From positions 558,001 through 622,000 of the forward strand of contig ML210147.1 in the NCBI GenBank assembly GCA_004369085.1: a DNA stretch of 64,000 nucleotides. Direction: 5' to 3'. Shown piece by piece: positions 1 to 64,000 of this stretch. Numbering within the stretch: the first letter of the stretch is position 1; every line of letters begins with the position of its first letter. The stretch comes from Coprinopsis marcescibilis. Taxonomy: Eukaryota; Basidiomycota; Agaricomycetes; Agaricales; Psathyrellaceae. Under the pieces are notes generated by a model that had not been told where the DNA came from, did no database searches, and saw nothing but the letters and a program-made list of their open reading frames with translations. The translations under genes were made by a program, and so were the position numbers.

Positions 1-2943
1 CCACCGGCTCTACCTACGGCTATTCACTTCCTAGACATAACGGACCAATCATAGCAAGTCCTCAAGGCAAATTACTGGTAGAAGCCACACCGTCAAACTC
101 GACTGGATCCCAATCTGATCGGTCGCGACTCGAAGATGCCACGCAAATTATTGGGCGAATACAGTATGCGGAAACCTCTTATAGCAACCAACGCGAAGAA
201 GATTACGAGAGCGAGCCGGCTTCAAGCCTCGGGGCATCTGTCCTTGCAGGAGACTACCATCCGTCTCCAGAACCGACCCAGCCTGCAACTCAGACCGCCA
301 CTCAATTGTACGGTTTTGACAGCGAAGGACAGGGACCTTCTGGAACCTCCGTATTACCCTATCAACCTCAAACCCATGGCACTGGGCAATCAGTTCCACA
401 AACCAACAACACCACGAATTCCTTGATTCGCCATCTCCCTGACCAACGCAGACGACATTACGAACGCATTGCAGCAGCCGCTCCTAATGTAGCGCCTCCA
501 CCCCCCATAGGGAACATAAATCTGCAAGAGACACAAACGACAACGAGCGGAAGTACAGACTTTTACGCGACGCAGCCAACCAATGCAGCAGGACAACTCT
601 GGCAGGATACGCAACCCACTACGCAGAATAATTCCAACTGGCAAGACACACAGCCTGTAAATATAGGTGTGCGTTTCGCTCAACACGCGCACCCGGTCTC
701 CCGGTCTTCTCCCGTTACGCAGAGTCCTATTCCTGGGCTTGGTATATACCAAGGCCGTCGCGACCAGATGGAAATTGTCCCTGACTCAGAGGCCCAACAC
801 AGCAGTCCGCTCAAACGCGTGGCCGACATAGAGATGGCGAGTGACGATGGCCATTGCCCGTCCCCGATTCTCATGAAGCCGCTATCACGTACTGAACCCG
901 TTCCCGCCTCAGATGTTGAGGACAGATCGGATGAGGCTTCAGACGAAAGTGACGATGATCATCCTCCTGCAAAAAAAAGAGCTGTCGTAATCGAATCTGA
1001 AAGCGAGGAAGAAGTTCCTATCGTTCAAAACGTTGGGAAAGGGAAAGGAAAGGGGAAAGGAAAGACTACTTTCGTTGTGCCCAAACCCGTAAGTTCGATA
1101 AATTTGTCGGTTTCGCGGTAATCCTTATTTGCTCGTAGGTCATAAAAGCAAAGACGACACGAAAGCCCGAGGTCACGAAAACGTATGGCCGAGCCACAAG
1201 AAGTACTCGCTATGCCGGGTCTTCGGAGAACACGATTATACCATCGTCGGTGCCCGAGCAAGATATGTTGCCAGAGCCGGAAGTGAAAGGAAAAGTAAAG
1301 TCAAAGGAGAAGGGCAAGGGCAGTGGGAAGGGGAAAGGGAAAGCTGCAATTCAGGGAAGGAGGGTCGATGCTCGATTCAAAGGACGTCAGGATGCCACAA
1401 ATGAGGATTCCGAGGACCTGGACGAGACCGCAGGGAATGAGGATCCGACACTAGAACAAGCGGAGGAAGAGATTGCTGTGGAACCAGGTCCTTCCAACAA
1501 GCGTAAACGAGGGAAGAAAGCTGCCAAGCCACCAGCTAAAGTCAAACGTGAAAAGACCCCACCAACCAAACGTTTACGATCGACCATGGCATCAGCCAAG
1601 AGAAATGACAACGCCACTAGGGTTTTTGCTCTTTGGAAACCCAATAACCTCTTCTACTCTGGCACAATCTTTGCCGCGGAAGACCCTATGTACGAAATCA
1701 AGTTCGACGACGGCCAGCATAGGCCGGTCACAATTGATGAGATCCGTCGGTGCGAGCTCCGCGTTGGGGACGAAGTGATTTGTGGCAATAGGAACATCCC
1801 TTGCGACATCGTCAGTGTCAACGGGAATGCCATCGGTGTCAAGTATAATGGTGAAGATGAAATCTTCAGGCTGGATGAACTCAGAATTTCGCACAAGACC
1901 ATCAAATCTGCGTGGAAGGACCGAGAGGTTGATAAGGATGCCATCGTCCCGCTTACGCAACCAGAAATTGGCTCACCTTCTCGAAGGCCAGTTGGGAAAA
2001 ACTTGCTAGCGGAGACGGGGATGGTCCTCACGTTGAGTGTCAGCAATGCTACCTGGGAAAAGGATAAGGAGCGGGTCGTGAATGCCGCCAAAGAATCCGG
2101 AGCCACCATCTTTGAAGACATCGCTGATCTATTTTCTTTGGTCGGAAAATGGTTCGAGTCCGGGAATCGGTGGGTCATCACCAAGGATGAATTCAAGTTC
2201 AGCCCCAAACACACGATTCGACGTCTCTTCTTGCTCGCCGACACTGCCAACCAGAAGCCGAAATACTTGATGGCGATTGCACTGGGAATACCCATTCTTT
2301 CAACTCAGTGGCTACACGAATCTGTTGAAGCGGTGCGTTCATCTTTGCTTCTTTGAGATTATATCTTAACCTTAACTTTGCTGCAGGGTGAAGAAAAGAA
2401 CTGGATGCCGTATCTCTTGCCCCAGGGTCATTCCGACCTACTTGGCATTCGCTTGACACAGCAAGTTGACGCTGATTGGGGTTCAAGCTCGGACTACTTG
2501 AAAGACATAATGTCAAATGCAGTTCCTACCAAGCTTTTCAAAGGAGCATCCGTTTTGTGTGTCGGGCCCGACATGCTTCCTCGCAACAAAGGGAAAAGAG
2601 TAATGTGTTTGTTTCTCCGGTTATCTTCTTCCACGCTAATCTAGTATTTGCTCAGCAGCCCGAGTTTGACCAGAGGGCTCAAGAAGCGACAAACGCACTT
2701 GGGCGTGTCATGCTTTGCATGGGTGCAGACCTAGTTGAAGCAGTTTTAGAACCCAAGTACGCGGGTCGCCCCTTGGAAAGTTACACATATATCGTCACTC
2801 GGAATCGAGTTGAGGGCGACGCGTATTCCGAGCTTCCTCGCGCGAGATTGGTGGATTGGTCCTGGGTCAAAGCTTGTATTGTCGGTGGGCGTCTGTTCGA
2901 TCTCCCCGAGATAGGCATATCCGAGAACTCTCAAGAAGCGTAA
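1..2943 (+). CDS. Rad9/Crb2/53BP1-like DNA damage checkpoint mediator (5' partial)
   Basis: The frame is open from base 3, so the N terminus lies off the left edge. Exons end near 1088, 2332 and 2599, with GT-AG introns, and the stop is at 2941-2943. The first ~250 visible residues are disordered and rich in TQ (ATQTATQ, ETQTTT, DTQPTTQ, DTQPVN, VTQSP). This resembles the SQ/TQ cluster that ATM/ATR-type kinases phosphorylate in Rad9 and 53BP1. Basic GKGKGKGK runs follow. A Tudor-like segment (FALWKPNNLFYSGTI to about YNGEDEIFRLDEL, roughly 1620-1880) would read methylated histone H4. Two BRCT repeats end the protein: one with STQWLHES near 2300, one with LVDWSWVKACIVGGR near 2850-2900. The order SCD-Tudor-BRCT2 is that of Crb2/Rad9/53BP1, which recruit and activate the effector checkpoint kinase at breaks. 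Family assignment is firm; the orthologue name is inferred. Confidence 0.85.
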
Positions 2944-3551
2944 CCTTTGGGTGGTGCTTTGGGCATAATATTGCGACCTTTGGGTGGTGTTTTGGACATT
3001 ATCTTGCAGTTTCTCGCTGGGTGGAACACATTGAAGGAATTTCGGTAAATATATCCTGCTTTTATCTCTTGAATCATTGAACATTCCACCGTAGCGTATT
3101 GAGTACCTCCCATATCCCATATCTTCAACTAGCTGTACATTACATTTATTCTCGCAGGGCTTTGTTTAATCATACGTATATTATAGTTCTTACTTATCGC
3201 TGTACATACGTTTTATGGCATACATTTCTTAGCCTTGATAATCGGGACACATATCTCATAACTGTAAATTTCAACTTCTGTGTAACCCGTTCGATATAAA
3301 CGGCAACTGCAGTTTTCTTCCTGCATGTGGCAGGGATGGTATGGTGATAGTAGGTCAAGCGCGAACTTGGATCTGCGCGTGCGAGGTTGACGGCAATACA
3401 ATTGCAATATATATGTCCATCTCGAATTCCTACTCTCAAGTCTCATGCTACCCACCATTTGTGTAGCGCAATATATACTCTTATACTTTTTATTTATAGC
3501 GTCGCTTAAAAGACGGCGCCGCAATGCACACATCTCTTTTTCTTGTCAATG
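2944..3551. other. Intergenic, no gene seen
   Basis: AT-rich spacer downstream of the checkpoint gene. It opens with two near-identical ~36-bp units (about 2943-3013) that share acctttgggtggtg, which is probably 3'UTR sequence. The remainder shows only short ORFs without coding character. Confidence 0.5.
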
Positions 3552-3879
3552 CTAAAGGGAAGGAGAACTTGTGTCAGAAGCTTCAGTTTGGTTACAGAGG
3601 AAAGAGCAAGCATACGCCAGTGCAATGAGGCCGATGGGAAAGAGCAGCTGGGGGGAGAAGTGTCAAAAATGCTTAAGCTTCAAGGCCTTAAGGGCCAGCG
3701 GTACTGCACTCACAATGGCGGTAACAATGCCGCAGGTTCCAAACTTCGTCTCAAGATTGTGGTTTCCATTAGTACACTGTCCTAAAGCTTATAGATGTTG
3801 TATATTAGCGAAGATGTCCTTGTACTGGTGGCGCTAAATTGAACCGACCTGCTTGAGCCACGTACGCAGGCTGCGACAT
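3552..3879 (-). CDS. Small BRI3-like membrane protein
   Basis: Short gene found by joining three minus-strand exons. The start is MSQPAYVAQAGRFN at 3879. The first intron (GTACAAGGA...GGACAG) leads into CTNGNHNLETKFG, then CGIVTAI. A second intron (GTGAGTGCAG...CCCCCCAG) leads into LLFPIGLIALAYACSFLC and the C-terminal TEASDTSSPSL. The result is about 67 residues with one hydrophobic segment. The pattern CG-I-x-A-(I/V)-FP-GL, with a Cys-containing lead-in, resembles the brain protein I3 (BRI3) domain seen in many small fungal membrane proteins of unknown role. The usual Cys-x-x-Cys end is not clear here, and extra coding sequence may lie upstream of the chosen ATG. Confidence 0.5.
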
Positions 3880-5445
3880 TGTTGGGAGAAGAATGCGTTG
3901 GTAGTGGGGTCGAAAATCGGGATGGTATACATGTTACCGTTCAAATAGCTCTTTTTATTTAAGATAGACCCTGTAACACTCTATGATTTGTAATTCGCGC
4001 ATATCGGTGACATTGGGTGTATAAATGGCGAGTCAAATCAAATACGAATACGTTAGATTCTACAGATGGAAGGGGCTGTATGTGGGTTTTGAATCTTGAT
4101 AGTGGCATGTGGGCGACTTTGGGCGCTGAGCGAGATCCTGCGAAGATCGAAGACAAGCCTTTTAAAACCTGGTTTGGAACTAGTTTAAATGGAACTACTA
4201 CTTAGTACTCATAGACTCGAGCTGTGAATTTAATTCAAGCATGATCAAGTGGTACAAGCCCGCGTTAATGGTTGTGCAGATAGGTCGCCCGAAATTATGC
4301 CAGACTCTTCTTGAAGCTGTAAGAATCGCACTCAGCGCCCAAAATCGCCCACACCGCGATCAAAAATCCAAGATGTAGCCCCTTCCTTGATCTAACACAT
4401 TTGATTTGACTCGCCGTTTTCCACATACCGAGAGGACCAAATGCGCAAGTTACAACTGTTTTGGGCCGCTGTAAGCCTAAATAAGAGCCTTCCGAGCGGC
4501 AACAAGTACCAGAGCGATCAATCGGGTTGGAAAGCAGTACCGTGCGGAGGACATCCGAGGACTCAGATATGCGTCTAAACGGAAAGACTGACAATAACCG
4601 TAATCAGCCTCAAAATCCCATGGCTCATATTTAGAGATGCTGTAATTGAGGTATCATACTGTACAGCGCCAGGATAGGTGGTCAGCTCCTAAGCTCAACC
4701 GTAATATTTCGAAGGGGGATGGATATATGTTAATTGGTGTCGCTGAACTTGAATAATAAATATGCTGTTTTCTGAGGGACCAGTATCCCGAAGCTGGAAT
4801 ATATATATACTGCAGAAGACGAATGGCCGATTGAGTCCTTTTTTCGGACATGCTTCAGGCGTATGTAACGAGGGACCGGTATCAAGTAGTAAGTAAGACA
4901 ATTGGCAGGATGTAACCTCAAGTTCCTTGTACTTCGCCACTTTAAAACACGCCGACACGGCCCAGTCGGGCGCGACTCGATTCTCGATATCCTTAAATAC
5001 TTTACCGTTGCTGACCTTGTCTACACAGAGACTCGGAGGGGTGGGATACATCTATCCGAGCTGATATCTTCTTGTCTTTGCTCCTGAGATTCTTGCGACG
5101 AAATATTGATATTAGCATTAATTACCAGACATTACGGGTTCATAAGTTACACCATGGTAAGGAAGCGCCACAATCTTAAGCATCTCTGCTTCTGCTTTAC
5201 GCGACTACCTTGTGAATATTGAAAAAGAGCGCTGAGCCGCACAGCCATAATATAACCTCAAAATTCGACGCAAGCCAATGCACGCTGGTCGTAAGTGTCC
5301 GGACAACCGCATCATTATGCTCGGGTCATGCTGCTTACTACGTGATGGCGGGCCCTCTCCCACGTGGTGGTTTACTTCTATTCTGAGCATCGTGTACCCA
5401 CGACTCGCACTTCACAACAACCACCGCCCAGCAACAACTGGAACA
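3880..5445. other. Long intergenic region with an inverted repeat
   Basis: 1.57 kb without a convincing gene. It contains the inverted-repeat element at 4027-4415 and AT-rich sequence with loosely repeated phrases such as gagggaccRgtatc (near 4778 and 4871). The right part is the promoter of the chromodomain gene. Confidence 0.5.
4027..4415. repeat. Imperfect inverted repeat (foldback or MITE-like remnant)
   Basis: The left arm, about 4027-4145, begins ggcgagtcaaatcaaat and ends near tttgggcgctgag. The right arm, about 4311-4415, is its reverse complement and carries the same blocks in the same order: ggcgagtcaaatcaaat, gttagat, ggaaggggct, tgtgggcga, tttgggcgctgag. The arms match well in blocks with indels between them, and about 165 bp separates them. 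No ORF or clear target-site duplication was seen. It is likely a degraded non-autonomous element. Confidence 0.6.
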
Positions 5446-7725
5446 ATGGACGAAGAAACGGAATACGAAGTTGGTATGTGATACTAACCCCGGCTATGCT
5501 CTGAAATCTTACGCTACCAACCCAGAGTGCATTGTCGAAGCCAGAGTCGAGAAGAAAGGAGCCCGAAACAAGGATTTAGCCTGGGTATTTCGAATTGACT
5601 TGATACATGACATCCTGCTCACTGTGTGGTCTCTTTGCCCCAGAAATTTCGCGTCAGAGTGAGCATACAACACCATCACAGGTCGTACCCTACTTACCAT
5701 CTTGTCGGTATCAGTGGAAAGGCTATGGTTCCGAAGACGATACGTGAGTTTGTGGACCTGCTTAAAGACTTTAAAACTCATGCATCAACTCCATCGATGT
5801 CAACAGCTGGGAACCGATTGAATCATTTGAAGGATCATCGGACAATCTCTTAGAGACGTTCTGGGACCGAGCAGGAGATGGGCGTGACATACATGACTTG
5901 AGACAATTCAAGGCTGGGGAGCATTTTGCCCCAACCGGTCCACCACGTATGTACACTCATTCGCCAAACACCCGTGTATTCCCTGACAATGCCCACAGGT
6001 CGCAAGGGAAAAAGAAAGTCTACATTCAAAGAGCCTACGACGCCAGTAGTTCCACTGCGACAAAATAGTCCTACCATCATTGAGGTCCAAGCATCACCCA
6101 CAAAGCGCCGCAGAAGCATGGTGGACGTATTGAAGGAGGCGCGACCTTTGAAGCGAACTCGGGAGAAAGGACCATCGACGTCAAGTAATGGAGCAGCGTC
6201 TTCCCAGCGCAAAGACGTTTCCTCACCAATGACGCGTGGCAGCACAACCCGTCGCGATGCGTCGGTTTCAAGAAGCTCACAAAGGCGCAAAACGGCAGTT
6301 CGACCACCGTCTTCTGAACTGATCCCAGACTCAGACGAAGAGCTTGAAATTTCCATGCAGTTGAATATGCGATCGCGGTCATCGGCAGACCAGTCTTCTC
6401 AGCCAGACGGTGGAGAAGATGACATTAACACACTGTCTGAACTTGAAACCCAAGCTGACAAGGCGCCTGGACACCATCAAGGGACTAACAAAACCTTGGT
6501 GAAATTCGACGACGACCCGAACATATCTGCTCACGACGGTCAAACGACAGCCAAGTCTCACAACATAAAAAGAAACCAAGTATTGCACGGCTCATCCAGC
6601 ATTTTACCTTCCACTCGCACAAATCGGAACAAGAATGTTGCTTCACTTTTGACCGCAGGCAAAAACGGAATGTTGAGGTCCATCAAAGGTCAATATCATA
6701 ATCAGAGCACATCAACTCAAACGAATGCCAGAGATGCGAGAGAGGAGCCAATCAATGCCGATCCTCCAGGGGCGGATGAGCTGCTTTTTTTGGCTGGTAT
6801 TCAGGCTGACGAAGCTGGAGAGTTGGCGGACTTCGTTGAAGATGTGGAACCGCCACCAAACGGCCCCGTTGCACCGGACAACTCAGTTCAAGATCAGAGC
6901 ATGTTACATGCGGCCGCCCAGCGCAGTGAAAGCTTGAATTTGGCCAAAGAAACTCTTTTCCCATCCTCATCTTATTCTGATCCGACAACAACAGAGTTGC
7001 ATACCTGGAAGCAATCCACAATTTTCGGTCCTCTGTAAGTGTCGACATTGCATAGATGGGAATCAGAGCTAAACATTGTACAGTGGCCTAGCCAACGAGT
7101 CCTCTGTGAATGGCTCGATGGAAGCTGGCCCTGAATCGTAAGTGGCTGAGATTCATTGTGGAAGTCTTGTGCTTACGTCCATAAAAGCCCCAATACTTCT
7201 TCATTTTCACTCAATCTGGACGCGTCAGTGTCTATCCCTGCATTGTTGACAGATCCTTTACCTGTCAATGCCAAGCTCGCACTCGATATTCAGGTGTCGT
7301 ACAAGTCTCCGCCTGGCAAATTCTATTCATCGTCGGCCGCGACAGCTGTGTTGGACGCCATTCGGACAGGAAGGGGGTGTGGGAGGGTTCTAATCCGAGT
7401 CGGTGCGTCTGAAGAGCACAAAAAACATTTCACTTTATTCTCGCAGCGACTTGAACAAGGCGAACTGGTGAGTAAACTGGACAACGATTGTGAATGTGCT
7501 AATCACCACTCCCAGTTCATCGGATCCGCAGGGACACAAATGTACGCATTTTGCTCCTCAAGCAACGGCCCGCTCTGTGAACGGTTGAATATCCCTCCGA
7601 GCTATCAAGTTTCGTCTCGTCAGGTGTTAGTTGCCTTGGTTGTGGTGGAGAACTACTCTGGCTATGCTGACGCTGCTGCAAACGCTGACACTTTGTTATG
7701 GTCGAGTTACGCGTCATCTCATTAA
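5446..7725 (+). CDS. Chromodomain protein with uncharacterised C-terminal domain
   Basis: The start is MDEETEYEV at 5446. Joining introns at 5474-5525, about 5585-5642, 5658-5712 and 5742-5805 gives a continuous chromodomain: EYEVECIVEAR, then LAWKFRVRWKGYGSEDD, then TWEPIESFEG. The aromatic cage positions (Y, W, W/E) expected for methyl-lysine binding are present. A further intron (about 5948-5999) leads into a long basic, disordered linker with KRKS and RRRS runs. Introns near 7037-7083 and 7139-7188 lead into a folded C-terminal region of ~170 residues, with its own intron near 7468-7515 and the stretch GTQMYAFCSS. I do not recognise that region confidently; a SPOC-like fold as in Chp1/Tas3-type proteins is possible. 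The protein likely acts in heterochromatin. The stop is at 7723-7725. Confidence 0.75.
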
Positions 7726-8201
7726 CTGCGCTTTCATATACCTCTTTACATCGATTCTCCTCCCTACCGTTCACCAGGTACATACTGGGCCCTGGCTCCA
7801 CTGGTTTCGACCAATTTACACATTGTGATTCAAGTTCTTTCCGCAGTTATTTTTTCAACAAAATAAAAATATCAACTCCCATGCAATTGCCGAGCTATCG
7901 TTACCTTTGCTATCATTTTTCAACAACTTCTCTGAATGACCAAAGTACCAATATCCTCAAGCTTACTCTCTTGAAAATGAAGTGGAAAAGTAGGGAGGAA
8001 TTAATTGATTAATTGGTCGAAAGCCAGTTTCATCACATGTTACTCCGTTGTCGCGGTCACGTGCCTTAAATTAGTGAGCGCGTTGTTGTTGTTGTTGATT
8101 AATTGATTGCTTGACGATGACAGCGCTGCACGGGCAATGGCTGGCAGCATCGGCTTCTTGACGATCTTCGTGCTCTCACCCATTTTCAGTTTCTCTCATT
8201 A
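7726..8201. other. Intergenic, rad54 promoter region
   Basis: 476 bp. It contains a CACGTG E-box (near 8059), a short gttgttgttgttg run near 8082-8094 and repeated ttgattaattg motifs. No gene is evident. Confidence 0.4.
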
Positions 8202-11200
8202 ATGCTTAGGAGGGCCCCTACGACCTCTGATGGACATGTTGTTGACCGACTACAGGAGAGCGTTCGCATAAGCAAGCCTTTTAAGCCACCAACCTTCGCG
8301 AAACAGATTGAACGGGCTCAACCACAGCGGAAGCGCAAAAGAGTGTCATATGCAGGGCAACAAGGGGATGGTGACGATTCTGAAGAGGAAAAATCGCGGA
8401 AAAAGAAGGCAGGGGACGGAGGAAAAGACAAGGATGGTGTCTACCACAACGAAGCAGAACTTCTAGCAATGCACAAGAAGTATCCCGTTTACAAGCCCAA
8501 GCCATTTGACCAAATTACCCGCCGGTTCTCTCTTCCTACGATGCGAAATAAGGATGGATCGCTCGTATCTCTTGTTGCATCTGGGGTATCCTTAGGAATT
8601 AGACCGCCCGTCAAAATCATACCCAGACCTCTGCACGATCCTATGGCGGACCACGCGATCGTGCTGTACGACCCAACAATCGACGATAGAGAAACAGATG
8701 AAGAGAGGCAGGAAAGGATAAAGCAGGAGGCCAGAGAGAAGGCAGAGCAAGAAGCGAAGGAGAAAACGGTTGGGCTTTTCAATCCTCACAAAAGTTTGAA
8801 GAAGATGCTAGGCGAGGACAAGGACAAAGCAAAGAGCGAGAAGGTCCCTGTAGTCATCGACCCACGCCTGACCAAAGTTCTACGTCCGCATCAAGTGGAG
8901 GGTGTCAAAGTAAGAGTCCTCGTAGTCATGACTGTCGCTGTTACTCATCACTTTGGTTAGTTCCTTTATAAGTGTACCACCGGGATGGTCGTTGAAAACC
9001 AATACGGATGCATTATGGCCGATGAAATGGGTCTAGGAAAGACGTTGCAATGTATCGCTCTTTTGTGGACGTTAATAAAGCAATCTCCTCATCCCGGGAA
9101 GCCAACGATTGATAAATGCATTATTGCATGCCCTTCGAGTCTGGTAAAGAATTGGGCCAACGAACTTAGTAAGTGCATATTTCGTAGTTCTGGGGCTGTT
9201 TAATGACGTCGCACAGTAAAGTGGCTAGGTAAAGACACTCTAATACCTCTTGCCATTGATGGCAAAGGAGGCAAAGGAGAACTTCTTGAAAAGGTTGCTC
9301 GCTGGGTAGCGGCCAAAGGACGCAACGTGACGCAACCTGGTAAGTGTTTTCAGACGTGTTACTGCAGAAGTACTCATGTCGGGTTTAGTCATGATCGTTT
9401 CGTATGAAACGCTTCGAACTCTAACAGTGTATCTTGCCAACTGCAAGATTGGACTATTGCTGTGTGATGAGGGCCACAGGCTGAAAAACTCGGGTAAGAG
9501 GGGCATTTATCATCGATCATGTAACGAGCTGATATTTATCTACTTCATAGACTCCCTTACATATCAGGCTCTTAATGCACTGGATGTTACAAGACGAGTG
9601 ATATTGACAGGAACTCCAATCCAAGTGGGTTTATACTACCTAGCTCAGATCACAGAAGCTCATTGCGCGAAAGAACGATCTTTCGGAGTATTTCTCCCTC
9701 CTCAGCTTCGCAAACCCCAAGTTCCTCGGTTCGAAGAATGACTTCAGAAAGAATTTTGAAAACGCCATTATTCGTGGTCGCGACTCCCTTGCGACGGACG
9801 AAGTAAAAGCTGCAAGTGAAGTGAAGCTCAAGGAGCTGGGGGGACTGGTGATGAAATTCATCATTCGTAGGACCAACGATCTGTTGTCCAAATATCGTAG
9901 GTGGTCCCCTGATATCTCCCCGTTCGTTCCTCATAACTTTATTAGTCCCTGTCAAGTATGAACAGGTGGTATTCTGCGGACTGTCTGAGTTCCAATTGGC
10001 GCTATACCGCTTGTTCATTGTATCACCAGAAATCAAGGCACTGCTTCGCGGTACCAATTCTCAGCCCCTCAAGGCGATTAACATTTTGAAGAAGCTTTGC
10101 AATCATCCGGAGCTGTTGAATCTGCCAGACGACCTGCGAGGCTGCGAGGATCTTATTCCTCAGGGGTTTGTGGGCGCTGGGCAACAAAGCGGTCGGGGAG
10201 GTAAAACCAACAATGTACATACCGAATGGGGTGGCAAGTTTATGGTTCTGGAACGGTGCGTAACTGGGGAATTATCTCTTTCACGCTTTACTGAGCTTGT
10301 ACTCTAGTTTCTTGCATCATATCGATACCCAGACAGACGACAAAATCGTCCTTATTAGCAACTATACCCAAACCCTCGACTTGTTCGAGAAGATGTTGAG
10401 GAACAAGAAGTACGCTTGCGTCTTTACATTTTCCAAGACACTTCTTACTCACATAGCCTCGCCCAGGTACGGCTATTTCAGATTAGATGGTACGATGACC
10501 ATCACCAAGCGGCAAAAGCTTGTGGACCAGTTCAACGATCCGAATGGGAAGGAATTCGTGTTCCTTCTGAGCAGCAAGGCCGGAGGATGCGGTATCAATT
10601 TAATTGGCGCCAATAGATTGATTCTGTTCGATCCTGGTAAATCCCACGTACGAGTAACTGTCCGTTTATTAACTGGCTTTATACACAGATTGGAACCCTG
10701 CTGCCGATCAGCAAGCTCTTGCTCGCGTTTGGCGCGACGGACAGAAGAAAGAATGTGGGTCGGGCTCGCTCTACCTTTTGTTCCGGCGATTGACGTGTCC
10801 ATAATCAGGCTTTGTCTATCGCTTCATTTCCACTGGGACAATAGAGGAGAAGATCTTTCAAAGACAGGCGAACAAGCAGGCCCTGTCCTCGGCCGTTGTG
10901 GATGAGAAAGAAAATGCTGAGCGACATTTTTCGCTCGATTCTCTGCGTCAATTGTTCAAATTCAACGAAAAAACCCTATGCGACACGCACGAAACATTTA
11001 AATGCAAGCGTTGTAAAGACGGTAAACAAATCGCCAAATCTTCGGCGTTACTTTACGGCGATGCGAGCACGTAGGTTCAAGTTGTTTCTCGACAGACCCA
11101 TTCTTACTATCCCACTCTAGCTGGAACCACTTTACAAACGCAGAGCTCAAAAACAACCACGACGACTTGCTCCGTGCAGAGGTTGGTCTGCCTGAGGTTT

Positions 11201-11229
11201 CTTTCGTGTTTCAATATATCAGTCACTAG
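8202..11229 (+). CDS. rad54: DNA repair and recombination protein Rad54
   Basis: SNF2-family DNA translocase that acts with Rad51 in homologous recombination, remodelling chromatin and the Rad51-DNA joint. The start [10 protein letters not shown] resembles the basic Rad54 N terminus. The ATPase core is clear: Q/I region [12 protein letters not shown] (Walker A), CDEGHRLKN (the DEGH box typical of Rad54 rather than DEAH), VILTGTPIQ, then [15 protein letters not shown]. The helicase C half contains [24 protein letters not shown] and [18 protein letters not shown] (motif VI). The gene has about eleven small introns, with the last exon at about 11121-11229 ending in SFVFQYISH. Estimated length is about 800 residues, normal for the family. 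It follows the chromodomain gene in the same direction. Confidence 0.95.
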
Positions 11230-11343
11230 TACTCAGAGGACAGGATGACCATCGGACATTATCACGGGTCGGGTATAATAGATGTACATGTACTTTAGTT
11301 TTAATCTTTTTCAACGCTGCGTATACTTATCTTCTGCAGAATC

Positions 11344-12584
11344 TCATGGTTCTACCACGTCATCCCAGCTTCCCCATTCACCCGCAGTCCGTCGAACCTT
11401 GACCTTTTCACCATAAGTACCAAAGTAGGTTGCCTTGAACCAAGATTTCATGTCTTCTTCTCCAAAGGGGCCGAAGACCTGGCCGTCTGATTCAGCGCCT
11501 GGTGTATCCCACTTGTATTCGTACTTCACGTCTGCAGAGGGGGGTTCCCAGTCTTCAGCGACATCTCCAATTGAACGAACATGCCTAACGATCTCTTCAT
11601 AGGTTTTGGAATAGAAATCGACATCCCCAAGGGACATCAGATTTGAAACCAGCTGCGTGATGACTTCGACGTCGGTGGGTGGTGGCTTTGAGCCAGGATC
11701 CACACTCATATTGCTCGGATTGTTAGGCTTCCTCTTTGTTCTAGAGAGCTGTTAGACGGATGAGAATCTGCGACAAATAAGGGGATCTACCGTTTCTCGG
11801 ACGCATGTTTCCGCTTTGCCTGAGCACCAAGTCGTTGCAAAGCCTCAAGGACGGTTTCTCCCCGTTTCAACAACGACAAGAGTCGGATTTCAATTCCACT
11901 CTTGCCGCCGTTCTCTGCGATTTCCTTCTCCTCCTTCTCTCCTCTTTCCCTTTGTTTTTTCTCCTGCTCTCGATGTCGTTTGCGAGCGAGTTTGATCTCA
12001 GTGTCTGTGAATCCATCCATCCATTTGTCGTGCACTGCGTGGGGGTCATACGTCCGAACATAGCTGCCATCTTCTGTGAATTTCCCCTCCTCCATCTCTT
12101 CGCGCATGTTGAAAGACGACAGTTCAAAGCCCATGGCGTCCCTGTCCTTTTTGCGTTTTACAGCTTCATCTTCATCTTCCTCCTCCTCTTCGTCGTCCGA
12201 GTCCGAGTCGTTGTTAAATTCTTGTCCTACGATATCGCCTAAGCGCATGTACTTGTCCTTCTTCTTGGCCGCCAACTCCTCTGGTTTCTCCTCTGTCTCT
12301 GCCATCGCGAACATGTCGTCTTCTTCATCATCCTTGTCTACAGCAGACTTCTTTCTGCTCTCAACAACCCCTTCACCATCATCGCTGGAGTCCGATTCGT
12401 AGCCTTCTGTCTTGATTTTGCCTTTTCGCGAAGGCCCTTCCAGGGCTGCGTCAACTTGTTCCGCAAAGTTCACCGGGTCGTCTGCCGGCTCCACAAACCT
12501 AGTCTTCTTCGATGCATGGGTAGCTGCTGACGACGATTCGCCGTTCTGCGCTGCTGATCGTTTCTGGCCTGCACTAGGGGGCAT
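11344..12584 (-). CDS. LIN1/CD2BP2-like U5 snRNP protein with GYF domain
   Basis: Protein of about 390 residues, two exons (intron about 11740-11790). The N half is acidic and disordered with Asp/Ser and Glu runs. The middle carries SSFNMREEMEEGKFTEDGSY followed by DKWMDGF, the signature of the CD2BP2/Lin1 family. The C terminus is a GYF domain (YEYKWD, VFGPFGEEDMKSWFKATYF) that binds proline-rich ligands. The family is a U5 snRNP (U5-52K/Snu40) component that binds Prp6 and leaves before tri-snRNP assembly. I chose the ATG at 12584 (MPPSAGQKRS). The bases just upstream look like an intron 3' end (tcattgcag), so a 5'UTR intron or a short upstream exon starting MDHQ is possible. Confidence 0.85.
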
Positions 12585-12899
12585 AACTGCAATGATGGGA
12601 AAGGTCAAGGCTGGTTTCTATTTTTGGCCCAAGCTAGATTCACCTGATGATCCATTGTGACTGAAATGAAAGCCTATCGTTATGGGTTCTTTGCAGATAG
12701 AAGCTTTCCTTATCGCTCTGAAAACTGTAACTAGTGAAGAGATAGTCGAGAGGATGTCAGCCTAGTTTGTTCGCTTCAGGTCCGTAACTGCTGTTACCAC
12801 CGGGCTCATCGCAGTGCCAAGGACCATTCGTTTCCGGAGCAAAAGACAGTTTGGTCACAACCGTCATCATCCAGAGTCTGGAGACCTTCAGCTAGAACC

Positions 12900-14786
12900 A
12901 TGACAGTATCGTTCACCCTGAGCGATCTGCTAGGGTATATTTCGATCGCATGTTGGCTGGGCGCACAGTTTCCGTGAGTATTCTTATGGCGTAGTAATCG
13001 CGACATTTAGCAAATTCGAATCATTGTTGTAGGCAGGTTCTGGAAAACATGCGCAGGCAATCGTGTGAGGGTCTTGCTCTTCCATTCCTTGCCAACTGGC
13101 TTCTTGGTGAGTGACTTTCGTGTTCTGGTACCATCGGCCAGCTAATATCGTGTTCCTCAGGCGATATATCCAATCTGGTTGGCTGCATCTTGACACATCA
13201 ACTGCCATTCCAAGTGAGCATCTTCCACCTGATTGTCCACACCTTTATCTGAGGGTGTAAGCGATAGAAATACCTTGCAACCTACTTTGTAGCGGTCGAT
13301 TGCACCCTTGTCGCCCAGTACATCTACTACTACAAGCCAGCTAAGCCAACCACCCAATTTGGACATGCAAGAGTGTCAGCAACACCGGGTACTGCTCGTC
13401 GACTTTCCGGAGAGAGAGGTGCTTCTCGATACCGGACGCTGTCGACTGTAGCCGCAAATGTAGCCGCGGCAGCAGCTCTAGCAGCGCAACAGCAAGAAGC
13501 TCAGCCAGGTTCCGCAAGAACTCTTCGAAATTTGCCCTACGGTACGGATGAGCTGCAAGCTGGTCTGCGTTCGGCTCTGAGCCCAGAGCAATACGATGAA
13601 GATGACGACGACGAAGCAAATCCCGCCCTGTCAGACAGCTTTCATTCTGAAGGGGGAAGGCGGTTAGGGAGAAAAAGAAAGGCGTATAGCGTGGAGAGAC
13701 ATGGTCGGGGTGCCAGCATTGGGCGCTATCCACCTTTACCGCAGTCATCGACTCAGCAGCTCCTACCGGCTGACACTGGTGCTACAGGGCCAGCGTCCGT
13801 AGCTCTTGTTGATGCAGACATGGAAGAGCTCGAGCCATCCCGTACCCGTCGTAACTCCAGAGCGAGCCGTAGGAATGCCAGTATGGTCTTCCTTGCTGCA
13901 TGGGCCATATTTAGCATAGGAAATCTCGCTGAAAGCAACAGAGGTGTCGTTTCATCCTCCTCAACCAATATCGGCCGCCTCCTCTTCCCTCAAAGCCTTC
14001 GAACCGACCTCATCCCTGCCGCCCTTGTCCGCGAACCATCAACGCTCAAAATATCAGAAGTCACATTTGTCGCCCCGAGGACGGAGGATGAGATCGAACT
14101 TGATCTTTTACCTGAAGATGACGAGGATGTACCCGATGCACATGCAGAAAAACCTCAATTCGACAGGATTCTTGGGCGCATCTTCGCCTGGCTCTGCACC
14201 ACGCTTTATCTGACTTCTCGTCTACCGCAAATATGGAAAAACGTAAGTTTCCTTCAACTGTCTAAACCTTTCATCCTTATCTGAACAAACACTCAGTTTG
14301 TCCGAAAATCAGTAGAGGTAAGTGTGTATCGGGCTCTAGGATCATGCAACTTGCTCACCTGCCATGGTCACAGGGACTCTCCATGTATCTATTCATATTC
14401 GCATTTCTAGGGAATCTATTTTACGTTGCGTCCATCTTATTCTCGCCAAAGGCCTATCTTCCTCCTCCAGAGTCTGCTAATTTCATTCGAGAAAGCATTC
14501 CGTACGTTTCTCGCTCAATATGTTGATGTTTTCTTCGTGCTGACGGTTTTCCCGCAGATACCTCCTCGGAAGCGGAGGGACTTTAATGTTCGATATCACA
14601 ATCGTAATACAATCCCACCTATATCGACCAAAACCGAAACGACATCAGTCGCTTCACAGTAGGCTCTCTGTTTCGGAGGAAGAAGCGGGATTGCTCTCTG
14701 CGGATGCGTATCATCCACCACTGAGTGCTGGAGAATCGGCGATTCAGAATCGTGGACGTGCGTCACGAACACGGAGTGTTGGCTAG
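12900..14786 (+). CDS. PQ-loop repeat vacuolar membrane protein (Ypq1/PQLC2-like)
   Basis: Putative cationic amino acid exporter of the vacuole or lysosome membrane. The first PQ-loop repeat starts the protein: GYISIACWLGAQFPQVLENM, with the PQ pair spanning an intron, then SCEGLALPFLANWLLGD. TM segments follow through CTLVAQYIYYYK. The second repeat is LTSRLPQIWKN, then FVRKSVEGLSMYLFIFAFLG, then a last TM near IPYLLGSGGTLMFDITIVIQ. The two repeats are separated by a long Ala/Ser/acid-rich cytosolic loop (~280 residues, 13340-14150), as in fungal Ypq proteins. Introns lie near 12980, 13109, 13220, 14242, 14318 and 14504. A 21-nt exon at 14297-14317 encodes seven residues of the second repeat. 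About 520 residues in all. Confidence 0.87.
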
Positions 14787-15033
14787 GACCCATTATACCT
14801 CCTATGGACTTGTAGATTATCATAGTATTTAACAGTTGTTCTGTCCTGTGTGGAAGACGTTGAAATCTTTGGAAATAGTCAGAGTTAGTGATTTCCACGT
14901 GTCGGCGTAACTGCCGCACTCGATCGGGTGCGCGTCCAGTCCAAACTCAGTCATGTACCAGTTTCCAGCCTGGCTCCTGCTTACTCCTCTACCACCTTGA
15001 ACTTTCTCCTTTGCCGTGGACTTATCAATCATT

Positions 15034-16279
15034 ATGTCTACGCTTGACTCTAATTCGCCAAAGAAGTGGATTTCAACACTGAGATCCCCAACGCCTTATC
15101 AATTAGTGCGTTAACCTCAAATGCGTAGTAACAAAAGTTGCTGAATGATCAACTAGCGGGCATTGGTGCTGGACTACCTCAATCACCATTGTTATACGGC
15201 AACTTCTAGAGCCTTCATCCGCGAGAGTACGGTCAAAGCCCTTGACATGGATGGAGACGAAGTACTGGATGGCATGGGGGTCAGTTCTTCTATATCGGAA
15301 TCGAGGCTGCAACAAGTAGAGCAGCGCAGAGGTAGGCTCATTCATTTAAAGCCCCCATACCCTCAGCTCACCTTACTACCAGAGATACGCGAGTTAATTC
15401 TCAATGGCGATGTCGAGGAAGCTATTGATCTACTCAACCGTTACTTCCCCTCTGTCCTTGCGGAAACGCCTGGATCGTCTCCAGCCGTTGACACAACCTT
15501 GAAGCCACTATCTCATGTCGAGACTGGTCCTTTCGATGGTTACTCACTCGTCTCCTCAACCTCTATCGATCCAGCGCATCTCTTGCTAAATCTCCGTATA
15601 CTGGCATTCGCAGAAGCTTGCAGAACTCAGCCAGTAACCCGGCCATTTAAAGAGTCAGCCACCTCTATCGAAGACAACGAAGCTATGGACACCTCAGAGC
15701 ACCACTTGCCACTATCATCGGACCCCAACCATGGCGCAGAGATGAGCGCAGAGAAGCAGTCTCTCTTGCTTTCGAAGGCGCAAAAGTTATACGTTCTTGT
15801 AAACACTTTGCCCAACCAGGCCGATCGGGAAACATATGGCAAGGAATTGCGGAATGTCGCCGGGCTTCTTGCTTATCGAGTGCCCGAGAAGAGCACCGTT
15901 TCCAAGTATCTTGGCTACGAAAGAAGGGAAGCTGTAGCGGACCAAATTAACAGGGCTATCTTGCGTATGTTCTTAGTTGCCGTACGCCAATTGCAAACTA
16001 ACGCTCATTCCTTACAGACAGGTGTGGGCTTCCTTCGGTACCAGAAATCGAGCTAGTCGCTCGGTACACAACCGCTCTCTGGGGAATGGCTAAGCAGCAT
16101 GGTGCAAAGCCTAGGCCTGGTGTGGTCCTCCCTCCCTCCTCTTCAACATCCTCAAAACCGGATGGAGAACCTGAGGTATGTTGCTGTCTTAGTTTTGTGA
16201 TTATGCAGCATTGTCAATCCTTGCACGGTAGGAATTGCCCGAGTTTGACTTGAGACAGTTTGTCTGCTCCAAACGATAA
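15034..16279 (+). CDS. LisH-CTLH-CRA domain protein (GID/CTLH ubiquitin ligase type)
   Basis: The start is MSTLDSNSPKKW at 15034. After one intron comes a LisH motif (ALVLDYLNHHCYTATSRAF), then a CTLH segment (EIRELILNGDVEEAIDLLN), then a CRA-like C-terminal region (LLLNLRILAFAEACR and NVAGLLAYRVPEKS). The last short exon ends ELPEFDLRQFVCSKR at 16279. This domain order is shared by RanBP9/10, Gid8 and relatives, scaffold subunits of the GID/CTLH E3 ligase. No SPRY domain is present, and a long serine/acid-rich insert sits between CTLH and CRA. The exact subunit identity is uncertain. Confidence 0.75.
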
Positions 16280-16346
16280 GAAACTTTGGCGTATGTTCAT
16301 TCCTTCCACACGTCTTGTCAAATTTCTGACGCATCCTTGGGATTAA

Positions 16347-17463
16347 TTATTGTATAATGTCTACATCCTCCCACCTCCCTTGATTAACTTTATCCAGCAT
16401 ATTTTTGGGCATATTCGATCCTCGCAATCCGAGATCCTTCAATTCCCTCCAACGACTCCAATCTATGCGATCCCAGCTTCTAAGCGTTTCAATAGAAGGA
16501 CTGCTCAACCAATCATTATATGACAGATCGAGGAAGACCAGTAGCGGGCAGGTCTTGGGTAGTCGATGAAGGCTGATCGGGGCTGGGATGCGGACGAGGG
16601 CCAGGTGGGTGATGGTTGGAGGAAAGGAGAGAAGAGTGGCCATAGACAGTCGTGATGATATTACTATGACGGTTCGAAGGAGTGTAGGGGATTTGTCCTC
16701 TGAATCCCAGCTTTCTTCCTCTGGCGGTATGTCTTCGTTTGGGCTACCCGCCTCAGCATGCCTTGATAATGAGGAGCCGCGAATAAAGTAATCTTCTCGG
16801 AGGGCGTTGTTTGGTCCAACAATGATGATTTCTCCGTTGGCGTGCGATTCTTCTTCATACAGTGCAAGAAGACGTCCGGTCGGAAGAGGGCTATGGATGG
16901 AGGTATACCGTACCAGAGATTGGCAAAGGTGTTGGGGTATGAACGGTAAAATGTCTTCGCGAAGCTCCGTGAGCGGGTATCTTGAGATGAGGTGCAATAG
17001 ACACATCATTGAGAGTGGCAGTAGACGGGAGTTGTTGACTGAAACCCCGAGATTGTCGTAGATGAGTGATAGTGCTTGTGAACGCCATGACGCAGTGGCA
17101 AACACTTCGTCTTTGTTCATGGTCAGCGTCCAGCTTTTTGGGGGTAGGGGTCCTGAGCATTGCGGCAACGTACTCTGCTGCGACTCTTCGGGAGTCTTGG
17201 AGGACCGGTCGAAGAGATTGTAGTCCAGAGTCGCTAGGTCAACCGGAAGGGTTGGTTTGTTTCGCGCTATCGTGCTACTAGGCGACAGGTGCGATTTGGA
17301 CTTTCGGACATTCTGCGCATGTCTGAATTGCTCGCCTCTAGCTAGGAATTAGAACTACGAAGGCCAAAGGTTCAAATCTATACTCGACTTGCCTCAGAGT
17401 GTGTAGTAAATGGTTGACATGTCGGCTACTATTACCACCAATATCGGGTTTGTTATAAGCCAT
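16347..17463 (-). CDS. Leucine-rich-repeat-like hypothetical protein
   Basis: About 353 residues. The main exon runs 16347-17337 and is open upstream without an ATG. A first exon at 17463-17393 (MAYNKPDIGG...HLLHTLR) joins in frame through a 55-nt intron with a GC donor (GCAAGT) and a TAG acceptor. The C-terminal third has leucine-rich-repeat character: ITHLALVRIPAPISLHRL, CPLLVFLDLSYNDWLSSP, WRELKDLGLRGSNMPKNML. The middle includes a Ser/Glu-rich stretch. I do not recognise a named family; similar LRR-tail proteins are common hypotheticals in mushrooms. It lies convergent with the LisH gene, 67 bp apart. Confidence 0.6.
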
Positions 17464-17732
17464 ACACGAAAGAAACATTGAAGTTCTGAAAGTACAAGTC
17501 AACCCGCTGTTTTGTCAGAAGTGCATTTATAACGCACCAAAAGATTGGAATATCGTTACATGGTAGCTGCGCTAGAGAGCAGCACGGCAGCGAATGACTT
17601 GGGAATCACAAGAGGGTCTCATTCAGCACGGTCAACTCGGTGCAGCCGCGGGGTCAATTAGACCCATTCTGACTCATCGTGCAAATATTAGATATTGTAT
17701 AGTTATGTCAAGCCGCAGAAAATCTACTACAA

Positions 17733-18913
17733 TCACTCTGGCGGGGTAAAAGGGCTTCTACGATAGGCAGGGGCCACGATGATAGAGGGTAATTGCTTTG
17801 CGAGTTCAGCAGTACCGGCAGGGAAGGGCAGGTCGTCGACACCCTTGGGAAGGATCTTTTCTGTCTTTCCCTTGACTTCGTTATGTTTCCCGACGGCCAT
17901 GACTTTCTTCGCGTCTTGGATGTACACCGGGCCGTCGTCGATACCTGGGACAGCACCGCGGACGTAGACGAGGTTGAGCGCGCTATCTACTCGGACAACG
18001 GCAAGATTTTGCACAGTGACTTGCTTTCCGCCCATTCTACCAGCCATCTTCTTTCCGGGGAAAACACGACCAGGATCCTAGAAAATATTCCAGAGTCAAT
18101 GAAGAGACAAGATTGAATAGTGACCAGAACATACCTGATGGTTACCTGTCGAACCTGCCGAACGATGCGAAACTGACACACCGTGACTGGCTGCCAAACC
18201 ATGGTATCCCCAGCGTTTCATGACACCTTGGAAACCCTTTCCGATGCTAAAGTTGTAGCTATGTTAGCAAAGTAGACGGGGCAAGATGTCAAACTCACGA
18301 TTTAGCAACGACGTCAACGTATTGGCCTGGTACATAGTGGACAGCGTTCAAGGTGGTACCTGCAAATACAACGTCAGATTCTATTTGAAGACATGATAGG
18401 GACATTTGAATTACCTACTGGCACATGTGCGTCTGGCGTCACAGGGAACTCCTTGACAAAGCGTTTTGGTGTGACTGCGGCTTTGCGGAAATGGCCCAGC
18501 ATTTGGCGGGTTGTGGTTTTGCTGGGGCGGTCAGACGAAGCTACCTGGACTGCATGGTACACCGTGTGGTCAGGACGGCCGGTTACAACGTTGGCTGTGA
18601 CTTGACAATTGTCGAGCTGCCGAAACGTTCTGTCAACCATGGCTTCTGAGTATTGAGCACTTTCTGTAATCACCTGCAGAACTGTGACAGGGATACGAAC
18701 GCCTTGGTCGTTCCATAGCGATGCCATTCCACGTTTAATAGCAATAACACCAGTTCTAACGGAAGTTGGCTTCCATTTAGCTGGCTCCGCGTTCGCGTCT
18801 TTTGGTGTGCTGGAGGGTGATGCTTCTGCGCTGGTGGTAGCTGAATAGTGTAGAGAACGTAATTGACAGAGTCCTGCGGTCCTGCGTCTGGATATAGCCC
18901 AAGCCCCCCACAT
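17733..18913 (-). CDS. Mitochondrial large ribosomal subunit protein uL3m
   Basis: The start [15 protein letters not shown] at 18913 has Arg-rich, acid-poor mitochondrial targeting character and is followed by a Ser/Thr/Pro stretch. The uL3 fold is recognisable from [19 protein letters not shown] through VTVLQV and [11 protein letters not shown]. The conserved core is [20 protein letters not shown], then GSTG, then [20 protein letters not shown]. The protein ends RRSPFTPPE. It is about 340 residues long with three small introns. uL3m helps build the peptidyl-transferase region of the mitoribosome. The gene is divergent from the TAF1C-like gene, with 242 bp between the starts. Confidence 0.92.
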
Positions 18914-19155
18914 CTCCAGGCGATTCAAGGTTATGTCGAGAACAAACTGTCCCGCTCTTGTTACAGTCCAGCGCCAGGTCGACAGCCAAAAAGTCAAGGG
19001 ACGCGCTCTGGCTGGGCGTGAGAATACACGGTCCGTGCGGTGCGTTGGAATTCCGAATCATATTGCCGCCGAGGGCAGAACATTCTCTTCAGCTGCTTGC
19101 TATTTTACAAGTCAATTACATTTCATCCACCGTCACGACAGTTTGTTTCAATGGA

Positions 19156-22100
19156 ATGGATGCCTGGCCTCAAGATACCCGGGATTCTAGAATCACCTCT
19201 TCTACCTACATCCGAAGCAAGGGGGACAGGTCCGAATATATAGGCAATGCCTACCCGCACATTCGTCAAGGAATGGCGGGCGCAGCGACACTGGTTAAGA
19301 AAGCTGGACGATTGGAATGGTCGTTCTTGAAGGATCCGACTGCCAAAGGTGCTTCATATCTCTACGTTCTTCAGCATCCATTGCTGACAATATCTAGCCA
19401 GGAGCTGGAAATTGACCGAAACACACAACATTTTCCCTTGCACTCGCGCGCCGCCCTTTTCCAAGCCTACTCAAACGATAAAGCAACGCGCAGAGCATGG
19501 TGTATGGACGGCCTTCGTTCTTCTGGCCTCAACTCTAACAGAAACCATTTAGGCCAACTTTCTCCGTACCCATCTCGCCGACCTTGATATCCCTGCAGAG
19601 GTCATTAGAGATCAGCTCGTGGAGGAGGCTGCTCTGGAGAGCCAATTGCAAAAATTTGATCCACAAGTTGGAAGTCTATTGGCTGTGATGAGCAGACCGG
19701 TGGCTGCGAAGTCGGTCTCAGGTTGTCTGGCATTCGCAATGGGGGAGGTTCTGAACGAACTGAGTAAGCCCTTCACCAGACCGATATGGCACGCCCCTAA
19801 CCAACTCTAACGGCAGATATCCTGAACTTCAGCATCCACAAAGACAAGCCTATTGTGTTGAGACCAACTGCAGAATCCAAGATCTCATACAATACGCCAA
19901 TACGACAGCTCGTTGCTGGTGGAGGTAAGGCCGCTCGAGTTCATGGCGACGGGAATCTGATACATGCCACCCCTAGACTCTATACTCGCCGTTCGAACCC
20001 TCTCAGATACTCATGTTCTGAGGGTTGGAAAGTCAACAAACACAAGACTGGCTGAAACCCTTGCGACATATCCGAGTGGCGACCTGTCAAACCGAAATGT
20101 TTTTGACATCAAGCTAACGAAGTCTGAACTAATCACGGTGGATCATTCTGGTGTAATTCATGTACGGGACTTTGGGTTTTCCAAGAAACCAATGTGAGTT
20201 GAAACATTGTGTGAAGCCCCGATCTGACTTCTTCCTTCAGAGCTACTGTCACACCCTTTGAAGACCAACTCCATAGATCCGAAAGGTTTTGGCGCTTAGG
20301 GCTAGATTCAAATCTCCGAAACGGCTTTCTTGTCTCGAGCGATCAACTTTGGTCTTTTGACTGGAGAGTGAGTTGTACTGAACGATTGCATGCAGCTTCT
20401 TACTGACATCTTGACAGGAAAAGGGTGCACTTCGGCGCGACTTCAGCTTGCAGACACCGGACTATATAACTTCGGTTGAAGATGGTCGAGGGGATAACAT
20501 CGTTCGACTGTGCTCGACTAGCAGTCTGTTGTGGCTTGACCAAAGGCAGATGAGGAGACCCCTGTTGTCGTTAAAGCATTATCGCGAATTTGACCGTTAT
20601 CTCCAAATAAAGACGGTCGGAGACACTTCTCGTAAGTAATCATCCTTCATTCCATGTCGAGTACCTTTAACCAAATCGGTTGTAGCTGTTACTTTCCTTT
20701 CAACGCGCAAAAACAAGTTGATTTCGGTCTACGACGCCTCGCGTGGTGCCGACCATTTTTTTCATTCTCAATCAACGCCCTGGGAGCTACTTCCGCAATC
20801 CGAAGACAGCCAAACAAGTATCGGGGACGCGATACTCAGCTATCCTTTCGAATTAGAACCATCAAATGCTGTGTTTTTCAGGCTTTCTGAGCAGGCGGGG
20901 CTCTACGCACATAAAATCAACTCAGGCGACCAGAGTTCCGACTTCCCGGTTCAAATAATCTCCTCAAACGAAATCGACAATCTCGCACTCAAGTCGAAGA
21001 AGCTCTCCAGTACGTTGGGGCCACTGGATGGGCGCGAATATTCAGAAGTTGATTTCTCTGGAGTTTACGAAAGTATGTCCACTATCGCATTCTGCCTGAA
21101 ATTGCATTTAACGACATTTCCCAGAGTTATTCCGCCAGTATAATGAGAACGCAGAGAAATTCGAGGAATCTGAAGCACAGGAAGTCTATGACCTACTTGA
21201 CAACATGCCATCTTATTTCCAACGACTTGAGGTTCCTAACGAACACCTACTTTCAACGTGAATATGGTGACTTCTCGTTAGGTGTCGTGATTAACTTTAT
21301 CTTTTCAGGTACGACGTTGCTTTCCGTGCTGGAGAAGAACCAAAGAGTGCTTCAAGATCTGATTTTCTTACCGGGAGCATCCTCAATTCGCGGCGTGGAT
21401 ACCGTGGATTCCAACAAGGTCGCCTCGATTCACAGACATTGTCAAAAGGTGTTGCGTGGCATGCAAAGCTTGACGAGATTGTAGAACGTTTGGATCGAAA
21501 CCTTGCTTCGGATATGGATGAGACGGGGAAGAACCTGGCTCGATACGAGGTTGCAGACTACGAACAACGTCCTGTTGAGTCTCTGCGTTTAGAAAAGGCG
21601 AACCGAGAGCAACTTACATTGGACTTGGCGCTGTCACAAGACGTTTACTCGAACCATCCTCTGATAGAGACCTTTGATGTAGACCATGCTCTGGAGACCA
21701 TGACGGAGGCACTCACACTCGGGGAAGAACCGCCGGCAGTTGATTTCTCGTTCCTCAAGCCAAGTCGCAGAGATCATTACAACAGAGCGGAAGCGACGAA
21801 AGGGATTGCTTTGGGAACTGCAACAAGGCTTTTGCTCAAGGAGTGGGACATTGGAACAAATCCAGACTCCTACCGATATCGAAATCCATACACGGCAGGC
21901 AACGAGATTGCGCGAGAACCTCCTCCATCTAAGTTTGCTTTTCCGTATCCAACACCGCAATCAGAACCGGCACCGACTCCTCGACCTCCGCAGGTTGTCA
22001 TAGGCAAAACCGCGAATCCGCATGATATGTTTCCAAAGAGCTCGAGCCAACCCCAGGTCCAGCAACCAATGGCTGGAGGTTCGCAGCAACTCGGGGCTGC

Positions 22101-22230
22101 TCCACGGTGGCAGGACGAATCTCAAACGCAGGGAGCTCCCATGGCCAGCACACAGGTACTGCCTGGGGTTTTTGGAGGCCGACCGGCAGTGAAGAAGAAA
22201 CCGGCGAAAAGGCGTGTAGGGGGATTCTGA
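19156..22230 (+). CDS. RNA polymerase I initiation factor, TAF1C/Rrn6-like
   Basis: Multi-exon gene (about a dozen introns). I start at ATG 19156 (MDAWPQDTRDSR); two other ATGs within 10 bp are in other frames. The N half includes FLRTHLADLDIPAEV and a propeller-like region (DSILAVRTLSDTHVLRVG, GVIHVRDFGF, LWSFDW). The C-terminal half is helical, followed by a Pro/Gln-rich tail ending STQVLPGVFGG...KKPAKRRVGGF. Human TAF1C also ends with a Ser/Gln-rich tract and a basic -GF terminus, and fungal Rrn6 has the same propeller-helix-basic tail order. This core factor subunit recruits Pol I to rDNA promoters. Sequence divergence in the family is large, so the assignment is moderately sure. Confidence 0.65.
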
Positions 22231-22751
22231 CCCAGAACTGCGTCGGGCCTGGGTCCAGGGTCCAAATGCCGATATGATCACTGGTCGAATTCCAACAGCG
22301 GTGACACTGAACGAAAATTAGATTACGACACACTGTTCTGGACAACGCTAAATGTCGAGGCATGCGGCACCAGTATGCGCTGTCAATGGTCAGCGGAGAA
22401 GAGTTGCGTCACTATGTAGGCTCGACGAAGACGAAGAGATGTCTGCTGTAACTGTAATATAACTGTAATATATACATTGAACTGTGAATGCGATATGTGC
22501 CTTCGCGCGTTCTCAGTGAGAAGAACTCCTAATGTGACAGGTGTACTGGTTCGGGCTGCTAAAAATAGAAAGAGGTCAAGTGACTGGTGACAATCTCGCG
22601 TCTCTGCGAAAGTCGGAACCGACATTGTGCGCCGTCTGCCTTTCCTCCTGACCACCAACATCTCTTGTTGACCACGGCGAACGACGCTTTTATCTATTAG
22701 TCGTGCAGCAGCACGAAGCTCAGTTCAGAGCCGGCTCAGTCACCGGACTCT
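22231..22751. other. Intergenic, no gene seen
   Basis: 521 bp between two genes on the same strand. Near 22447-22470 there is a short direct repeat of ctgtaatata. Otherwise it should hold the 3'UTR of the TAF1C-like gene and the promoter of the carrier gene. Confidence 0.4.
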
Positions 22752-24366
22752 ATGGATGGAACAACGTATGCATATCAACTTTTCTGAATACATTCCGGGG
22801 GTTAACGTGGTCTTTTTCTCCATCGATATCAGCAGGTTTGGCCCTCTGTATGACCCGAACGCCCTCAATGGCTTTCTCAGACGTCAGTAGCGGCGGCTCT
22901 CTCGTGTATTTCATCATAGAACCAACTTACATGGATCCGACAATCTCCAGGCAACAAAGCTGTGGTTTGCGCACTCTCAGCCAGCTACATCTCCACTTTT
23001 GCTGGATATCCCGTAATTCTTTCCTAACTTTACTAAAGACTCGGATGTGCTGACATTTGGACTATTCAGCTCGATTCGCTCAAATCGAGGCTGCAAACGA
23101 CAAAGACAGCCATTTCAATACCAAAGTTGGCGTCCCTGGTCTACAAGGAAGAGGGCCTCATGGGCTTTTATCGTGGGCTGTGGATCCCGCTCATGACGAT
23201 ATCGTTTGTCCGTGAGTGACCGAATTTCTGTGCACTTGAAGTCTCCCTGACTATTCTACGATAGGCGCCGCCAGTTTCACTATCTACTCCCGTACCAAAG
23301 AATATTTCGCAGCACATAGCATTCTTTCCAGAAATAGCATCGTCGACGTAGGCTTGACGGGTGGTATAAGTGGAGCCATGTCGGGAGCCTTGATTTCCTT
23401 CGGGAGTGCTCGTGAGTGGTCTAGTTCCTCCCCATTACTATCTCCAACTGACTTCTCTGTGGAGCATTCGAACTCGTCAAGGTCTGAACTCATTATGCAA
23501 TTCTGTAAGCCGCTGATCAACAACTATCTCTCTACTGCCCCATACAACAGGTTCGGAGGCAACTGGAATACGCGATCGCTGCAAGCAAAGGGATAGTGTT
23601 GAAGAAAGCTCCTGGGACGTTGGAAGCTGTGAAGGAAATATACCGAAGCAATGGAATGGGTGGTCTCTACATTGGCTTCCGACTACACTTTAGTGAGTAG
23701 GAACCTTTCGCTTGATTACCTCTCCTGATTATCCGATCTACAGTCCGAGACACTGCAGGGACAGCCTTGTATTTCCTAGAGTATGATGGCATGCGGCATC
23801 TTCTCGGTCGAAATAGGCTGGGAGAACAAGGAGAAACACCGTCATGGTTGCCAATTCACCAGTCGGTCGTACCCTTCATGTGTGGCTCGGTGTCTGGAGT
23901 GAGTCACGGTTCTTTAAACTTCCAGGTTTATAGCCTAAATTAACCTACTTGATCAAGGTAACTTCCTGGGCTTTAATTTACCCGTTGGACGTGTACGTGA
24001 TGCGTAAACTCTTCAAGTTCAACTAGCATTGACCTGAGGAACCATACAGGGTGAAAACAAAGGTTCAGCAGCGCGCTTTGGCTGGGGAACGGTACCGTGG
24101 CCCCTTCGAAACGTTGCATCGTCTGATACGAGGTATAACTCTCTCACCGGTCCTATTTTTATCCTGTGCGATGCTAATATGCCTGCAGGACCTGATCCAA
24201 GTAACCCTAAACCATTACTAGCCGGACTCGTGCGGCTGTATCGGGGCCTTGGTGTCAGTGCGTTGCGAAGTATCACCACTCATGGCCTGCTGTGGACCCT
24301 TTTTGACATGACTGCTACCTATATCGACAATCTACCAAATCCCTCAAGTAATATCGACGGCGAATG
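22752..24366 (+). CDS. Mitochondrial carrier family (SLC25) protein
   Basis: A short first exon (MDGTT, 22752-22765) joins the exon FGPLYDPNALNGFL. The three signature P-x-[DE]-x-x-[KR] motifs follow: AGYPLDSLKSRLQ, PFELVKVRRQ and IYPLDVVKTKVQQ. Each is followed by the expected G-rich second-helix motif (GLMGFYRGLWIPL, GGLYIGFRLH, GLVRLYRGLGVSALRS). About eight to nine introns; about 370 residues, a little longer than usual (~300) because of loops in repeats two and three. It is an inner-membrane solute carrier. The substrate cannot be read reliably by eye; it resembles the carnitine/amino-acid-like branch. Confidence 0.87.
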
Positions 24367-24585
24367 ATTCGATCGAGCTCGTTGTATCTATCTCGACGTA
24401 TTATTTCATCTCTATCTTAGACAGCCCTATTGTTCGCATTTGTATCATAGGCATCACCTTAGCACTGCATCATCTCATAAATTAGTCGCTCTCCCAATCA
24501 ATTTTGCACATATCCCATTTTCTTTTCCACTGTCTTTTTTAGCTTGTATCTAATGAAGGTTTGCTTTAATGTACACACGACCTGC

Positions 24586-26590
24586 TTAACGGGCTTGGAC
24601 ATAGTCATCGATCTTCAGCAGCAAACAGACAGTTTCTGTCGCCAACTCGATGGCGCTAGTCGTGACCAACAGGGGTTGAACAACCTCTTCCTCCAAAATA
24701 TTCGAGATCAGACCCTGATAGAGGATATAAATCAGCATAAGATACGAATCGACCGGTGTATTCACGGACCTTGCGAACGTTGATACCAGCATTTCTTTCT
24801 CCTAGAGCGTGCCTGTTGCGGAGCTCTGTTACGATAGCTATCGGGTTCAAGCCCGCGTTTTCCGCGAGTGTGGTAGGGATGATTTCGAGGGCTTCGGCAT
24901 AGGCCTGGAAACAGTAAGCTTCCATACCCTTCAACGAGTTTGCGTATTGTGACAGAAGCCTGGAAACCTGGATTTCAGGTGCACCACCACCTCCGATAAG
25001 AGCCCTAATCATAGCACTCAGTAAGTGCACTAGTAAAGCTCTTGAATTTTATTACCTTTTCTTGACCAGGCATCGAACGACACAGAGCGCATCGTGCAAA
25101 CTCCGCTCGCTCTCCTCGACAACAAGGTTGTTACTACCAGTAGCGAGGATGCTGACGGTTCGGCCCCTGTTCTTAACACCAGTGATGCGAACAACCTTGA
25201 CATCGTTATCGTCTCGTTCTTCTATGAGGTCCGCATAGCCAAGCTTGTCCTCTGTGAATGCATCGATATCTGCGACGGGTTTGCATCCAAGTGATTTCGT
25301 AAGGAAGCTGATCTCGTCCCGCTCGACGTCCTTGATGACCAGGATATTGAGGCGCTTCAAGAAGTTGAGAGCAATATCGTCCACAGCATCTCGGAGAATA
25401 GATTTTTGGATGAGGAGAACGTTGCAATTGGCCTTCTTGATTTTCTTGCAGAGGTTGAGAAGATATTGACGACCTTCCTTGATAACTTTATCCATTTGCC
25501 GATAGTCGTTGATGATGACAGTGTTATCCATCTATTGAATTAAGTAACTTGTATGCAGAGCCAATGACGATACTTACATCTGGCTTTGGCGCACTCAATT
25601 GGAATTGAATAAGACCAATCCTGGCCTTTTCCATCCGTGTTGGACCACCCGCCAAAGTGACAACACCTTGATTCATGACAACACCATCGACAAGCTCTGT
25701 ATCCTCGATAGTTCCTCCAACTTTCTTGACGATGCGGACATCGCGAAGATCGACGTTGGACGAGGTTGGGGTGACCAACCGTGTGACGGCATCAACAGCG
25801 ATTGGGGCCAAAGTTGACGAGTATTGCGATACAACCTACAGTCCAAAATTCAATACAGCTGGAATGAAGTGGGTTGCTCGAAGCTTGCCTTGGAGTTGAG
25901 CGAGGTGCTTGCCGCACGCAAAAGACTTGTACGATCGCTCAAATCCACCGGTGTTGACATTTCTTCCAGATATTCCACTGCTTTCGATGAAGCCTTGAAG
26001 AAGGACTCTGCCACAATCGTGGGGTGGATGCCCTTTTGAAGCATTTTTTCTGCCGCAGCCAGGAAACTACCTGCAAGGACTACGACCGATGTCGTGCCGT
26101 CGCCTGCTTCGATATCTTGAGCAGCAGAAAGATCCACGAGCTGGAGAAGACATAAGCCGCATTCCTATGTGTTGGAAAGTCGTAGATGTACCATTTTTGC
26201 CGCAGGATGCAGGGCTTGAATGCTTTTCAAAATTGTTGCACCGTCGTTGGTCACGATCACCTCCCCTTTGGATGTTTGGATCTTGATTTGGATTTAGATT
26301 GAACAAGACATAGAATACGGCAAAGCTAACCATCTTGTCCATTCCCTTGGGGCCCAAGGATGTCCGCACAGCGTCACTGATAGCTATACAAGTTCATGAG
26401 ATTCGTTTTAGGAACGAGATTACTGTCGTGTCGTACCCTTTGCTGCAACCATATTGGATAGCCGCAGCTCCATCGGTTTTCCCTAGCAAATGGTTAACCA
26501 ACGACGTTCTCACTCAGCACTCTGGTAGCTTACCTTGTCATTGAAGGCAGCATTCGCGCCTTTGGCGCCTGTGGAAGGTACGGCAGGCAT
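24586..26590 (-). CDS. cct4: T-complex protein 1 subunit delta (CCT4)
   Basis: Subunit of the cytosolic TRiC/CCT chaperonin that folds actin and tubulin. Group II chaperonin motifs are intact: [24 protein letters not shown], then [13 protein letters not shown] (ATP site) and GGGAPEI before the C-terminal equatorial domain. Delta is favoured over other subunits by [24 protein letters not shown] and the tail [20 protein letters not shown]...[12 protein letters not shown]...[10 protein letters not shown]. The start is [14 protein letters not shown] at 26590. About six introns; near 535 residues, as expected. The start codon lies 153 bp from that of UFD1 on the other strand. Confidence 0.94.
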
Positions 26591-26743
26591 GATGGTGGAG
26601 GAAATGAAGGGATTCAAAATCAGTGATGAGACGCGTCTGATCTAGAAATCGTTGTCCATGTGACTAATGCCTCAAATGACGACGCGCAATGCTTGCTGCA
26701 CTGAAACTGCTTTCGTTCAGACCACCATCTACAATCAATACCA
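26591..26743. promoter_or_regulatory. Shared promoter of CCT4 and UFD1
   Basis: Only 153 bp separate the start codons of the two divergent genes. The interval contains the palindrome agacgcgtct (near 26630) and a second GC-rich word gacgacgcgc. No canonical heat-shock element was found by eye. Confidence 0.45.
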
Positions 26744-28448
26744 ATGGATTTTGTATGTTGTTTCAACATCGTCCCGTCTATGATTACTGACATAGTGCTA
26801 GTTTGGCAACTTCAACGGCCCTGGAGGGATGATTAATCACTTGGGAGGGTACGTTGGATGCAGACGCCCGGAATGGTCTTGTTGTTCTGACCTCATTTTC
26901 AGGATGCCTCACGGATTTCCAGGACACCATATGGGTCGAGCCAACCCAAAGGCCTACGATGAATATCTCAAGGCATACAGTGTAGCCATGCTTCCAGGCA
27001 GGTCGCGAGACAACGTCTCTTACGGTGGCAAAAGTGAGTTCAATCTCCTCGCCGATGTTCTCCCCTAATGCTGTTTACAAGTTATCATGCCACAATCGGC
27101 TCTCGCAAGACTCACACAACTGGATCTAGAGAGTCCGTGGACCTTCCAGCTACGCAATCCTTCCAATCCCGCAGCATCCACGCACGCCGGTGTGCTCGAG
27201 TTCATTGCGGAGGAAGGCGTGGTGCATCTCCCCTTTTGGATGATGAAGACCTTGAGGCTAAATGAGGGTGACCCCATTCGAATTACTGGTGCAGAACTTG
27301 AGAAAGGAAAGTTCGTCAAATTGCAAGCACAGAGTGTGCACTTTTTGGAGGTTTCCGATCCCAAGGCCGTGTATGTTATCATTTATCATTCAGGCTGTCT
27401 GCCATTCTCTAGCTAACAGTACCTCAAAGTCTTGAACAGGCCCTGCGGAACTTCTCGACCCTGACCCAGGGTGATATTATCGAGATCTCGTATAATTCTA
27501 TTGTATTTGGCCTGTTGGTTATGGAAACTAAACCTGGGGGAGCCGGAATCAGCGTCTTGGACACCGATCTAGAGGTCGATTTTGCCGCACCAGTTGGTTA
27601 TGTCGAGCCAGAACGTCCGAAACCTCAGGCTCCCGCGACGATGGCCTCAAAGCTGAAGATAGATTTGAACTCCCATTCTCCTGGCTCGTCTCGGCCTGGC
27701 TCTTCTCTCAGTGGTGGCTTCGCTGGAACTAGCACTGGCCAGACGGTTCTTAGTAAGGGTGGCGATCATTGGGAGAGTTTCAAGGGAAAAGGAGAAACTC
27801 TTGGTGGTCGGAAGACCAAGGGCAAGGGCATTAGCCATCGAAAGGTCGAAGCCGTGCCAGAGGGTAGCAAGATCATACGAACAGAGTGAGCTATCCACAC
27901 AACCGTGAAATTTGCCCGTTCATTGACAAGCTCTCTATTTTAGAAATCACAAGATTGTATCCAATGCGACTTTAGAAACTGATGTAAAGGTACCTGCGGC
28001 TCTCAGCTTACCATTTGGGCAATTGTTCTTTGGTTTCAATGTGACACCCTACACGCCCCCTCCGACTGCCCCAGGTTCTCCGGAAGCCACACCGCAGGCA
28101 AGTTGCGCAACTTTTTATTGTTTTCAGCTATCTGATACTTCGCAGTCCCCACCACCGTTTGTTGGGTCAGGAAACCGCTTGACGGGTCGCTCCTCATCTC
28201 AATCAGGGAACAGTTCGGCAAAGCCGGAAGAGCATAAACCTGCCCCAACACATAATTGGGGAAGTAGCGGGAGTACCCTAGGTGCATCAACGCCTCGTGA
28301 GCCTGGGCCAGTGGGAGCGGGTGGTGCGGGGATTCCGAGGTTGCCGCATCGTCCGAACAGCAACAGCAAACCGAAGAAGAAGGAGCGGAGTCCAACGCCG
28401 GATTTTGGTGTCGACGACGACGAAATGATCGAAATCGATAGCGACTGA
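26744..28448 (+). CDS. ufd1: Ubiquitin fusion degradation protein 1 (UFD1)
   Basis: Cofactor of Cdc48/p97 with Npl4 in ubiquitin-dependent extraction and ERAD. The first coding exon is 9 nt (ATGGATTTT, 26744-26752), followed by FGNFNGPGGMINH. The N-terminal Ufd1 double-psi barrel region is clear: YDEYLKAYSVAMLPGR, SYGGK, IMPQSALARLTQL, HLPFWMMKTLRL, GDIIEISYNS. After the barrel the protein becomes Ser/Pro/Gly rich and disordered (binding regions for Cdc48 and Npl4 in known members), with FFGFNVTPYTPPP near 28020. It ends DDDEMIEIDSD at 28448. About 470 residues, longer than the yeast protein because of the C-terminal tail. Confidence 0.93.
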
Positions 28449-28591
28449 GCTTCGAGCGCCGACCACCCGTTCTTGGAATTCTCCCTGCCTATGAACAATT
28501 GCGGATACGCACACACCATCATCTCCTTTAGATGAAGCTACATTTTGTATAACAGCTCCTAAATGTATTAATGGACGTAGAAATCTTTGTT

Positions 28592-30627
28592 CTACAACAT
28601 AACAACTCCAATGCCTCTGCCTGGAGCTGTAGGCCCCTCGCCGTTCATTCCTGCCAAAGGTGCCGTTCGCCAATTGTATAGATAAAAATTGAGGAATCCG
28701 TCGCCTCCACCAAACTGTCGTCCCAAGTCAATATCTCCGGAGCACGTCGTTGACGCGGTCACTCACCTTCAAGTCTTGCATGACGTTGTTGTTGTCCATC
28801 AAGGTGAGTGCGTTGAAAACGTCGAAGTTGGCTTCATTGGCCACCACCAATGCGTCGCCTATCAGAGATGTTACCCTTCGTTGCAAGTCACCTGTGGCGA
28901 CGGCGTCTGGCTGGAATGCTGTATCCGACGCGTAGTAGTACAAATATACTGCTTCCAGCAACTCGTGTTTAGGATGATTGATAATGCTGGACGGGAGCGA
29001 GTAGAACGAGAAGAAATCAGTGATTTTGTGGGTTGTTGGATCCTTTGAGTCGGATATATGTGAATAGGCTGGTAAGTATCACTTTGAAGAAGCACTTACC
29101 TCCACGACATAACACCAAGTGACCTGCCCCACCCTCCTCCCCTTTCCTCCTTCTCCGAGGTTACCTGTTCCCCGACCGCTAAGAAGATGATGTTTAATCT
29201 CGTCATTGCCAAAGATTGGCGCCATGTCAAATCGTTGTATGTAGCGCCGGAACAGCACTGCAACCTCTTCGAGATCCTTCTCTTCCATCTCCCGCAGTCC
29301 AGGAAGAAGTGTCTCCGACGGGAGCTTGTTGACGCGAATCAAACGTGCTAGTGTCATGTTAGTTGGGATATATGTGAACTTGGTCTCGACGAGTTTCGGG
29401 ATATTGAGCGACCGATGGTAGTATCTGCACACGGCGACTGGTGAAGGAATCACAACGCCTGCCGTGTAGATTGCTTGGAATATGCCCTTGAGATTGCATT
29501 GGCGGGTTACTTCTTTGATCATGACGGGGGCGAGACGTTTGGAACGCAGCTTCTTGTGTACGCAGAGGTAATTAATTTCGCTAACCGGGATGACACTGCG
29601 GCGAAAACGTCGGTCAGTGTCCACAGGAAGTGGGGAAATTCTTACCTCTCTCGGACCTTCAGCAGCATAGGTACACCCGAGATGAATGCAACAAGTTTCT
29701 TGTTAGAAGCAACTCGGACGCCAATGTGCCATTCTTTGTGATACCCAGGAGGTGTGAGAGCCCTGTGGCGCGAGATAAGCACATAGGATCGCGTGTGGAA
29801 GGGATGTTGATGCTCACCATGCAAGGAATTCAGCGCTGTACAGGAATCGGAATGCGGCATAGTCGTCTTCCACGTAGTTCAGGGACAGCAGGTCGTATAC
29901 CTCTTTAACCTGCGTTAAGATCGTTATTTCAAGGGCTTATGAACGCATGTGGATTGGAGTGCACCTCGTTAGGTTTGGTAAAATCCATGATTGCCCACTC
30001 AAATTCTTTGGGCAAAGGGTACGGGACCTGGCGAACTTGGTCGACCGGTTTCGAAGGTTCGATGTAGCCGTCTTCTACCGGAGGTCCTTCCCCTGCAGCG
30101 CCAGAGTTAGCAGAAGTTCTCGCCCTGTTATGCCCCAGTTATACCTAGCTGCGGTACTGGTTGCGTGCCCCAAAACTACGCTCAAGTCAGTAGGGTGATA
30201 TCGCAGGGCCGAGTCAAGAGTCAAGACACACCTTGTGTTCCCCAAGATCTTTCGCTCCGGTACCTCCAAGCCCAGCTTTACCCTTCACAACGTCCATGAT
30301 CTTCATCTGTTGCAGGGCCTCTCTGACTTTATCAGCGGTCACCTCGTCTGGACTCAACGAGCCTTCCGCCTTGACTCTCTTCACCACAGTCTGAACGACC
30401 GCCTCTGGAATGTGGTCGTCCGACTTCAGCTGATCCAAAACCTTCGCGATCTTGGACTTCTTCTTTTTCTTCTTCTTCTTCGCAGCTCCGCTAGCTGAAC
30501 TCTCTGGCTGGTCTGGTCCCTCGGCCTCTGAATCTTCGGATTCAGCCTCGAACTCTGGATGATCGGAAACGATAGTGGTATCAATGATTTCTTCTGGAAC
30601 GATTTCTTTCTGTTTTTGCGGAGCCAT
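28592..30627 (-). CDS. Glycylpeptide N-tetradecanoyltransferase (N-myristoyltransferase)
   Basis: Transfers myristate from myristoyl-CoA to N-terminal glycines. The N terminus is acidic, then has a lysine run ([10 protein letters not shown]) typical of NMT ribosome-association regions. Conserved blocks: [90 protein letters not shown], then [16 protein letters not shown]. The chain ends GIGVVML; a C-terminal leucine supplies the catalytic carboxylate in this family, so the end is intact. About five introns and ~585 residues. Convergent with UFD1, 143 bp apart. Confidence 0.95.
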
Positions 30628-31386
30628 TTTGTCTGTGAACGCTTTAATGTTGTTAACAGGAAGGAAGTGATTGTGATATCATACTGCAGTGCAATACTCC
30701 TCGGCTTTAGTTTGGGATGCGTGGGATGATGATCGCGCAATCTGTGATCTCCGAATAAATCTGACGCGGACGCGCCGACCGCGATACTCTGCATACATTC
30801 TGAATTTGACCTTGAAAACTTCTCCGCACATCGACTGGGAACTATCACAGTCTCTTCGCGATCAGCTAGAAGAGTCAGAATCTCTCATATGTACGGCCTT
30901 TTGGTGTCAATTGCGTGTGCGTTGGTTCAAATGCACAGGGACTGGCCCGACGGCCTCGCTATTTAACAGCCATAACAATCATGGACGTTGTCAGCGCATT
31001 TAATCAACCTGAAGAGAAGTACCACCGGCGACGGAGGTAACTCATGCTCGGGTAAGTTGAGCCCGGTACTGCCGCTGCGGTGGAATCTAACATCCGGTAC
31101 ACGGCGCTTATTCAGGCGTTAGAACAGTGATAGGCGCTTATAAGAGCTGTTTAGGTAGGCTGTAGATGTAGCCCCTTGTGTTACCTAGTAAAGGTGGGTT
31201 TTATACCTACATTACTCGTGTAACTACTCCCAGTCATTACCTCCCAGTCATTACTTTAGACTGTGTGCTTATCGCCTCGCTCATTCTTACGGTCTTTGGC
31301 ATCAGATATCCATAATATATATTCAGTCTCTCGCACCAGTTTTATACTAAGTATGGGGTGCACATGCAAAATACAGTGATGTATAA
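30628..31386. other. Intergenic between NMT start and HSP20a stop
   Basis: 759 bp. The left part is the NMT promoter. Near 31227-31254 there is a perfect tandem pair of a 14-bp unit (ctcccagtcattac). A 104-aa plus-strand ORF at 30689-31003 has no family features and crosses the expected promoter. No gene is called. Confidence 0.4.
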
Positions 31387-31972
31387 CTAGTTAACCGTAA
31401 TCTTCTTAGGAGTCTTTTCTTCAGACGCCTTCGGGAAGGTGACGGAGAGGATGCCACTGTCCATTTTTGCTTTAATTTGGTCTTCCTGTAGCAGAGTAAG
31501 GCTGAGTCGAGAGAAAGCAAGATGTGACTGGAACATACCTTGATTCCTTGAGGAAGCTGCAAAGTTCTGGAAAAGTTTCCATACCGTCTTTCTCTGACGG
31601 CATAACCGTTTTGATCATAATCAGAGGAGATTTGGCTCTCTCCGGAGACAGTCAGTCGGTTGTTGTCAATGCTGATGTTGACGTCGTCCTTTTTGAGGCC
31701 GGGCATTTCGAATGTTGCTGTGACGAGATTCTTATCTTTGTCCTCGTGCAAATCCATTCTGATAATGTCGGTCAGATGAGAACCCGTGCAACAAAAGCGG
31801 AGGATGCGTACCGTGGCTTTAGAGGACGAACGGCACCGTCAGTTGAGGAATTGTCATTGCTGCGACGAGCAACCTGATTCGAGTCGGTGTTGGCTAGCTG
31901 ACGATAGCTGAGCGCGTCGTCGAGGAAGCGGTCAAAGTCGTAGAAAGGCTCGTAGAAGAATACGGAGGACAT
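31387..31972 (-). CDS. Small heat shock protein HSP20 (copy a)
   Basis: ATP-independent holdase with an alpha-crystallin domain. The start is MSSVFFYEPFYDFDRFLDD at 31972. Two introns; exon 2 begins MDLHEDKDKNLVTATFEMPG, and the last exon is DQIKAKMDSGILSVTFPKAS. The beta-strand motif D-x-G-I-L-x-V (A-x-x-x-G-V-L type) and the C-terminal IxI/V-like KKITVN, which packs neighbouring subunits, are present. About 159 residues. The coding sequence and first intron are nearly identical to the copy at 34819-35401. Observed protein differences are few (F/L at position 13, T/N in SSxDG, K/R in LxPR, Y/F in ERRxG). A TATA-like CATATAAA lies at 32019-32026. Confidence 0.93.
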
Positions 31973-32018
31973 GATTGAGAATTTGAGATTATGGAGGAAT
32001 ATAGGCGAATCGGTTCGG

Positions 32019-32026
32019 TTTATATG
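32019..32026 (-). promoter_or_regulatory. TATA-like box of HSP20a
   Basis: Minus-strand CATATAAA, 47 bp upstream of the HSP20a start codon. The same word occurs at a similar distance before HSP20b. Confidence 0.5.
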
Positions 32027-32196
32027 GTCGAAGATATGTCTTAAACATGAGTGGTATAGGAGTTGCTTCGAGTGAGAAATAGAGGAGAGAGTGCGACAGT
32101 AGAGACTTGGGCGACACCAATGATTAATGACCCGGATCGGATCAAGACACTATGCGATAAATTTGGCTTGAGACGGTGATCGTGATTGAACTCTAT

Positions 32197-32626
32197 CTAC
32201 AGTCGTAGTATGNNNNNNNNNNNNNNNNNNNNNNNNNNNNNNNNNNNNNNNNNNNNNNNNNNNNNNNNNNNNNNNNNNNNNNNNNNNNNNNNNNNNNNNN
32301 NNNNNNNNNNNNNNNNNNNNNNNNNNNNNNNNNNNNNNNNNNNNNNNNNNNNNNNNNNNNNNNNNNNNNNNNNNNNNNNNNNNNNNNNNNNNGTCACACG
32401 GCATGTCACACTGTACAATGGAGTTGAATTTGCCAAATTTCGACCCCTTGACGCGGATTTTGGTTCTTTCACTTGGATACCAAGATTGTACGGATTTTGT
32501 ACATTTGTCTAATAGCCAGAACGCATAGCTACATAATGGTACTGGTTTGACCAGAATCCGTTCACTATTCCCCATGATATGTGGAGAATACCGAAAAATG
32601 TACAACGGACCGTACTACGACTGTAG
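32197..32626. mobile_element. Short element with terminal inverted repeats, containing the gap
   Basis: ctacagtcgtagtatg at 32197-32212 and cgtactacgactgtag at 32611-32626 are reverse complements apart from one base. They bound a ~430-bp segment that includes the 180-N gap (32213-32392). No transposase is visible in the sequenced part and no obvious target-site duplication was found. It is probably a non-autonomous DNA transposon (MITE); the gap length is an assembly estimate. Confidence 0.55.
32213..32392. other. Assembly gap (180 N)
   Basis: Run of 180 N. It starts directly after the left terminal repeat of the TIR element, which suggests that repeats prevented assembly. Reading frames across it are not meaningful. 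Confidence 0.95.
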
Positions 32627-32659
32627 TTTGACTCCAGCTTTTGATGTATCTCCCGATAC

Positions 32660-33087
32660 CTTACCGTTTCATTGAGGTAGTTGGCCAGCTTCCATACTTC
32701 GTCGCACATGATGAATATGTTGGTGGTCGCCTCAGTCGAAACGCATTTCCGTGTGTGGTGAAAACTGGGTAAAAGCAAGGAAAGTTTGCTACCAGAGGAC
32801 GGTGAAGTGGCATCCCAACCTATATGATTCAAGGACTTGTTCAAAGCAAAATGGGCGTAGCTGTGGTGTTGGTTGTAAATGACACCTTTGGGGCGGAACT
32901 GGCAGTAAGAGCGGCTGTATAATGAACCGAAGGACATACTCAAGAAAATATATACGAAGTAGTGCCACTCAATGGCGGCATTAATCAGCTGGTCCACGAA
33001 AAATGAAGATGCTTCCGGCGGGCGCTTGTGACTGCCCGCTTGATGACTCTGCCTTGTACATCTGAAGCATCTTTGGGGTATTGTCAT
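32660..33087 (-). other. Possible gene fragment, unrecognised
   Basis: Minus-strand ORF with uneven coding character: INAAIEWHYFVYIFLSM, RPKGVIYNQHHSYAHFA, ANYLNET, then a good splice donor (gtaaggtat) at about 32665. Beyond the donor the frame runs into the TIR element and the gap. It could be the 5' part of a gene truncated by the element, or chance. No family recognised. Confidence 0.22.
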
Positions 33088-33578
33088 GGTAGCCCTATCA
33101 AGCAGTCAAATACCACTGTGAGCGACAAGGGGTAATCCGGGGCCAACGAGCGTCATCAGGGTCTTATTGTATGCATTGTAGACAGAACAAGGAGACAAAA
33201 TGGTCCGCGAGTCGCCGCATGGCAATGGTGCATGCGCTGAATACATAGTACGCCCTGGACCCACAATCGTCCAAAACTATTGTGTCGGAGGCAAATACTA
33301 TGTACCTAGATTGGTTCGTGGAAGTTGACGCGAAACAAAGGCATGGAGATCTTGTACGATAGAACGAAGGGCCAGACAGTCGCACGAGGCGTGAAAGTAT
33401 AATAAATTATTTGTTTAGTGGATGCGGTAGTGATAATGCGTGATGAGAAAGACTGAAGTCGAATGCATATGCTGTTAAGAAATAATTATCGTGCTGGTAA
33501 TGTAATTCGAAAGTTGTCGTGATGTTCGTCAATGTGGTTTTTTCGAAGGCGAAATGTATGTATAATGCTCGCCATGGG
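33088..33578. other. Intergenic, no gene seen
   Basis: 491 bp downstream of the DUF6699-like gene. A 73-aa minus-strand ORF at 33164-33385 shows no family features. Confidence 0.35.
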
Positions 33579-34571
33579 CTAAACGTTGAAGTCGGACACA
33601 GGTCCAGGCAAAAGTCCCAGGTATAATTTCCAAGTTCCATCCTGAAAAACGACGGCTCGCAATCCTTGAAATCTGCGCAAGCAGCCAAGGGCATCTGATC
33701 GTTTGAAGCCTTCGTGGGCGGCAATGACATGGAGCGCCTCGTAAGAGTCCTTCACGCGAATGTTCAACGCGTTCTGAAGGTTACCTGCGTTTGTCGCGTC
33801 GTCCCTCTCGATATCGTCCACCTCAGCTGCTGTTAAAGGTTCCTGAAAGTAGAGATGGAGTTCTTCGAGCACATCTCGAACTGTGATACCTCCAGACCTG
33901 CTGACAATCAGCGGTCCCCAGCGTTCCTCCATCCAGTATTTCAAGTACGGAGTGTCGGTCGTGATGAGGATTCGAGTCGCGGCACCGTCGACGGTCACAG
34001 CAGCTTTCTCGCCGAATGGTACTGGGAGAAAAATTCGGCGGCCTGCGATGACACGAGCATGGCTTGGAGGATGCACTATATCCCAATACAAAGTCGGGTC
34101 GTCCATGTTCAAAGGATTGAAGACCAGGTTTTTCTGGAGGCGAACTGGGACATGACTGCCTTCTGGTTGTGGTGGGAAGGTTCCAGGCTCGAATGGCATT
34201 GGGATCGATTTGGGCTGAGGCTGGTGGAAGGCTGGGACGGGGATATATGAAATGAAAGGCTCCGGGACGGGTTCGCACTGCTCTGGGGGCCACACAGGCG
34301 AAACAACAAACGATTCGGTAGCATCCGGAAGGCAAGGATGCAAACCTGGTATCGGGGTAACGTAAGGTGACTGTTTAGACGGTGCTGGTCTTGGAACAGG
34401 GGTCGGAAGGTAATATGCAGGGATATACGTGTGATACTGGCTTCTTGGTGTCGTGAATGGAGATGGAAAAGGCCCAACGGGCGTTTGCGGCGTCCAAGCA
34501 GGATACGGCGTCCAAGTCTGTCCAGCAGGACTGCAATAAAAGTTGGGCCGCGTTTGGTGAAGGCGAGGCAT
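33579..34571 (-). CDS. Proline-rich protein with DUF6699-like C-terminal domain
   Basis: Single exon, 330 residues. The first ~150 residues are Pro/Tyr rich (TPYPAWTPQTPVGPFPSP and similar), low complexity. The C-terminal half, from LVFNPLNMDDPTLYWDIVHP to VVFQDGTWKLYLGLLPGP, has the look of a family expanded in mushrooms that I recall as DUF6699, with a conserved W-D at its start and a GITVRDVLEELHLYF segment. Function unknown. It lies between the two HSP20 copies on the same strand. Confidence 0.7.
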   Translation of the reverse strand: MPRLHQTRPNFYCSPAGQTWTPYPAWTPQTPVGPFPSPFTTPRSQYHTYIPAYYLPTPVPRPAPSKQSPYVTPIPGLHPCLPDATESFVVSPVWPPEQCEPVPEPFISYIPVPAFHQPQPKSIPMPFEPGTFPPQPEGSHVPVRLQKNLVFNPLNMDDPTLYWDIVHPPSHARVIAGRRIFLPVPFGEKAAVTVDGAATRILITTDTPYLKYWMEERWGPLIVSRSGGITVRDVLEELHLYFQEPLTAAEVDDIERDDATNAGNLQNALNIRVKDSYEALHVIAAHEGFKRSDALGCLRRFQGLRAVVFQDGTWKLYLGLLPGPVSDFNV

Positions 34572-34818
34572 GATAATGAAAGGAAAGAAAGAACAAGAGC
34601 AAGGGACGATTCCAGCGTGATCAAGTAGAATCGACAGGGGCTACTTAAATAGCATCAGCCACTTTTGTCTGAGACACTATTGAATCCGAGGTCCGGTTAC
34701 CCTTGTGGGTGAAGCACTTTCATAAATCACTGAACAAGACTTGTTTCGAAGGCAACAACCGTCCTAGTATTGTCTCCTGCGTCGCGCACACAGAGTATAG
34801 ATATATATGTACATCCAA

Positions 34819-35401
34819 TTAATTTACGGTAATCTTCTTGGGAGTCTGCTCGGCAGATGCTTTCGGGAAGGTGACAGAGAGAACGCCGCTATCCATTTTG
34901 GCTTTGATTTGGTCTTCCTGCAGAAGAGTAAGGTTTTAGCGAGAAAAGAAAATGTGACTGAAGCATACCTTGATTCCTTGAGGAAGCTGCAAAGTTCTGG
35001 AAAAGTTTCCAAAACGTCTTTCTCTGACGGCATAACCGTTTTGATCATAATCGGAGGAGATTTGGCTCTCTCCGGAAACAGTCAGTCGGTTGTTGTCAAT
35101 GCTGATGTTGACGTCGTCCTTTTTGAGGCCAGGCATTTCGAATGTTGCCGTGACGAGATTTTTGTCTTTGTCCTCGTGCAAATCCATTCTGATAATGTCT
35201 GTCAGATGAGAACCCGTGCAACAAAAACGAAAATGCGTACCGTGGCCTCAGAGGACGAACGGCGCCGTCATTCGAGGAATTGTCATTGCTGCGACGAGCA
35301 ACCTGGTTTGAGTCGGTGTTGGCTAGCTGACGATAGCTGAGCGCGTCATCGAGGAAGCGGTCTAAGTCGTAGAAAGGCTCGTAGAAGAATACGGAAGACA
35401 T
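34819..35401 (-). CDS. Small heat shock protein HSP20 (copy b)
   Basis: Same three-exon structure and nearly the same protein as copy a: MSSVFFYEPFYDLDRFLDD start at 35401, alpha-crystallin domain beginning MDLHEDKDKNLV, and C-terminal KKITVN. Conservation extends into the introns and about 60 bp upstream, including the CATATAAA word (35440-35447). This indicates a recent duplication. The last exon is the most diverged part (ASAEQTPKKI in place of ASEEKTPKKI). Both copies look functional. Copy b is divergent from KEX2, with 230 bp between the starts. Confidence 0.93.
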
Positions 35402-35439
35402 GGTTGAGATTATGGAGGAAGATAGGCGTATTTATTCGA

Positions 35440-35447
35440 TTTATATG
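35440..35447 (-). promoter_or_regulatory. TATA-like box of HSP20b
   Basis: Minus-strand CATATAAA, about 39 bp upstream of the HSP20b start, matching the arrangement in copy a. Confidence 0.45.
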
Positions 35448-35631
35448 GTCGAAATTCTGTCTCAAACATAATGATATAGGAGTTGAGAAATAGAGGAGAG
35501 AGCAGTGAGACCCGGATCAATCGAGCACCCGTGGGAGTGTTAGGCCATTCCGAGAGTGGCTGTGCAATGGACTTGGCTTTGGGATGTGATGTGATGCGCT
35601 GGTTGACTGGAGGCAATCAATCTGGCAGAGG

Positions 35632-38484
35632 ATGTATCTTCCAACTAGTTTTCTACTCCTCTGTCTTTCTTATATACCCACCGCATTAGCAACTCCTTCG
35701 CCCAGATCATACGACTCACACAATTACTATGTTATTCGCCACAACCCCACCGCCCCAAACGCCCTGTCGCTAACCGACGCTGCCCAGTCGCTCGGGGTCG
35801 AGGTTGTAGAGCAAGCAGGCGAACTCAAGGACCACTGGTTGGTACGACGGCCGAAGAACTCTCTACTCCAGCGAGATGGGTCGTTTCTTGACCCAGTTGT
35901 AGCTTCATATCAGGATTTGAAGCACCAAGCATCCGCCAGTATTCAAGCACGGTCAGAAGGCGATTCATTTGCGCGGAGATTCGTCGACACAGTCCCATAT
36001 CTCGAACTGCAGACTCTCAGAAGACGAGTAAAGCGGGCACCACCCCCAGAGAGACCCCCTTCACCCACGTCTGCCCGTGGCGTCGCTGCACGTCTCGGGA
36101 TTCAAGACCCACTCTTTCCAGACCAATGGCATCTCGTAAATGACGACTTTCCAGAACACATGATGAATGTAATACCCGTGTGGGATATGGGTATTACCGG
36201 CAAGGGAATCATATCGTCCCTAGTCGACGATGGTCTGGAATATGAAAGCGAAGATTTGGCGGCCAATTTCGTGGGTCTTCTTTTTGCTACATCCCTGGTT
36301 TCCTTCCTGAACCTTTTTTTAGGATGAGGCAGATTCCTACGATTTCAATGACCACCAAAAGCTGCCTACTCCCAAGAACTCGGACGATCACCATGGGACC
36401 CGCTGTGCTGGTCAAATTGCAGCTGTTAGGAATAACAAGTGCGGAGTGGGAATTGCCTATAACTCCAAGGTCGCAGGGGTCAGGATTCTTTCCGGACCCA
36501 TTTCGGATATAGACGAAGCAGCGGCCTTGAACTATGGCTTCCAAAACGTTTCGATATACAGCTGCAGCTGGGGACCTCCCGACAACGGCCAATCAATGGA
36601 AGGGCCGGGGTACCTCATTAAAAAGGCGGTTCTCAACGGGATAAACAACGGCCGAGGCGGCAAAGGTTCTGTCTTTGTGTTCGCCTCTGGAAATGGCGCA
36701 GCCCACGGGGACCAATGCAATTTCGATGGATATACCAACAGTATATACTCTGTCACCGTCTCTGCAGTCGATTATAAGGGCCTCCATCCCTATTATTCGG
36801 AGTCATGTGCCGCTAACATGGTTGTTGCGTATAGCTCCGGAAGTGGAAAGCATATCGTGCGTCCAATTCATTCGTGTCTGGTTTGGCCCATGTTCACATC
36901 TCGACAGGTCACCACAGATAAAGGGAGAGACAAATGCTCGCGCATTCACGGAGGTACCTCTGCAGCTGCCCCAAACGCAGTTGGAGTCTTTGCACTGGCG
37001 TTGGAAACACGGTAAGTCGCTCCTTCTGCTTTATGTCTACCATGGTTAAACACCGCCTAGTCCTGATTTGACATGGCGAGATATCCAACACCTTTGCGTC
37101 CAATCAGCTCGAATGATAAATCCCGAAGACCCAGATTGGGAGCCGACGACCATTGGCAGGCGTTACAGCTACAAATACGGCTACGGCGTTCTAGACGCAG
37201 AATTGTTCATCAAGGCGGCCAAGGACTGGAAGCTTGTCAAGCCTCAAGCCTGGTTTAGCTCGGATACCCCTATATTGGAGAACGGTGCGATGGACGTCAA
37301 CGGCACCTATTCTGGAGGAACCTTGATCGGCCCTGGGGGGGTTACAAGCACCCTAGAAGTTACCCCGGAGATGCTCACCAATAATAATTTCGAAACACTG
37401 GAGCACATAAACGTCAAGGTTTGGATTAACCACACACGGCGAGGGGATGTCGAGGTCGAGCTCGTGAGCCCGAATGGGGTTAAGAGCATCCTTGGCAACA
37501 AGCGAGCCTCTGACACTGCAAACACTGGATATCCTGGATGGATGTTCATGAGCGTAAAACACTGGTAAGAGGTCTGAGGTTTGGTCAAGCCAATACATCT
37601 TACACCATTTCAGGGGAGAGAATCCGGTTGGAACCTGGACCATCAAGGTTAACGACCAGCAACGGGAATCAGAGCATGGCCGATTCCTTGGATGGAACAT
37701 GATTTTCTGGGGAAGTACCATCGATTTTTCCAAGGCGACTAAATACGAGGTTCCGGAACTCGATGACATTCTTCCAACCATATCAATACCAAAATCCACG
37801 CCAAAACCATCTATGACCAGCTTGCACCCCAAACCCACAGATAACCTTCCTTCTGAAGGGGAGAACTCGATACCATTTGCTTCGTTGGCATCTAAGGTTT
37901 CGTCACCTTCTTCATCAACGACCCTTGCCCCCGCTCCCACTCCCCCGCCACAAAGTTCGGCGGCGACAAGTGTTCCAACGGCCGACCAAGGCTGGTTCCC
38001 CGACATGGCAAACTTGATCACGAACCAGAAATGGTTCTTTGGTGCAATCGGTGCTGTCGCCTTGTTCGGTGTCGGAGCACTCGTATTCTTATGGAGAAGG
38101 AGGGTGCAGAGTATGGCGAGTTCGAACTATAGCGCACTCGCTGATAGCGAGGATGTGTCGATGACTACCGTTGGACCGGGTATGGGAGGTGGGGCGAGGA
38201 CGACGCGAGATTTGTATGATGCGTTTGGCGAGTTGTCGGATGACGATGATGAGACAACTGCCTTGCGACCTGGTGGCCAACCGGCTCGGTCGACTGCTCG
38301 ACTTGGATATCATTCGGGATTCTTGGATGATGAAGAGCCTTCGGCGGCGTTGACGTCGTATCGTGATGTACCAACAGGACAGCCCCACCTGTCGCAACCA
38401 CGGCCAGCGGGCTCACAATCAGCTGAACCCACAAGTCCGAGTGGCAGTGTAAGTAGTTGGGAACATGCCAATGCATCGTCGTGA
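35632..38484 (+). CDS. kex2: Kexin (KEX2-type proprotein convertase)
   Basis: Late-Golgi, calcium-dependent serine protease cutting after Lys-Arg or Arg-Arg in secretory precursors. The signal peptide is at residues 1-20. The prodomain ends at a self-processing site (RRVKR, residues 131-135). The S8 catalytic triad is present: Asp in SLVDDGLEYE (~199), His in DDHHGTRCAGQ, Ser in HGGTSAAAPNA. The oxyanion Asn is in VFASGNGAAHGD. The P domain follows (ENGAMDVNGTYSGG to FLGWNMIFWGS), then a Ser/Thr/Pro stalk, one TM helix (WFFGAIGAVALFGVGALVFL) and an acidic cytosolic tail suited to Golgi retrieval. Four introns, about 880 residues, a normal length for the family. Confidence 0.95.
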
Positions 38485-38732
38485 TTATGAACCATTTTAG
38501 ATGCGTCGTACCCTACGGACATACTTTCGTTCTTAGCACTACCAAGTATTGTACGCATGGCATATTCTTTTTCTAATTTTTCTGTATCATAAATGGGGGA
38601 ACGATATCATATATATATAATTACAAATACAGGACAGGCACAGATAGCACAACAACAGGCGCCAATTAGGACAAGAGGCGTCATTAAATACAAGTGTAAG
38701 ACAAAAGAATGGGGTGGGAGGGTATCGTATCG

Positions 38733-41493
38733 TTAATCCGTCCCAAGGATTTGCAGCTTCGACCCGTTTGCAATTCGGGTCCAGACTTCCAGTTCTTCGT
38801 ACTAAATGTGCCGGTCATGTTAGTTGCGTTGGGAGCAATGAAATGATAAATTACTTACAGCGACTATGCATTCCATGAGCTGAGCTTCAGACCATCCAGC
38901 ATTCAATACGCGGGCACGGACATCAGCTATCGAAAGAGTATCTGTGTCCTCTTCATCGTCAGAATCGACGTCCATGTCTCGTTGACGATCTGGCCCTTTG
39001 CCGAAACGTCGGGGAAGAGGCTTGGCCTTCCTGTTAAGCATGCCCTTGATGAGTCTGAATATCTTGCTGGCAGTGGATCTGTCAAAGTCGTGTGCGTCTT
39101 CGTCTTCCTCCTGCAAGCTTTCTTTGCTACAGTCCATCAACCGGAGTGCCTCATCAACATCGGCTTGTTGAACTTCGTCTGCCAGGCGTAGACGGGCGAG
39201 GGCTTGGGCGAGACGAAGGACACCGAGGAGTGTTCGGGCAGATGTGTAGGTTTGGGTCTTGTTGTTTTCGTCTTTGGACAGTTTGCGTAGGCGCACATAT
39301 GAATCGACGATGTAACTTGAAACGTGGGGAGGAACCGTGGGTCGCTTCTGGCGGGCCTTCGCGATAAAGTGTCTACATAGTCGAGTAAAAATACTTAGGA
39401 GTGGGTTATTGTAGAAACAGAATTGAAAACATACCGCATAACGTTGGGAGGAATGACATCGTGCTCCAATTCAGGGTGTCTGTTGAACATATGCACGAAT
39501 GTAACGTGCTCAGCAAGGCGCTCGTCGGAGTCGCGTGAGGGTTTATCCAAAATCAGGAAAAGGAGATCAAAACGGGAGAGTAAAGCGGCGGGCAAGTTGA
39601 CGTTTTCACCGACGGAAGCCTTGATGTTGTATCGCCCATACAAAGGGTTGGCCGCTGCAAGGATAGAAGTTCGAGCGTTCAACGTTGTCGAAATACCAGC
39701 TTTGGATATCGAGATAGTTTGTTGTTCCATGACTTCGTGGATTGCGGTTCGATCCGACTCCTCCATTTTATCAAATTCGTCAATGCAGCAGATACCATTG
39801 TCGGCAAGGACGAGGGCGCCACCCTCTGAGATTGAAGTCAGATGTTCCGTTCCAATCCATTACATCTGAGGAACTCACCAAGAACCATCTCGTCGGTTAC
39901 AGGGTCTCGCATGACCGCTGCTGTAAGACCAACACCGGAGGAGCCCTTCCCTGTAGTGTACACCCCTCGAGGGGCAATTTTCGATATGTACTTGAGTAGC
40001 TGTGACTTGGCCACACCAGGATCTCCCATAAGACAGACATTGATATCGCCTCGAATCTTCATCCCATCCCCAGTAACTTTGGTGACACCACCGACCAGCA
40101 GAAGTAACAATGCTTTCTTGACGTCTTCGTGGCCATAAATTTCAGGTGCGATGCTTTGCGCAAGGGTGGTGTACAGTTGAGGGTTGTTGGCGAGCTCGTT
40201 CAAGGCTTGCTCGATTTCTGGACTGCTTTCTAATTCGGTGTACTGTTTCTTCAGTTGATGGATATAATGAACTTCAAGGTAGGTGTCTGTCAACAAGCCG
40301 GCTCGGATTGCTTGGAAGCCAGTGTATGGGACAGGGAGGAAGACACCGCCGAGATGTACGACGTCTCCGGGGTTCATCATACGAGTTAATGCGCCATTGA
40401 CGTGAATAGTCATAGATCGTGGAATATGGCCAACCGGAACTTGATCAGCCTGTAAAATATGTAAGTTTGAAGAGCATGCTCCGGGACTAAGAGACACTTG
40501 CCATTTCTTGGATTTTAACCTCTTGAAAGGGACTGAACCGACAAGCACGGGTTTGCATGTGCAGTGAGCCACGGATTCCGTTCTTCAGACACTCGTCCGC
40601 ATTCTGGCAGTCTGTGATGGGTGCAAAAGTCTTGTTTGAAATGTCTTGAAAGGTTTCCGAGCCACACACTTCGCAGGTGTACGCATTGACTTGCAGCAGT
40701 GGCTTCACTTCTGAAACGCGAGTGACTATTCCCCGAACTGTGATCAATTGACCAAGATTTGAACCCTTGACTTCTCGGACTGCAATTGCCTCGTCGCTCT
40801 TGAGGGGTTTGAAGTACAGGTTACTGGTGATGGGATGAATGTTGAGCCTTGAGAGCCAAAAATGGCAGCGACTTACTATCTTCGGAGCAAGTGAGCCGGA
40901 AAACGGTTGAGTGGGTCATCCAACTGTTCGTTCCTCTCCCTACGCTGATGCAAAATAACGTCGATGACTTCGTCGTGCTCGCTGATATCCTTGGTGGGCA
41001 GTGGCATAAGGCTATCAACAACTTCTGAGAAAAGCTTCACGTAGCGATAGGCATTCGCCTGAATCCGAGAGACGAGACCTCCCGTAGTTTTTTCGTGCTT
41101 GCGGTGTGTTAATTGAATGAGGAAAAATGGCAATCGGAGGGCAACACACCTCGTAGATGTCCTCCAAGTCGATAGTCAACATTTGCTGCTCTCGATTGGC
41201 AATTCGTTGCTACGATGTGTTCAGCACGCGCAGGACGCGTCAAAATGGAGCAGGACGCGTACCAGTTGCTTCATGTACTTGAGAGAGAGTAACTCGGCAG
41301 GGACACCATTGTCGCTGTCTTCAATGTCGATGTTGGCGAAATTGGAGGCAAGGTCGGATGTGTCCTCCTTGCATTTTGACAAAAAATCACGGATTTTGTC
41401 TGTATAATGTTATTAGCGGCTCTTAGTAGGTTTAAAATGCATACCTTGCTCTTCGTCGTACTTGACGGAGTAAGTGAATGTGTTGAGGGACAT
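38733..41493 (-). CDS. mcm7: DNA replication licensing factor MCM7
   Basis: Subunit of the MCM2-7 replicative helicase. The start is [16 protein letters not shown] at 41493. The N domain contains a zinc finger ([11 protein letters not shown] ... DCQNADEC) and [15 protein letters not shown]. The AAA+ core is [20 protein letters not shown], Walker [13 protein letters not shown], Walker [27 protein letters not shown], and the arginine finger [11 protein letters not shown]. The C terminus ends [22 protein letters not shown]; YEELxVW is typical of MCM7 among the MCMs. About eight introns, near 785 residues. The second or third intron (41213-41266) holds two MCB boxes. The gene is divergent from DNMT1. 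Confidence 0.96.
41235..41260. promoter_or_regulatory. Two MluI cell-cycle boxes (ACGCGT) in an MCM7 intron
   Basis: ACGCGT occurs at 41235-41240 and 41255-41260, each as caggacgcgt, with a related cagcacgcg just before (41222-41230). In yeasts, MBF binds ACGCGT to drive G1/S genes including MCM genes. The pair lies in a 54-nt intron, about 230 bp inside the MCM7 start. One box overlaps the splice donor (gtacgcgt). Confidence 0.45.
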
Positions 41494-41823
41494 GGTGGGA
41501 CTGGAGAAAGCCTGACGGCCGTTGAGCGGTGTTTGGATTTCCGATTGGCTGCACGCGGCGGCGACCAACAAACTTTGTCAGGCATCGCAGTCATTTAGCA
41601 AACCGATATCTAGTCCATCGCCGTTTCTTGGACATCTTACCAACAAAACAACGACCACCCCTCACTTGGAATTGTCTGTGTATTGTCGGTAACTTAGGTA
41701 TGTTTCTTCAAGCTTGGATGTCCGACTTGGTACTAAGTATCAACTGAATAGGCCAGATTTCGTTCAGTCGAGTTCTCCACGCTACCTTTCTAGCAGGGGG
41801 ATATACACAGAACAACTCTTCAA
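41494..41823. promoter_or_regulatory. Bidirectional promoter of MCM7 and DNMT1
   Basis: 330 bp between divergent start codons. It includes an inverted CCAAT box (ATTGG, 41544-41548) followed by a GC-rich gcacgcggcggcg. No other gene fits in the interval. Confidence 0.5.
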
Positions 41824-44800
41824 ATGCTTGGACGCCGTGGGGGGCCGCGTCTTGTTCCTTATGTTGAAATAACCGTTCAGAGGAAGAATACCAAGCGACA
41901 ACGATCTCCTACTGTAAATCCAGTCCCGCGCCCGTCGCAACCAAAACGCGGGAGATATGATGAGCAGGACAGTCCTGCTCCTGGGGGAGAGGTATTTAAG
42001 CTTTTGGAATGCCTATCGACGAAGCTGATCATCCACTGCCCATGTATAGGACGATCGACACTCTCCAACCGTCTCGGAAATAGCAGAGGTGGTAAGAATT
42101 TCAAAGCCATGGTATTACCCCCACTTACAGATCATACGCAGTGCCGCGCCAATCGCGAGATGTCCATCTCGCCTTCAGTATCAGAGTTCGTGGCGAATGA
42201 ATTATTGACAGAGGGCCGAGAGGAGTCACCCTTCCCGCCCCCGCCTGGGTCCACCACTCCAGCTGGCTTGACAGAACTCGAGAGTAGGTGTTCAATTAAA
42301 TTGGTCGGTCGGCTGCTCACACCAATGCCTTCTAGTCCCCTCCACCTATGTTTCTCAAGAAGAGGAAATCGAGGAGTCCGGCGACTTGGTAGTCTACGGA
42401 GAAACACCTGGCGAATCTGTTTCTGATAACGATTCGGATGACAGCGACGACGATCACATTCCTGTTCGACGACTAGACAACTTCACCATCTATGAACGTT
42501 CAACGCGGAAGGTCGTCCCAGCTATCCTTCTGCGTGATCTATCGTCGCGAACAAATTACCGGGCGTCGGGCGTTGTTCGCCCTTGGATTCGAGAAGAAGA
42601 CGAAGCGGACGAAGACAGCGACTCTGACAGCGACTCTGAATCTGCGCCAGATATCAACTCGTACTCTGACTGGGACCGTGTTAACCTGAAGTCTATCCTT
42701 GAACTTAGCATTCACCACGTGGACGAACACTCGGTCCTGGATAGGTGAGAATTCGACCCTTTCATTCGTACATTGACAAACACGCTAAATGTGTAACAGC
42801 AAAATTTATATACGCACTCCCCATGCATGGTATATTCTCGGCCAACCTTCTGCTTCCTATCGACCTTTATTCAAGCAAATGTGGATTGAACATCGAATTT
42901 CGCACCTCTTGCTGAGGGCTGCTGAAGACGATCCCCGCCTTTCTTACGACGCGTTCCAGAAGTCCCTGCCGCGTCTTGATGACAAGGAAGCTTCAATCGT
43001 CAACGCAAGAGACATATTGGGCAGGGGTATCTTGCCAGATGATCTCAACGACTTTGGGGTGGTATGTCTGGTTTTATCATAAGATTTTAGAACATTACTG
43101 ACTTGGTTTCTGTGTGAAATCTATAGACGACGTACCTTGAAGCCATTGGACTAGACTCGGAGCTAGTAGATGCTTTGGGAATAAGGCGTTCACAACTCAT
43201 CCGACGCTTTTCAGCGAAGCTGGGCAGAGTGTTTGATGGCGATTCGGAAGATTTGGACCCAGATTTTATACTGTCGAAGCCTTCCGAAAAGTCATCTGTT
43301 GCCAGAAAGTCCAAGGCAGCGCTGAAAACGGCACCCATTGTTATCACCCCTATTGTAGGGCGAATTTCAGAGGGTCTGTTCCAAGTGAAGATGAAGAAAA
43401 CGTCGTCGGGTGATGATGAAATGTTGTTACCCCCGACCTGGACAGGACAGAAGATGGCGCGGCACCTGTACAATGCTGAGAAGGTGATATTGGGCCGCAA
43501 AACTGGGGAAAATGAATACTTTGATATTTTCATTGATGCTGTTTGCTACAAGGTGGGCCAATTTTATTAAACTGTGATATGTCTCTGGCTGACATTTATG
43601 GTTCTGCAGGCTGGTGATGTTGTTATGGTTGTACCAGACAAGGATTATAAGGAACCATATGACTGTATCTGGACAACCAGCAAATATGGAGACAAGTACT
43701 GGTATGTGTATTATATATTAGCTTCTCTTTTTCATGCTCAAAGTTTATAGGTTCTGCCAGATACAGTACTTCTTTGTGAAACCTCAGACAATGGGGTCTT
43801 CTGAGTTCATGTTCCATGGACAGTGGTTTCTCCACAGCTCAAGAACAGTTGCTGTTGGAGAGCTTTCCCATCCCAATGCTCTTTATCTTATTGAGGATTG
43901 CATCTCAAACTCAGTTAACTGCATCTATCAGAAGTGTAACTTTTGTTACCTTCAGCCAGGTGATAGTGAACCTCCAGAACAGCCTGATTCCAATGAATTT
44001 TTCTGCAGGTAAGCCAAACTTTTCAGCTTTAGAAGGCATATTTATGTTTCTTGCTCTTATTTCTAGTCTTGTCTATGACCAGGAAGAGGGAAGCCTGGTT
44101 GATATTCCAGAAAGTTGCTTTGAAGTTCTGGAGCCCACTTGTTCCAGGGTTTGTCTTGGCTGTCAAGCTAGAAATCAGAAGGATGGGATGGAAAACCCAG
44201 CAGTCTCCAACAATGATGACTTATGTCTCCAATATGGTGGCTTTAGCTATCATCTTTGGGACTATGTCTATCTGGTTCCTGCTGGAAGTTCCAAACTTCT
44301 TCAGATTGCCCAAATTCAGTCAATCAAAGGCAATGGCAGTACTACATCTGTTCAGGTGAAGCACTTGGAACGACAGAACTTCTATAGAGAGAAGCTAGAC
44401 TCCAAGCTCTTCTCACAACCCTTTGATTCAAGATGTATCACTGATGAGGTGAGTATTTACCACTTGGATAGTAATTTATATAATTGGATTTGTATTGAAA
44501 AAGATTTATACCAGTGCCAGCTTGTTTATACCAGTGAGATTGAAAATATCTCACTGGCATCATTAAGTGGGGTTTGCTATGTTCAATACTTTTCTACCAA
44601 GAAGGAGATTGACCAGTGGGTTCAACATAATGATCACTTTGTAGTTTTGGAAAAGTATAGCCAAGGCAAACTACTTTCCATTTCACAACTTGACTTTATC
44701 TGCTGTGAATTCTGTCATGATGCCAGGGTGGAAAACCTTCAAGAATGGGATGAATTTATCAACTTGCAACACAAGTTGGTAGGAATGGAGCTTTTCAGTG

Positions 44801-46905
44801 GTGAGTTTTGATTATTGGGTTGTGAATGATAAGCAAGAGATCTAAGCAAATTATGTTGTACTCAGGTGCAGGAGGGCTTGGTCTTGGGATGGAGCTATCT
44901 GGCTTTGTTGAGACCAAGTATGCAGTAGAGTTTCAAGAATCTGCTGCACTTACATACCAGTAGGTTTTGCTCTGACTGATAATATTTTCTGAATATTGGG
45001 TTTTCTAACTTGTTGCAGAGAAAACAATCCTCAAGCCAAGGTTTATTGTCAAGACTCTAATTTGCTGCTTCAGCAGGCTGTTGCCCAAGATAATGGAGAA
45101 AAGCCTTCTTTGGTTATGTCTATGGATGGCAAAACACCTTGTCCTAGAATGCCATCAAGACAGGATGGAATTGACTTTATATTTGGTGGTATGTGTAAAG
45201 CTCTTTTTATTTATAGGTATTACTGACTTTATATTACAGGTCCTCCATGCCAAGGGTTCAGTAGAATGAACCATGATAGGGTATGTTTTATCTTTCAGCT
45301 TATTGATTTTTGCATGATATTTTGCTCTTAGCAAGATAATGACATACGAACCAGTATGCCTTGCAATATGCTTAGCTTTGCTGAGCATTATGAGCCATCT
45401 TATTTTCTGCTGGAGAATGTTGTTGGGATATTTGACTTCAAGCTCAAGGATTGGAGAGCAGGAAGAAATGGGGAGGTAATTGAATGGGGAATGGTCAAAT
45501 TTATCAACCGCACCCTTGAAGCCCTTGGGTAAGTCTCTTCTATCAATTTAAAACATTTGCTTACTAAAATTTCCAGCTATCAAGTCAGGTGGAAGCAGAT
45601 GCAGGCTGCTCAGTATGGGGTACCTCAGTCCCGTGGTAGGGTTATCTTTTGGGCAGCAAAGCGTGGCTTCAAGATGCCCAAATTTCCTCCTCCAACTCAT
45701 GCTCACCAACGAGGTGCCCAGTGCCCTGCTTTTCCTGGTACAAACAGGAAGCAGCGCCCACTGCCACCGTCAAGGGCTCTTATCCCAACACCAGATGGAA
45801 AATACCATCAATGTGCACCACTTCCTCCACTATCTATTTTTGATGCTATTTCTGATCTGGTAAGCACTAAAAATCAGTCCAGTGGGTTTGCATTGATTGT
45901 TCTTTGAATTGTAGCCTGCTTTTGACTGGTAGGCTGTTTTGCGGATGTATAGGAGTGATAACAAACTAATTATAAACCATAGGAAGAACCCTATGAAGGT
46001 TTATCAGCCCAAGCACAAAGTAGACAACCAGCTGCGCAGGTCATTTGGAAAGCCTATACCAGTTCTGGATGCTGTTTGTGGAAAGGGAAGGAGAGAAACA
46101 GAATTTGTTGGATATGCAGATGGTGCCAATTATGCAACTCCTCCAATGAACAGGTATCAAAGTTCAATACGTGGAAATATGAAGAAGGGTCAACTGGTTA
46201 CTGGACAGTATACCAAGTGTTTTACATCTATCACTGTGGAAAAGTGAGTTTTTTCCTGCCTAATTTGTGATGAATTGCAATTATCTAAATTTGTTCCTAT
46301 AGAACCACTTCTATTCCTTTAAAACCAGGTGCTAAACACACAGGTCAGCAGCAGCTCAGTGATGGTTTATTTGATATTGCTTGTGTTGAACAGAAGTATG
46401 TGACAGATCTACCAATGGTATTGTGGCCTGAAATGGCCAAGCCTGGTCGCAAGCAGGAGGATAAAGGTGAATAAGCCATTATGCATTTTCTATGTCTGTT
46501 TTTTCTGACTATTATGCAAGTCTTCTTTGGTCGATTGGACGGGAATGAACACTTTAAATGTGCAATGACCAACCTGGCACCTAATGTCAAACAAGTGTGG
46601 CCTCTACACCCTCTTCAACGACGGATATACAGCGTGAGGGAGTGCGCACGGGCCCAGGGGTTCCCTGACGATTACCTCTTCTGCTCGACGAACACTGAGC
46701 CCTCAAAAGTAATCAGTGATGTAGGTGTATCAGCTTTCTCCAGGACTCGCGCTCAAAGCTCACATTGATTTTCCGTCGTTAGCAAATCAGGCAGATTGGC
46801 AATGCGGTTGCTGTACCATTTGCTCGTGCGCTAGGAAAGGAATTGGGAGCTGCCCGGATCTCCGATTGGAAGAAGAAACAGCGAGAGGGGAGCCCAATCC
46901 TGTAG
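41824..46905 (+). CDS. DNA (cytosine-5)-methyltransferase, DNMT1 type
   Basis: Maintenance-type CpG methylase. Domains in order: basic N terminus (MLGRRGGPRLVPY); replication-foci-type RFD (NFTIYERSTRKVVPAILL, HAWYILGQPSASYRPLFKQM); BAH1 (AGDVVMVVPDKDYKEPY to NALYLIEDC); BAH2 (LWDYVYLVPAGSSKLLQIAQ onward); catalytic domain. Catalytic motifs are intact across introns: I (ELFSGAGGLGLGMELSG), IV (GGPPCQGFSRMN with the catalytic Cys), VI (FLLENVVGIF), VIII (QYGVPQSRGRVIFWAAK), then SDLPAFDWKNP, IX/X (RECARAQGFPDDY, RQIGNAVAVPFARAL). The stop is at 46903-46905 after KKQREGSPIL. Roughly 1,300 residues with many short introns; no frameshift seen. From about 43.5 to 46.5 kb both exons and introns are nearly free of CpG and Arg is mostly AGA/AGG, unlike either flank. 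Confidence 0.93.
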
Positions 46906-47105
46906 GTTTCTGATGCTAGCAGAGAGCGGCACGATAATGTCCCCAGAAGCTGTCTTATTTCTTGATGACTGCGGTGTTTGTGGACTTGGGCTGTAATTTG
47001 TTAGGGATTCGTTTATGTACATTTGATTTTCAGGTACATTTGATTTTCAAGTTGACAATTGGAGATGTGTCTTCATCCTCGTACAACGCAGGTTACGCAA
47101 AGGTT

Positions 47106-47714
47106 TCAAGATTCCGGGGAAGTCGAGGACTTTGCCAAGATGTCCTGCACGCGGCGCACTTTGTGGTCGTTGCCCTCTCCGAACGGAGTATCTCTGTCGA
47201 CGCGGGTACCGATGCGGATGTCGGTTGCGATGCGCAGAGCTCCTTTTGCATGGACGGCGGCATGGCAGTCGTGAATGGCCTTGGAAACTTGGGACCATGG
47301 GCCTTCTGAAGGAAGCGATGCGGTCAGGACAAATGTCCCAAGAAATAAGAGGCGGCCATACCTAGATTGGTACCATATCCACTGCAGGCAGACAGCAATT
47401 GAGAGGGAAACGACGGCCCCACGAACGCATCTGAGTGGAGATTGACGGATCGAAAGCAGGACGCTTACTGAAGCTGATAGATATTTAACGGTGTCAAGGC
47501 CATGTCAATGTCTGGATAGAACGTAGACGCACCGTAAACTTCAAACCCGACTTCTCGAGGACCCTCTGACACTCGGCCACCTCTTCAGCGACCTTGAAAG
47601 CAAATTGGACATTTTTTAGAACAAGGAGACGGGCCAATCACACCGAGAACAACGTACGGATGGATTGGCGGTCCCTATTGGGATAAGACAGAAATCTAGA
47701 CTGAGATGAGACAT
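47106..47714 (-). CDS. UPF0045/MTH1187 (YkoF-like) thiamine-binding-type protein
   Basis: Assembled from short minus-strand exons. Exon 1 starts MSHLSLDFCLIPIGTANPS at 47714. After an intron comes VAEEVAECQRVLEKSGL, then SGYGTNLEG, then GPWSQVSKAIHDCHAAVHAK and TDIRIGTRVDRDTPFGEG, ending SSTSPES at 47106. The motifs IPIGT, the final GxWxxVxxxIxxCHxxVH and TDIRIGTR are those of the MTH1187/Ecm15 family, small alpha/beta proteins related to thiamine-binding YkoF. About 100 residues. Exon edges between 47400 and 47550 are not resolved. An alternative start lies at 47783 (MSSSSDNDLYAVA). Confidence 0.7.
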
Positions 47715-47850
47715 CTGGAAGACATACGAGAATAAACGGACAACCTGCGACAGCATAGAGGTCGTTGTCGGACGAGGAGGACATCGTGGACTGAAAGCAA
47801 GCGGAGTTTTGTCTGAATTTGGCTGGCCCACGCCTCTTGGTCCTGTCCAT

Positions 47851-49879
47851 ATGCCATTGACACTGCAGTCGCGCATATCCGCCTTTGAAGCTCTTGCTGG
47901 CGGCGCCTCCAACCACGATGCCCTCAATGCCAGCCCGCCGTCGTCGCCCACGACGTCCAGAACCTTGAGGTCGTCGCCAGCGTCCCTCATAGACGCCCCT
48001 CTTTCTGCCGCGACAGTAGCAACCTTGCCCCCAGTGGCCTCCTTCTCATCACTGTCACAGAGGAAGCTATCGCCCTCACCGTCGCCTCCAAATCTCGGCA
48101 GAAAGACGTCCCTCATCGACCTCACGGACTGGATCGTCGATGATGACAGTGTCTCGGCAGCTCCTCCATCGAACGGAGCACCAACACTGAAACCGAAACC
48201 TGTTATTGTCAGGAAGCCGTCGAGCAATGGATTTGTCGACGGACGGACGCCTACTCAGCAGGCATTCAGAAACGCAAAGTCACCACCGTTGTCTCTGCTC
48301 ATCAACCTCGAGTCTCCACCACGGCGCAAGGGCGAGACAGGTGGCCCTTCTCCACCACCTCTGCCCCCTCGCAAAGCATCATATACATCCCTCAAATCCA
48401 TAGCATCCACTTCTTCATCTCAGTCCTCAGCTCCAGCAGTCAACGGGCCCTATCTCTATCCTCCACGTCGTGCAGATTCGCTTACGGTTGACACTATACA
48501 GCACGCTTACCCACCGTCTCCTGTAAACGGGGACTCTCGGTCACCCACGAAGCATGTTCAAGGATCCTCAATATCCTCATTTCACTCTGTTTCATTGTCG
48601 TCTGATACAGACCCAGCTACGCCCAACTCGCTGTCCGACTTCATTGCGACATACCCCATCGACCACTCCAATGAGACCGATTCAGGGAGCCTCGAGGAAT
48701 CATACGAAGACGTGTCCAAATCATCCCTTGCTAGCCCCGCTACGGAACGTATGATAACCCTAGATTTCGAGCGAGCTCGTGCTCGGCGCAACAATAGCAT
48801 CCCACCCAGCCTCCCACAAAGACCTGCGTCAAACTCATCATTCAGCACCCCATCATCATCTGCGCGGTCTTCCATGAAATCTCCGCCTCCGATTCCCCCC
48901 TCTAGAGCCTCTCAACAAGCTGCACGTATGTCCGCTGCCTCGATGCCCGGGTCCCCCGTCAGCCACCCACAGCATTCCAACTACATTACGCAGATCCCCA
49001 CAACGTATGCCGTCCGACGGCCGCCACCCATACCACCGTCGCGTGCCTCTGATCGCTCATCTGTCCAAAGCAATGTCACATCGTATAGCATCTCATCAGC
49101 CAGCAACCAATCGCATCGTTCTCTGAGTAGGACTGGTACTATAACCAGCATCAGCTCAACAAACTCTTCGCCGAAAGTCCTCAAGACTAATCGACCAACC
49201 CCGGTTCCAGCAGCAGCGCGTAAACGTTACGAGGCCGTATTTAATGGCAACATCATTCAGCGCAGACGAGCGGAGAAGAAGCAGCGGAAGATTGCATTGA
49301 TGAAGTTGCAGGGTAATGCTGGCGGTAATAAGGGGAACAGTTTCTTGAATCCAAATGAATATCGGGGGAGACGAGCAGCTGGTTGGAGAGGCTTGTCAGT
49401 CGACTTGATCAATGCGGATCCGAAGACCGTAGCCGACCAGCTCAATCAACAGAAAAAGGAAGACGAGGAAGAGGACAAAGTGAACGAGTTTGTTGGCAAG
49501 GACGAAAGGATAGAGGGTGCTATTGTAAAGTTTATCTGGAAGAATTCTGGGTTGGGCAAAAAGCGTCTGGGTGAAATATGGTTGGTTCTCTCTGCGTTGC
49601 ATGCTCTCGCGACTCTTCTAACTTGATTGTGTCCTTAACAGGAACGAGTGCGATCCACACCACACTGGGTCCTTGGATCTCGATAACTTTGTCAAGGGCA
49701 TGTGGCGCATCGATGAGGAACTTCGGCGTAACCAAACGGGTCTCCTCAAGAAGGCTAGCTCCGCCAGCCTCGCTTCCCTCGCTTCCAAACATTCTCTATC
49801 CAGGCAATCCAGCCTTGTTGGTCTACGAGGGAATGTCCCAATCTCGAGCTATCGCCCCCCTCGTGTTCTTCTTCGGTGA
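47851..49879 (+). CDS. EH-domain protein, Irs4/Tax4-like
   Basis: The start is MPLTLQSRISAFEALAGG at 47851, the first in-frame ATG; LQSRISAFE is typical of fungal Irs4-type proteins. The long middle is disordered and Ser/Pro rich with PPPLPPRK and PPPIPPSRAS repeats (SH3 ligands). The C-terminal part begins RKRYEAVFNGNIIQRRR and includes WRGLSVDLIN. It ends in an EH domain split by one intron (49580-49641): KFIWKNSGLGKKRLGEIW, then NECDPHHTGSLDLDNFVKGMW with an EF-hand-like loop. Yeast Irs4/Tax4 bind Inp51, controlling PI(4,5)P2 and autophagy. About 655 residues. Divergent from the UPF0045 gene. Confidence 0.8.
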
Positions 49880-50177
49880 TCCATCTAAATACATGTTAGA
49901 CAGCTACGTTCATTTATTGTTTGATTTCAATATGTTTTTCTTTCTTGCAAACGTTGTATGTAGGACTCTTGCTATCAGATACTAGTTTATGACTTGCCTA
50001 CCTTACATATCTAATCTTAAATAACGCACCAGCTATCACGCTTTCTGTCACGCATTACAGTTGGAAAGCATGTATATACAGTCTAGTAAAAGTGTCATGT
50101 GCATGTGAGTGAAACGGTATCTCAGATATCTAAAAAGATCGGGTAACGTGTGTAATATTAAGTTGAACACATTGTAC

Positions 50178-53100
50178 TCAAGAGATGCCAACAGTCGGTC
50201 CGTCCCTTCGTCCGTATATTTGCGCCAACAGCCCAAGCACTCCGCCATCCTCGAGTTCGTCCTCTTCCTCTTCCCCACCTTCAACCACATAGGGTTTAGT
50301 AGCGCGTTTGGCGCCATCAACATAAGAATCCCCTAACCCGACCTCGTTCTGCATGAGCTCGGTTGGCTCCTTGGCTTCTGCCTCCAATTTGGCAGATGAT
50401 GAGCCCGCATCAGCCTGCTCAGCACCGGACGGTGATGTACCACCAAGCTGGATACTTCCTTGAGAATCTCCCAGCACGGCTGTCTGAGCCATAATCTGGC
50501 TAGGCGCGTATATCGAGGTCGCCATGCCGCTTCCCGCGGCGTTCAGCGTGGACATGGTCATGATGCTGTTCCCGAGACCTAAACCCTTACGACGGGCCAT
50601 GGTAGCGTACTGGCTTTGCCGCAACGCACGATCGTAGTCACCTCGGTTGTCTTGCGCCCAATGCACCGTAGCCGAAAGGTCGCGATCCCCTGCGTATGGT
50701 TGCTGCTGCTGTTGCTGATGATGACGCTTGCGACTGATTTGGTGGTGGATATTGGAGGTAAGGTCTGCCATGCGGTTAAGGTAAATGGAGCCAGATGGAT
50801 CAGTAGGGTTCCAATCTGGATTGGCAGCCTAAGGACGATGCTTAGCGATGTACAGACGCTCTGAATGGAAACCCATACCTTGAAATGCAAGAAACTTTTC
50901 TCCATCTTCCCCTCGTTTGAGACCATGCGAGCATCCTTGGCCTTGGCAGGTGCACCAAACTATAAAGCAGTCATTCGTTAGAAACCTGGATAGCAGAGAA
51001 GGATTCAAGAAGCTTCACCTTCACGTTCCCATGACGTTCAAAATTGAACTCCGCAAAGCTGCAAACATATCCTCTTCCGTCAACGTGAACGGTGAACTCG
51101 CGGAAAAAGTCTACGATTGCAGGCGCACAAGCCGGGAGGGAGAACCATAAAACAAATGGCGTAAGGACCACCGAGATTATCTCTTGCACAAAGATAAGCA
51201 CTTTCATCGCAAAGAGCTCTCCAAACTCCTGATGTACGCGTTTGCTGTGCAACTCTCCTTTCCAGTCATCGGGCATGTAGTGCGTGTAGGTGATAACCTC
51301 CGACATGAGAAGCTCTGGGTCAAAGACGCGGTTCTCTTCTGGAATCATGCCTCGTGTCACGCCCAAGACGGCCCCGAATACACCAAGGTAGAATAGAACC
51401 GTGCGGTGTGGCGTGATTTCGAAGTTGAGGAAGAGATCTGGATCCAAGACCGTAGCGAGCACAAGCACGGCCGCGAAAGAACCAGCAATGAATGCGACGA
51501 ATCTGTGGTATCCTAGGTCAGGGCTTGGAAAACGTTTTGGCGCGAAAGAAAGCTACCTCATGATGATGGTCAGTTTCTCGTTAGGGAACTGGCCGATGTA
51601 CATGCTGGCGATAGGATAACTCTCATCCAGCCGTCGAGTGAAGATATGCGGTAGTTCGTTGAATTCCCTGAATTTCCAGTGAGCATAGAGGGTATATCGT
51701 CGACCGCTCATTGATGACATGTCCTTGTGGAATTGCTGTTCGTGATGTCGTCAAATGCACATCCCAGCGACCGAATGCAACTGCATACCTCGAAATACCG
51801 GAAAAACGAGTACATGAGAAAGTAAAGCACGATAAACGGGGAGAAAATGGCGTTGAGCATTCCCATAAAAATGAAACGCCTTTGTAATCTATCCAACGTT
51901 TCAGCAACATTGAAGCAGCCGAAATGGACCCACATACCCTTCAATCAATGCTCGCCTGTTCTTTGATTTTAGAAAAACCTTCCGGACACGACCATGTCTA
52001 TCGAATAGATACTCCATCAAGCAGAATCGTAGGTTCCACTCCAAAGCCTGCGTAAGCACTTTCCCCTTTCCTTTCTCGGGCGTGATGAAGGTGCTCAATA
52101 GGCCAGGTAACGGAATCCGTAAATCCAGCAACTCCTTGTTGAACAGAGCAATCAGATAATTTTCCTGCCGCAAAATCCTGTTCGCAACGTCGTGAGCATC
52201 AAGTTTGGCCGTTGCCGTGCTATTGTCCTTCTTCTTCGACCCTTTGGAAGAGATTGCAGTAATAGGGTTTTCTTCTCGGATGGCACCGATCCTCCGAACA
52301 ACTTCGCCCCAGGAAATTGTTTGGATATCCGACTATCAACAAAAGTAAGCTTGGGCTGAAACAACGACGAAAGGAGGTGCCCGTACATCGGGTATCTTGA
52401 GCAGATGCGTGTAGAAGTTGTACATGTCAACCAGGCGAAGCACTCCCATGACGTATGAGAATATTTGCCACACGTAAAATGCCGTGAACAGGATGAAGAA
52501 TAGAAGGGTGAATCCAGAGAACCTGCGAAAGCTGTTAAACACGCAATTTTCAGTGGAAAGCTCTGCATATGTAGCTTACTTGGAAACACAGCGGTCGATT
52601 ATAGCGTCATGGAGGTGTTTTACATGCGAATGGCGGAATTTGGAATAGTCTATGCATCCAAGTAGAAATGTCGAAAAGCCAATAACGAATCCGACGGTCC
52701 TGTCTGGTTGTCAGAAGAACCAAACGGGCAATGAGGTACGGTGATTGTGTGACTCACAAAAGGTTCAAGCCCTTTGATAGCGCAATGCTGTATATTCCTT
52801 TGCCCTCGTAATAGAGATAAACTTCCTGTAGGAATGCGTCAAGGTTATAGACATTGACCCAATTCCAGAGAGCCTTCTCGTAGTCATCCAATCCTCTCGT
52901 GGCTTTGGCTTGTCTCGTGCCGTCAGCAGAACTACCGCTGGTTGACGCCGTCTGTCTGAAGCGAGGTATCTCATGGTTTTCGGCGTCGAGTTCCGATGGT
53001 TTGGGTGGTGTAGAGATGTGAGGTGCAACGGTCGGAAGAAGAGGTGGGAGAGATCGAGCAGAAGTCGAATACAAAGGCTGTCCCCGCTTCGTTGCCTCAG

Positions 53101-53524
53101 ACCTTCCTAGCTGAGCATCTGAATCCTGTTGCCGAGGCTTGCTCTTGTGCTTTGGATTCCCTGTTGCCTCAATCATGAAGCTTTGAGGAACCTCGTCATC
53201 GTCTGAGGAGACATCCTTATCGTTCTTGTGAATATTGGGTCGAAGGACGTTCATTTCCGATGTGTTGCCATCCCAGGGCACCTTCCTCTTGCCTTGGGAC
53301 TTGGCTGAGTGTCTATGATGGGGTGCATTGGGGGTGGAGCGGCCCTCGAGTTCGCTATCGCTGTCTGCGAACCTCTGTTCGTCTTCCTCCTCTGCCAATG
53401 TCGCGTCCGCACGAATGTAACCTTGGTATGTTCTGCTCATGGGGTTGAGCATGTTCAGGAACTGACGCGAGCTTGATGGTGTGCCTGGCGAAAAAGCAGC
53501 GTGGCCTGAGCGCGAGCCAGGCAT
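50178..53524 (-). CDS. atg9: Autophagy-related protein 9 (Atg9)
   Basis: Multi-spanning lipid scramblase of the pre-autophagosome. The start is [20 protein letters not shown] at 53524. A long disordered, acidic/Ser N-terminal region follows, then the core: [98 protein letters not shown]-type segment [40 protein letters not shown], and [21 protein letters not shown]. The cytosolic tail ends DGPTVGIS and contains a [10 protein letters not shown] run. About ten introns; ~930 residues, normal for a fungal Atg9. Confidence 0.95.
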
Positions 53525-53778
53525 ATTTCTCGATGAAGGAGGTTAAACGTCGAATGTTGGAGGGTCTGTACAGTAGCACCAAGCGAAACGAGTCAACTTG
53601 AGTGCCGGTGCTGGTTTAACAGAGTTGTGACACAATCGTACGCCTCAGCTTTAGCCTCCGCAGTGGCTATGCTGGTCATTACCCCTTTCAGAGTCAGAAA
53701 CAGTAGGAAACAGTCCATGACTTTCATTCAGAGTCTTTGTATAATATAGTACAAATTAAGCATTTGGCTGACGCCCGG

Positions 53779-56343
53779 TTACTGGGTGGCATTTTTCTTC
53801 AATCCGATATCCAGAGTGCTTGCCGCGTTGAGGACAGCTCGGATGCCAGAGGCCGTGATATCAGTGTCGATCGAGATACCCCATGCACTCCTCTTCTTCG
53901 ACCCTGCGACATCGTATACAAGTTCCACATATGATGCAGCACCAACCTCCGTTCCCTCCCCAATAGAGTGTTCCGAGTATTCTCGGATTCTCAATTCACC
54001 CTCGATGAACGGGTGGAGGGCAGCAAGAGCGGATGACAGAGGACCGTTTCCTTGTCCAACGACGCTCTTCTTCTCTCCGTTGAAGAGGATCTCTCCATTG
54101 AATTGTCGACCCGCACCATCTCCAGTTTGCTCTAGCTTGAATGCTCCCAAGGTAAACCGAGGATTGCTGGGCGTAGAGAAGCAATAGGTAGTCTTAAATA
54201 GGTTGATGAGGGCGTCGTAAGTGATTTCTCCTCCTGAATCCCGAGCGGCGCGTTGGACGACCTCGAAGAACGATGACTGCAGGCGACGAGGGAGCTCGAG
54301 GCCGAGCGCGTTGACAATCCGGCTGGAAATATCGTCATGGCCTGAGCTTGCATTGAATCCAACGCTAAGCTTGAGCTCAGGGAGCGGCCTGTCACCGATT
54401 GCGCAGTTGACGGCGCTCAGCAAGGCACGGAGACCAGACTCAGCAATGTCTGAATCAAGTCCAGCACCCCACCATGAAACGGCGGACTTTCTGTCGCCAG
54501 CAGGAACAATCTCGACGTATGATGCGGCCTTGGCGCCCTGGTCCTGACCAACTGAATGCTCTGTGTATTCGCGGATGGTGAATTCAATGTCGAGATGGGT
54601 CTTGAGGGCGTCCAAGAGGGCCGAGAGAGGTCCGTTTCCGTTTCCCCGCAATACTCTGTAGACACCGTCGACAGAGATGGTACCGTCGAATCGTTTCCTC
54701 TCGTCCTCGTCTCCAGAGTTTTCGGTGTTATCGTGGTTGGGCTCTGACGAAATCTTGAAGTTCCTGAGGGCCAGGCGGCCTTGGTAGGCCGATCCTCCAA
54801 AGTGGTACGTCTGTCGGAACGCCGTGGTGATATCGTCAACGGTCATTTCTCGTGCCTCCTTGTCTGCAATGGCTTGAACAACCTGGTAGAATGCGACTTG
54901 CATCTTCCTTGGCAGGTCGAGGTGCAAGTTCTGCTTGATAAGGTATGCAATTCCACCTTTTCCTGACTGTGAGTTGACACGAATAACGGCTTCATATGTC
55001 TGTCCAAGGTCTGCGGGATCGATAGGGAGATATGGCACGTCCCAATAAGAATTCTCGCCAGTTGAGTGTCGGACCTTCTGGGCCTCGAAGCCCTTTTTGA
55101 TGGCGTCCTGGTGCGAACCAGAGAAGGCAGTGAAGACAAGCTCTCCAGCATATGGGTGTCGTGGATGTATAGGAAGGTCGTTGCATTGGGTAACAGTGTC
55201 GATGACAGATTGGATGTCACTGAAATCGAGGTTAGGGTTGACACCTTGTGTGTACAAGTTCAAAGCCAAATTGACAAGGTCGACATTTCCAGTACGTTCG
55301 CCGTTGCCAAACAGACAACCTTCCACACGGTCAGCACCTGCGAGCATGCCCATCTCAGCTGCAGCAATTCCGGTGCCTAAGAATGGATGTCAATTAAGTT
55401 CGATGACGTAGTAGGAAGCTGATTTATACCTCTGTCATTGTGAGGATGCAGACTGATGATGACCTTCTCGCGCTCGGTGATTTTGCGACCGAAGTATTCA
55501 ATCTACAACACATGAGATTCGAAACCAGGTTAAAGAGAAGCTGGGCTCACCTGGTCTGCGTAATGGTTCGGTGGAGCTATCTCAACCGTTGCTGGAAGGT
55601 TGAAAATGATTCTATCCTCCCCTGTCCCTGCCTTCCCCCATGCGGTCTTGACCGCCTCGCATACCTCAATTGCGAAATCGGGCTCGGTTTGAGTAAAAGT
55701 CTCGGGGCTGTATTCGTATTTGAATACGGTTCCATGCTTTGCAGCGAATTCTTCGGTCAATTGGCGGACGAGTTTGGTATGACGTACGGCCAATTCGATG
55801 GTTTGTTCCTTCGAATTTCGGAATACGACATTCCGGAAGGAGGGTGAGGTTGCATTGTACATGTGCAGAATGACGTGCTTGGCACCCGCCACCGAGTCGA
55901 AAGTCCGTCGAATCAAGTCTTCCCGGGCTGGGGTCAGGACCTGTAGGAGTCGGTCAATGGGAATTGCATGGTGATGACCGGCGCCACTTGCCTGAATCCA
56001 GGTGTCGTCTGGAATCTCGCCGTTCTCGACCAAACCACGGACAAAGTTGAAGTCGGTGTCGCTAGCTGCAGGGTAGGAAACCTCGATTTCCTTGACCTGG
56101 CATTTGACCAACTGACGGAAGAAAGATGTCTTCTGGTCGATAGTCATCGGGTTGGCCAATGCCTGGTTTCCATCCCTAAGATCGGTGGACAGCCAGATGG
56201 GGACTTTGGCGCCGTATGTCGCTGAAGGCCATTTGCGATCTGGAAGATCAATAGGAGTGTACCGTTTGTACTTGACTGAAGGATCTGTCCTGTAATTCCA
56301 GTCAACGACTGGCGAACAATGGGAAGAAAAGAACGTACAGCAT
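53779..56343 (-). CDS. leu4: 2-isopropylmalate synthase with duplicated leucine-regulatory domain
   Basis: First committed step of leucine synthesis: acetyl-CoA plus 2-ketoisovalerate. The most consistent start is a 5-nt first coding exon (ATGCT, 56343-56339) spliced to give [12 protein letters not shown]. Catalytic motifs: [23 protein letters not shown] and [14 protein letters not shown]. After the linker and GKGGIAYLI come two successive LeuA-type allosteric domains. Domain 1 is [52 protein letters not shown]. Domain 2 is [52 protein letters not shown]. Yeast Leu4 (about 620 residues) has one such domain; this protein is about 800. It ends GLKKNATQ. Confidence 0.92.
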
Positions 56344-56541
56344 CGGTATTTCGAAGGAACGTGAGGGAGGAAAGGGAGGAATAAATTTGCTGTTGAGGGG
56401 AATACGATGTTTTGACTTTTAAGTAATAGTAGAATCTAGAAATTTCAAAGGCATGTGATCCGGCGAATGACTCGAGCTGATTAGATTTCATCCAGACTGT
56501 ATTCCAGCATTTCTAGCATTCTCCCAACCATTGTCTCGAAC
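56344..56541. promoter_or_regulatory. Divergent promoter of LEU4 and GluRS with a Gcn4-type site
   Basis: 198 bp between start codons. TGACTC at 56468-56473 (aatgactcgag) matches the core bound by Gcn4/Cpc1 bZIP factors, which induce amino acid biosynthesis and tRNA synthetase genes on starvation. Confidence 0.5.
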
Positions 56542-59276
56542 ATGCCAGGCGCTCTTAAGCTCCCAACAAAGGCTTCACCCTTTCCATTTGCTGCCGCTGC
56601 CATCGCTGCGACCTCAGATATCGCCACCATCGAGTTCGACGATGCTACGACCGGTCTATCTTTGACCCTCGATGGTCAAACCGCCTCCGATGAGGATGAG
56701 ATCATCGACATCGTCTCAAAGGCTGCAAATCTCGCCACTGACAGTGCTAAGGTCAGATATACCCCACGAATTCATGATCCAAGAGACTAACCGAGAGTTC
56801 AGTCTGCATCCTTCAATGCACTCGCAAAAAATCTGCGTACCTTGCCTGGATTCCCTGAGATCGTCGCCGCTCTCGATTCGCTCGATAACCACCTCACTTA
56901 TCGCACATATCTAATCGGACATGAGCCTTCTCCTTCGGATTGGACAGTGTGGGGTGCTCTGAAAGGTATCAACATGTTCGATTCGCGACCGTGTTGAACA
57001 AGATCATCTGAACTCCGCACTTTCAGGAAACATCAAAATCCTCGGACTGTTGAAAAATGGAAACCACCCTCATCTTACCCGGTGGTTTAACCATCTTGAA
57101 TCATTGAAACCGATCCAAAAGCTTCTCGCTGATATTACCGCCGCTAAAGCTCAGAAGGCCCGATCCAACAAAACTGCCGCTGGTTTCGCCCTTGGTCTCC
57201 AGGATGCCATTGAAGGCCAGGTCGTGACGCGTTTCCCTCCTGAGCCCAGTGGTTACCTCCACATCGGACATGCGAAGGCCGCAATCCTTAACCAGTACTT
57301 CGCCAGGATGTACAGGGGAAAGCTGATCATCCGATTCGATGACACCAATCCTTCCAAGGAAAGAGTATGTATAGTAGCGCAATGACGTGACCCCGGGCTA
57401 ACTCGTATTACTCGCAGAGTGAGTTCGAAGACACGATTCTCGAGGATCTTCAACTACTCGACATCCACGGAGACAAGATAACCCATACATCTGATTACTT
57501 CGACCAATTGTATGAACTGGCTGTGAAAATGATCAAGGAGGGGAAAGCTTATGCGGATGACACCGAAAAGGAGCAGGTACGGGGGGTACCATACAATCAC
57601 TAGAAGCGTTGATCAACCCGTTTTCAGATGCAAAAGGAGCGATTCGATGGTATCGCTTCGAAGCACAGGGAAGATAGCGTCGAGGACAACCTCAAGCACT
57701 TCGAGGAAATGAGACAAGGAACCACTGAAGGCGTCAGGTGGTGCATCCGAGCGAAACTCAGTGTCGACAGCCCCAACAAAGCACTCAGAGATCCTGTGAT
57801 TTATCGTTGCAACCTCCTCCCGCATCACCGCACTGGGTAGGCTGTTTTGCGTTTCCTCGAGTCCATTTGGTTTACAGTCCAACAGGGACAAATGGAAGAT
57901 CTATCCGACCTACGATTTTGCTTGTCCGATTGTGGACTCCATTGAAGGTGTCACACATGCTCTGAGAACCAACGAGTACCGCGACCGTAACCCTCAATAC
58001 CTATGGATGAATAAGACCCTTGGCATGCGAAAGGTCAATATATGGGATTTCAGGTACTAGTTCTCTGCGTTTTGTGTCCGGCTCCATGCTGATCATAAGT
58101 TCAGTCGCCTTAACTTTATATACACTCTCCTCTCCAAGCGAAAGCTGCACTGGTTCGTTGACAACAACCACGTCAGTGGATGGGATGATCCTCGATTCCC
58201 CACTGTCCGCGGTAGGTTCTTCAGTCGAAGTGACAACTCAAGTCTTATCCTGCCATTTAGGAATTCGTCGCCGTGGAATGACCGTCGAGGCACTTACCCA
58301 GTTCATGCTCTCGCAAGGACCCTCTTCTGCCGTTGTATCGCTTGAATGGGACTCTATTTGGGCTCTGAACAAGAAGGTCATTGACCCGGTTGCCCCCCGA
58401 CTTTGGGCACTTCTGAAGGACAAGACGTGCGTTCAGTACTAGAAACCTCGGCTTGCGACTCATCCAGATTTTTAGCGTCCCCGTGACTGTTAACGGTGGT
58501 CCATCGACTCCTGAAGTCAAGTCGCTGCCGCGACATAAGAAGAACCGCGACATTGGGGAGAAGAAGACAGTATACTCCTCGCAAATTCTTATCGAGCAAG
58601 AGGATGCAGCCTCCTTTGAAGATCAAGAAGAGGTGAAAATATTGTGGTTCCACTCTCGGATTACGTGCTGATAGGTGTGCCTCAGGTTACTCTCATGGAC
58701 TGGGGAAATGCCATTGTCCGCTCCAAGACTGTCGACGCCTCTGGCGTTGTTACTGGCATAGTCGTGGATCTCCATCTTGAAGGCGATGTTAAAAAGACAA
58801 AGAAGAAGATCACTTGGCTCGCCGCCCCTACCTCTGAGCACCCAATCCCGACTGTTTCCCTCGTTGACTTTGACTACCTCATCACCAAGAAGAAGCTCGA
58901 GGAGAACGATCAGTTTGCGGACTTTGTCACCCCCGTCACAGAGTTCAAGGAGGAGGCTTTCGCTGATGTCAATGTCCTCGACCTTCCCAAAGGAGAAATT
59001 ATGCAGTTCGAGAGGAAGGGATACTATATTTACGATGGCATCAAGGACGGTGTACGCGAGTTCTTCAGAATCCCTGACGGAAAGGCTGCTGGAATTGCCA
59101 GCAAAGCGGCGACAGCTGCTGCTGCTGCCAAGTCTCAGGTTGCTAAAATCCCAGGGCCAGAAAAGGAGAGCAAGGTTATCGCCCCAGTTACTTCCATGTA
59201 TCGCGTCGACCCCATCACTTCAGACACTCCCCTCAATATTGAAAGCAAGATGTACAAGGTCGACAAGATTGTCTAA
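56542..59276 (+). CDS. Glutamyl-tRNA synthetase, cytosolic
   Basis: Class I synthetase charging tRNA-Glu. The start is [14 protein letters not shown] at 56542. The N-terminal ~190 residues form a GST-like domain ([20 protein letters not shown]), used in other fungi to dock on Arc1-type cofactors. The catalytic domain opens [20 protein letters not shown] (HIGH motif), then [40 protein letters not shown], and the KMSKS-equivalent [11 protein letters not shown]. The anticodon-binding beta-barrels follow, with [11 protein letters not shown] and [12 protein letters not shown]. The [17 protein letters not shown] context separates it from GlnRS. An Ala-rich linker precedes the tail KMYKVDKIV. About ten introns, ~710 residues. 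Confidence 0.94.
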
Positions 59277-59319
59277 TACGCCGTAGAGAAGTAGCATAGT
59301 ATTAAGAATAATAACACTG

Positions 59320-60006
59320 CTACAAGCGATGAGGATGATCAGGACGGCTTTCACGAGACTTTTGGACGATCTCCACGGCCTTTGCAAGGACCTCTTGAAA
59401 GGCGGTTGCATCCATAATCTGAAGAGCGGCCTCGATGTCGCGAAAGCTCGATTCGTAGGATTGCTCTGATGACATCTGTGTGCCCACTACTTTCTCAGCA
59501 TTGTTGTCTTTCAGCCAGGTGATGAACCACCAGATCGTCTTCAAACTGCCGCATTTGAGCTCCCTGACGGTCATGGCGAAAGGCTCGCAGATGTTTTCGG
59601 CTTCCAAAACCGCGGAGGGATGGAGCTCCACTCCGGGTGGAGGTGAACGGGTAGGCATGTTACATGGATGTAGGACGCAAGGGTATCCAGTTTCCTCATA
59701 GGTCTCCCGGACTGCTGTGATATGCATCGGCTCGCCTTGGTCTTTACGTCCTTTGGGAAGGATCCAATATCCGTTCTTGCGGTTGTATACGAGACAGACT
59801 TGCAATTGGTGCGTTTCGGGATGCGTTCTGAACAGTACGGAGCCGGCAGATAGGACAAAGGCACTGCTGTCGTAGTTGGCCACGAATAGGCGACGGCGAT
59901 TGGACGACGATGCAGTTGGATTACCACCGTTGTCATTGGAGGGATTCTATAAGTTTTATGGGTGAGTTTCCCTAATGTACCCTGTAGAGTACATACAACG
60001 AACCAT
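59320..60006 (-). CDS. Nudix hydrolase (diphosphoinositol polyphosphate type)
   Basis: About 210 residues. The main exon (to ~59946) contains SAGSVLFRTHPETHQLQVCL, then YWILPKGRKDQGEP. A complete Nudix box follows: G-x5-E-x7-R-E-x-x-E-E-x-G, with RETYEETGYP at its end. C-terminal to it come FITWLKDNN and helices ending PDHPHRL. The PKGRKD form, lacking further domains, resembles Aps1/DDP1-like enzymes that hydrolyse diadenosine polyphosphates and inositol pyrophosphates. The frame is open upstream through NPSNDNGGNPTASSS to a TAG acceptor. The initiator is then probably ATG at 60006 joined by a short intron; this 5' end is uncertain. Convergent with GluRS, 43 bp apart. Confidence 0.75.
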
Positions 60007-60993
60007 TGTGACGTTAGCTGACGAAACGGAGATCGGTGGTCAGCTCAACGCTATAATTCAGGTTTCGAGCATCTCGGCATTCATCCGACTCAATGACACT
60101 GGACAGGGGCATCAAAATTTAACATTGCTAAAAAGCCCCACAAATCGAGGTTCAAATTCTGGGAATCAGGAACTGCCAGGAACATCTTCTGTTTCTCTGC
60201 CAGCAAACACATCCCTTCAAGCTACCACTATATCTGGATTCTGTTGGAATGAAGAATGCATAAACTCTGCGAGTCTCCAATGCTCAATTTGCAAAACAGC
60301 ATGTACTGGATGTTTTTTCCAGTTCCTAATTAGCGCAAAGAAGGTCGCTGAACGCGTTGTTGAATGCTCGCAGCGACGCTGAGTGCCAACAAGTCACCTG
60401 GAAGGAGCGCAAAAAAGAATGTCCCCAGCACAAGAAGGCGTACGACATGAATCGCATCCTAGACCAGATGAACGCGGAGAGGGAAGCTCAACCTCCCCCG
60501 GCACCAAGACAGACACATTGTACTGGCTGCAACGAAAGGTTTTCCGAAGACAATCCCGATGACCAGGTCTGTCCAGACTGTGGATATGCGACTTGCGAGA
60601 GTTGCTCCTACTCAAATAGCAGAGGTAATGCGGTTCACGCTCCTCGTGGTCTGTTTGCATGATTGAATCTTGTTTCTATTAGGATCTTGCTATTGCGAAA
60701 ACTCCAATTTCGGCGAATTCTATTGCGACCGAGGTGTGTCCGCCATTTCGACTCCATGTCTGTTGAGAATGCCTCTGACCTTCACCTGCAAAGTTCCCAA
60801 ATACTACCATTGCAGCTCGCACACTGGCAGGCACTGCAAAGGAGACCACCATCCGGAGGAATACACGGCACAGGACAGCCCCGAACTATTCGAGGCCCGA
60901 CCTAGAAAGTGTGGGACATGCGGCGAAGTCAAGCTTTGCATGAAGAAAAAATATCTGAATGTCAACTTTGAACCTCTCAAGTTTTTATTGTAG
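59975..60993 (+). CDS. MYND-type zinc finger, Cys-rich protein
   Basis: Zn-binding modules are visible but the gene limits are not firm. A MYND-like set comprises FCWNEECINSASLQCSICKT, then after an intron SDAECQQVTWKERKKECPQH. A second Cys-rich block is HCTGCNERFSEDNPDD, CPDCGYATCESCSY, then after an intron GSCYCENSNFGEFYC, CSSHTGRHCKGDHHPEEY, and RKCGTCGEVKLCMKK. MYND fingers bind proline-rich peptides. The only in-frame ATG upstream is 59975, which overlaps the antisense 5' end of the Nudix gene; a later spliced start is equally possible. The last exon ends at 60993 (NVNFEPLKFLL), only 27 bp from the next stop on the other strand. Confidence 0.5.
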
Positions 60994-61019
60994 TTGTTAT
61001 GCTGCTCACAGTCGTACGT

Positions 61020-61613
61020 TTACTTTGTTGAGAATGACACCTTGTCAAGGACCTCCCAACATTCTACCGGTCCTTCCCATCTCACAATCCACACCTCGTC
61101 CGCTTGGAAAGTATCCTTCCAACAGGTCCCATTTTCTTCGCCGGCATCCCCATCCTTATGGGCGCATCTCACACTAACCCCGGTTTCTGCCACTAGAACA
61201 TTCCGCGACTCCTTCAACTCTTTCCCGAATTTCTCTCTCTCTCCCTTCTCTGCATCGCTATTCCTGATGTAGCACAGCGAAAGGTGTGGGAACTAGTTCT
61301 TTAGAGTCCCGCCTAAGCGTTTATGCAAAGCAAGGAGGTCGTCTGTGAGGCGGACAGCGAGGTAGACAGATCTAAAGTACACGTCCCCCACCTGGATAGT
61401 GTCGAGGTGGATGTGAGGAGCGGGTGTCTGGCTGATGATTGCTTTGGCTTCATCTATTCTGTCCTCGGCGACTCCTACGAGCGTGACGTGAGGCTCGAAC
61501 CGAGGATACGACTCTGGTTCCAACCCATCAGTCGGATGCATCGGACTCATGAGAACCTTGAGGTGTTCGCTGTCCTCTTTGTTCGGTACGATCCACAAGG
61601 AGATTCCCATCAT
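61020..61613 (-). CDS. 2',3'-cyclic phosphodiesterase (2H family), interrupted by TAG
   Basis: Two-histidine phosphoesterase like fungal Cpd1, which opens ADP-ribose 1'',2''-cyclic phosphate formed after tRNA splicing. The start is MMGISLWIVPNKEDSEHL at 61613. The first H-x-T motif is in YPRFEPHVTLVGVAED, the second (H-x-S) in FPHLSLCYIRN. The C terminus runs through DEVWIVRWEGPVECW to SFSTK at 61020. An in-frame TAG (61293-61295) lies between the motifs, in TLKN-stop-FPHLSLCY. There is no GT donor that removes it; a 34-nt GC-AG intron (gcataaac...aactag) would, but is unusually short. It may be a recent nonsense allele, a base error or a rare splice. Confidence 0.7.
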
Positions 61614-62055
61614 GTATACGGTGCTGTGCCTTCGAGTCTGCCAATACAATACTGAACCGCCTCGCCAAATGGAACGCACAGCACTGAGCAGCCTCTTGCT
61701 TACCTACGCCTGTGCCTTGACTTGAAAATTCTGATGGTATGCGAAATCAGGAAGTGATTGGTGGTCAACGTTCAACATAGGCACTGTAGACAATCAAAGA
61801 GGAATCAGGGGAGAATCAGAATCATGATGAAAGTTTAGCGCTCGATGGTATGATCTCATCCCAATTGTCTTCCCCAAAGTTGCTCTTCAGAACGTTGGCA
61901 AGAAGAACGGGGACAGTGGAAATTGCAGTGACTCGGACATGGAACGGCAAACTGGAAGCCAGTTCACACACAAAAAAGAGACACGGTGGATGGGAATAAA
62001 AATAGAATGATATATTTACACTGTCCTTATTGTGTTGTGGGGTCTAAGCTCGTCT
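61614..62055. other. Intergenic with a coding-like segment
   Basis: 442 bp between two minus-strand genes. At 61822-61960 the minus strand reads LPFHVRVTAISTVPVLLANV, then SNFGEDNWDEIIPSSAKLSS and a stop. This looks coding but has no ATG and no room for upstream exons before the transporter stop at 62056. Confidence 0.3.
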
Positions 62056-64000
62056 TTAAGTGCTACTACGGGGAATTTCTTCCACTAAAAATGGATTCGA
62101 ACTTCTAGCCCGAGCTTCTAGGTGTACGCCCGGTCCTTGGATGTCGTCATAGCTGGGTTGGAGGGATGGCCCAGGCGCCATCTCCAAGCCCGGTTGTTCG
62201 TAAAGGAGCCTGTCTCCCTGGGCGAAAGAATTTGCACTTCTTCGACTAGAAGAGTTTCTCCGTATCGGTTTCCTATCACTCTGCAAAAAAGAAAATTAGT
62301 TCCATAGTCTATACAGAAGGAAAATGGACGTGGACATACCGTCCCAGAATCCTTCCTATTGTCATAAGTGTCCAAACCAAGCGTGACGTCCCGCATAACA
62401 TACGATTCATCCTGCGCGGCTCTCTTGCTGAGAAACCGCACCTGGCTCCCACAGGCCCACAGCACGCAGCCTGCGGGCAAACCTGCAAGGCATATCCCCG
62501 CAAGAATGAGACAAGAATTGCGTCTGCCAATGTTTTGGAACATGTGAACTGCGAAGGAAGGGGCAAAGGCGGCGTAAAGGCTGCGGACGAACAAGCCAGC
62601 GATTATGACCGAGGAACTGAGGGAGGGGTATAAGTCGGTACAGTAGGCCAATAAGGAGATATTGACGAGTGCCAGCCCAGCGCCAATCGGGACACCGGAC
62701 GCTATTGGCACCATGAAGTTTAGTCGAGGAGTCGATGTAAGACCGAACCACACGAGGCCGCCGGATATGGATACCACACCAATTAACAGGCCGGGTAGCC
62801 GCGTTTCTGGTTTAAGCTCGACCTGGACGTATGCATGGGGATTCTGAGCGAGAATCTGGTCGTTTTTGTATTGGAGTTGCTGGCGTCGATGGGTGTGCTT
62901 GGGTTGGAGGTAGGCAAAGTACACTACTGCGCCAATGAGATTTCCAATCCAAGGGGCTAAAAACACCAATCCCGATTTGCTCAGAGAAAATTCGTAGTTC
63001 TCTCGGTAGAAGAGGGGGAAAACCTAAACAGTGCGGTTTAAGCAAAGAACGCTGTTCGAGGAAGAAGACGGACCTGTAGCAGGATGAAGAACACTCCGTG
63101 GACAAAGGCATAATATAACATCGTAAAGAGGAAGATTGGCTCCAATACAAGCATTGCTGTGTGTACAGTCAGCGATATCCAAATTAACCCGGTGCGAGGA
63201 ATTACTGAGAGGGGTCAACAAGGTCTGCCATGCGTCCTTGGTCCTGAACTGTGTCCGACACACTTGATAGGGGGAGACGCCCTCATTCGAAGCCCTGTAG
63301 AGTCGTTTGATGACGTTTAGGTCAGTTTCCGGCAGGAATAATAGCACAACGGCAAACAGTGCTGCCCAAAATGCGGATAACGCGATAATCCATCGCCATG
63401 AGACGTGTTGCCCCATAAGGCTTGCTGGAACAGGCCCAAAAGTGGGTGCGCTGTAGAGCAGAGTGGTAAAGATCGCAGTCAGAGGAACACGCTCCTCTGG
63501 GGTAAAGAGGTCTGATACGGTGTGGTTGAATATGGGTATAGCGGTCGACCCAAATAGAGCAGCGCAGAATCGGAAGACGAGGCAAGCCGTAATATTTGGA
63601 GCCAGAGCTGATCCTGTGGCGAACCCTACAAAGATGATGTTGGATAGATGTGATTGTGAATCTGCCTCGTTACGAACCGGTGAAACAGATGCTGGATAAG
63701 ATATAGGTCAGGCGGCGGCCAATGAGGCCGCTGAGAGGCGCCCCAAGGAGGGAACCAAACGCAATTGCCTTGACATCAGTTGAGAATGAATGCAACTGAA
63801 AACACGCGTTTGGCTGCGTACAAGATTCACCAGGCCAACTCCCATTGTAACGAGGAGAAATGATGATGAGAAATAGGATTGGATCTGTGGTTGAGCGCCG
63901 ACCTGTCACAGAAACGTTGAATCAGGGAAGATGTCGACATCATGGAAGCACGACGACACTGACGTAGAGTGTTGGGAACATCTCACTGCGAACAGATGAG
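62056..64000 (-). CDS. MFS transporter, DHA1 type (5' partial)
   Basis: Major facilitator with 12 expected TM segments; the N terminus lies at or beyond the right edge. Visible motifs include SLLGAPLSGLIGRRLTYIL (motif A-like G-x-L-x-D/G-R-x-G-R-R), TPEERVPLTAIFTTLLYSAP, FGPVPASLMGQHVSWRWIIA (the W-R-W and motif C-like G-P region), LFLPETDLNVIKRL, and KSGLVFLAPWIGNLIGAVVY. Helices in the C half are SGVPIGAGLALVNISLLAYC and IIAGLFVRSLYAAFAPSFA. The last exon encodes an Arg/Ser-rich cytosolic tail ending EEIPRSST. It resembles the polyamine/drug exporter branch (Tpo1/Flr1-like); the substrate is not deducible. Introns near 63010, 63155 and 63610. Confidence 0.8.

What the first reader, a model, noticed from the sequence alone, without database searches (positions are those of the whole stretch)
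43495..46530. CpG desert inside the DNMT1 gene
From about 43495 to 46530 the DNMT1 gene has only about a dozen CpG dinucleotides in 3 kb. The 420 bp just upstream (43081-43500) hold about 21, and the 3' end (46620-46905) is CpG-rich again. Introns are as depleted as exons, so this is a DNA-level effect, not codon choice. TG/CA is abundant, Arg codons shift to AGA/AGG, and the edges are abrupt. Both BAH domains and catalytic motifs I-VIII remain intact. CpG loss of this kind is the known mark of 5-methylcytosine deamination. The inference is either that the methylase's own gene body has been a long-term germline methylation target (possible autoregulation), or that this tract came by gene conversion or capture from a methylated multi-copy DNMT1 relative.
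Basis: partly seen in the sequence, partly recalled or inferred. Interest (0 to 1): 0.85.

Follow-up and report, generated by a model that had tools for sequence, protein, structure and literature searches.

The report
CpG desert inside mushroom DNMT1 gene
In the mushroom Coprinopsis marcescibilis the middle 3 kb of the gene for the CpG-methylating enzyme DNMT1 has lost nearly all its CpG sites, in the way expected if that stretch was itself methylated for a very long time, although the gene still reads as intact.

Summary
Window 43498-46530 has 12 CpG in 3033 bp (o/e 0.10) against about 174 expected; the 121 other window bins examined are at 0.71 or more and 504 bins sampled elsewhere at 0.32 or more. 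The organism is Coprinopsis marcescibilis. The loss is CpG-specific: third-position C before G 0 of 237 codons, introns as depleted as exons, 10 of 11 remaining exonic CpGs in Arg CGN codons, 5 of 6 lost ancestral Args now Cys or Gln. GC, CpG and TpG/CpA fit old, near-saturated CpG hypermutability better than a recent pulse. The gene is the native syntenic DNMT1, single copy, tree-concordant inside and outside the tract; the second RFD-bearing gene is CpG-normal. Best reading: a sharply bounded gene-body methylation domain, now eroded, on the C. marcescibilis lineage. What first targeted it is open: an old duplication, an epimutation or feedback. Capture from a foreign or present multicopy relative is not supported. 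No methylation data could be seen, relatives' DNA was out of reach, and 0.7% of the genome outside the window was sampled.

The parts
41824..46905 (+). DNMT1 gene, hand-made model: 17 exons, 16 short GT-AG introns, open frame of 1387 aa
   Evidence: Exons joined and translated without internal stop; Pfam DNMT1-RFD, BAH, DNA_methylase; best homologue Coprinopsis cinerea CC2G_005536, 47% over 89%. No RNA evidence; start codon and the 14-bp exon 45915-45928 are uncertain.
43498..46530 (.). CpG desert: 12 CpG in 3033 bp, o/e 0.10, GC 0.405
43498..45500 (.). Most depleted 2 kb of the desert: 2 CpG, both in Arg CGA codons (44371, 45347)
41824..43497 (+). 5' part of the same gene (N-terminus with RFD), CpG-normal
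   Evidence: Exon CpG 31, 37, 15, 21 against expected 32.8, 25.7, 15.5, 23.7 (the fourth exon runs 55 bp into the desert); both gene flanks together CpG o/e 1.00
46531..46905 (+). 3' end of the same gene (last part of the catalytic domain), CpG-normal
   Evidence: Exons 46521-46720 and 46783-46905 with 10 and 6 CpG, intron between them with 4
47710..49626 (+). Neighbouring EH-domain protein gene (single long ORF) that marks the conserved locus
   Evidence: 100% to Coprinopsis marcescibilis FA15DRAFT_663351 over 95%; neighbouring locus tags to DNMT1 in several Agaricomycetes

Best explanation
The middle of the native, single-copy, intact DNMT1 gene of C. marcescibilis has carried a stable, sharply bounded domain of dense CpG methylation for a long evolutionary time on this lineage. 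Deamination of 5-methylcytosine turned CpG into TpG/CpA on both strands, in exons and introns alike. Purifying selection kept the protein, so surviving CpGs are mostly Arg codons and many other Args are AGR, with some turned into Cys or Gln. Shown: the depletion, its edges, its CpG specificity, its deamination-like products, native ancestry, single copy. Inferred: that methylation was the cause and that it was present in the nuclei that are passed on. Inferred, weaker: that the domain was first laid down by homology-triggered methylation of a once-duplicated segment (which would set sharp edges in mid-exon) or by an epimutation, and was then copied by the maintenance enzyme itself. The 5' part and the last 375 bp stay CpG-normal, as is typical of gene-body methylation elsewhere (recalled).
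For: CpG-specific loss: third-position C before G 0 of 237 codons (38 of 197 in the same gene outside; 667 of 2545 in reference ORFs), while twofold C/T codons before non-G change only from 0.61 to 0.50. Introns o/e 0.06, exons 0.10. 10 of 11 residual exonic CpGs are Arg CGN against 40 of 120 outside, Fisher p 2.7e-4. Of 20 ancestral Args inside, 6 were lost, to Cys 2, Gln 3, Lys 1; outside 3 of 18, none to Cys/His/Gln/Trp; the share of changed columns is 0.20 in both parts, so the protein is under ordinary constraint. The inside-minus-outside contrast of the (Cys+Gln+His+Trp)/Arg index is the largest of 126 DNMT1 proteins (1.39; next 1.03; mean 0.36, SD 0.30). A neutral simulation with CpG-specific rate 20-40 gives GC 0.40-0.42, CpG o/e 0.08-0.15, TG/CA 1.37-1.43 near equilibrium; observed 0.405, 0.10, about 1.34. 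Same clade for desert and flanks. One of six KDZ-transposase stretches in the same genome shows clear loss in the same direction (o/e 0.45, TG/CA 1.28), and C. cinerea mycelium has about 7.8% mCG (PMC7862722, table passage).
Against: No methylation data were available. The six KDZ-transposase stretches are far less depleted (0.45-0.95), so the gene would have been methylated longer or harder than these. Fungal gene bodies are generally reported as unmethylated, with exceptions (PMC13297926 and PMC7862722, passages). The Arg-loss counts are small, and controls are mixed: C. cinerea lost 4 of 19 Args inside (1 to His) and 3 of 17 outside (2 to Gln); Coprinopsis sp. lost 3 of 17 (none to C/H/Q/W) and 3 of 15 (1 to Cys). 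In the inside-only index the window gene ranks third of 135, not first. CpG-neutral GC3 is also lower inside (0.48 against 0.56), though within the reference-ORF range (0.44-0.69). The TpG+CpA gain by frequency (about 79) is half the CpG loss (about 162), and the observed TG/CA is slightly below every near-equilibrium simulation. The two other Coprinopsis proteins show no Arg depletion in the aligned part.
Confidence: 0.72

Rival explanations
1. Methylation thermostat: DNMT1 methylates its own gene body, which hinders elongation and so holds enzyme dose steady; the desert is the mutational scar of that feedback.
For: The desert sits in the methylase's own gene body with CpG-normal ends, is lineage-specific by protein signature, and exceeds the sampled transposon stretches.
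Against: With 12 CpG left there is little substrate for feedback now. P. ostreatus DNMTase transcripts were insensitive to 5-azacytidine (PMC5073141, passage). The other Coprinopsis species show no protein-level sign of it.
Confidence: 0.13
2. Tract replacement: gene conversion or introgression brought in a 3-kb segment from an already CpG-depleted allele or paralogue (congener, or a lost silenced copy).
For: Sharp edges in mid-exon at both ends. Distances differ somewhat between desert and flanks (window gene to C. cinerea 1.17 against 0.92). The Zymoseptoria dim2 gene shows introgressed allele tracts and homology-directed mutation (PMC8016269, passages).
Against: No donor found in the genome by DNA or protein; desert and flanks fall in the same Coprinopsis clade; the donor would itself need long methylation with a preserved frame.
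Confidence: 0.14
3. Selection removed CpGs so that the methylase gene cannot be silenced by its own product.
For: CpG-free but intact gene; AGR used for 20 of 30 Args.
Against: Arg losses to Cys and Gln are deamination products, not a cost-free way to avoid CpG (small counts); introns are equally depleted; the promoter-near part is untouched.
Confidence: 0.07
4. Ordinary composition, codon bias or assembly artefact.
For: None found in the part sampled.
Against: No bin outside the desert comes near it among 121 other window bins and 504 sampled bins; the frame is open across all joined exons.
Confidence: 0.02

Closest known systems
Gene-body CpG methylation of animals and plants, with historical CpG depletion (recalled; touched on in PMC13297926 and PMC7862722, passages)
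   Same: CpG loss in exons and introns of the gene middle, 5' and 3' ends spared, gene intact.
   Different: Most fungi are reported to lack it (Uncinocarpus reesii and Metarhizium robertsii are named as exceptions in PMC7862722); here it is inferred in one gene, o/e 0.10, with abrupt edges; methylation not observed.
Zymoseptoria tritici dim2 (PMC8016269, passages)
   Same: A DNA methyltransferase gene is itself hit by methylation-linked C-to-T mutation.
   Different: There: RIP-type, extra copies in most isolates, gene broken in most of them. Here: CpG only, single copy, gene intact.
CpG-type mutation of transposons in Basidiomycota, linked to a Masc2/DNMT1-like enzyme (PMC4352252, passages)
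   Same: CpG-to-TpG signature attributed to 5mC deamination.
   Different: That is in repeats; this is a unique host gene, more depleted than the transposon stretches sampled here.
[quoted passage not shown] title seen as a reference entry only; mentioned in a passage of PMC5073141)
   Same: A close relative (old name of Coprinopsis cinerea, recalled); would supply duplication-defined edges.
   Different: No duplicate was found now.

Membership tests
DNMT1/Masc2 (DNMT1-RFD) methyltransferase | RFD, BAH and C-5 methylase domains | tested here: met
   Pfam PF12047, PF01426 (one stretch), PF00145 above cut-offs
DNMT1/Masc2 (DNMT1-RFD) methyltransferase | Orthology with Agaricales DNMT1 | tested here: met
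   Coprinopsis clade in trees of both parts; shared EH-gene neighbour by locus tags
Gene-body methylation | CpG depletion in mid-gene exons and introns, ends spared | tested here: met
Gene-body methylation | 5mC present on the gene | not testable with these tools
   No methylation data
Repeat-induced point mutation | Target duplicated in the genome | tested here: not met
   One match only by DNA, itself; by protein only distant C325 paralogues besides itself
Repeat-induced point mutation | Frame-breaking C-to-T, ascomycete CpA preference | tested here: not met
   Open frame; loss is at CpG, while CpA and TpG are in excess
Relic of homology-triggered methylation (MIP-like) | Former duplicate with the same edges | tested here: inconclusive
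   No duplicate found now; repeats in 42500-47500 are at most 24 bp
Transposon-borne or captured DNMT | Mobile-element context or foreign phylogeny | tested here: not met
   Syntenic locus, native phylogeny, no long direct or inverted repeats in 42500-47500

The most novel reading that the evidence does not exclude
A fungal maintenance methylase gene is its own long-standing methylation target: an autoregulated, edge-defined gene-body methylation domain, inherited for long enough to saturate CpG decay, in a kingdom thought mostly to lack gene-body methylation.
Probability: 0.15. Interest if true: 0.85.

Novelty: new variant of a known kind. Interest (0 to 1): 0.6.

Why it matters
If the domain was methylated, it is a natural record of one host-gene methylation domain kept with fixed borders over a long time in a fungus, at the very gene that copies methylation. 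It offers a clean test of whether maintenance by DNMT1 can keep a mark without a present trigger, and whether DNMT1 dose is fed back through its own gene body.

Tried and rejected
Multicopy origin: tract DNA against the whole genome gave one match, itself; its protein gave only the C325 paralogues besides itself. Paralogues as desert carriers: C325 stretches o/e 0.89 and 0.91, C3 0.93, C106 0.89. Edge or terminal repeats: direct repeats of at most 24 bp and one 16-bp inverted pair in 42500-47500. Foreign origin: rejected by concordant trees. General drop in GC: mostly explained by CpG. Recurrence of the desert in other mushrooms: the Arg-loss index is above 1.2 in 13 of 135 DNMT1s, the window gene included (third), but most of the others are low in Arg outside the tract too, and none matches its inside-outside contrast; not decided without their DNA. 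A viral-contig scan for relatives' DNA found none. Literature: the searches listed no paper whose title or abstract start describes a CpG-depleted DNMT1 gene body in mushrooms (searches returned no paper at all; one search failed; one search was a background search). Six papers were then looked at in passages (one section read in full), none as a whole.

Genome letters were rationed, so 252,545 unmasked bases outside the window (0.7% of 36.3 Mb) were used; one window bin and the masked bins were left out of the counts. Reference ORFs are 29 stop-to-stop frames of 180 aa or more, not curated genes. The simulation treats the tract as neutral although most of it is coding, and its time unit is arbitrary. 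Homologues: of the 171 DNMT1 hits listed (longer than 1000 aa, first 79 hits) went into, and 134 (longer than 840 aa, distant non-mushroom hits left out) into; alignment columns with low occupancy and rows with too little of a region were dropped there (126 rows in the contrast).
Full report
What is there. The window is contig C2 558001-622000 of a 36.3-Mb genome in 448 contigs. The neighbouring EH-domain protein matches Coprinopsis marcescibilis FA15DRAFT_663351 at 100% over 95%, on a contig of 1,288,392 bases, the length of C2, so the organism is C. marcescibilis. The gene at 41824-46905 (+) is a DNMT1: joining 17 exons by hand gives an open frame of 1387 residues with DNMT1-RFD, BAH and DNA_methylase matches above cut-off. 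Its best homologue is C. cinerea CC2G_005536 (47% over 89%).

The desert. From 43498 to 46530 there are 12 CpG in 3033 bp, o/e 0.10, against about 174 at the window's background frequency. The likelihood-fitted edges are 43498 (43462-43531) and 46530 (46497-46617), with a gain of 95 lnL units over no change. The 121 other window bins examined (one bin with N left out) have o/e of at least 0.71, and 504 bins from 31 stretches elsewhere (252,545 unmasked bases) at least 0.32. The lowest of 192 other 3-kb windows (0.44 and 0.47) lie in a KDZ-transposase stretch. Both edges fall inside exons, so one gene is CpG-normal at its ends and nearly CpG-free in its middle.

It is a CpG effect, not GC or codon choice. 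Third-position C before G: 0 of 237 codons inside, 38 of 197 in the same gene outside, 667 of 2545 in 29 reference ORFs; for twofold codons before non-G the C share is 0.50, 0.61 and 0.61. Introns inside hold 1 CpG in 660 bp (16.3 expected); exons wholly inside have o/e 0.10. TpG and CpA are in excess (o/e 1.30 and 1.41, against 1.11 and 1.08 in the rest of the window). GC in CpG-neutral third positions is also lower (0.48 against 0.56), within the spread of the reference ORFs, 0.44-0.69.

Mutation met selection. Of 11 exonic CpGs left, 10 are the CG of Arg codons, where either deamination changes the residue, against 40 of 120 in the rest of the gene (p 2.7e-4). Of the ten desert Args in columns where at least half of the relatives have Arg, six are CGN (730, 980, 1034, 1059, 1069, 1202) and four AGR; of the twenty other desert Args, four are CGN (1085, 1100, 1157, 1275). 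So conservation explains much of the retention but not all. Of 20 ancestral Args inside, 6 were lost, to Cys 2, Gln 3, Lys 1; outside 3 of 18, to Gly, Asp, Ile. Controls: C. cinerea lost 4 of 19 inside (Lys 2, Glu, His) and 3 of 17 outside (Gln 2, Ala); Coprinopsis sp. MPI-PUGE-AT-0042 lost 3 of 17 inside (Lys 2, Gly) and 3 of 15 outside (Lys, Cys, Thr). The share of changed polarised columns is 0.20 inside and outside for the window gene and 0.20 inside for C. cinerea, so this is not a decaying pseudogene. The inside-minus-outside contrast of the Arg-loss index is the largest of 126 DNMT1s; by the inside index alone the gene ranks third of 135. The two other Coprinopsis proteins have ordinary indices (ranks 34 and 41 of 135), so the desert most likely arose, or at least left its protein mark, on the C. 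marcescibilis branch.

Age. In a neutral simulation, a fast pulse that empties CpGs leaves GC about 0.43 and TG/CA about 1.46; long exposure with a CpG rate of 20-40 gives GC 0.40-0.42 and TG/CA 1.37-1.43. Observed GC 0.405 and TG/CA about 1.34 (from the counts) lie nearer the old state, a little below it in TG/CA. The unit is not years and most of the tract is coding, so this ranks readings and does not date.

Native locus. The tract is single copy by DNA and, by protein, matches only itself and distant C325 paralogues at 30-42% identity. Trees from the desert part and from the rest both place the gene with C. cinerea (support 0.998 and 0.991) and, with more taxa, in a three-species Coprinopsis clade (1.0 and 0.994). 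Consecutive locus tags of DNMT1 and the EH gene occur in Tephrocybe rancida (DXG01_005939/005940), Asterophora parasitica (DXG03_007164/007165), Hohenbuehelia grisea (HGRIS_012742/012743), Blastosporella zonata (C0991_002414/002415) and Steccherinum ochraceum (EIP91_000302/000303), and near ones in Arthromyces matolae and Agrocybe chaxingu. The second RFD-bearing gene, on C325, is CpG-normal (0.91).

Mechanism. Best reading: a bounded domain of CpG methylation in the gene body, kept through many generations, with decay by deamination. This matches the CpG-only signature in basidiomycete repeats linked to Masc2-type enzymes (PMC4352252, passages) and the strong CG preference of Basidiomycota methylation (PMC13297926, section 2.5 read). 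It is unusual because fungal gene bodies are reported as mostly unmethylated, with exceptions (PMC13297926, PMC7862722, passages). The cause of targeting is not shown. Sharp mid-exon edges favour a homology-defined start (a former duplicate; [quoted passage not shown] The position in the methylase's own gene invites a feedback reading, against which stands the 5-azacytidine result in P. ostreatus (PMC5073141, passage). The nearest parallel, Zymoseptoria dim2, is a methylase gene hit by homology-directed mutation and introgression, but broken and with extra copies in most isolates (PMC8016269, passages).

Against my reading: no methylation was measured; the six KDZ-transposase stretches are far less depleted (0.45-0.95); only 0.7% of the genome outside the window was sampled, so other deserts may exist; the polarised Arg counts are small and the controls mixed; and a vanished donor cannot be excluded.

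Noticed in passing
L034 (C302:12001-16000) and L033 (C302 around 18263-18682): A stretch with a KDZ transposase match (4 stops inside) and, about 3.4 kb away, the only Tet_JBP match listed for the genome; CpG o/e 0.45 and 0.62, against 0.78-0.95 in five other KDZ stretches.
   Followed up: partly
C325:15600-22950 (L009, L010): Two further DNMT1-like genes lie close together in the same orientation, one with an RFD match; both CpG-normal and only about 22-42% identical to the window gene in matched pieces.
   Followed up: partly
Homologues P0009, P0019, P0066, P0258, P0264, P0034: DNMT1 proteins of scattered mushrooms (Pholiota conissans, Neolentinus lepideus, two Dentipellis, Cyclocybe aegerita, one unnamed) have a similarly low Arg and high Cys/Gln/His/Trp content in the aligned part; may point to recurrent CpG loss in this gene.
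   Followed up: partly
window 41824-46905: No C. marcescibilis protein for this DNMT1 gene is among the 120 listed hits of either DNMT1 search, although its neighbour is listed; its annotated model may be absent, broken or left out.
   Followed up: no
window 47710-49626: EH-domain gene next to DNMT1: the pair is kept across many Agaricomycetes, while DNMT1 itself diverges faster (47% against 72% identity to C. cinerea).
   Followed up: partly
C400:1-10000 (L027), last half: The unmasked part has a reduced CpG o/e of 0.68 with one 500-bp bin at 0.32; the rest is masked.
   Followed up: no
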